44,610 bases of DNA. Source: Acidobacteriota bacterium. Its GTDB lineage: Bacteria > Acidobacteriota > Thermoanaerobaculia > Thermoanaerobaculales > Sulfomarinibacteraceae. Shown here piece by piece: positions 1-44,610 of the stretch. The position numbers were made by a program, and so were the translations under genes. The stretch lies in the NCBI GenBank assembly GCA_013152925.1, contig JAADFK010000207.1, positions 1-44,610 of the forward strand. Reading direction: 5' to 3'. Position 1 is the stretch's first letter. Every line of letters starts with the position of its first letter. Below the pieces are notes generated by a model. The model searched no databases. It saw only the letters and a program-made list of their open reading frames with translations, and was not told the origin of the DNA.

Positions 1-92
1 CCCCGATTGCGATGGAGCGCGGGTTGCGCTTCGCGATTCGGGAGGGCGGCCGCACGGTGGGCGCCGGTTCCATCACCGAGATCCTGGAGTAA
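1..92 (+). CDS. tuf: Elongation factor Tu, C-terminal end (partial)
   Basis: Only the last 29 complete codons are in the window, reading to a TAA stop at 90-92. The residues RFAIREGGRTVGAG followed by SITEILE are the conserved end of EF-Tu domain 3, the GTPase that brings aminoacyl-tRNA to the ribosome. The following gene is rpmG, then tRNA-Trp and secE, which is the usual context of the tufB copy. A second tuf begins at the other end of the window, so the genome has two copies. The 5' part of this one lies outside. Confidence 0.95.
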   Translation, partial: PIAMERGLRFAIREGGRTVGAGSITEILE

Positions 93-98
93 TTCATC

Positions 99-248
99 AT
101 GCCGCGAGATACTGTTCACCTTCAATGTACCGAGTGCAAGCGGCGGAACTACTCCGGCTCGCGCAACAAGAAGCAGCAGACGACGAAGCTTCAGCTGAAG
201 AAGTACTGTCCCTTCTGCCGCCGGCACACACTGCACAAAGAGGTGTAA
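99..248 (+). CDS. rpmG: 50S ribosomal protein L33
   Basis: A 49-residue protein that starts at ATG 99, six bases after the tuf stop. It is a component of the large ribosomal subunit. It has the zinc-binding type of L33, with cysteine pairs at residues 10/13 (CTEC) and 37/40 (CPFC) and a basic stretch [15 protein letters not shown] between them. Length is normal for the family. Its place between tuf and tRNA-Trp/secE is the standard bacterial arrangement. No obvious strong ribosome binding site precedes it, so translation may be coupled to tuf. Confidence 0.95.
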
Positions 249-262
249 CCAACCATGGGTGC

Positions 263-338
263 AGGCCAGTAGCTCAATTGGTAGAGTCCCGGTCTCCAAA
301 ACCGGTTGTTGGGGGTTCGAGTCCCTCCTGGCCTGCCA
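263..338 (+). tRNA. trpT: tRNA-Trp (anticodon CCA)
   Basis: The 76 bases fold as a full cloverleaf. The acceptor stem AGGCCAG (263-269) pairs with CTGGCCT (328-334). The anticodon stem CCGGT/ACCGG encloses the loop CTCCAAA, with the anticodon CCA at 296-298. The T arm (311-327) has the TTCGAGT loop. The discriminator is G and the terminal CCA (336-338) is encoded. A tRNA-Trp between rpmG and secE is common in bacteria, and here it is probably cotranscribed with them. Confidence 0.97.
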
Positions 339-364
339 TTTTTCCCTGATGGGAGTCGATCTTC

Positions 365-577
365 ATGGAGTGGTGGCAACGAACCAAGACGTTCCTTCGG
401 GAGGTCATCGCCGAGACGAAGAAGGTGACGTGGCCGACGAAGCAGGAGGTGATCAACACGACGACCGTGGTGATCATCGCCTCCTTCATCTTCGGCATCT
501 ACCTGTATCTCTGCGATCTCTCCTTCTACAAACTGGTGAATTCGGTCTTTTCCGTCTTCCACGTTTTCACGTCGTAA
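365..577 (+). CDS. secE: Preprotein translocase subunit SecE
   Basis: A 70-residue protein of the short, single-span SecE type. The amphipathic N-terminal segment contains the conserved ETKKVTWPTKQEV at about residues 17-29, followed by one membrane helix at about 32-52. SecE clamps SecY in the inner-membrane translocon. It lies directly after tRNA-Trp and 16 bases before nusG, the conserved secE-nusG pair. Upstream the ribosome binding site GGGAG is about eight bases from the ATG. Confidence 0.96.
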   Translation: MEWWQRTKTFLREVIAETKKVTWPTKQEVINTTTVVIIASFIFGIYLYLCDLSFYKLVNSVFSVFHVFTS

Positions 578-593
578 CTGAGGGGAACCATCG

Positions 594-1127
594 ATGGCCA
601 AGCAGTGGTACATCATCCACACCTATTCGGGCTTCGAGGATCGCGTCAAGAAGACCCTGGCGCAGCGCATCGAAGCGCTGGGTATGCAGGAGCTCTTCGG
701 CGAGATCGAGGTACCCACGGAAACGGTCGTGGAGATGAAGAACGGGAAGCGGCGCGAGGTGCGGCGGAAGTTCTTCCCGGGCTACGTGCTGGTCGAGATG
801 GAGATGACCGACGATGCCTGGCACCTGGTGCGAAACACACCGAAGGTGACGGGCTTCGTCGGCGCTGGCAAGAAGCCCACCCCGCTCTCGGAGGAGGAGG
901 TCAACCAGATCCTCCACCAGTCGGTTGCCACCGAAGAGAAGCCGAGGCCCAAGGAGATCTTCGAGAAGGGTGAGCGCGTCAAGATCTCCGAGGGGCCTTT
1001 TGCCACCTTTACGGGTGTTGTCGAGGAGGTCAACCTCGATCGCAGCACCGTCAAGGTGATGGTGACCATCTTCGGCCGGGAAACACCCGTGGAGATGGAA
1101 TTCCGTCAGGTCCAGAAGCTCACGTAA
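594..1127 (+). CDS. nusG: Transcription termination/antitermination factor NusG
   Basis: A 177-residue protein of typical length. The NGN domain occupies about residues 1-115, beginning [17 protein letters not shown] and containing the [11 protein letters not shown] segment that contacts RNA polymerase. The C-terminal KOW domain (about 122-177) has the [20 protein letters not shown] motif that binds Rho or ribosomal protein S10. It follows secE and precedes the L11 operon, the standard arrangement. Both RNA polymerase large subunits are encoded downstream. Confidence 0.97.
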
Positions 1128-1137
1128 GGACACAACG

Positions 1138-1563
1138 ATGGCCAAGAAAGTCGTAGGATTCATCAAGCTGCAGCTGCCCGGTGGGCAGGCGACGCCGGCA
1201 CCTCCGGTCGGTCCCGCCCTCGGTCAGCACGGCCTCAATATCATGGATTTCTGCAAGGCGTTCAACGCCAGGACGCAGAAGCAACAGGGTGTCATCATCC
1301 CGGTGGAGATCACGGTCTACGGCGACCGGACCTACAGCTTCATCACCAAGACCCCCCCGGCCTCGTTCCTGCTCCGGCAGGCCGCCGGCATCGCCAAGGG
1401 CTCGGGGGTTCCCAACATGGAAAAGGTCGGAACGGTGAGCATGGCGCAGGTCGAGGAGATCGCCAGGACGAAGATGCCCGATCTCAACACGGACTCTCTC
1501 GATGCAGCGGTCCAGACGGTGCTCGGCACCGCCCGGTCCATGGGCATCGAGGTCGAAGGTTAA
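1138..1563 (+). CDS. rplK: 50S ribosomal protein L11
   Basis: A 141-residue protein matching L11 over its full length. The N-terminal domain has the proline-rich [17 protein letters not shown] segment (thiostrepton/EF-G region), and the C-terminal rRNA-binding domain has [12 protein letters not shown]. It forms part of the GTPase-associated centre with L10 and L7/L12, which are encoded just downstream. Ten bases separate it from nusG and eleven from rplA. Confidence 0.97.
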
Positions 1564-1574
1564 GGAGGCAGCGG

Positions 1575-2273
1575 ATGGGACGCCAAGGCAAGAAGTACCG
1601 CGAAGCCTCCGCCGCGATCGAACGGAGGCCCTACACCCTGGAGGAGGCGCTGAGCCTCGTCAAGGACAAGGCCTACGCCAGCTTTGACGAAACGGTCGAA
1701 ATGGCCCTCAAGCTCGGGGTCAACCCCAAGCATGCCGACCAGATGGTCCGCGGCACGGTGGTGTTGCCCCACGGAACGGGGAAGACGCTCCGCGTTCTCG
1801 CCGTCGCCGAGGGCCCGGCCCAGAAGGCGGCCGAGGAGGCAGGCGCCGATTTCGTAATGTCGGCCGAGGATGCCGTCGCCAAGATCCAGGGCGGGTGGCT
1901 CGACTTCGATGCGGTGGTCGCCACGCCGGACATGATGCGGACCCTCTCGAAGGTCGGGCGCGTGCTGGGGCCGCGAGGTCTGATGCCGAACCCGAAGTCG
2001 GGGACGGTCACGCAGGACATCGCGGCGGCGATCGCTGAGATCAAGGCGGGCCGTGTGGAGTTCCGCGTCGATCGCACGGCGATCATCCATGCGCCGGTCG
2101 GCAAGGTCTCCTTCGGGAGCGACAAGCTCCTGGAGAACGCGCGAGCTCTCGTGGATGCCATCGTCAAGGCCAAGCCGGCCTCGGCCAAGGGGCGCTACGT
2201 ACAAACGGTTCACGTCTGCTCCACCATGGGGCCCGGTGTCCAGGTCGATCTGACGAGCCTGGACGTCAAGTAG
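1575..2273 (+). CDS. rplA: 50S ribosomal protein L1
   Basis: A 232-residue protein of normal L1 length. Recognisable signatures are the rRNA-binding [19 protein letters not shown] at about residues 127-145 and the N-terminal KKYREA segment. It forms the L1 stalk near the ribosomal exit site. A strong AAGGAGG lies about eight bases before the ATG. In many bacteria L1 represses its own mRNA by binding the leader of this operon, but I did not identify such a site here. Confidence 0.97.
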
Positions 2274-2282
2274 GGAGTCGTC

Positions 2283-2804
2283 ATGCTGACACGAGAGCGG
2301 AAGAACGAGCAATCGCAGGAGTTGCGCGAAGCCCTGGAGGGCATCAGCACGCTGTTCATCATGGAAAACCGTGGTCTGACGGTCAACGAGGTGAACAAGC
2401 TGAGGTCCAAGATCCGGGAGATCGATGCGCGCTACAAGGTTTACAAGAACAGTGTCGTTCGCATGGCTGTGCAAGGTACTCCGCTGGAGGTTCTTTCCGA
2501 GCATCTTCTCGGTCCCAACGCCTTCGCCTTCACCGCCGGTGATGGCGTGGCGCTGGCCAAGCTGCTCCGGGACTTCACCAAGGAGAACCCGGCCCTCACA
2601 TTCAAACAGGCGTACCTCGAAGGACAGGTCCTCGACTCGAGCCAGGCCCTTCAGGTTGCCGAGCTTCCGACGCGGGAGGAGCTGCTGACCAAGCTGGCGT
2701 ACCTCCTCCAGTCCCCCATGCGTCGCCTGGTCGTGGCCCTCAACGGGCCCATTCAGCAATTGGTTTCGGCCCTGTCCCAGGTCGCCGAGAAGAGAGAATC
2801 GTGA
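2283..2804 (+). CDS. rplJ: 50S ribosomal protein L10
   Basis: A 173-residue protein. The N-terminal RNA-binding domain includes YKVYKNSVVRMAVQGT, and the C-terminal helix that anchors L7/L12 dimers ends in LVSALSQVAEKRES. Only nine bases separate it from rplA, so the separate L10 leader that some bacteria use for autoregulation is absent and translation is probably coupled to rplA. It forms the ribosomal stalk with the product of the next gene. Confidence 0.96.
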   Translation: MLTRERKNEQSQELREALEGISTLFIMENRGLTVNEVNKLRSKIREIDARYKVYKNSVVRMAVQGTPLEVLSEHLLGPNAFAFTAGDGVALAKLLRDFTKENPALTFKQAYLEGQVLDSSQALQVAELPTREELLTKLAYLLQSPMRRLVVALNGPIQQLVSALSQVAEKRES

Positions 2805-2829
2805 GCAACCCCCAAGGAGGATTTGAAAG

Positions 2830-3213
2830 ATGGCCCAGATTGAGCAGATGATCGAGGAGATCAAGGGAATGACCGTGCTCGAGCTCAATGAGCTCGTCAA
2901 GGCTCTCGAGGATGAGTTCGGTGTGTCCGCAGCGGCTGCGGCCCCGGTGATGGTCGCCGGCGCGGTCGCCGGCGCCGCTGGCGGCGAGGCCGCTGAGGAG
3001 AAGACGGAGTTCGACGTCATCCTCAACTCCATCGGTGACAAGAAGATCAACGTCATCAAGGCAGTCCGTGAGGTGACTTCCCTCGGCCTCAAGGAGGCCA
3101 AGGAGCTCGTCGAGAGCGCTCCTGCCAAGATCAAGGAAGGTGTCAGCAAGGAAGAGGCTGAGACCATCAAGAAGAAGTTCGAGGAAGCCGGCGCCCAGGC
3201 GGAGATCAAGTAA
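2830..3213 (+). CDS. rplL: 50S ribosomal protein L7/L12
   Basis: A 127-residue protein with the classic layout. The N-terminal dimerisation domain (about 1-35) is followed by an Ala/Gly/Val-rich hinge (about 36-58). The C-terminal factor-binding domain (about 60-127) contains [20 protein letters not shown] and [18 protein letters not shown]. The strong site AAGGAGG precedes the ATG, fitting the multi-copy stoichiometry of this protein. A hairpin in the gap before rpoB probably lowers transcription of the polymerase genes. Confidence 0.97.
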
Positions 3214-3258
3214 CGATCGACGTGCCACTTTTTCCGGGTTGTACCGAGCCTCGAATGA

Positions 3259-3289
3259 GGATACGGGGAGCGTGTCACTCCCCGTATCC
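3259..3289 (+). terminator. Hairpin in the rplL-rpoB gap, candidate attenuator
   Basis: A 12-bp perfect stem: G plus GATACGGGGAG at 3259-3270 pairs with CTCCCCGTATC plus C at 3278-3289, across a seven-base loop. The following bases (CTGTTGTTC) are only moderately T-rich, so this would be a partial rather than full terminator. In E. coli a partial terminator between rplL and rpoB reduces polymerase expression relative to L7/L12, and the position here is the same. The 268-base gap holds no convincing gene. Confidence 0.6.
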
Positions 3290-3481
3290 CTGTTGTTCGC
3301 ACGGACCCCTGGGTCCGGGTGCGGAAGAGCGGGGAAGCCGGCAGGCGTGCCGGATTCGCCGGCCCTCTCCCGTTCAGCCACGGACGGCTGGACGGGGGGA
3401 GCCGCGTATCGGGCGCGGACGCTGATCCGCGATGTGAGGGGCGCCCAGGTGCCCCGCCGATGAACTGAGGAGGACGTGCCC

Positions 3482-7735
<4,254 letters not shown>

Positions 7736-7752
7736 GAGGGGGCAGGAATACC

Positions 7753-11949
<4,197 letters not shown>

Positions 11950-11983
11950 GCGGACCGGATCCTCGGTCCCAACGGAAATGATC

Positions 11984-12011
11984 GGCGGCCCTTCGGGGCC
12001 GCCCTTTTCTT
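11984..12011 (+). terminator. Rho-independent terminator after rpoC
   Basis: An eight-bp perfect GC stem, GGCGGCCC (11984-11991) and GGGCCGCC (11996-12003), closes a very stable TTCG tetraloop and is followed by CTTTTCTT. It begins 35 bases after the rpoC stop. It insulates the polymerase operon from the accessory genes downstream. Confidence 0.88.
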
Positions 12012-12218
12012 CGATGTGTCCGGGGCCGAGGGATCGAGCATCTCCCGCGGTCTGTACTCCATCTCTGGAACCGCTCTCTGGCGTACCTTCCAACGTGGAG
12101 AGGTCCTTTTGCAAACCCGGGGTCGCAAGGATGTGCGGCGGACGGCGATGCCTTCACGGGTGGCTACGGCCCCGGCGGCATACTCCGTCCCGGAAGGGAG
12201 CGGAAGCAAAAGCACGAG

Positions 12219-12567
12219 ATGCAGAACGATTCTTCATCCTCCCACGCAGTACTGGCGAGGGGCGCGGCGGTCTTCCTCGCGCGGCGCCGGACGGCCATCG
12301 CTCTGGCGGTCCTGGCCGTTGTCGGTCTCCTCGAAGCCTCTCGGCGGATCATGCCTGGACGCGACGGCTCTCAAGCCCGCGGCGTTGTTGCTGATCGGTC
12401 TTGCCGCTGGTTTCATCCTGCGTTCTTTCCTGCCGTCCATTCCCGGGCTTCGTATGCTCGCCCTCGTGGCACGTGGCGGGGCGGTGCTGGGTTTGGGTCT
12501 TGGAATACTTGGCCTTGAAGCTGAGGAACGGCAACTATACGATGCCGTGCGGAGGCGTCTCCGTTGA
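12219..12567 (+). pseudogene. Possible frameshifted small membrane protein
   Basis: From ATG 12219 one frame encodes a basic N-terminus and a membrane segment (TAIALAVLAVVGLLEASRRI) but then degenerates. The neighbouring frame takes over with two further hydrophobic stretches (ALLLIGLAAGFI and GGAVLGLGLGILGL) and a charged tail, stopping at TGA 12565-12567. Joining the two near 12350-12380 by a single shift would give roughly 110 residues with two or three membrane spans. I recognise no family. It may be a decayed gene, a sequencing error or coincidental hydrophobicity. The stretch 12012-12218 before it shows nothing I can assign. Confidence 0.3.
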
Positions 12568-12887
12568 TCTCAACCAGCCGTTCCGAGGGATCGCCGTCAC
12601 GAGGAGGGCGAGTCAAGGTCGTTTTCGTGTGTGGGTGGGGACGGAGCGGTACGACGATCCTCGATCGGCGTCTCGGACAGGCCGGGGGCTTCGTCTCCTG
12701 CGGTGAGATCCGGTACGTCCGGGAAGGCCGCCGGATGGCGATCTGGCTGGCGGCCTACCTGACGGCCATGCTTGTCAACGCCAGCTTCGATGTCTATATC
12801 GAGAACCCCATGGGTGGCGTGTGGCTCTGGGCGCTCGTGGGCGCCGCCCTGGTGCTGACCTCACGGCCGCCGGAGGGACAACGATGA
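12564..12887 (+). pseudogene. Chimeric remnant: sulfotransferase N-terminus joined to O-antigen ligase C-terminus
   Basis: The 107-residue frame opens at TTG 12564 and has two unrelated halves. Residues about 17-52 (VKVVFVCGWGRSGTTI, then GEIRYV) are the start of a sulfotransferase, including its PAPS-binding GRSGTT loop. From about residue 54 (REGRRMAIWLAAY, MLVNASFDVYIENPMGG) it matches the hydrophobic C-terminal end of O-antigen ligase/polymerase proteins. Neither half is a full domain, so a deletion appears to have removed the rest of two neighbouring genes and fused the ends in frame. Its TGA (12885-12887) overlaps the ATG of the next glycosyltransferase, so it may still serve to couple translation. 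Confidence 0.6.
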
Positions 12888-14071
12888 GGGTGCTGGTCGT
12901 CCACGAGTCATACCAGAACCCGGGCGGCGAGGACCTCAGCACCGGGGAGGAGATTCTCCTGCTCCGCTCCCACGGTCACGAGGTGATCGAGTACCGGCGG
13001 CATAACCGGGACGTGGCCCGGTACGGTGCGATCGCCCTCGGCATGACGACGATCTGGAGCCCCCGATCCTACCGGGATATCTTCGATCTGGTCCGCCGGG
13101 AGCGTCCCGGTATCGTCCACTTCAACAACACGTTTCCGCTGATCTCTCCCTCGGCGTTCTGGGCGGCGAAGCGGGCCGGGGCGGGTGTGGTGCTGACCCT
13201 TCACAACTTCAGGCTGGCCTGCCCGAACGCCCTTCTCTACCGCGGGGGAGGGGTCTGCGAGGACTGTATCGGATGGACCCTGCCGTTACCCGGGATCGTG
13301 CGTGGCTGTTACAGGGGGAGCCGTCCGGCGAGCTTGGCGGCGGGCGCCATGCTGGCCGCTCACCGTGCGCTCGGCACCTGGCGGAGGGTGGTGGATCGCT
13401 TCATCGCCCTGAGCTCGTTCCAGCGGGCCAAGCTCGTCACGGCCGGTTTGCCGGAGGATCGGGTGGTGGTGCGGCCCAACTTCCTCTCCCGGGATCCCGG
13501 CATGGGCCCGGGCGACGGCGGTTTCGGGCTCTTCGTGGGACGTCTGGTGGCGGCGAAGGGAATCCGAACGCTTCTCGAGGCTTGGAACCGTTATTCTCCC
13601 GGCATGCCGTTGAAGGTGGTGGGGGACGGTCCTTTGGCGAAGGAAGTGGCCCGTGCTGCGGCGGGCAACGCCGCGGTGGAGCACCTGGGCCCCCGGCCGG
13701 GCGAGCATGTGACGGCCCTGATGCAAAGGGCTGCATTCCTGGTTTTCGCCTCGGAATGTTACGAGGGGTTGGGCAGGACGATCGTGGAGGCCTTCGCCGC
13801 GGGCCTTCCCGTGGTGGCCTCCCGGGTGGGCTCGGCGGCCGAGGTCGTGGTGGACGGACGAACGGGCCTGCACTTCCGGCCGGGCGATCCCGCGGATCTG
13901 GCGCAGGCGGCACGGAGGATGGTCTGCGATGCCGCCCGGAGGGAGACGATGCGGGTGCGGTGCCGAAAGGAGTACGTGCGGAGATACTCGGCCGAAGCGG
14001 CTCATTCGCGGTTGATGGAGATCTACGGCGAGGCTCTGGAGAATGCGCCTTCCGGAGGGATGTCCCGATGA
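12884..14071 (+). CDS. Glycosyltransferase, GT4 family (GT-B fold)
   Basis: A 395-residue enzyme; ATG 12884 has GGAGGG about eight bases upstream. It transfers a sugar from a nucleotide donor during surface glycan assembly, in the cytoplasm or at the inner membrane face. The N-terminal acceptor domain opens MRVLVVHESYQNPGGED and contains two cysteine clusters (CPNALLY and CEDC). The C-terminal donor domain has FVGRLVAAKGIRTLLEAW and the E-x7-E type motif ECYEGLGRTIVEAFAAGLPVV. Its stop overlaps the start of the WecG-type gene in ATGA, indicating one operon. The exact sugar cannot be read from sequence. Confidence 0.88.
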   Translation: MRVLVVHESYQNPGGEDLSTGEEILLLRSHGHEVIEYRRHNRDVARYGAIALGMTTIWSPRSYRDIFDLVRRERPGIVHFNNTFPLISPSAFWAAKRAGAGVVLTLHNFRLACPNALLYRGGGVCEDCIGWTLPLPGIVRGCYRGSRPASLAAGAMLAAHRALGTWRRVVDRFIALSSFQRAKLVTAGLPEDRVVVRPNFLSRDPGMGPGDGGFGLFVGRLVAAKGIRTLLEAWNRYSPGMPLKVVGDGPLAKEVARAAAGNAAVEHLGPRPGEHVTALMQRAAFLVFASECYEGLGRTIVEAFAAGLPVVASRVGSAAEVVVDGRTGLHFRPGDPADLAQAARRMVCDAARRETMRVRCRKEYVRRYSAEAAHSRLMEIYGEALENAPSGGMSR

Positions 14072-14841
14072 CCCGGCGGGACATCCTCGGCGTCTCGATC
14101 TCCGCCGTGAACCTCGATGAGGCGGTCGAGCGGGTGGCTTCGTGGATCGAGGAGGGACGCCCCAACTACGTCTGTGTCACGCCGGCCCACGGCGTCATGG
14201 ATGCGCGTTCGGATCCGGAGCTTCTGGAGATCTTCAACGGGTCGGGGATGACGACGCCGGACGGCATGTCCATCGTCTGGATTCTCAAGCTCCTCGGACA
14301 CGGATGTGTGTCCCGTGTCTACGGACCGGACTTGATGCTGGCCGTGTGTCGGGCCGGTGTCGAGCGGGGCTGGCGGCACTTCCTCTACGGAGGTGCCGGG
14401 GGTGTGGCGGAGGAGTTGGCCGGCGCCCTCTCTGGACGGATTCCCGGCCTGAACGTGACGGGAACCTATACCCCGCCGTTCCGGGAGCTGACACGGGCCG
14501 AGGAGGAGGAGGTCTCCCGGGCCATCGAGGTCTCCGGGGCCGACATCGTCTGGGTCGGCATCAGCACCCCGAAGCAGGAGCGGTGGATGGCGGCCCACGT
14601 GGGGCGGGTGACCGCCCCGGTGCTGATCGGTGTGGGGGCCGCCTTCGACTTCCTCTCGGGACGCAAGGCCCAGGCGCCGCGATGGATCCAGCGCTCCGGC
14701 CTGGAGTGGCTCTTTCGCCTGGCCAGCGAGCCCAGACGCTTGTGGCCCCGCTACCGGCGTTACCCACGTTTCGTGGTGCTGGTGACATGGCAGCTGCTGA
14801 CACGGCGGTGGGCCCGGAGAGGGGAGGAGGAGGCCGGATAA
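14068..14841 (+). CDS. WecG/TagA/CpsF family glycosyltransferase
   Basis: A 257-residue protein of the GT26 family, whose members add N-acetylmannosamine or a related sugar to lipid-linked intermediates. Typical motifs are TPAHGVMDARSDPEL, TPDGMSIVW, YGPDLM near residue 87, YGGAGGVAEEL and the C-terminal GVGAAFDFLSGRKAQAPRW and SGLEWLFRLASEPRRLW. ATG 14068 overlaps the preceding stop by four bases. The next annotated reading frame overlaps its stop, so the run 12884-16360 is probably translated as one unit. It likely acts early in repeat-unit assembly, after the phosphotransferase encoded at 14930. Confidence 0.9.
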   Translation: MTRRDILGVSISAVNLDEAVERVASWIEEGRPNYVCVTPAHGVMDARSDPELLEIFNGSGMTTPDGMSIVWILKLLGHGCVSRVYGPDLMLAVCRAGVERGWRHFLYGGAGGVAEELAGALSGRIPGLNVTGTYTPPFRELTRAEEEEVSRAIEVSGADIVWVGISTPKQERWMAAHVGRVTAPVLIGVGAAFDFLSGRKAQAPRWIQRSGLEWLFRLASEPRRLWPRYRRYPRFVVLVTWQLLTRRWARRGEEEAG

Positions 14842-14930
14842 TGCCAGAATCGCCGCGAAGACCTGTTCTCGATGCCCGTGACCTGCCCGGCGTCTTGCTG
14901 AAGCTCCGGACGATCTGCGGAGCCCGGTGA
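14841..14930 (+). CDS. Small 29-residue reading frame, unknown
   Basis: An ATG at 14841 shares its first base with the TAA of the WecG-type gene, and the TGA at 14928-14930 shares its last base with the ATG of the phosphotransferase. The peptide begins MPESPRRPVLDARDLPG and has no recognisable domain. Perfect overlaps on both sides suggest translational coupling; it could equally be the remnant of a deleted gene or a chance frame. Confidence that a functional peptide is made is low. Confidence 0.25.
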   Translation: MPESPRRPVLDARDLPGVLLKLRTICGAR

Positions 14931-16360
14931 TGACCACGACGCAAGCCCCCCTTCGAGGCCAACCACGGTGGGTGTCGCTCCTGCGAATGGCCGTTCTGAT
15001 GGCGAGTGATCTCGCGGCCGTTGCCCTGTCGTGCTTCATGGCCTACCTGCTCTGGGCCCACCCCGTGCGCCACCAGAGCCTGGCCATGTACCGGCCGCTG
15101 TTCCCGCTGGTGTTGCTCTTTCCGCTGAGCTACCTCCAGGCGGGACTCTACCCCGGCTTCGGCCTGGGAGCGGTGGAAACCCTCCGGCTGTTGAGCGTCC
15201 GGACCAGCTTCGTCTTCGTGGCCGTGGCGGCCATGACCTTCGCGCTCAAGCTCTCCGACGTGTTCTCGAGGATGACGGTGGCGATCGCGTGGGGTCTGTC
15301 GCTCGCCACGGTGCCGCTGCTCAGGTACCTGGTGCTCGGGCTCGTACGCCGCCTGGCCTGGTGGGCGGAGCCCGTGCTGATCATCGGCTGCGCCTCCATC
15401 GTCCGTTCCTTGACGGGTTCTCTGAGCCGCTCCATGTCCATCGGGTACCGGCCGGTGGCTCAGCTGCTGGTGGCGGATGAGGAAGCGGCGGGCCATGTGG
15501 GTGTCCTGCCGGTTCTGGGCACACTGGAGGATGCGCCGGCCGTGGCCTCCCGGGGGTTCAATGTGGCGCTGATCGCGGAGGAGCAGGAGGATCGCCACTG
15601 GAAACTTCTCGAGTACGTCCACCAGTATTTCCGCCATGTGATCGTCCTGCGTCCGGTGGGGGGCACGCCGTTGTTCGGAGTGACCGTGCGAAACTTCGGT
15701 GACGTATTCGGCCTGGAGTTCACCAACGAGCTCCTCAAGAGACGCAACCGTATCGTCAAGAGAACGGTGGACGTGTTCCTGGGGTCGGTGGGTCTCGTGG
15801 CCGGCATTCCGGTGATGGCGCTGGCGGCCCTGGGTGTGCAGCTGTTCAGCCGGGGGCCGGTCTTCTTCGTCCAGGAGCGGGAGGGACTCGGCGGCCGGAC
15901 GATCCGCGTGTGGAAGCTCCGGACCATGGTTCCCGGGGCCGAGCGGCGGCTGCGCGAGCATCTGGCGGCGGACCGGGAAGTACAGCGGGAGTGGGAGGGG
16001 AGCTTCAAGCTCCGCCGGGATCCACGCCTGGTGCCGGTGGTCGGCCGTCTCCTGCGGCGCTTCAGCATTGACGAGCTGCCACAGCTCGTCAACGTCGTCC
16101 GGGGCGACATGAGTCTCGTGGGCCCGCGTCCCTTCCCCCCCTACCATCTGCGGCGTTTTTCGCCGGGTTTCCGCAACCTCCGCCGGCAGGTCCGGCCCGG
16201 CGTGACGGGGTTGTGGCAGGTGCTGGGCCGCGGTCGAGGCGGTCTGGCGGACCAGGAGGCCCTGGATACCCACTACATTCGCAACTGGTCCCTGTGGATG
16301 GATCTCTACGTCATGGCCAAGACGGTGGTTGCTGTGCTGGGGGGCCGGGGCGCCTTCTGA
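14930..16360 (+). CDS. Undecaprenyl-phosphate sugar phosphotransferase (WbaP-like)
   Basis: A 476-residue polyprenol-phosphate hexose-1-phosphate transferase that starts glycan repeat units on undecaprenyl phosphate at the inner membrane. Four or five membrane segments fill about residues 17-140, followed by a nucleotide-binding-like region (PVLIIGC, 148-154). The C-terminal catalytic domain (about 275-476) has one hydrophobic helix, KLRTM (329-333), the DE dyad in SIDELPQL (D381, E382) and GPRPFPP (398-404). This is the full length of the WbaP/WcaJ type. ATG 14930 is favoured over GTG 14927. The sugar used (galactose, glucose or another) is not determined. Confidence 0.9.
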   Translation: MTTTQAPLRGQPRWVSLLRMAVLMASDLAAVALSCFMAYLLWAHPVRHQSLAMYRPLFPLVLLFPLSYLQAGLYPGFGLGAVETLRLLSVRTSFVFVAVAAMTFALKLSDVFSRMTVAIAWGLSLATVPLLRYLVLGLVRRLAWWAEPVLIIGCASIVRSLTGSLSRSMSIGYRPVAQLLVADEEAAGHVGVLPVLGTLEDAPAVASRGFNVALIAEEQEDRHWKLLEYVHQYFRHVIVLRPVGGTPLFGVTVRNFGDVFGLEFTNELLKRRNRIVKRTVDVFLGSVGLVAGIPVMALAALGVQLFSRGPVFFVQEREGLGGRTIRVWKLRTMVPGAERRLREHLAADREVQREWEGSFKLRRDPRLVPVVGRLLRRFSIDELPQLVNVVRGDMSLVGPRPFPPYHLRRFSPGFRNLRRQVRPGVTGLWQVLGRGRGGLADQEALDTHYIRNWSLWMDLYVMAKTVVAVLGGRGAF

Positions 16361-16487
16361 GGCGGGGAACGGACCGCGAGAACCGGTTCCGGGAGCGGCA
16401 GCGTCTTCTGCAGGGCATGGGGGCGGGGCCGCCCGGAGGGTGATGGAAACCCCGGCTCATCCGAGGGTCGGCAGGGATCGGGAGATG

Positions 16488-17438
16488 TCAACCGGCCGTG
16501 CCGGCATGGTGTTCGAGGAACCACCGGTAGGTGGAGGCAATCCCCTCCTCCAAACCGGTCGAGTGACGCCATCCCAGGTCGTGCAGGCGCGTCACGTCCA
16601 AGAGCTTGCGGGGCATGCCGTCGGGTTTCGTCGTGTCCCAGACGAGCCTGGCGGGAGGGTGGACGATGTCGCGGATCTTCTCCGCCAGCTCGCGGATGCT
16701 GAGATCCTCGCCGGTCCCCACATTGATGTGATCCTCCTCGTCCCAGTTTCTCATGACGAAGAGGCATGCGTCGGCCAGGTCGTCCACGTGCAGGAGCTCC
16801 CTGCGCGGCGAGCCGCTGCCCCAGACGATGACCTCGTTCCGGCCCGCGATCCTGGCCTCGTGGAACTTTCGGATCAGAGCGGGTAGGACGTGGGAGGATT
16901 CGAGATCGAAATTGTCGTTGGGCCCGTAGAGGTTGGTTGGTATGGCGGAGATGAAGCTCGAGCCGTACTGCCGGCGGTAGGCCTGGCACAGCTTGATACC
17001 GGCGATCTTGGCGATGGCATAGGGTTCGTTTGTGGGCTCCAGGGGGCCTCCGAGGAGGTACGCCTCCTTCATGGGCTGGGGGCAGTTCCGCGGGTAAATG
17101 CACGAGGAACCCAGGTAGAGGAGCTTGCCGACGTCGAAACGGTGGGCGGCATGGACCACGGTGGCATGGATCATCATGTTGTCATAGATGAACTCGGCGG
17201 GCCGGGTGGTATTCGCCCAGATGCCGCCGACCGTTCCGGCGACCAGGAATACGTACTCGGGACGGTTGGCCCGGAACCAGTCGTTGACGGCCGCCTGGTC
17301 ACGCAGGTCGAGCTGGTCCCGGGTGGCCGTCAGGATGTTGGTAAAGCCCTCGCGTTCGAGCCGGCGGACGATGGCCGAGCCGACGAGACCGCGGTGGCCC
17401 GCCACGTAGATCCGCACCTTCGGGTTGGAGAGGGCCAT
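16488..17438 (-). CDS. fcl: GDP-L-fucose synthase
   Basis: A 316-residue short-chain dehydrogenase-type epimerase/reductase that converts GDP-4-keto-6-deoxymannose to GDP-L-fucose with NADPH. The nucleotide-binding loop is GHRGLVGSA (14-22). The catalytic residues are visible in LGSSCIYP (S111, C113) and the Y140-x3-K144 pair in YAIAKIAG. I chose ATG 17438 because GGAGG lies eight bases upstream; GTG 17444 would leave only two. The matching dehydratase gene gmd is not in the window. It forms a minus-strand pair with the O-antigen ligase gene, 40 bases upstream, and converges with the phosphotransferase. Confidence 0.93.
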   Translation of the reverse strand: MALSNPKVRIYVAGHRGLVGSAIVRRLEREGFTNILTATRDQLDLRDQAAVNDWFRANRPEYVFLVAGTVGGIWANTTRPAEFIYDNMMIHATVVHAAHRFDVGKLLYLGSSCIYPRNCPQPMKEAYLLGGPLEPTNEPYAIAKIAGIKLCQAYRRQYGSSFISAIPTNLYGPNDNFDLESSHVLPALIRKFHEARIAGRNEVIVWGSGSPRRELLHVDDLADACLFVMRNWDEEDHINVGTGEDLSIRELAEKIRDIVHPPARLVWDTTKPDGMPRKLLDVTRLHDLGWRHSTGLEEGIASTYRWFLEHHAGTAG

Positions 17439-17478
17439 GTCCACAGCCTCCAGGTTGACATGATAGCGTCGCGCGCCA

Positions 17479-19269
17479 TCAGGCCGGGCCGGAGCTCATG
17501 ACCCGGGCCAGGTGACGCGCGGCGGGGGGGTAGCCGGGATGGATCTCGAGCGCCTTCCGCCACATGCGGATCGCCTCGGACCGGTGTCCGGTCCGCTCCA
17601 GCATCAGGGCAAGACGGTCGAGGGCCAGCACGTTGAAGGGACTGTCCTCCACGGCCTGTCGCAGGTCCTGGAGCGCCAGCTCGTTCCTGTTCAGGGCACC
17701 CAGGGCAACGCCCCGGTAGAGCCGGATCGGAAAGCCGCTGCGGTCCACGGAGTACCACCCGAGCTGGACCTGGTCGAGCTCCCGGACGGCCCTCCGGAAG
17801 TGTTTCGAGCTGAGGGCCCCGTAGCCTTCCTTGACCCACGCCTCGCTCCGGAGGCGGATCATCCCGAGGACCATGGATGCGGTCACCAGAGACAATGCGA
17901 GCAGTGTGAGCCCGAGGACCGTACCGTGGCCCATGTCGCGCCGCCCTGGCGAGAGCCGGTTCCGGAGCCCGTAGACCATGGCGAGAGTGGCCGTCAACAG
18001 GACCGAAAGGGCGATGCGTTCGCTGGGGAAGCTGAAGAACGAGAAGCTCAAATAAGCCGTCTGCGCCCAGAAGAGGGCGGCGGCGAGCGCGGAGGTGGAG
18101 AAGTCCTCCGTTTCCAATATGGCACGGACGGTCCACCACAGGAAGAGCCCCGCCAGCGCCAGGGAGATGGCGAGCCCGACGACACCCCGTTCCGTCAGGA
18201 TCCACACGTAGTCGTTGTGGGGCCTTCTGGGGCTCTTCCACAGGTCGCGCATCATCTCCCGGTTGCCGGCGTACTTCGGGAAGACGATCCGCCAGTTGGT
18301 CGGGCCCACCCCGAGCAGAGGATGGTCACGGGCCATCTCGAGGCTGCGGCGCCACAGGAAGATCCTGCCCCCGGCACTCCCGTGCAACGGTTTCGACAGC
18401 GTGTGGAGCCGGGAGAGCAGGGCGGTACGGCCGGAGTGCCCCAGGAGGACGGGGAGCACAATCACGATGATCAGCAGGGCGACGGCTGAGATCCGCAACA
18501 TCCGCCCGAGGGACCTTCGCCACTGGCCGCCCCGCCTGGCTGCCGCCACGGACCAGAGGCCCAGCGTGGCGAGGAAACCGAGCACGACGGCCACCCACAC
18601 GGAGCGTGCCATGAGCAGGGTGATCAGTACCAGCGCGAGGGGGACGGTCCCGAGGGAAACCACCCGGGCAAGGCCACGCCGTATGACCGCGCCGAGGGCG
18701 GCGAAGGGCAGTGTCAGAGCTACCGCCTGGGCGAGGAGGTTCCGGTGCGCCATGGGGCCCTTGACGGCGTAGGTGATCCTCGGTGTCCATCCGTGGGCTT
18801 CCACGGCGTGCGCAAGCTGGACCAGCCCGGTCACCGTCAGGGTGAGACAGATGAGGGCCATGAGCCACGCCAGGGTCTCGATCGTGCGGTTGTTTCGGGT
18901 CACCACCCAGCCGAGAACGACAAAGAGAACCAGGAACAGGACGAGCCGCGCCCAGCCGAAGAGGGCCTCCGAACGGTTGACGGCCACGAGTGTGCTGGCT
19001 CCCGCGGCCAGGACACCCCCCAGCCACAGCACGGTGGCCGGACTGGCCAACACCGTGCCGTCCACGCTTCCTCTCTCCCACAGCAATGAAGCCGCAGCGG
19101 CGAGGAGGAAGATGCCGAGCATCGCGGCGACGAAGACGAAGCGTGGCAGGAGCACGGGATCGGCGGTTCGCGGGCTGCGCGCGAGGAACACGCCGACGAG
19201 AAGGAGCAGCGTCCAGGCCAAGGGCCCTCCGCTCCGGTTTCTTGACCGCCTGATCTTCGCTCCTGCCAT
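17479..19269 (-). CDS. O-antigen ligase/polymerase family protein with C-terminal TPR repeats
   Basis: A 596-residue integral membrane protein with about a dozen hydrophobic segments over residues 15-460. The Wzy_C/WaaL signature region is in the large loop: GRIFLWRRSLEMARDHPLLGVGPTNW, followed by PHNDYVWILTERGVVGLA. The tail, from about 475, contains helical repeats (ALNRNELALQDLRQAVEDSP, GHRSEAIRMWRKALEIHPGY) typical of TPR. Such proteins join or polymerise glycans on the outer face of the inner membrane; TPR tails are found in relatives that glycosylate proteins. It is the first gene of the minus-strand pair with fcl. Ligase and polymerase cannot be told apart here. Confidence 0.85.
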   Translation of the reverse strand: MAGAKIRRSRNRSGGPLAWTLLLLVGVFLARSPRTADPVLLPRFVFVAAMLGIFLLAAAASLLWERGSVDGTVLASPATVLWLGGVLAAGASTLVAVNRSEALFGWARLVLFLVLFVVLGWVVTRNNRTIETLAWLMALICLTLTVTGLVQLAHAVEAHGWTPRITYAVKGPMAHRNLLAQAVALTLPFAALGAVIRRGLARVVSLGTVPLALVLITLLMARSVWVAVVLGFLATLGLWSVAAARRGGQWRRSLGRMLRISAVALLIIVIVLPVLLGHSGRTALLSRLHTLSKPLHGSAGGRIFLWRRSLEMARDHPLLGVGPTNWRIVFPKYAGNREMMRDLWKSPRRPHNDYVWILTERGVVGLAISLALAGLFLWWTVRAILETEDFSTSALAAALFWAQTAYLSFSFFSFPSERIALSVLLTATLAMVYGLRNRLSPGRRDMGHGTVLGLTLLALSLVTASMVLGMIRLRSEAWVKEGYGALSSKHFRRAVRELDQVQLGWYSVDRSGFPIRLYRGVALGALNRNELALQDLRQAVEDSPFNVLALDRLALMLERTGHRSEAIRMWRKALEIHPGYPPAARHLARVMSSGPA

Positions 19270-19293
19270 CCCGGGTCCTCCGTGTCGATTCTA

Positions 19294-19396
19294 GCCCGGA
19301 TTCTTCATCATCCATCCGCTGCAGGGCAGGAGGCACCATGTCTGGCAGCGCTTTCTCGATTCGTTCGCTCGACGTGCCACCGGCACGCCTGCGCTC
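19294..19396. repeat. 103-bp direct repeat, copy 1
   Basis: This copy begins GCCCGGATTCTTCATCATCC and matches copy 2 (19473-19575) at 100 of 103 positions, with a period of 179 bp. It contains a short inverted repeat, CGTGCC-ACC-GGCACG. It lies in the 388-base gap between divergent genes, which otherwise shows no gene. Confidence 0.9.
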
Positions 19397-19472
19397 GCGA
19401 ATCTTGCGAGAGCACCACCAGCCACGGCGCCTTCAGCCCTTCGCGACGATGTCTGAGGAATCATCCGGGCTC

Positions 19473-19575
19473 GCCCGGATTCTTCATCATCCATCTGCTG
19501 CAGGGCAGAAGGCACCATGTCTGGCAGCGCTTTCTCGATTCGTTCGCTCGACGTGCCACCGGCACGCCGGCGCTC
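19473..19575. repeat. 103-bp direct repeat, copy 2
   Basis: This differs from copy 1 at three bases only. The 76 bases between copies carry a hairpin-like CTCGC/GCGAG pair near 19393-19412. The copy ends about 80 bases before the glycosyltransferase ATG at 19658, so the promoter of that operon must lie within or close to the repeat. Confidence 0.9.
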
Positions 19576-19657
19576 TCTTCCTCGCCCTGCCGCGAACCCG
19601 TTAGACTGGTCCCGGTGCGAAGAGGGAACCGAACGGCGACGGACCGGGTGGAGGGAT

Positions 19658-20752
19658 ATGCGGATTCTCTTCTGGAGTGAGCAATTTTGGCCGCAACTGG
19701 GCGGCGTGCAGATGATTGCCTATCACCTGCTCAGGGAGCTCTCCCGCAGGGGACACGAGGTGCGAGTCATCAGCCGCCGCGACCACCCGGGGCTTCCGAG
19801 ACGGCAGACAGCATTCGGGATCCCCGTCTTGAGGTTGGACCACCATGAAAGAGTCGCCGAAGGAGACCTGAACAGTATCGCCTGCGCGGCCGGACAACTC
19901 CACGGTGAAGTGCAGGATTTTCGGCCGGACCTCTTCCATATCTTCAGCATCGGCTCCAATCTGCTCTTTCGGGAACGAGTGCCGGCCCTGAAGTCTCTTC
20001 CCCTGGTCATGACGTTTCATGGAGAGCTCCGCTCGGAATTCCCTCCCGGATCTCTCCTCCACGGGGCGGTGGATGCCGCCCGGGGGGTGAGCACCTGTTC
20101 CCGGGCCGTTCTCTCCTCTCTGACGTCCCGTTTTCCGCAGCATGCTCCCAAGCTCCGTTCGATCCAAAACGGGATCCCCATCCCCGGCGCCCCGCCCGAT
20201 TCGCCCCACGCCTCGTCCACGCTCCTCTTCGTCGGTCGCCTGGCTCCCGAGAAGGGGGCCGACCTGGCCATCGCCGCCATGCCGGTGCTTGCAGCCGCCG
20301 ACCCCGACCTCCGTCTCGTTCTGGCCGGCGACGGCTCGGAAAGAGACCGTCTCCAGGGGCAAGCGCGCCGGATCGGCGTTGGCGATCGAGTGCGTTTCCT
20401 CGGATGGCAGCCCCCCGCCCGGATTCAGGAGCTCCTGTCCTCCGCCGCCATGCTCCTCATGCCCTCCCGCACGGAGGGACTGGGGATCGCCGCCATCGAA
20501 GCCGCCGCCCGGTGCCGTCCGGTCATTGCGAGCCGTGCCGGCGGCATCCCCGAAGTCGTGCTGGACGGTGTGACGGGCCTCCTCGTGGAGCCCGAAAACC
20601 CCCGGGCCCTTGCCAACGCGGTCATGGGCCTCCTCGACGACCCCGCCCTCGCCGCCCGGATGGGTCAGGCCGCCTTCGATCACGTGCGGCACCGTTTTTC
20701 CATCCAACGGTGTGCCGACGCCTACGAACACTTCTACCGGGCGGCACTGTAG
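19658..20752 (+). CDS. Glycosyltransferase, GT4 family
   Basis: A 364-residue GT-B enzyme. The N-terminus reads MRILFWSEQFWPQLGGVQM, a hallmark of GT4 proteins, and the donor domain has LFVGRLAPEKGADLAIAAM, VLAGDGSERDRL and SRTEGLGIAAIEAAA (E-x7-E). I take ATG 19658 as the start; the frame is open further upstream into the repeat, but that part has no family match. GGAGG is only three bases from this ATG, which is short. It heads a plus-strand run that continues 129 bases later with the PqqD-like gene. Confidence 0.88.
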   Translation: MRILFWSEQFWPQLGGVQMIAYHLLRELSRRGHEVRVISRRDHPGLPRRQTAFGIPVLRLDHHERVAEGDLNSIACAAGQLHGEVQDFRPDLFHIFSIGSNLLFRERVPALKSLPLVMTFHGELRSEFPPGSLLHGAVDAARGVSTCSRAVLSSLTSRFPQHAPKLRSIQNGIPIPGAPPDSPHASSTLLFVGRLAPEKGADLAIAAMPVLAAADPDLRLVLAGDGSERDRLQGQARRIGVGDRVRFLGWQPPARIQELLSSAAMLLMPSRTEGLGIAAIEAAARCRPVIASRAGGIPEVVLDGVTGLLVEPENPRALANAVMGLLDDPALAARMGQAAFDHVRHRFSIQRCADAYEHFYRAAL

Positions 20753-20776
20753 CCCGGGTTCTTCACCATGCCATCC
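20750..20776. repeat. Partial third copy of the repeat's left end
   Basis: TAGCCCGGGTTCTTCACCAT followed by GCCATCC matches the first 27 or so bases of copies 1 and 2 with two substitutions and one inserted base. The TAG stop codon of the glycosyltransferase is its first three bases. Presence of the left end alone suggests a truncated insertion or a conserved end motif of a dispersed element. Confidence 0.55.
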
Positions 20777-20881
20777 TTGTCCGGATCTGGTCGTACAATT
20801 CACGGAAACGCAAGTCGCTCGCTGTTCGATGTGAGGTACGGTATTGTTCGGGATGCGATAGATTTGCGGGTGGAGGTGACG

Positions 20882-21346
20882 ATGTTTGACGATGGGACAT
20901 GCTTTCGGATCAGCCCGGAGGCTACCGGAAAGATCATCGATGGCGAAGCCGTCATCATCGACCTGGCGACCGGGGTCTACTACAGTCTCAATCCCTCGGG
21001 CAGCCGCCTGTGGGAGCTGCTCTCGGCGGGACAGAGCCGAGAGGCCATGGCGGAGCTTCTTTCGGCCGAGTTCGGCATCGGCCGGGACCGGGCCGAGAAG
21101 GACCTCGATGCCCTCCTCATTCGCCTGATCGAAGAAGGCCTGGTCGCCCCGGACGATGAGGCACCCGCCGCACCTTCCCAGGTGGCTCCGGGACCAGCCG
21201 TCGAGCATGACTACGCCCCCCCGGAGCTCCTGGTCTACCATGATATGGCCGATCTCCTGGCGCTCGATCCTCCCGTCCCCGGCCTGATGCCCGAGGCGTG
21301 GGACTACCCGGAAGAGCCCGACCCTCCGGAAGATACGAGTACGTGA
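20882..21346 (+). CDS. PqqD-like (RRE fold) protein with acidic C-terminal tail
   Basis: A 154-residue protein. Residues 7-88 form a PqqD-type winged helix (FRISPEATGKIIDGEAVIIDL, TGVYYSLNPSGSRLWELL, then a helical half ending LIRLIEEGLV). PqqD domains bind leader peptides of ribosomally made modified peptides. A linker leads to a conserved-looking tail YAPPELLVYHDMADLLALDPP (111-131) and an acidic end. ATG 20882 has a perfect GGAGGTGA five bases away. It overlaps the HprK-like gene by four bases. No precursor peptide or radical SAM enzyme is visible nearby, so its partner here is unknown. Confidence 0.82.
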   Translation: MFDDGTCFRISPEATGKIIDGEAVIIDLATGVYYSLNPSGSRLWELLSAGQSREAMAELLSAEFGIGRDRAEKDLDALLIRLIEEGLVAPDDEAPAAPSQVAPGPAVEHDYAPPELLVYHDMADLLALDPPVPGLMPEAWDYPEEPDPPEDTST

Positions 21347-22428
21347 AAACGGCTCCGCCTCGCGCCGCGCCCTCGCGACTGGCCCTCGCCCGCTCGGAAG
21401 CGGCGTTCCTCCAGGCCTCAAGCGAAGCTCCTGCGGAACACCACAGCGTCCACCTGGAGCTCGGGGGCCTTGCGATCCGGCTCTCGGTGGTGGGCACCAC
21501 CCTCTGGGAGTACCTGGCGCCTCCGCTGTCCCATCTTGCGAGCCCCCGATCCACCGCGCGACCGGGTCTCACCATCAAGCTCTGGGACGCCGCCCGAACC
21601 GGGATTGCCGGCCCCTTCGCCACCCTTCCGGAGATCCTGCCCACCGGCAAGGCCTTCGGCTTCGGCGCCCTGGGCGAGGATCGCCGGGAAGCCGTGGCGG
21701 GCTATCAAACCCCGGCGGCCTGCATGCTCCTGGACCGCAAGGGCGGGCTTCTCGCGGGATGGGTCCGGGACCCCCACGCCCTCTCCAGCTACGAAATCGG
21801 AAAGCCCCTCCAACCCCTGCTCTTCGCCTGGGCCCGGGACCGGGACATCCTCCCGGTCCATGCGGCGTTGGTCGCTCACCGGGGCCGCGGCGTTCTGCTC
21901 GGCGGCCGAGGCGGTTCGGGCAAGTCCACATCGGCCTTGAGCTGTCTGAATGCCGGGTTTCAGTACCTGGGGGACGACTACATCGGGGTGCCGGCTCCCG
22001 AAGGCTCACGCTTCGTAGGGCACAGCTTCTACAACACCTCATGGCTCGAGGCCTCCCATGCGCACCGGTTTCCCTGGCTCGCCCCGGCCCTGGCCCAGGG
22101 AACGCCCTCGAGGGGAAACAAGCTCTTGATCCGCCCGGATGCACTCTTCGGCCGACGCATGGCCGCTTCGGTTCCGATCCACCTGCTGGTTCTTCCCCGT
22201 ATCAATGACGGCGAGACCGTGACGCGGGCCTGGAGGATCAGACCGGCCGAGGCTGTCCTCCGGCTGGCGCCCAGCTCCATCCTGCAACTTCCTTTCAACG
22301 ATCCCCGGCGTCTCCTGGATCGCATGACCGAGCTGGCCCATGCCGTCCCGTGCTACCACCTGGAGCTGGGCACCGATCTCGCCGGCATCCCCCGATCTGT
22401 CGAAGGCATCCTGGAGGAGGTTTCATGA
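21343..22428 (+). CDS. HPr-kinase-related P-loop protein
   Basis: A 361-residue protein resembling the C-terminal kinase domain of HprK, preceded by its own N-terminal region. The P-loop is LLGGRGGSGKST (185-196), with VHAALVAH just before it and the acidic YLGDDYIGV (208-216) after it, as in HprK. True HprK phosphorylates HPr, but related proteins beside PqqD-like genes act in other cassettes whose substrate is not known to me. The start GTG 21343 overlaps the previous stop in GTGA; the ribosome binding site is weak, suggesting coupling. Its stop overlaps the GT2 gene start. Confidence 0.78.
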   Translation: MKTAPPRAAPSRLALARSEAAFLQASSEAPAEHHSVHLELGGLAIRLSVVGTTLWEYLAPPLSHLASPRSTARPGLTIKLWDAARTGIAGPFATLPEILPTGKAFGFGALGEDRREAVAGYQTPAACMLLDRKGGLLAGWVRDPHALSSYEIGKPLQPLLFAWARDRDILPVHAALVAHRGRGVLLGGRGGSGKSTSALSCLNAGFQYLGDDYIGVPAPEGSRFVGHSFYNTSWLEASHAHRFPWLAPALAQGTPSRGNKLLIRPDALFGRRMAASVPIHLLVLPRINDGETVTRAWRIRPAEAVLRLAPSSILQLPFNDPRRLLDRMTELAHAVPCYHLELGTDLAGIPRSVEGILEEVS

Positions 22429-23132
22429 AAGGGCCGCTGATCAGCTGCATCATCCCCGTTTTCAACGGTGAGAAGTATCTCGGGGAAGCCATCGAAAGCA
22501 TCCTGGCCCAGTCGTACAGGCACGTGGAGATCGTGGTTGTGGACGATGGCTCGACGGACCGGAGCCGCGAGGTGGCCGGGAGCTTCGGGCCGCCGGTTCG
22601 TTCTCTCCATCAGGAAAACGCCGGGCCGGCCGCCGCCAAGAACACGGGTATCGAGGGGAGTCGTGGGGACTACCTCGCATTCCTGGACGCCGACGATCTC
22701 TGGGCGCCCGAGAAACTCGAGGTGCAACTGGGCCGATTCCAGGCACGCCCGGATCTCCACATCTCCGTGAGCTTCGTCCGGAACTTCTGGGAAGCAGAGC
22801 TCGCAGGCGAGGAGGAGCGTTTCCGGGATCACCGGATCGCCCGGCCGCTGCCCGGTTATTCCGCCGGAACACTCCTGGCACCCCGGGCGGTCTTCGATCG
22901 GATCGGTCTTTTCGACAGGAACCTCAAGCATGCGGATGCGGTGGAGTGGTTCGCCCGGGCCCGGTCGGCCGGCCTGACCATGGAGATGCTGCCCCAAGCC
23001 CTCCTCCGACGGCGGCTGCACCCCAACAACCGCTCGCGCATGATGCAGGATGGAAGCCGTGAAGAATTCCTGGACCTGGTCAAGAAGGCCATTGAGGACA
23101 AGCGCCGCGGGAAGGAATCGAAGGCCGAATGA
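22425..23132 (+). CDS. Glycosyltransferase, GT2 family (GT-A fold)
   Basis: A 235-residue enzyme with the canonical GT2 features: ISCIIPVFNGEKYLGEAIES at the start, VVVDDGSTDRSREV, NAGPAAAKNTGIEGSRGDYLAFLDADD containing the DxD motif that binds the metal and sugar nucleotide, and an LFD(R)NL acceptor region. It is short, without membrane spans. ATG 22425 has GGAGGAGG close upstream and overlaps the preceding stop in ATGA. Its four-base overlaps on both sides place it in one operon with the PqqD-like, HprK-like and nucleotidyltransferase genes. Confidence 0.9.
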   Translation: MKGPLISCIIPVFNGEKYLGEAIESILAQSYRHVEIVVVDDGSTDRSREVAGSFGPPVRSLHQENAGPAAAKNTGIEGSRGDYLAFLDADDLWAPEKLEVQLGRFQARPDLHISVSFVRNFWEAELAGEEERFRDHRIARPLPGYSAGTLLAPRAVFDRIGLFDRNLKHADAVEWFARARSAGLTMEMLPQALLRRRLHPNNRSRMMQDGSREEFLDLVKKAIEDKRRGKESKAE

Positions 23133-24385
23133 AGTCGCCAGGGCCCGGGACCGCTTTCCTTCCGGACCGGCTCTTTTCCTGCGTTCTGCCCACCGCGTGT
23201 CAAACCCTCCTTCTCGAAACCTGCCTCCGGGATCCGGCGCGCGCCAAGGCCTCATTCACAGCCTGGATCGAAGAGTGCTCGGGCGGTGTGGAGCAACTGG
23301 CCCGGGGGCCCGACGAGGCGAGGAGCCTCGGCCCCATGCTGTGGGCGGCACTGCGCCGTGATCCCACCGGCCTCCCGCGATCGATCCAGACCTATCTTCG
23401 AGCCGCTGCAGGCCGCGAACAGGAGCGCACGAGGGTTTTCGCGGCTCTTTTCGACAGGCTTCTCGCCGCCATGGACGCCGCGGGAGTCCCCGTCTTGGTC
23501 CTGAAGGGAGCGGCCCTGGCGTGGTCCGCCTACGCCGAGCCGTGGCATCGTCACTGCCACGATCTCGATCTCCTGGTGGCGCCGGACCGCCTTCTCGACG
23601 CCCTCCTGGCGGCCGGGGAGGCCGGATTCATCTCACCGAATCCCGGTGCCCCGCGTCCGGAGGCGGTCCATCCCTCGGGGCTTCCCCTCGTGTTGCACCC
23701 GGCGCCCCATGTGGCCCCCCATTACAACCGCGGGCACCGCGTCCTGTGGGAGAAGGCGGTGCCCATCCGGGTCGCCGGGCGACGTGTCCGGGGCCTGCCG
23801 CCCCACGAGAACCTCCTCCATGTCCTGGTTCACGCGGCCACCGGATCCCGGCGCAACGGCCTCCTGTGGGCCACCGACGCCCGACGACTGTTGGACGCCC
23901 ATCCCGAACCGGACTGGGAGGCCTTCCGGAACAGAGCCACCGAATCGGGTGCCGCCGTGGTGGTCTACCCCCTCCTGGCCTTCCTCGCCACGAACCTGGA
24001 GGCTCCCGTGCCCCCCTCAATCCTTGAAGAGCTCAGGACAGCGCCTTCCACATCACTCGACCGGGCCACGGCCGTGTTGCGAATCTGCCGGACCACCGGC
24101 TTCGCTCCCTGTCTCGAAGCCTGCGGGAATCCGGTCCGGTCCGCGGCCCTGGCCGCTCGGCTGGCATTGCCCTCGCCTCGAACGCTCCTTGCCGCGGGGG
24201 AGGCTGCAACCCCCAACGAGCTGATCGCCGCCTATCCCCGCCGGGTCCTCCGCGGAGTCTCGAGACTCTGGCAGGGGCGGCGCAGGACCTTGCGCCGAAG
24301 GTCCTCCCGAGGCTCAGTGGTCCAGGTCGCGGGCCCGCCCGATCAACCCGGGAACCAGGCGCCGGAGAATCACGAGAAAGAGTAG
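23129..24385 (+). CDS. Nucleotidyltransferase-fold protein (PF14907 type)
   Basis: A 418-residue protein. The recognisable core is GVPVLVLKGAALAWSAY (119-135) and CHDLDLLVAP (143-152), with the paired aspartates D145 and D147 of the nucleotidyltransferase metal site. The biochemical role of this family is unclear to me; members often sit beside PqqD-like and HprK-like genes. It overlaps the GT2 stop in ATGA. The last 24 codons overlap the flippase gene on the other strand (24314-24385) and have a low-complexity tail, so the end may have been extended by loss of an earlier stop. A paralogue lies at 25746-26900. Confidence 0.75.
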   Translation: MKSPGPGTAFLPDRLFSCVLPTACQTLLLETCLRDPARAKASFTAWIEECSGGVEQLARGPDEARSLGPMLWAALRRDPTGLPRSIQTYLRAAAGREQERTRVFAALFDRLLAAMDAAGVPVLVLKGAALAWSAYAEPWHRHCHDLDLLVAPDRLLDALLAAGEAGFISPNPGAPRPEAVHPSGLPLVLHPAPHVAPHYNRGHRVLWEKAVPIRVAGRRVRGLPPHENLLHVLVHAATGSRRNGLLWATDARRLLDAHPEPDWEAFRNRATESGAAVVVYPLLAFLATNLEAPVPPSILEELRTAPSTSLDRATAVLRICRTTGFAPCLEACGNPVRSAALAARLALPSPRTLLAAGEAATPNELIAAYPRRVLRGVSRLWQGRRRTLRRRSSRGSVVQVAGPPDQPGNQAPENHEKE

Positions 24386-25753
24386 CCCGCCCGCCAGCCC
24401 CGGAACCAGCAATTCCGCGACGGGGTCCACGCCCGGCGGGAGCAGCGCCGCCGTACCGATCATGAGAAGGACGGGAGCCGTGGCTCCGGCCACGCCGGGA
24501 GCCATGGCCCGTGCCACGTCCCCGGCTCCCAAGGGGAGGCGCCGAAGGGCCCACACCTGGGTCAGCACCGTGGCCGTTCCCATCCCGCAGGCGAAGGCCC
24601 AGGCCGCCGCCGAGCCGCCCCGTCCGAGTCCCATCCACAGGGCTCCCAGCGTCACGCCCGTCACCACACCCTCCAGCACAACGCGAAGCCCGATGGCGCC
24701 CACAGCCGTCAGGGCGCTCAAGGTCAGACCCTCCAATAGCTCGAAAAGAGACGCCACGGCCAGCGCCCGGAGGAAGGATGCCATGGGAAGCCAACGTTCT
24801 CCCATGGTCACCCGGACGAGAGGAACGGCCAAGACCAGGACCGCCCCCAGGGCGGGCAGATTGATGACCGAGAGAAGCCCCAGCCGCTCCACGAGCGTCC
24901 TCTTCAACCGCTCCGGCTCCTCCTGCACCCGGGCGAGCATGGCCCAGGCCACGTCGCCCACCGGACGACGCAGAAGACCGGCCAGGCTCTCCATGAGACG
25001 GCGGGCCACCGAGAAGAACCCCAGAACCCGGGTTCCCAGGACCAGCCCGATGAGCATCTCGGCCAGCCGAATCCTGGAGAGCCTCAAGAGCTGCACGAAG
25101 GTGATGCCCCCGCCCACCCTCGCGAGATCGCGGTAGGCTTCTCTCCGCCACGAGAACCGTGGCCGCCAACGGGTGGAGACCCAGAGGACGACGGCTGAAG
25201 CCGCGGGCTCCACCAGGGAGCGGGCCACCAGGCTCCAGACGCCCAGGCCGGCCACGGCCATGGCCAGGGCCACGGTCCCGGCCATGAGCTGGGCCGCGAT
25301 CCGCGCCATGGCGATGCTGCGAAAATCGAGCTTCCGGCGCAGGAGAGCCAGGGGTACATGTCCGAGCAGGTTGAGAGGCGGAGCCAGCGCCAGGATGGCA
25401 AGGACGGCTGGAAGCTCGGGTTGCGCCACGAGGAAACGGATCCCCCAGGCTGCGAGGAGAACGAGAGCCGAGGCTGCAACCGCCGCCGCCAGACCGCTCC
25501 AGAAGGCTGTATCCAGGTGGTCGCGGCGCATCCTCGGGACCTGGACCAGTGACGTGGTCAGACCCTGCCCCGCCAGGATCAGCAGGATACCGGTGACGGA
25601 TGACGCCAGGGCGAAGAGCCCGAAGTCCGAAGCCGAGATCAGTCGTGCCAGCGCGATGAGCACACCGAAACGGAAGAGCTGCTCCACCCACGCGCCCGCG
25701 GCATTCCACAAAGTGCCCTGGAACGCAGCGTCCGGCAAACGGCCGTCAGCCAT
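24314..25753 (-). CDS. Polysaccharide flippase, Wzx/MOP superfamily
   Basis: A 479-residue membrane protein with about 12 to 14 hydrophobic spans and few charged residues. The N-terminal NAAGAWVEQLFRFGVLIALARLI and DFGLFALASSVTGILLILAGQG are typical of the Polysacc_synt_3 branch. It should move lipid-linked glycan units across the inner membrane, which completes the locus with phosphotransferase, transferases and ligase. Its start overlaps the upstream nucleotidyltransferase by eight bases and its end overlaps the convergent one by 72. Confidence 0.87.
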   Translation of the reverse strand: MADGRLPDAAFQGTLWNAAGAWVEQLFRFGVLIALARLISASDFGLFALASSVTGILLILAGQGLTTSLVQVPRMRRDHLDTAFWSGLAAAVAASALVLLAAWGIRFLVAQPELPAVLAILALAPPLNLLGHVPLALLRRKLDFRSIAMARIAAQLMAGTVALAMAVAGLGVWSLVARSLVEPAASAVVLWVSTRWRPRFSWRREAYRDLARVGGGITFVQLLRLSRIRLAEMLIGLVLGTRVLGFFSVARRLMESLAGLLRRPVGDVAWAMLARVQEEPERLKRTLVERLGLLSVINLPALGAVLVLAVPLVRVTMGERWLPMASFLRALAVASLFELLEGLTLSALTAVGAIGLRVVLEGVVTGVTLGALWMGLGRGGSAAAWAFACGMGTATVLTQVWALRRLPLGAGDVARAMAPGVAGATAPVLLMIGTAALLPPGVDPVAELLVPGLAGGLLFLVILRRLVPGLIGRARDLDH

Positions 25754-26900
25754 CCCGATCCCTGAAACCCAGCCTGTGGCTCATCCCGGCCCAGCCCTTG
25801 GCCAGAATGTGCGCTGGAACACGGCCGATGCTGCCGGTACGGCACCAATGAAGCAGGAATCGGCGCACCATGGTGAGGCCGCCGGCCTCCCCGGCGCGCA
25901 TCGCCCGTTCCACCATGTGGCGGTGATGGAGGAAAGCCCGGAGCGGGTGTCCCTTCCTCGGTGCAGTGAGAAACGCCATGAGGCGTTTCTCCGCTGGATC
26001 CTCGGCGGCTTTTCGGAGCAATGTCAGGGCCTCCCGGGGGACACGCGCGGAGAAGCGTGCTCGCAGGTAGCCGAGTGCCGTCCACACCGGGAGGGCCACG
26101 CCGCACTGGAGAGCGACGTCAACAAGGCGAGCCCAATCCAGGTCCGCCGCCGACCTGTCGAGGATCACCAATGCATCCGCAACCCAGCGCACGGCCGGAG
26201 GCGAGACCCATGTCATGCCGTGGACACACGTGTGCAGAAGCTGGTCCGTGGAACCGAGGGCAAGGGTCCGAACCTGCCGGTTGGCAGCCTGAAGAACCAG
26301 GGGACGAGCGGCTTCCCAGAAGGCCGTGTCCGCCCCACGCTCACAGCACGTACTCAAGACATGACAGTGCAGGTCCAGGTCGTGCCCGTCCGGGTCCCTC
26401 AAGGCCACCGCATGGCCGAAGCGCGTGTCGAAGAAGGCCAAGGGGTGCTCCACCGCGGCATAGCCCAGCGATTCCAGCAGCTCCCCCGCTCTCCGGAAAC
26501 ACTCCCCGGGTACCAGGAGATCCAGATCGGACATGAAACGCAGGCCGGGATCCTCGTAGTAGAGGGGGATCAGTGCGGCACCCTTGAGCACCAGAGTGGG
26601 AACCCCGGCCGCGTCCAGCGATCGAATCCTCGCCACCGCCCTCGCCGCAAGCCGCTGGTTGTTCAGCCAATTCCTCCGATAGTCGGCCCTGCAGAGTTGC
26701 ACCATGCTCCGCGCCGCGAAGCCTTTGAGCCGTGGCTGGAGCAGGGGTAAGAGGGAGCGCGTACCGAAATCCAGGTCCTCCGCCGAGAGGCTTTCCTGCA
26801 CCCGCCGCCACAGGGCTTCGAATTGCTCCGGTGGACAGACCGCCGCTTCCAGGATGATCTCCTGAGAGGGTGTCGGGAAGACACTCGTACAGCGTTTCAC
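25746..26900 (-). CDS. Nucleotidyltransferase-fold protein (PF14907 type), second copy
   Basis: A 384-residue relative of the 23129 protein. Shared motifs are GVPTLVLKGAAL (99-110) and FMSDLDLLVPG (122-132) with D125 and D127. I chose GTG 26900 (MKRCTSVFPTPSQE) because GGAGG lies six bases upstream; the frame extends 51 codons further but that part is arginine-rich and unconvincing. The protein appears to have a typical N-terminal region (LEAAVCPPEQFEALWRRV) that the other copy has in a different form. It forms a minus-strand pair with the flippase gene, overlapping by eight bases. Confidence 0.75.
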   Translation of the reverse strand: MKRCTSVFPTPSQEIILEAAVCPPEQFEALWRRVQESLSAEDLDFGTRSLLPLLQPRLKGFAARSMVQLCRADYRRNWLNNQRLAARAVARIRSLDAAGVPTLVLKGAALIPLYYEDPGLRFMSDLDLLVPGECFRRAGELLESLGYAAVEHPLAFFDTRFGHAVALRDPDGHDLDLHCHVLSTCCERGADTAFWEAARPLVLQAANRQVRTLALGSTDQLLHTCVHGMTWVSPPAVRWVADALVILDRSAADLDWARLVDVALQCGVALPVWTALGYLRARFSARVPREALTLLRKAAEDPAEKRLMAFLTAPRKGHPLRAFLHHRHMVERAMRAGEAGGLTMVRRFLLHWCRTGSIGRVPAHILAKGWAGMSHRLGFRDRDG

Positions 26901-27121
26901 AGCCACCCTCCGCCACCCAACCCGCGGCCCATTCGAGGCCTTCCGCCACGCGCTCCAGCCTCCATGAACCGGAGCATAGCAGCATCGAAGCATCCCATGG
27001 TGGAACGCACTCGGAAGGCAGCTGCGCCGGCGGGGTGGAGCCCGTCGGAACACAGGGCGGGCTTCCCATCCGGCTCGAGGTGGACGGATCCAGGAGTGGT
27101 GGGACGGCGTTCGGTGAGCGT

Positions 27122-27232
27122 GGGGGAGATCCCTCCGCTAGCTCGCTCGTTTCGGGATCTCCCCCTGTCCCCAACCCCCCCTGTCATTCCGACCGGAGCG
27201 AACCGGAGGTTCGCGCAGTGGAGGAATCTCCC
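27122..27232. repeat. MITE-like intergenic repeat arms
   Basis: GGGGGAGAT (27122-27130) and ATCTCCCCC (27157-27165) form a perfect nine-bp inverted repeat enclosing GATCCCTCCGCTAGCTCG-type sequence. A second arm, GTCATTCCGACCGGAGCG through GGAGGAATCTCCC, fills 27183-27232. The same arm sequences recur in the element before rpsL (41045-41298), so this is a dispersed family in this genome. Confidence 0.65.
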
Positions 27233-27460
27233 GGTGACGGCCGCCCGTTCCGGGCACACCCTCCGCCCCGCGGCGGCCCCGCCACCCTCGCCGATGCCCT
27301 GGCGGTGGGTTCCGCCTCGTGAGGGGCTCCGCCTCGGCTGGGTATCGGTTTGAAGGTGTGAAGATTCGGAAGTGTTGATGGGTGCACAAGCTCCCCAGTG
27401 TGACGAGCGGTTGAAATCTGGTAGCGGTGTACGGATTCCCTCCGGCTACGAGCTCTCATC

Positions 27461-27492
27461 GCGTGACGGCGGCCTCCGGGCCGCCGTCACGT
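27461..27492. terminator. Strong GC hairpin, possible terminator
   Basis: GTGACGGCGGCC (27463-27474) and GGCCGCCGTCAC (27479-27490) pair perfectly around a TCCG loop, extended by C27462-G27491. The following TTCTTG is short and only partly T-rich. It resembles a terminator, but no gene clearly ends just before it on either strand, so its role is uncertain. Confidence 0.4.
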
Positions 27493-27675
27493 TCTTGCGG
27501 GGAAAGCTCTCTCCGGAGCCCACAGGGCTGCGATGGAATGGACTGTGCAGTCCTGATGTTGGTGATCAAGTGTCCCGACCCACGGTGTTCTTCTCTGCAT
27601 GTTGGGAACCGCATACAATGCACCACTGCGAACACCAGAACGCCCTGACGCTGAGCCCCGATCCCGGCGCGAGGG

Positions 27676-28050
27676 ATGAGGAGATACTTGGATACGGAAC
27701 CCGCTTGCCTTGTCGATCTTCGCAGGCATCTCGGCCTTGCGATCCGGTCCCATCGCCGGGGCGTGGGCTGGACCCAGGAACGCCTTGCCGAGGCTGCCGG
27801 GTTGAGCCCGGAGCACATCTGCCGCCTGGAGCGAGGATTGGCGACACCCTCATTGCGAACGCTTTGCGCCATCTCCGAGACCTTGGGGGTCTCGGTCGAA
27901 GAGCTGTTTTTCGGCGGAGCTCGACAGGGGGGTTGCCGTCTTGCGGCGAGCCACAATCGCGAACAGTCCCCGACGCGGGCGGAGATGGTGCGGTTCCTGG
28001 AAACTCTTGTGGAGATGCTCCGTGGTGACACAAGGATAACCGGGATGTAG
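27676..28050 (+). CDS. XRE-family transcriptional regulator
   Basis: A protein of up to 124 residues with one Cro/C1-type helix-turn-helix at about residues 18-77: LAIRSHRRGVGWTQERLAEA, then LSPEHICRLERGLATPSLRT and ISETLGVSVEELF. A short C-terminal helix follows. The start is uncertain: ATG 27676 has little ribosome-binding sequence, while TTG 27688 has GAGGAGA nearby and would give 120 residues. It is the first gene of the regulatory block and is 141 bases from the large kinase, so it may control that gene or the block. No ligand domain is visible. Confidence 0.8.
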   Translation: MRRYLDTEPACLVDLRRHLGLAIRSHRRGVGWTQERLAEAAGLSPEHICRLERGLATPSLRTLCAISETLGVSVEELFFGGARQGGCRLAASHNREQSPTRAEMVRFLETLVEMLRGDTRITGM

Positions 28051-28191
28051 GCGCGCACACATGGCAATCCAGCCGGCCGTGGCGCCGCTGGCACACCGCC
28101 CGGGGAGATCGCCCGCTATTGAGCCGCGGGATCAATACTATTGCTGTTCGGGCTCGTGGACCTGCAAACCGCGCGAACGTACCCTGCAAGG

Positions 28192-31100
28192 ATGAGCCGT
28201 ACGGTTCCCAGGGAAGAAGTCAACCACATCCGGACCGCCTTTGAAAAGGGGCAGCTCTGTCTCCACTATCAACCGATTCACGCCATCGATACCGGTCAGA
28301 TTGTCGCGTTCGAAGCGCTCGTTCGTTGGAACGACCCGCAACGCGGTGTGAGGGGGGCTGCCGAAATCATCCCGCTGGCCGAACGAAGCGGGCTCATCGT
28401 CGAGCTTGGCGACTGGGTGCTCCGCGAAGCCCTGCGCCAGGTGCAGAAATGGAAGGCCATGGATCCCGAACGTTCGTTCCGGATTCATGTCAACGTCTCT
28501 CCGATTCAGCTCGAGGAGCAGGCCCTTGCACGGAGGGTCGGCAACCTCCTGGAGGCCCATGGGGTCAGGCCTTGCGACCTGATCCTCGAAGTCACGGAGT
28601 CGAAGCTGCTCAGCCCGTCCAGTCATGTGCGGGAGCAGCTTGAGGGTCTTCGTCGGCAGGGCGCGCGGGTCTTCTTGGACGACTTTGGGAGTGGCTTCTC
28701 GTGCCTCGCCTACCTCCAGGATTTTCCCGTGGATGGCCTGAAGCTGGCGGGCACCTTTACGAGATCGATTGCCGAGGGTGCGGAACGGAATCCTCTCATC
28801 AAGTGGCTGACAAGAATGGGGAAGTCCCTCGGCCTCGAAATGATCGCGGAAGAGGTGGAAACGGACCAACAGCTTCGCGGTCTCAGGGCTCTTCAGATCC
28901 CTCTCGCCCAAGGGTTCTTGCTGTCGCCACCACTTCCCTCCGAGCAGGTTGATCTCCTCATGGGAGTGGGAAAGGGGGACGAGCTCGGGGTGTCCAGCGT
29001 GGGTGGCCCGCAGGAGCCGTTCCTGGTCGAGGTCTTCGAGTTGGAAGCTTTCGTCGACCGCGACAACCTCGCTGGATTCACGGCCTGTCTCGACGGGCGG
29101 ATTCTCTCCTGTACCGAGGCCCTGGCGAAGCTGCTGGGTTTTCCACCCACGACGCGACCCGGGGAGATCAACCTGCGAAGCTGTTTCGCCAGGGAGGGTG
29201 ACGCCGAACGCTTCTTCTCCAGCCTGGCTGCAACTGGACAGGTTGGAACACTCGTGACACGTCTTTGGACCCGGGACGGGGATCCGTTCTGGGCAGCGCT
29301 CTCGGCATGTGCTTCGCCAACGCCGGACACGGAGCTCCGGCTCACCGGGACGCTGATGCCCCTGGAGGCTCCGCTCCATCCGAACATCGAGACCATCACG
29401 CTTGACCCCATTGCCGCACAGCTCCTGGAGGCCGCCTGTGGATTCACGATCCTCATCGACCAGCACGGGGGGCTGAGGTACAAGAGCCCTTCCATGGAGG
29501 TCTCGTTCGGCTCAAAGGTGCCGGCAACCTCAGGGCGATCCGCGCGGATTTTTGACTGTATCCACCCGGACGACCTCTCGACGGCACGAGAGCTCTTTTC
29601 CCGGGCGCTGGCGGCCACCGACGCCGCCATCTCCTTCTCCCTCCGTGCTCGTGCCCGTGACGGAGGCTGGCACCGGCTCGAAGGCGTCGCGCGAAACCTG
29701 CTCGACCATCCAGTCATCCGCAGCATCCTGGTCAGTTGCCGGGACGTCACGGAACGGTGGAGGGCCAAGGATGAGCTGCAGCGCCTCCAGAGCTTTCATT
29801 CCACCGTTCTTGAGGAATTGGGTGAGGGCATTGTGGTCAGCGACGCTCGCGGTCGCATCATGTACGTGAACCCGGCAGTGGGGAGGATCCTGGGAAAGGA
29901 GCCCGAGGACCTTATCGGGCAGCCCGAGCTGGAGTTGCTCCCTCGTGACCAACGCCTGTTCGCCATGGCGGCCAACAAACGGCGCAGGGAGGGTCAGGCC
30001 GACAGGTACGAGGTTGAGGTCGAGCGCCCGGACGGGACCAGGCTCCCGGTCCTGGTCAGCGGCCGGGCCCTGTTCGACGATGGGGAATACTCCGGAACGC
30101 TCGCGGTCCTGACCAACCTCGAGGAGGTGGCTCTTGCGCGGCAGCAAGCCGCGCTCCTCAGCCTGGCCGTCGAACAGACGGGCGAGTATGTCATCATTAC
30201 CGACAGCAACGGCATCATCCTGTATGTCAACCCGGCGTTCGAGCGTGGCACCGGGCTGCGACGAGAAGACGTCCTGGGCAAGACGCCTGCCAGCCTGAGC
30301 ATGGGCGTCGACGGTCCGGAGGTCTACCAGGATGTCGTGCAGACCATCCGTAGGGGTGATTCCTGGCAGGGGATGATGGCCGTTCAGACGTACGATGGCA
30401 GGGAGCGCGACCTGCTGGTCTCCGTCTGGCCGCTCAAGGATGCTGCGGGCCGCATCACCCACTTTGTGGGGGTGGAAAGGGACATCACCGAGGAGCTGAA
30501 GCGTGAATCGCGCCTTGCTCATGCCGAAAAGATGGAGACGCTGGGCGCTTTTGCGGCGGAAGTTGCCCATGATTTTCGGAACATGCTGTCGGTCATTGAC
30601 ACTGCTGTCGCCAACCTGGCGACGGCCGACGAGTGCACCGGATTGCCCCGCGAGGAGAATGTGGCCACGATCCGAAGGGCGGTCCGGTCAGCCCACGACC
30701 TGATTCGCAACCTGCTGGGTTTTGCTCGGCGCGCGCCCCTCACCAGGGAGGCTCGTGATCTCAGTGAGGTCATCTCCAAGGCTGGACCGATTCTCCGGCG
30801 GCTCCTTCCCGCCTCGATTTCCGTGAGGCTCGAGCTGGCCCGGAAGCCGTTGCCGGTATCTTGTGACAGTGGTCGCTTGGAACATGCCCTCCTCAACCTT
30901 TGCTCCAACGCGCGTGACGCCATGCCGGAGGGCGGAGAGCTCACGATCCGCACCGGCAGTCGCCTGATCGACCAGAAGACGGTGGAGGCACAGCCATGGA
31001 CCTTTGCCGGAGAGGCCGTCTTCTTTTCGGTGACAGATACCGGCTGCGGCATCGATCCCGGCGCCCTTGAGAAGGTCTTCGACCCCTTCTTTACCTCCAA

Positions 31101-31650
31101 GGGACCGGACAAGGGAACAGGCCTTGGGCTCGCCTCCGTTCTTGGGACCGCCCGACAGCATGGCGGCTTCGTCGACGTTGTCAGCGCTCAGGGGGAGGGC
31201 TCGACCTTTACCATCTTCCTCCCACGCCTGGAGGGCACGTGGAAAGATGGTGAGGGTGAAACGATGGATGCCAGCAAGGCGCCGCGCCTGCCGGCCAGCG
31301 ACGCCCAGCGCGTTGCCCCATGCGTTGTTGTTGCCGATGATCTTCCCGAATTCCTGTCGACGGCAGCGGCGCTCTTGCGATCGTACGGGTTTGAGCCGGT
31401 GACCACAGGACGGTGGGAGGAGCTGTGGAAGGTCCTGAATGAGCGGTCCCCGGAGGCAATCCTCCTCGATTGGACTCTCGGAGGCGAGGCGTCTCCCGCG
31501 GAAGTGGAGCGACTGCAGAAGCTGGGGCACCGGGTCATCATCCTCACCGGCGACGCCGAGAATGCACGGGGAAGAACGGACGCGCCAGTCTTCGAGAAAC
31601 CTTTTGATTGGGAGGCAGTCTTGCAAATGCTCGCGGGGGACGCCCGATGA
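28192..31650 (+). CDS. Hybrid histidine kinase with N-terminal EAL domain: EAL-PAS(x4)-HisKA-HATPase-REC
   Basis: A 1152-residue cytoplasmic signalling protein with no membrane span. EAL domain (about 8-255): FEALVRW (E41), HVNVSPIQL, LEVTES, LDDFGSGFS, EEVET and LAQGF keep most c-di-GMP phosphodiesterase positions, but the usual LKID is LKLA and EGVET is EEVET. About four PAS domains span 285-770. The HisKA box is EVAHDFRNML (H793). HATPase motifs are LNLCSNARDAM (N906), DTGCGID and GTGLGLA. The receiver (about 1043-1150) has DD 1049-1050, D1093 and K1136. ATG 28192 is chosen by domain fit; TTG 28141 is possible. Its stop overlaps the next kinase gene. Confidence 0.88.
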   Translation: MSRTVPREEVNHIRTAFEKGQLCLHYQPIHAIDTGQIVAFEALVRWNDPQRGVRGAAEIIPLAERSGLIVELGDWVLREALRQVQKWKAMDPERSFRIHVNVSPIQLEEQALARRVGNLLEAHGVRPCDLILEVTESKLLSPSSHVREQLEGLRRQGARVFLDDFGSGFSCLAYLQDFPVDGLKLAGTFTRSIAEGAERNPLIKWLTRMGKSLGLEMIAEEVETDQQLRGLRALQIPLAQGFLLSPPLPSEQVDLLMGVGKGDELGVSSVGGPQEPFLVEVFELEAFVDRDNLAGFTACLDGRILSCTEALAKLLGFPPTTRPGEINLRSCFAREGDAERFFSSLAATGQVGTLVTRLWTRDGDPFWAALSACASPTPDTELRLTGTLMPLEAPLHPNIETITLDPIAAQLLEAACGFTILIDQHGGLRYKSPSMEVSFGSKVPATSGRSARIFDCIHPDDLSTARELFSRALAATDAAISFSLRARARDGGWHRLEGVARNLLDHPVIRSILVSCRDVTERWRAKDELQRLQSFHSTVLEELGEGIVVSDARGRIMYVNPAVGRILGKEPEDLIGQPELELLPRDQRLFAMAANKRRREGQADRYEVEVERPDGTRLPVLVSGRALFDDGEYSGTLAVLTNLEEVALARQQAALLSLAVEQTGEYVIITDSNGIILYVNPAFERGTGLRREDVLGKTPASLSMGVDGPEVYQDVVQTIRRGDSWQGMMAVQTYDGRERDLLVSVWPLKDAAGRITHFVGVERDITEELKRESRLAHAEKMETLGAFAAEVAHDFRNMLSVIDTAVANLATADECTGLPREENVATIRRAVRSAHDLIRNLLGFARRAPLTREARDLSEVISKAGPILRRLLPASISVRLELARKPLPVSCDSGRLEHALLNLCSNARDAMPEGGELTIRTGSRLIDQKTVEAQPWTFAGEAVFFSVTDTGCGIDPGALEKVFDPFFTSKGPDKGTGLGLASVLGTARQHGGFVDVVSAQGEGSTFTIFLPRLEGTWKDGEGETMDASKAPRLPASDAQRVAPCVVVADDLPEFLSTAAALLRSYGFEPVTTGRWEELWKVLNERSPEAILLDWTLGGEASPAEVERLQKLGHRVIILTGDAENARGRTDAPVFEKPFDWEAVLQMLAGDAR

Positions 31651-32324
31651 CCAGCCCGAGCCTGTCTGAAGGCGATGTTCGTGAAATGCTGGCCCGCTTG
31701 GCGCACGAGATCCGCAACCCCCTGGCCAACGTTGATTCTTCGGCCCAGCTCCTGGCCCGGCTGGGGGACCTTGACGAGAGCTCGGAGCGGCTCGTGTCGG
31801 GGATCCGCAGCCAGGTGAAACGTATCGACGAGGTGATTCGTGCCATGCAGCGGTTCATCCGTCTCGACCAGCAAACGGCGTCGGGCATGCGGATTGACGA
31901 AGCCGTGCGTCTGGGGCTTCAGATCATTGCCGGTCGCGGGAGAACCAGGACCTCGTCACTTCGCGTGGAGCCGGGGCCCGAGTGCGTGGTCCTGACGGAT
32001 CCGAATCTCCTCCCGGCTGCCATCGCGGAGGTCTTGGACAACGCCTTCACATTCTCCCCGGCGGGCAGGACGGTGACGGTAGCGTGGAGCCAGACCGGAA
32101 CGCACGAGCTCCACATCGTGATCGACGATGAAGGCCCGGGCATCGCCTCCGACATCGAGAACCGGATCATTCGCCCGTTCTTCTCGACATCGACGCGTGG
32201 GATCGGTCTCGGGCTCAACATAGCGCAAAGGGCGTGCCGGCTCCTGGGCGGAGACCTGAGCTGGCGCAATCTCCCCGGTCGCGGGGCACGCTTTGTCATC
32301 AACGTCCCCTGCATTGGCCCCTGA
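31647..32324 (+). CDS. Short cytoplasmic histidine kinase
   Basis: A 225-residue kinase with no sensor domain. HisKA: MLARLAHEIRNPLANV with H20. ATPase: LDNAFTFSPAG (N132), DDEGPGI (160-166) and TRGIGLGLNIAQ (183-194). It should autophosphorylate and pass phosphate to a partner receiver. It overlaps the hybrid kinase gene by four bases and lies one base before the NtrC-type gene, which makes the NtrC-type receiver the obvious target. The lack of an input domain suggests it takes its signal from the hybrid kinase or another protein. Confidence 0.87.
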   Translation: MTSPSLSEGDVREMLARLAHEIRNPLANVDSSAQLLARLGDLDESSERLVSGIRSQVKRIDEVIRAMQRFIRLDQQTASGMRIDEAVRLGLQIIAGRGRTRTSSLRVEPGPECVVLTDPNLLPAAIAEVLDNAFTFSPAGRTVTVAWSQTGTHELHIVIDDEGPGIASDIENRIIRPFFSTSTRGIGLGLNIAQRACRLLGGDLSWRNLPGRGARFVINVPCIGP

Positions 32325-32325
32325 C

Positions 32326-33639
32326 ATGGCACTTTGTCTTCTGATCGAGGATGACCCTGCTCAGCGCGCTCTTCTGAAAGAGCTGCTGGTCAGCCAGACC
32401 TATCAGGTGATCGAGGCCGGATCCGGCGCCTCGGGACTGGAGCTGGCCCAGCGTTTCAAGCCGGACGCAATCATCCTGGATCTTGGTCTGCCGGACGGAG
32501 ACGGGAGCGGTCTCATCGCTCCGGTCCTCGCGGCCGACCCCTGGACCGTGGTGATCGTGCTCACCGGCGATGACTCGGCGCGGACTGCTGTGGATGCCCT
32601 TGGCGCCGGTGCGCGGCACTACCTTGTCAAGCCCGTGGAACATGACGAGCTCCTCCTCGTCCTCAAACGAGAGCTCGCGCTTTCCGGCACCCGGGAGGCG
32701 AGGGCCCGTCGTGAGTCCGGGCGAGCTTTCTGGGGGGCCAACCTCGAGATGAGCCGGCTTCGAAGGGTCGTGGAACGTCTTGCTGAATCCCCGAGAACTT
32801 CGGTTCTCATCAGTGGCGAAACCGGATCCGGGAAAGAGGTTATCGCTCTGGAGCTGCATGAAGCCACTGGGTGCCAAGGGCCTTTCGTACCGCTGAATTG
32901 TGCCGCCATACCCGATGGTCTCCTGGAGTCCGAGCTCTTTGGCCACGAGTCCGGGGCGTTCACGGGCGCCGGGAAACGACGGCGCGGTCTCGCAGAGCTG
33001 GCCGACTCTGGCACCCTGTTCCTCGACGAAATCTCCGAGATGGCGCCAAGGCTCCAGGCCAAGCTGCTGCGTTTCCTCCAGGACGGGAGCTTTCGTCCCG
33101 TTGGTGGGGAGATGGAGCTCAAGAGCACGTGCAGAGTGATCGCCGCCACCAACTTGGAGCTGAGCGTTCTTCGGGATGAGAAGCCCCTCCGGGAGGACCT
33201 GTTTTTCCGGCTCGCGGTCGTGACTCTCTCGGTGCCCCCGCTGCGCCAGCGCTCGGAAGACATACCTGCCCTGTCGAGCTTTCTCCTCGATCGCCTGGCA
33301 TCCGAGCTCGGAAGGAAACCAGCCCGTCTGTCAGCGCGGGCCCTGGCGGCGCTCCTGGCGCATTCGTGGCCGGGAAACGTCAGGGAGCTCCGGAACCGCT
33401 TGGAGCGGGCAATGGTGCTCTGCCAGGGCACGGAAATCAATCCGGAGGATCTTGATCTGAAACCTTGGAATCGAAGTTGTACCACGGCAATCCACGCGCT
33501 GGAAGACCCAGCGCAGCTTCACCGGCTGCTTCAGGCAGAGGGGGGGAACATCAGCGCCGTTGCGAGACGGCTCGGCGTTCCCCGCCATCTCGTCAGGTAC
33601 CGTGCCAGGAGACTGAGGACCATGTTGAACCCGCGGTGA
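32326..33639 (+). CDS. Sigma-54-dependent response regulator, NtrC family
   Basis: A 437-residue bacterial enhancer-binding protein with all three expected domains. The receiver (1-115) has ED 8-9, phosphorylation site D52 and K102. The AAA+ domain has Walker A GETGSGKE (164-171), the sigma-54 contact loop GAFTGA (210-215), Walker B LFLDEIS (231-237) and the arginine-rich [17 protein letters not shown]. The C-terminal Fis-type helix-turn-helix is at 405-430 ([19 protein letters not shown]). ATG 32326 follows the kinase stop by one base. It should activate sigma-54 promoters; one lies 288 bases after its stop and drives the next operon. Confidence 0.93.
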
Positions 33640-33879
33640 GCGGCTCCGGCCGGCGTGCGGCTCCGCGTGTCTGTCATGTGACCCCCTGAACCGGCATGGG
33701 TGATTGCCCGTGGCGACTGGCGCCGGATCTTTCTGCTTGATACACCTTCGCGAATACGAGACGGGGCTCCGGGTGCCCCCCGCCTTCCCCGAGGCGCCAG
33801 AACGTCCAGGTCGTCGCACCGTTCATCCGGTTGAACCGCCCAGCTGGCATTGAACAGTGTTTGACCATCCTGGACCGCA

Positions 33880-33899
33880 ATTGGCCACGATTGTCCAAT
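33880..33899. promoter_or_regulatory. Candidate activator-binding palindrome
   Basis: ATTGGCCACGATTGTCCAAT has ATTGG/CCAAT arms and seven of ten paired positions. Its centre is about 63 bases before the predicted transcription start, closer than usual for sigma-54 enhancers. Upstream GGACCGCAATTGG shares part of the motif. Binding by the NtrC-type protein is inference. Confidence 0.35.
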
Positions 33900-33926
33900 C
33901 CCTCGCTGTGACATGTCGGCTGAACC

Positions 33927-33942
33927 TGGCACCGCGATTGCT
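33927..33942 (+). promoter_or_regulatory. Sigma-54 (-24/-12) promoter
   Basis: The sequence TGGCACCGCGATTGCT fits the TGGCACG-N4-TTGCW consensus at every position but one; GG 33928-33929 and GC 33940-33941 have the required 12-base spacing. Predicted transcription would start near 33953, only about three bases before the ATG at 33956, so the transcript would be almost leaderless. It sits just after a gene for a sigma-54 activator, which supports it. Confidence 0.75.
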
Positions 33943-33955
33943 CTTGCCTGTATCG

Positions 33956-35110
33956 ATGCTGGAATTGCTTGTTGTCGAGGATGAAAAGGCGTTGGCCAGA
34001 AACATCAAGGTGTTTTTGGAATCGTTTCGAGAGGAGTTTCACGTCACTGTAACGGATACCGGCGAAGCGGCCCTCCACCAGCTCTCGAGTGGAGCGTTCG
34101 ACCTCCTGGTGGCTGACTTTCGCCTGCCGGGAATCGATGGTCTCGAGGTGTTACGTCACGCACTCGCGCGCAACCCGGGGATGCGCGCGATCATGATGAC
34201 CGCGTATCCATCAGACGAGCTGAGAAAGAAGGCGTTGCGCTCCGGCGCCGTTCGCTTTGTCGAGAAGCCGCTGGATATGGCCGATCTCCGCCTTCTTCTC
34301 TGGGAGACGATCGAATGTGGCGGTGACGAAGAATCGGGGCTCACCGTCCGCGAGTTCGTCGAGCTGCTGGAGCTTGCCGGCGAAAGCCAGGGTTACCGGT
34401 TTCGTTTCGCGAAGGATGAGGGTGTAGTCGTTGTGGACCACGGATGTCTGGTCCATGCAGCCACCGCCACGCTCAGCGGACCCGAGGCGTTCGAACGCAT
34501 GGCGAGCTGGGTCGTCACCGACGTGGAGGAAATGCCACACGAGTCCGCGAGATTCCACCCGCACAACATCGAGGTTCCGCTGAGCCACCAGATCTTGGAA
34601 GCTGCGGGGCATCTTGATGGTTCCGGCGGCTCTGCCGGCGGCCGGGAACAACCAGGGGACGAAAAGGCAGCCGGGGGACTGGATGCCGTGCGGGACCAGG
34701 AGAACGCCGAGATCTCTCGGGCTGTGGATTCGCTCGGGGACAGGTCACACCGGCGGGAAGATCGTACCGAAGAGATCACGAGCTACCTGCAGCGCTCACC
34801 CGCCGTGGGAGAATCCGCGCCCTTTCGCGGAAGCCTTGCCGACCTCGGTTTCTCTGCGCTCCTGTGCCTCCTCTGCGAGGTGCCCGGTACGTGGAAGATC
34901 GAGGTGCGAACCCCCGGCAGCTCCGCCGTGGTCTACGTGGCCGACGGCAGTATCGTTCATGCCGCCATGGGAGCCGTATTCGGAGAGGATGCAGCGTATT
35001 CGATCGTAACGTGGGAAGTTGGAGAATTCGAACTCGAGGCGGTGTTGGAAGTGCCTCGACAAACCCTGACCCCGGAATGGTCATCTCTCTTCCTGAGGGC
35101 CTTCGCGTGA
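33956..35110 (+). CDS. Response regulator with two PATAN (DUF4388) domains
   Basis: A 384-residue protein. The receiver (1-120) has VVEDE (acid residues 8-9), phosphorylation site D54 and K104. Residues about 128-218 and 290-384 are PATAN-type regions (FVELLELAGESQGYRFRF, VVVVDHGCLVHAA and ALLCLLCEVPGTWKIEVRTP, VYVADGSIVHAAMG), separated by a low-complexity linker. PATAN domains are thought to mediate protein contacts in bacterial signalling and surface-motility systems. ATG 33956 lacks a ribosome binding site and would be close to the transcript's 5' end. It is the first gene of the operon. Confidence 0.84.
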   Translation: MLELLVVEDEKALARNIKVFLESFREEFHVTVTDTGEAALHQLSSGAFDLLVADFRLPGIDGLEVLRHALARNPGMRAIMMTAYPSDELRKKALRSGAVRFVEKPLDMADLRLLLWETIECGGDEESGLTVREFVELLELAGESQGYRFRFAKDEGVVVVDHGCLVHAATATLSGPEAFERMASWVVTDVEEMPHESARFHPHNIEVPLSHQILEAAGHLDGSGGSAGGREQPGDEKAAGGLDAVRDQENAEISRAVDSLGDRSHRREDRTEEITSYLQRSPAVGESAPFRGSLADLGFSALLCLLCEVPGTWKIEVRTPGSSAVVYVADGSIVHAAMGAVFGEDAAYSIVTWEVGEFELEAVLEVPRQTLTPEWSSLFLRAFA

Positions 35111-35164
35111 GCGGCGGCCGAGGGGCGGAGAGGGCATTCCGGGGCTTGAAGAAAGGAGAGGAAG

Positions 35165-35545
35165 ATGGCGAAGTTGGATGAAGCTCTGAGGGAGATGGCC
35201 GGGGACATACCGGGGATCATCGCGGCCGACATTGTGGGCGCGGACGGTGTTTCGATCGCCACACACAGCGTGGACCCGAAATTCAACGCCGAGGGAGCCG
35301 CCGCTCAGTTCGCACTGGCCATGAAGCTGCTCGAGAAGTCGGCGGGAATGCTTCAGATTGGCACCGTGGAAGACAACCTTCTTTCCACCGCCAAGACCTA
35401 CATCGTGTCCAGGCTTCTCGGCGATGGGAGCTACTACCTGTTGGTCACCGTCGACCGGAGCGACGCCAACCTTGGGAACGTGCGCCTGATGGCGCGTCAG
35501 TATGCGGATGCGCTGTGGGACGCGGTGCCCAAGCGCAAGATGTGA
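35165..35545 (+). CDS. Roadblock/LC7-domain protein
   Basis: A 126-residue protein made of one Roadblock domain: IPGIIAADIVGADGVSIATHS, the helix AEGAAAQFALAMKLLEKSA, and VSRLLGDGSYYLLVTVDRSDANLGNVRLM. Roadblock proteins such as MglB dimerise and regulate small GTPases, but no MglA-type GTPase gene is in the window. Here an ATPase of the ParA type is in the same operon. AGGAGAGG lies directly before the ATG. It is one of three Roadblock-like genes in the operon. Confidence 0.85.
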   Translation: MAKLDEALREMAGDIPGIIAADIVGADGVSIATHSVDPKFNAEGAAAQFALAMKLLEKSAGMLQIGTVEDNLLSTAKTYIVSRLLGDGSYYLLVTVDRSDANLGNVRLMARQYADALWDAVPKRKM

Positions 35546-35610
35546 CGCGTCGTTAGGGCCACAATCCAATCAACTTCCCCAAGGGGATCAGCGTGGGAAA
35601 GGAGTCTGGC

Positions 35611-36084
35611 ATGGCAACGGAAGAGCAAAAAAAAGAACGGATGAGGCGGCTCTTCAACGACATCATCTTCGGCTATGGGAAAGGGCTTTGGGACCTGTTC
35701 GGCGAAGCTTCTCAGGCCACGGCCGAGACGATCGGCGAAGACATCCTCGAAGACATGGAACGCGAGTTGGGCTTGGAGATCCACGGCGAGAACCCGCAGG
35801 CCTTGCTGACTGAAATCGAGCGGTTGATCATCGACGAGTACGGCATGGTCAAGAGCGCGCGGCTGGAGATCTCGGACCACGAGGTCGATATCTTCTGCGA
35901 GGGCTGCCAGCTGTGGAATGTCACACAACAGTTGAAGGAGGCGGGCGTTCCACCCTATCACTGCGTGCCGATGATGATGGCCCGTGCGGCGCTCCACAAG
36001 CGCCTCGGGAAGAAGGCACGGCTCATCGGTATCAAGCACGATGCGGAGAAGCGCTCCTGCGAGATCGACATCGAGCTGGTGTAA
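35611..36084 (+). CDS. Conserved cysteine-containing protein, possibly V4R-like
   Basis: A 157-residue protein with an N-terminal helical region and a C-terminal half resembling 4-vinyl-reductase (V4R) small-molecule-binding domains: DEYGMVKSARLEISDHEVDI, a CEGC pair (C96, C99), PYHCVPMMMARAALHKRLGKK (C118) and KRSCEIDIEL (C150). The resemblance is my pattern reading; no search was run. The cysteines might bind a metal or ligand. I chose ATG 35611, with AAAGGAG upstream, over GTG 35593. It lies between the Roadblock and carbonic anhydrase genes. Confidence 0.55.
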   Translation: MATEEQKKERMRRLFNDIIFGYGKGLWDLFGEASQATAETIGEDILEDMERELGLEIHGENPQALLTEIERLIIDEYGMVKSARLEISDHEVDIFCEGCQLWNVTQQLKEAGVPPYHCVPMMMARAALHKRLGKKARLIGIKHDAEKRSCEIDIELV

Positions 36085-36164
36085 CGAACGAACCAGAGAA
36101 CGGCGGCTCGCCCGTCTGGGCTCGCCCGGCGGGCGCTCTCGCCCCTGAAGCATGGGAGGTCAGC

Positions 36165-36764
36165 ATGCACACGAGCGGCATGAGTCCAGAGTGGGCTCTC
36201 AACCTACTGACAGAAGGCAACGAACGATACTGCGCCGGCAGGGCGACCCATCCGCACCAAACGCTGCAGCGCCGAGAGTCGCTTGCAGGGGGGCAGAGCC
36301 CCTTCGCCGTCATTCTCACGTGTTCGGATTCGCGAGTCTCTCCAGAGATCCTGTTCGATCGTGGCGTGGGTGACCTCTTCGTCATTCGAACCGCCGGCAA
36401 CGTTGTGGACGATATCGGCATCGGGAGCATCGAGTACGCCGTGGCCCATCTCGGAACCTCGCTGGTGATGGTCCTCGGACACACGAGCTGTGGAGCCGTC
36501 ACGGCTGCTGTTCAGGGCGGCGAGGCGGAGGGGCATATCGGCGCAATAGTCGAAGCGATCGCTCCCGCAGTGGAGGCCGCGCGGGGGGGCGCGAACGGGG
36601 AAGCCGGCCTCTTGGGAAAGGCCATCAACGAGAATGTGAGGAAGGTCGTCGCCCAGCTGAGCTCCTCGCGGCCGATCCTCGCAGACGCTGTTGATCAAGG
36701 CCATCTTCTCGTGATCGGAGGGCTCTACGACATCGTCACGGGAAAGGTAACACCGGTGAGGTGA
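36165..36764 (+). CDS. Beta-class carbonic anhydrase
   Basis: A 199-residue enzyme that interconverts carbon dioxide and bicarbonate. The zinc ligands and catalytic pair are in LTCSDSRVSPE (Cys, Asp, Arg) and LGHTSCGAV (His, Cys), and GVGDLFVIRTAGN and GALYDI-like GLYDIVTGKV follow the family pattern. ATG 36165 has GGGAGGT five bases upstream. It is in the same orientation within the Roadblock-amidoligase run. Bicarbonate or carbon dioxide may be a substrate or signal in this system, but that is inference. Confidence 0.9.
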   Translation: MHTSGMSPEWALNLLTEGNERYCAGRATHPHQTLQRRESLAGGQSPFAVILTCSDSRVSPEILFDRGVGDLFVIRTAGNVVDDIGIGSIEYAVAHLGTSLVMVLGHTSCGAVTAAVQGGEAEGHIGAIVEAIAPAVEAARGGANGEAGLLGKAINENVRKVVAQLSSSRPILADAVDQGHLLVIGGLYDIVTGKVTPVR

Positions 36765-36806
36765 GGTTGTCGTGAGCGTTGTCTGGAGCATGCCGGGGAG
36801 TCTGAT

Positions 36807-38120
36807 GTGACAAAGGCGATCTTCTTCCGCCGTGGCGACTGCCTGGAACCGGCGCAGGCGCAGTATTGGAAAGATCTTCTGTACAGGACGGTCAAGGTTG
36901 GAACAGAAATCGAATTCGCCTTGCCGAAGGGAGTTCGAAAGGGAGACTTCCTGCCGGGCTTGGTAACGGCTCTGTCTCCTTCAAAAGACCTTGAACGACT
37001 GGGTCGCCACGGCGTCCTCGACGTCATCAGCGAGCACTGCGGCATCGAGATACAGGTCATCGGAAGACAGCCGTTTTTCCCAGCCCTTCGAAGCCAGCTC
37101 CTCGGGATCCTGACCCTTCTGCCGCACGATGTGCGTGTGCGCTCCACGTGCGGGCTTCATTTTCACGTCCTGACCGTCGGTCTCAATGAGCCCGTGCCCG
37201 AGATCATCCTTGCCAACGTGTGGAATCTGACTCGCAAGTACGCTCCGGAGCTGCGGTTTCTCACGAGCGGCGGACAATCCTACACGGGGCTGTGCCGTCG
37301 CCGGAGCCACTGCAGTCACCTCGAGATGATTCGTTGGAGCCCGGGCTCCCATTCCATGCAGGAAATCAAGACGTACCTTCAACGGAGCAACGTGGTTCCG
37401 GAGCATCAGAATTTCCTCAACCTCGAACATATCTGTTTCGAGCATGACGGTTCGGTGGGCAATCTCCACTACGAAAACCGGTTCCCGGACGCTGATTTGA
37501 GCCCAACGTCGATTGCCGCCAAGGTTTTCTTGTTTCTTGCCATTCTATTGCAGGCCGTGGACTTGAGTCAGTACGGCGTGATTCACGTGGGGTGTATCCA
37601 GGAGTGGCGTCGCAAGGTGGAGCTCCTGGGGATGCTGAGCAACAATGATGGCAAGCTGGCGACGAGCGACACGTCACGAATCGGTCCTCAGGTTCTCGAG
37701 GAGCTTCGCGCCGGGAGCCGGGAGCTCCTCGATCTTCTTGGCCCGGTTTTCCGAAGGCTCGCGCGTGTTTCGGGGGAGACGCGGGAACCTCATCCTGCAC
37801 TGTCGGTTCTGCAGGTCTTGGCTCACACTCCCATTTCATTGCTGCGAGCCGAGGACTTCGACTGGCCGGGATGTGAGCGAACCCTGGGCCTTGGCATCAC
37901 CAACGGTTTCGGCTTTTTGGACAACGTTGACCGACGTCTGATGCAGCTCATCGACCTCGGTGAGCTCACGCGCAAGGGGGACCTGCGCTCCTGGAATCTC
38001 GAGGCCGCGCGTGAGCTCTTGCTGACTCCGGAGGAGTTGGAGACGCGCCTCAGCCGCCTGGAGAGGTGGCGGGATCTCATCTGGGATGCCGAACGCGGCA
38101 CCATGGCCTTTCGGGTGTAA
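36807..38120 (+). CDS. Putative amidoligase (glutamine-synthetase-like fold)
   Basis: A 437-residue protein with the three features of the Amidoligase_2 type of COOH-NH2 ligase: VGTEIEF (31-37) with metal-site glutamates, CGLHFHV (115-121) with the paired histidines, and LHYENRFPDADLSP (220-233) with a Glu/Arg pair. These enzymes use ATP to join a carboxylate and an amine, making amide or peptide-type bonds on small molecules or proteins. The following class II amidotransferase starts three bases after its stop, which matches reported pairings of the two families. The substrate cannot be read from sequence, and the family call rests on motifs only. Confidence 0.7.
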   Translation: MTKAIFFRRGDCLEPAQAQYWKDLLYRTVKVGTEIEFALPKGVRKGDFLPGLVTALSPSKDLERLGRHGVLDVISEHCGIEIQVIGRQPFFPALRSQLLGILTLLPHDVRVRSTCGLHFHVLTVGLNEPVPEIILANVWNLTRKYAPELRFLTSGGQSYTGLCRRRSHCSHLEMIRWSPGSHSMQEIKTYLQRSNVVPEHQNFLNLEHICFEHDGSVGNLHYENRFPDADLSPTSIAAKVFLFLAILLQAVDLSQYGVIHVGCIQEWRRKVELLGMLSNNDGKLATSDTSRIGPQVLEELRAGSRELLDLLGPVFRRLARVSGETREPHPALSVLQVLAHTPISLLRAEDFDWPGCERTLGLGITNGFGFLDNVDRRLMQLIDLGELTRKGDLRSWNLEAARELLLTPEELETRLSRLERWRDLIWDAERGTMAFRV

Positions 38121-38123
38121 ACC

Positions 38124-38981
38124 ATGTGCGGATTGAGCGGAGTGCTGCTGCATCCTGAAAGACGTTCACCAGAGGTATGGCGAGCCATCGGGAACACCTT
38201 TACCGACTGCTTTCTTTTCAGCGAGTCGCGCGGACGCGACGCCAGTGGTGTTGCAATCATATGGGCGAACGGTATCTGCCAGGTGCTCAAGATGGCTGTG
38301 CCGGCATCGAGCCTGGTTGCAATGGATGGGTACGGGCAGTTGCTGGAACGGCTCGGCGACGGCGTGATCTGCATCTTGGGGCACACCAGGAAGCCCACCA
38401 AGGGGAGCCCTGAGCTCAACGCGAACAACCATCCCATTCGAGCGGGTCACGTGATCGGCGTCCACAACGGCGTCATCCAAAACGACGACGACCTGTTCAA
38501 GGCCCACCGATTCACACGCTCGGGTCAAGTGGATAGTGAGGTCATTTTTCGCCTGTTGGATGCGCCGTGCGCCATGTCCGCCGAAACCATGGGGAGCCGT
38601 TGGCTGGAGATGCGGATGGCCGAGCTCGAGGGGACATTTGCAACCTTGTCAGTTGATATTCGTCGTCCGAATCTGCTCGTCGCCCTGCGCAAGGATCGTC
38701 CGCTCAACCTCCACTACGACGGTGACACGAGGGCACTGTACTTTTCCTCGCGCTACATCTACCTCCGAAAGGCCTTTGGCACCGCGGTCGTCAATGAGAC
38801 GATTGGCGATGATCATGGGTACATCTTTGACGCCAACCAATTGCCCAGGAATGCGTGGCATCCCACGTTTGAGTTTCCGATACCGGGGGATGTCTCGGCT
38901 CTTGAAAACGCTGGAGTGAACGAAAACCTGGGCGGAATGTCTGAACAGCGGCCTCCAACGGGAAAGGAACGGCAGCCATGA
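38124..38981 (+). CDS. Class II glutamine amidotransferase (Ntn-type)
   Basis: A 285-residue protein. Its N-terminus is MCGLSGV, so removal of the initiator leaves the catalytic cysteine, as in GATase-II enzymes. Other family motifs are LGHTRKPTKGSPELNANNHP (85-104) and GVHNGVIQND (112-121). Such domains release ammonia from glutamine or break gamma-glutamyl amides. No synthetase domain is attached, so its partner is probably the adjacent amidoligase. The stop overlaps the ParA start in ATGA. Confidence 0.85.
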   Translation: MCGLSGVLLHPERRSPEVWRAIGNTFTDCFLFSESRGRDASGVAIIWANGICQVLKMAVPASSLVAMDGYGQLLERLGDGVICILGHTRKPTKGSPELNANNHPIRAGHVIGVHNGVIQNDDDLFKAHRFTRSGQVDSEVIFRLLDAPCAMSAETMGSRWLEMRMAELEGTFATLSVDIRRPNLLVALRKDRPLNLHYDGDTRALYFSSRYIYLRKAFGTAVVNETIGDDHGYIFDANQLPRNAWHPTFEFPIPGDVSALENAGVNENLGGMSEQRPPTGKERQP

Positions 38982-39784
38982 CAGTGCTCACGATCGTCAG
39001 CCAGAAAGGAGGCGTCGGCAAGACCACCGTCGCCCTCAATTTGGCGTTCTCCATCGCCGGACGAGGGTGGAAGACATTGCTCATTGACACCGATCCTCAG
39101 GGTTCGATTGGCCTTTCGCTCCGAGGGGGCGTAGCCGGCCGACCCGGCCTGGCCGACTATCTGCGCGGAGACATGGGATTCGAGGATACCGTCCTTTCAA
39201 CGCGCGTGCCGGAGTTGGGCCTTCTTCCCGTGGGCCGGCCGACGTTCTCCGAGGCGTGTACGTGGCTCCAAGAACCCGATGCTCAGGACGCGTTCAGACA
39301 TTTGCTGAAGAGGGCGTCCGAGGATTGGGACATCGTGCTCATCGACACGGCGGCCGGCCCTTATGGACCGGCGCGCGGCGTGCTCGGCATGACACCCGCC
39401 GCACTCGTCTTGATGCAGGCGGAGCCGTTGGGGATTCGGTCGCTTCCGAGTTATCTGGAAGCGTTGGCTGAGATCTGGCGGCATGGAGAGGGGGGGAGGG
39501 TTGTCGGCGTCCTCCTCACCATGGTTCAACCCCGGCGGGCGGCGTCGATGGCCGTCGTTCAGGAGACTCTTCGATTGATCCCAGCCGAGCTCGGCTTCGA
39601 CGCCGTTGTTGTCCGGGATCCCATATTCCTCGAGGCGAGCGCCGAAGGCGTCCCGTTGGGGCTTCTCCGGCGCTCTCCTCCTCCGGCGGCAGCGGTCTTT
39701 GAGCAGATCGCTGCTGAGCTTGAGCCCCGTTTGGCGCTCTGTACCGAGGAGGTGGAAGATGAAGCTCGCTCTCTCGTGGATTGA
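38978..39784 (+). CDS. ParA/MinD-family ATPase
   Basis: A 268-residue ATPase. The deviant Walker A motif is KGGVGKTT (10-17), with the signature lysine K10; LLIDTDPQGS follows at about 34-43, and the Walker B-like strand is IVLIDTAAG. ParA/MinD proteins form ATP-dependent dimers that bind DNA or membranes and position cargo. No ParB partner or membrane-targeting helix is visible. Its end overlaps the next Roadblock-like gene by 26 bases. Its place beside Roadblock proteins suggests those could regulate or bridge it. Confidence 0.9.
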   Translation: MTVLTIVSQKGGVGKTTVALNLAFSIAGRGWKTLLIDTDPQGSIGLSLRGGVAGRPGLADYLRGDMGFEDTVLSTRVPELGLLPVGRPTFSEACTWLQEPDAQDAFRHLLKRASEDWDIVLIDTAAGPYGPARGVLGMTPAALVLMQAEPLGIRSLPSYLEALAEIWRHGEGGRVVGVLLTMVQPRRAASMAVVQETLRLIPAELGFDAVVVRDPIFLEASAEGVPLGLLRRSPPPAAAVFEQIAAELEPRLALCTEEVEDEARSLVD

Positions 39785-40313
39785 CCCCCTGGAGCTGCGA
39801 ACCCGCTTCGAAGCGGTTGTTGAGAAACCGCCAGCGGCTCCGCCTTGGCCCGAGGGTCGAAGTGCCGGCCAACGTGTCGCGCCGGTCGCGAGTCAGACTC
39901 AGCCACCACCGGCTGTGGAGTTAGCCTGTTTGCAGCCGTTCCCGAGCCAGGAGGGGGGGCTCTCGCGGCGGCTGGCTTCGTTGATTGACTGGCTGAGAGG
40001 CCAGATGAAAGCCCAGGCGGTCTTCATCTGTGATGATGATTGTCTCGTACTGGCGCAGTGGGGGTGTGCGCCAGAGCTTGCGGCGGCCGCCACATGGCTC
40101 GCCGCCACCTGGAACAGCGCCGGGCCGCGAGTTTGCCCATCAGGAGATGGCACCGTCGCGGTCCAGCTTGACAACAACGCCTGGCTGATGCTGCTCTCCG
40201 GGAGAAGCGTGTGGGGCCGGGTCTATCTTGGTGTTTGCATCGACCAACTCGCCGAACCACTCACCATACGAGCCATGCAGGATGCGCTCTCCAGCGCACT
40301 CAAGGAGAAATGA
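39759..40313 (+). CDS. Roadblock-like protein with proline-rich N-terminus
   Basis: A 184-residue protein. The first 70 residues are a proline-rich linker; the rest has a Roadblock-like pattern: LASLIDWLRGQMKAQAVFICDDDCLVLAQWG, helix ELAAAATWLAATW, then VAVQLDNNAWLMLLSG and a final helix. ATG 39759 has GAGGAGGTGG just upstream, inside the end of the ParA gene. Close coupling to ParA suggests direct interaction. The fold assignment is from pattern only. Confidence 0.6.
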   Translation: MKLALSWIDPLELRTRFEAVVEKPPAAPPWPEGRSAGQRVAPVASQTQPPPAVELACLQPFPSQEGGLSRRLASLIDWLRGQMKAQAVFICDDDCLVLAQWGCAPELAAAATWLAATWNSAGPRVCPSGDGTVAVQLDNNAWLMLLSGRSVWGRVYLGVCIDQLAEPLTIRAMQDALSSALKEK

Positions 40314-40316
40314 ACC

Positions 40317-40730
40317 GTGAAAAACATCGACCTTCAGGAAATCGCCGTTGGGATCCCAAAGCTCACAGGCTTGCTTCTCGTCACACTTCCGGACTGCCTT
40401 CCCTACCAGGCATGGACGGCCACGGACACTGAGGATGGTGCCGAAGAGGCGGCCGCTCATCTGGGAATCCTCGTCCGCACCGTGCGGGAAAGGGCCGCCG
40501 CCCGGTGGCCTGCCGCCACGATCAAGCAGATCACACTCGAAATGGCGGAATCCCTCGTTCTTCTCCGCGATGTCGACGAGGGCTTTGGCCTGGTTTGCCA
40601 ATTCGACGCCTCGCTGCCCATTGGAATGGCACGTGTCCTTGCGGCGGAAACCGCGGCTGGCGTCCGGGCCTGGGCGTGGCGGAATCTCGAAAGCTGGGGC
40701 GGGAGCGCCACGATGGACGATACACCCTGA
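40317..40730 (+). CDS. Roadblock-like protein
   Basis: A 137-residue protein with a Roadblock-like pattern: IPKLTGLLLVTLPDCLPYQAW, a helix with EEAAAHLGILVRTV, then ITLEMAESLVLLRDVDEGFGLVCQF and a helical end. It starts at GTG 40317, three bases after the previous stop, with AGGAG nine bases upstream. It may pair with the preceding protein as a heterodimer. It is the last gene of the operon; no clear terminator follows. Confidence 0.6.
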   Translation: MKNIDLQEIAVGIPKLTGLLLVTLPDCLPYQAWTATDTEDGAEEAAAHLGILVRTVRERAAARWPAATIKQITLEMAESLVLLRDVDEGFGLVCQFDASLPIGMARVLAAETAAGVRAWAWRNLESWGGSATMDDTP

Positions 40731-41044
40731 CGGTGGGTTTTCCAGCGCCTTCAAGGCCTCGGACGGAGCCATCGGGCTGTTAGCCGCCAATCACACCCGC
40801 GACTCCCGGAGCCACACCCTCTCCTTCGATCCGGTCCGTTACGGGCCCGGGCCGGGGTCCTCCTGGGTCCTGAAACGCATCGCTCCGGACAGGAGCGCAA
40901 CGGTGATCGGTCGGGTCTCCGGGGATGGGGCGTACACCTCCCCGGTGATGTCGCTGCCCCGCTCTCGGTCCATGTGTTCGAGCTCGGGCCGGCCGCGCCC
41001 CGAGCTCGCCGTCTTGCCGGCCGGGTCGCCGCGGTCCCTCCGTC

Positions 41045-41298
41045 CGTCATCTCGACCGGAGCGCCCTGCAAGGGCGCGGAGCGGAGAGATCTCCCCCGCC
41101 ACCGTCCGGCTTCCGGTGCTCCATGACGTCTCACAATCGTGGGGAAGATCCCTCCACTTCGCATCCCTTCGGGATGCTTCGGTCGGGATGACGGAGAGAG
41201 GAGCGGGGATGCTTCGGTCGGGATGACGGAGAGAGGAGCGGGGATGCTTCGGTCGGGATGACGGAGGGGGGAGCGGGGATGCTCCGGTCGGGATGACG
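41045..41298. repeat. MITE-like element with 15-bp terminal inverted repeats
   Basis: CGTCATCTCGACCGG (41045-41059) and CCGGTCGGGATGACG (41284-41298) are inverted copies with one mismatch. Internal hairpins are GCGCCCT/AGGGCGC (41061-41077) and GCATCCC/GGGATGC. It carries no coding region, so any mobility would need an enzyme supplied elsewhere. Its arms match the repeat at 27122-27232. Confidence 0.7.
41173..41298. repeat. 35-bp tandem repeat, 3.6 copies
   Basis: Copies begin at 41173, 41208, 41243 and 41278. The unit starts GATGCTTCGGTCGGGATGAC and ends GGAGAGAGGAGCGGG. The first two are identical; the third has AGGGGG for AGAGAG and the partial fourth has CTCCGG for CTTCGG. It expands the right arm of the surrounding element. 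Confidence 0.9.
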
Positions 41299-41406
41299 TG
41301 AGAAGGAACGGCCCTCCGGAACGTGCCGAAGGGGATGAGCGTGAGGGTCACACGCCATGCCGTTCCGTGCGCCGGCACGTCGCAACAACCTCTTCCTCGG
41401 ATGAGG

Positions 41407-41435
41407 TTGACAGCAGGGGGAAACTCCAGTATTCT
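41407..41435 (+). promoter_or_regulatory. Sigma-70-type promoter for rpsL
   Basis: TTGACA (41407-41412) is a perfect -35 box, and TATTCT (41430-41435) follows at the ideal 17-base spacing as the -10 box. Transcription would start near 41442, leaving a leader of about 93 bases before the rpsL ATG. The promoter gives the rpsL-rpsG-fusA-tuf genes their own start, as required by the long separation from rpoC. Confidence 0.78.
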
Positions 41436-41534
41436 TCCGCGGCTCCGGTCCCTATAACCGGGGTCCCAAGTTCAGCAGGCTTGCCAGGTGCCGCCGGCGC
41501 TTGGCTTTTCTACCCTGAATCGGAGAGGAAGCGT

Positions 41535-41909
41535 ATGCCGACAATCTCGCAACTGGTCCGCAAGGGACGCTCGACGGTGGCGGAGAAGACCAAGAGCCCG
41601 GCGCTCCAGGCCTGCCCGCAACGCCGGGGTGTCTGTACGCGTGTTTTCACCACGACCCCCAAGAAGCCGAACTCGGCCCTCCGCAAGGTTGCCCGCGTCC
41701 GGTTGACCAACGGTATCGAGGTGACCGCCTACATTCCCGGGGAGGGTCACAACCTCCAGGAGCACTCGCAGGTGATGATCCGTGGCGGCCGCGTCAAGGA
41801 TCTCCCCGGCGTGCGGTACCACATCATCCGGGGCACCATGGACTGCCAGGGCGTCGAGGGACGGCGCCAGCAGCGGTCCAAGTACGGCGCCAAGCGTCCC
41901 AAGGCCTGA
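41535..41909 (+). CDS. rpsL: 30S ribosomal protein S12
   Basis: A 124-residue protein of the decoding centre. [12 protein letters not shown] starts at ATG 41535, with GGAGAGGAA upstream; the longer open frame before it is not conserved. [19 protein letters not shown] and [17 protein letters not shown] are the family signatures. The lysines that alter streptomycin response in mutants (K43 and K88 region) are unchanged. It heads the rpsL-rpsG-fusA-tuf cluster, ten bases before rpsG. Confidence 0.97.
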
Positions 41910-41919
41910 GGAGGAAACG

Positions 41920-42390
41920 ATGCCGCGGCGAGCAACTGTCCAGAAGCGGGAGATCCTTCCCGATCCCGTCTACAACTCCCAGCTGGTGACGCGCTTCATC
42001 AACTCGGTGATGAGGGACGGCAAGAAGACCATCGCCGAGTCCATCTTCTACGGCGCCCTGGAGCTCATGGAGGAAAGGACCGGAGACGATCCCCTGAAGC
42101 TCTTCAAGCGGGCCGTGGAGAACACCAAGCCCCACGTGGAGGTCAAGTCCCGCCGTGTCGGCGGCTCGACCTACCAGGTCCCGGTGGAGGTCCGCGCCGA
42201 GCGCCAGCTCTCGCTTGCCATCCGCTGGCTGATCAACTACTCCCGGCAGCGCCACGAAAAGACCATGACGGAGAAGCTGGCCGGGGAGTTCCTCGACGCC
42301 GCCAACAACCGGGGCGGCGCCATCAAGAAGAGAGACGACACCCATCGCATGGCCGAGGCCAACAAGGCCTTTGCCCACTATCGCTGGTAG
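41920..42390 (+). CDS. rpsG: 30S ribosomal protein S7
   Basis: A 156-residue protein starting [20 protein letters not shown], the usual S7 opening, at ATG 41920 with GAGGAGG upstream. [31 protein letters not shown] and a [21 protein letters not shown] end are characteristic. It starts assembly of the 30S head. It lies between rpsL and fusA as in most bacteria. Confidence 0.97.
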
Positions 42391-42429
42391 AGTTTTCGTC
42401 AACGACAGAACCTGGAGATCTTTGACAAC

Positions 42430-44610
<2,181 letters not shown>

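Follow-up and report, generated by a model that had tools for sequence, protein, structure and literature searches.

How does an operon begin both its transcript and its first protein when the promoter all but touches the start codon? The question is raised by one locus in a window of 44,610 nucleotides (the whole stretch of DNA that was analysed), in which a gene for an NtrC-type activator is followed by a -24/-12 motif and then by a response regulator gene. We judge it probable that positions 33927-33942 form a functional, activator-gated sigma-54 promoter, which would give a near-leaderless mRNA for the response regulator and carry genes led by Shine-Dalgarno (SD) sites behind it on the same transcript. 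The main genes are as follows.

28141-31650, plus strand: EAL-PAS-PAS histidine kinase-receiver, first kinase of the cascade (Pfam EAL, PAS, HATPase_c, HisKA; TTG start uncertain).
31647-32324, plus strand: small histidine kinase (Pfam HisKA-HATPase_c); the kinase-activator order is also present in genomes G007, G011, G113, and G114.
32326-33639, plus strand: NtrC-type sigma-54 activator with receiver, AAA+ domain with GAFTGA, lid, and degenerate Fis-type helix-turn-helix (HTH).
33956-35110, plus strand: response regulator with DUF4388 (RR-DUF4388; Pfam Response_reg 1.6e-23, DUF4388 4.7e-12), no SD site.
35165-35545, plus strand: Roadblock/LC7-like protein (Pfam Robl_LC7 7.5e-4, below cut-off), strong SD site.
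35611-36084, plus strand: conserved, SD-led protein of 157 aa without a family; orthologues lie beside the response regulator gene in G007 and G011.
36807-38120, plus strand: so-called 'amidoligase', present in 3 of 149 genomes of the class (the host, G007, and G011).
38124-38981, plus strand: class II glutamine amidotransferase-like protein (Pfam GATase_6 1.8e-14).

The activator has the domains that its proposed role demands: PF00158 (2.8e-56), Response_reg, and AAA_lid_14 by Pfam, with HTH_8 at 19.7 bits, just below the cut-off, and clear in the orthologues of G007 and G114. Its best PDB matches are crystal structures of the NtrC family. The earlier note had rightly placed the promoter directly after this gene; the activator ends at 33639 and the response regulator starts 316 bp downstream, a gap longer than the approximately 90-105 bp of the orthologues. 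From the response regulator, which likely has two copies of DUF4388, the order continues with the Roadblock-like protein, the 157-aa protein, a carbonic anhydrase-like protein, the 'amidoligase', the class II amidotransferase, and a ParA-like protein. The name 'amidoligase', also from the earlier note, found no support: 36807-38120 matches nothing in Pfam, even at E<=5, or in NCBIfam, and gave no usable fold (model pLDDT 40). The 157-aa protein likewise has no Pfam or NCBIfam match, and both proteins are well conserved in three genera, yet match no family of either collection. The sole Rfam hit in the window is a tRNA.

Immediately before the response regulator gene lie two further features.

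33927-33942, plus strand: sigma-54 promoter, almost certainly real (-24 element TGGCAC, -12 element TTGCT; spacing conserved in 16 loci).
33953-33955, plus strand: predicted 5' leader (TCG, 3 nt), placed from the -12 position.

The motif TGGCACCGCGATTGCT stands exactly where it had been reported. It departs from the consensus TGGCACRNNNNTTGCW solely at position 7 (C instead of R), and is an exact TGGCAC-N5-TTGCW with correct GG-N10-GC spacing. This exact pattern occurs once in the 44.6 kb window, against a chance expectation of 0.05 from dinucleotide shuffles. The host genome contains 20 exact sites, compared with 6 for a reversed-pattern control, so about 70% of its exact sites are likely real; summed over 20 genomes of the family, the figures are approximately 206 and 75. 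The host also encodes one full-length RpoN (E 3e-69) with the RpoN box ARRTVAKYRE. A sceptical explanation holds that GC-rich DNA has produced the 16-mer by chance and that transcription is driven by a promoter of some other type. The same counts lend it something, since about 6 of the 20 exact motifs in the host genome are expected by chance, as does the C at position 7. However, motif and position are conserved in orthologous and paralogous loci, and a search between the activator and response regulator genes for a sigma-70-like site found none. Conservation at the same spacing, together with the counts, rules out a chance motif, an explanation that we find scarcely credible.

The near-leaderless layout is not a general trait of the sigma-54 promoters in this genome. 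That idea was rejected: the other exact sites typically lie upstream of leaders with SD sites, or have no start codon at near-leaderless spacing. One of them (L003:1501-1516; G000:C24:2238-2253) lies ahead of a gene for a type IV prepilin-like protein (GFTLIELL) with an SD site; in the window's own genome, this is a sigma-54 target of the ordinary sort.

Where, then, would the transcript begin? The C of the -12 element is residue 33941, which puts +1 at about 33953 and leaves a leader of about 3 nt before the ATG at 33956. This predicted start is uncertain by 1-3 nt; the exact start at sigma-54 promoters shifts by a few bases. It agrees with the earlier proposal of a start some three bases from the ATG, and the underlying spacing of 12-14 nt is kept in 16 loci. 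The accompanying claim that the ATG has no ribosome binding site also stands: anti-SD pairing there is just -0.7 kcal/mol, compared with -9.0 for the Roadblock-like gene, -8.5 for the 157-aa gene, -7.4 for the 'amidoligase' gene, and -6 to -9 for most downstream genes.

Five relatives have the response regulator reading frame fused in frame to a Roadblock domain (L058:6237-7394, L059:5683-7005, L060:9372-10517, L061:5894-7099, and L062:7002-8198). In each, the Roadblock domain starts with an internal ATG, and the SD site ahead of this codon (-8.2 to -11.9 kcal/mol) is the strongest in the gene; by this arrangement, the fused genes likely yield two products, the fusion and a short Roadblock protein. 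In the window (33956-35545), a stop at 35108-35110 breaks the link, and the two are separate reading frames.

The leader depends on the choice of start codon, which is ATG in the window and most relatives and GTG in five; G013 and G000:C48 have a GTG at the near-leaderless position and an ATG 6 nt downstream of it. The window's frame is open back to 33857, and translation might instead begin at GTG 33857 or 33908 in a longer reading frame, or at TTG 33965. The leader would then be absent or about 12 nt long, and the motif would be either part of the coding sequence or followed by a short leader of the ordinary kind. By eye, however, none of these three codons has an SD site. Stop codons in the same frame, located inside the motif or past it, exclude any upstream start in G007, G079, and G113, and thereby pin the start codon there. 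Because receiver strand beta-1 (LLVVEDE) begins at codon 4, a start much further downstream is excluded; initiation at TTG 33965 would truncate that strand, and most relatives have ATG at the same spacing. A different start codon is thus very unlikely, and ATG 33956 is retained.

Relatives of the response regulator were picked from the 149 genomes of the class by protein profile alone. Absence of a -24/-12 motif before orthologous operons had been named beforehand as a refutation, and the motif is present in both G007 and G011. These genomes share the window's order (kinase, kinase, activator, response regulator, 157-aa protein, 'amidoligase'); the amidotransferase comes next in G007, and in G011 lies on a second contig, after a partial 'amidoligase' gene. 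Their promoters read TGGCATGAAATGTGCT-13 nt-ATG and TGGCATCCGTCTTGCG-14 nt-ATG, respectively. Spacers of 12-14 nt recur at further response regulator loci, in G000:C48, G013, G014, G113, G114, G080, G079, G111, G078, G041, and G075, and in G141 and G142 the same arrangement precedes another receiver gene at the head of the operon. The total is 16 loci in 8 families (14 RR-DUF4388 genes and two operon-head receiver genes); in each, 12-14 nt separate the motif from the start codon, for a predicted leader of 2-4 nt.

A locus was counted if GG-N10-GC, with at most 3 mismatches, was followed by the start codon after 12, 13, or 14 nt; GG and GC are therefore invariant by construction, whereas the remaining consensus positions are not. 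Among 339 genes of at least 100 aa on the fetched contigs, 14 have this geometry and all are receiver genes (Fisher 4e-25, uncorrected for relatedness). The loci of G014 and G075 are absent from that count, their starts having been misplaced by the simple gene caller; hence 14 rather than 16. The comparative geometry strongly supports the predicted near-leaderless start of the response regulator gene.

Another alternative accepts the promoter, but has the response regulator translated mainly from longer mRNA produced by read-through from the kinase and activator genes, with the near-leaderless RNA serving mostly the SD-led genes downstream. Activator and response regulator are indeed co-directional and close. 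Moreover, an SD-like stretch survives immediately ahead of the start codon in several relatives: over -10 to -1 in G007, G111, G013, G080, G079, G041, and G141, pairing reaches -4.6 to -7.9 kcal/mol. Such stretches would be useless on a transcript beginning at +1, and so hint at a second, longer transcript in those seven loci. In the window, however, a longer transcript would give the response regulator no SD site either (-0.7 kcal/mol). Furthermore, in 16 loci the distance from the -12 element to the start codon stays at 12-14 nt, a constancy that translation from a read-through transcript would not need. We regard predominant read-through translation as unlikely, though less so than the two alternatives above, and prefer initiation on the near-leaderless mRNA.

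Is the promoter governed by the adjacent activator? Where a sigma-54 activator gene lies directly upstream of RR-DUF4388, 11 of 12 loci are near-leaderless; the twelfth, in G046, has a sigma-54-like site and a 44-nt leader. With the activator elsewhere in the locus the fraction is 3 of 4. None of the eight RR-DUF4388 genes without an activator has the element at the response regulator gene; G142 has it at the head of the operon. The contrast between an adjacent activator and none gives a Fisher value of 7e-5, uncorrected for relatedness. This association makes control by the adjacent NtrC-type activator likely. The activator homologue of G013 (L061:2332-3510) has GNNSGT for GAFTGA and no HTH, yet the response regulator promoter there is a perfect sigma-54 motif; either another activator must serve that promoter, or the gene is decaying.

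The earlier note went further, tying the whole 'amidoligase' operon to the kinase cascade. The comparisons favour its promoter, its near-leaderless start, and the link to the activator; the label found no match, and the extent of the operon is a matter of prediction. Gene order, spacing, and conservation in three genomes make co-transcription of the whole downstream operon plausible.

Binding sites for the activator were sought upstream of the promoter, where one candidate is found.

33861-33900, plus strand: candidate activator-binding array of four T(T/G)GnCC(A/G) units with a 10-bp period, containing the palindrome 33881-33898.

The palindrome, TTGGCCA-N4-TGTCCAA, has 7-bp arms with one mismatched pair, and had been put forward as a possible activator site. 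As a best inverted repeat it is no better than those of shuffled sequences, so as a stand-alone upstream activating sequence it was not significant and gave way to phased half-sites. Its size and place do recur in G113 and G114: the 18-bp frame (7-4-7), with 28 nt between it and the motif, is exactly repeated as GTGGCGACTATTCGCCAC in G114 and GTGGCGACCTTTCTCCAC in G113. None of 2000 dinucleotide shuffles exceeds 2 array units, for a pattern that was defined post hoc, after the array had been seen; a less post hoc test of lag-10 identity (23/300) is merely suggestive. Eight related upstream regions contain 21 sense (T/G)CCA half-sites, against 6.5 expected.

Together, these features suggest a concrete model. 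Kinases encoded upstream would phosphorylate the NtrC-type activator (32326-33639), which would bind the phased TTGnCCA half-sites at 33861-33900. Sigma-54 promoters give no transcription without ATP hydrolysis by an activator. RNA polymerase with sigma-54, parked at -24/-12, would be opened by the activator's GAFTGA-dependent ATP hydrolysis, and transcription would proceed from about 33953. Because the mRNA would then begin only about 3 bases before ATG 33956, the first gene, for the receiver-DUF4388 regulator, would be translated by leaderless-type initiation. The Roadblock protein, the 157-aa protein, the 'amidoligase', and the amidotransferase would be made from their own SD sites on the same transcript.

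Does this layout extend beyond one type of operon? The 149 genomes contain 155 instances of TGGCACN5TTGC with an ATG at near-leaderless distance (N13-15), versus 62 and 65 with the ATG 8 nt nearer and further (P ~1e-9). ATG thus shows about a 2.4-fold excess at near-leaderless spacing over positions 8 nt to either side, and conserved genes other than receiver genes are included. Without family f3 the counts are 123 versus 59 and 64 (P ~1e-5); the sequences are related, which makes both P values optimistic. Three kinds of f3 gene keep the arrangement, those for a coiled-coil protein of 73-80 aa (8 genomes), a single-TM protein of 50-70 aa (7 genomes), and a receiver protein (3 genomes). The small-protein loci of f3 are L144, L147, L172, L174, L175, and L178-L180, and L148, L151-L153, L173, L176, L177, and L181; the single-TM protein has the motif VVYEH, and in both small-protein families the predicted leaders place +1 2-3 nt before the ATG. 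On balance, we lean toward a class-wide use of sigma-54 promoters as combined start signals for transcription and translation, in which a -12 element 12-14 nt before the start codon would yield activator-gated near-leaderless mRNAs. Receiver genes that belong to kinase-activator cassettes would conserve this use, as would several genes for small proteins in other families.

Leaderless bacterial genes have so far been catalogued through sigma-70 -10 boxes. The main survey (Zheng et al. 2011, PMC3160421) detected them just by sigma-70-like boxes, and names the limitation itself, stating that it could not detect leaderless genes with other promoters. Leaderless genes of Bradyrhizobium carry an RpoD-like motif, TGnTA (PMC4842269). 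In the consulted portions of the dRNA-seq maps of Sinorhizobium (PMC3616915), Bradyrhizobium (PMC4842269), and Leptospira (PMC5243855), leaderless and RpoN transcripts both occur and are treated separately, and no sigma-54 leaderless group is described. Our search of the open-access literature turned up no account of leaderless genes driven by sigma-54.

The recurrent, tight layout of sigma-54 element and start codon suggests that translation from activator-gated promoters can begin in an undescribed way. Should start codons regularly adjoin sigma-54 promoters across the class, leaderless translation would be coupled to the most tightly gated promoters known. The sigma-54 leaderless set would then be predictable from DNA, the annotated start codons of such genes could be corrected, and each regulator could be linked to its activator.

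In motif, spacing, rpoN, and an adjacent GAFTGA activator with receiver and Fis-type HTH, the locus resembles classical sigma-54 (-24/-12) promoters and their NtrC-family activators. The leaders of usual sigma-54 promoters, including most others in the host genome, span 13 to 40 or more nt and mostly contain an SD site, whereas those here would be 2-4 nt; the candidate activator half-sites also begin very close to the promoter (about -53) compared with classical systems. The leaderless genes of Actinobacteria, Deinococcus-Thermus, and other groups (PMC3160421; PMC12340547) have +1 at or next to the start codon, as predicted here, and likewise no SD site. Those genes, however, were detected through the sigma-70 -10 box (TANNNT), whereas the element here is of the -24/-12 type and would be activator-gated.
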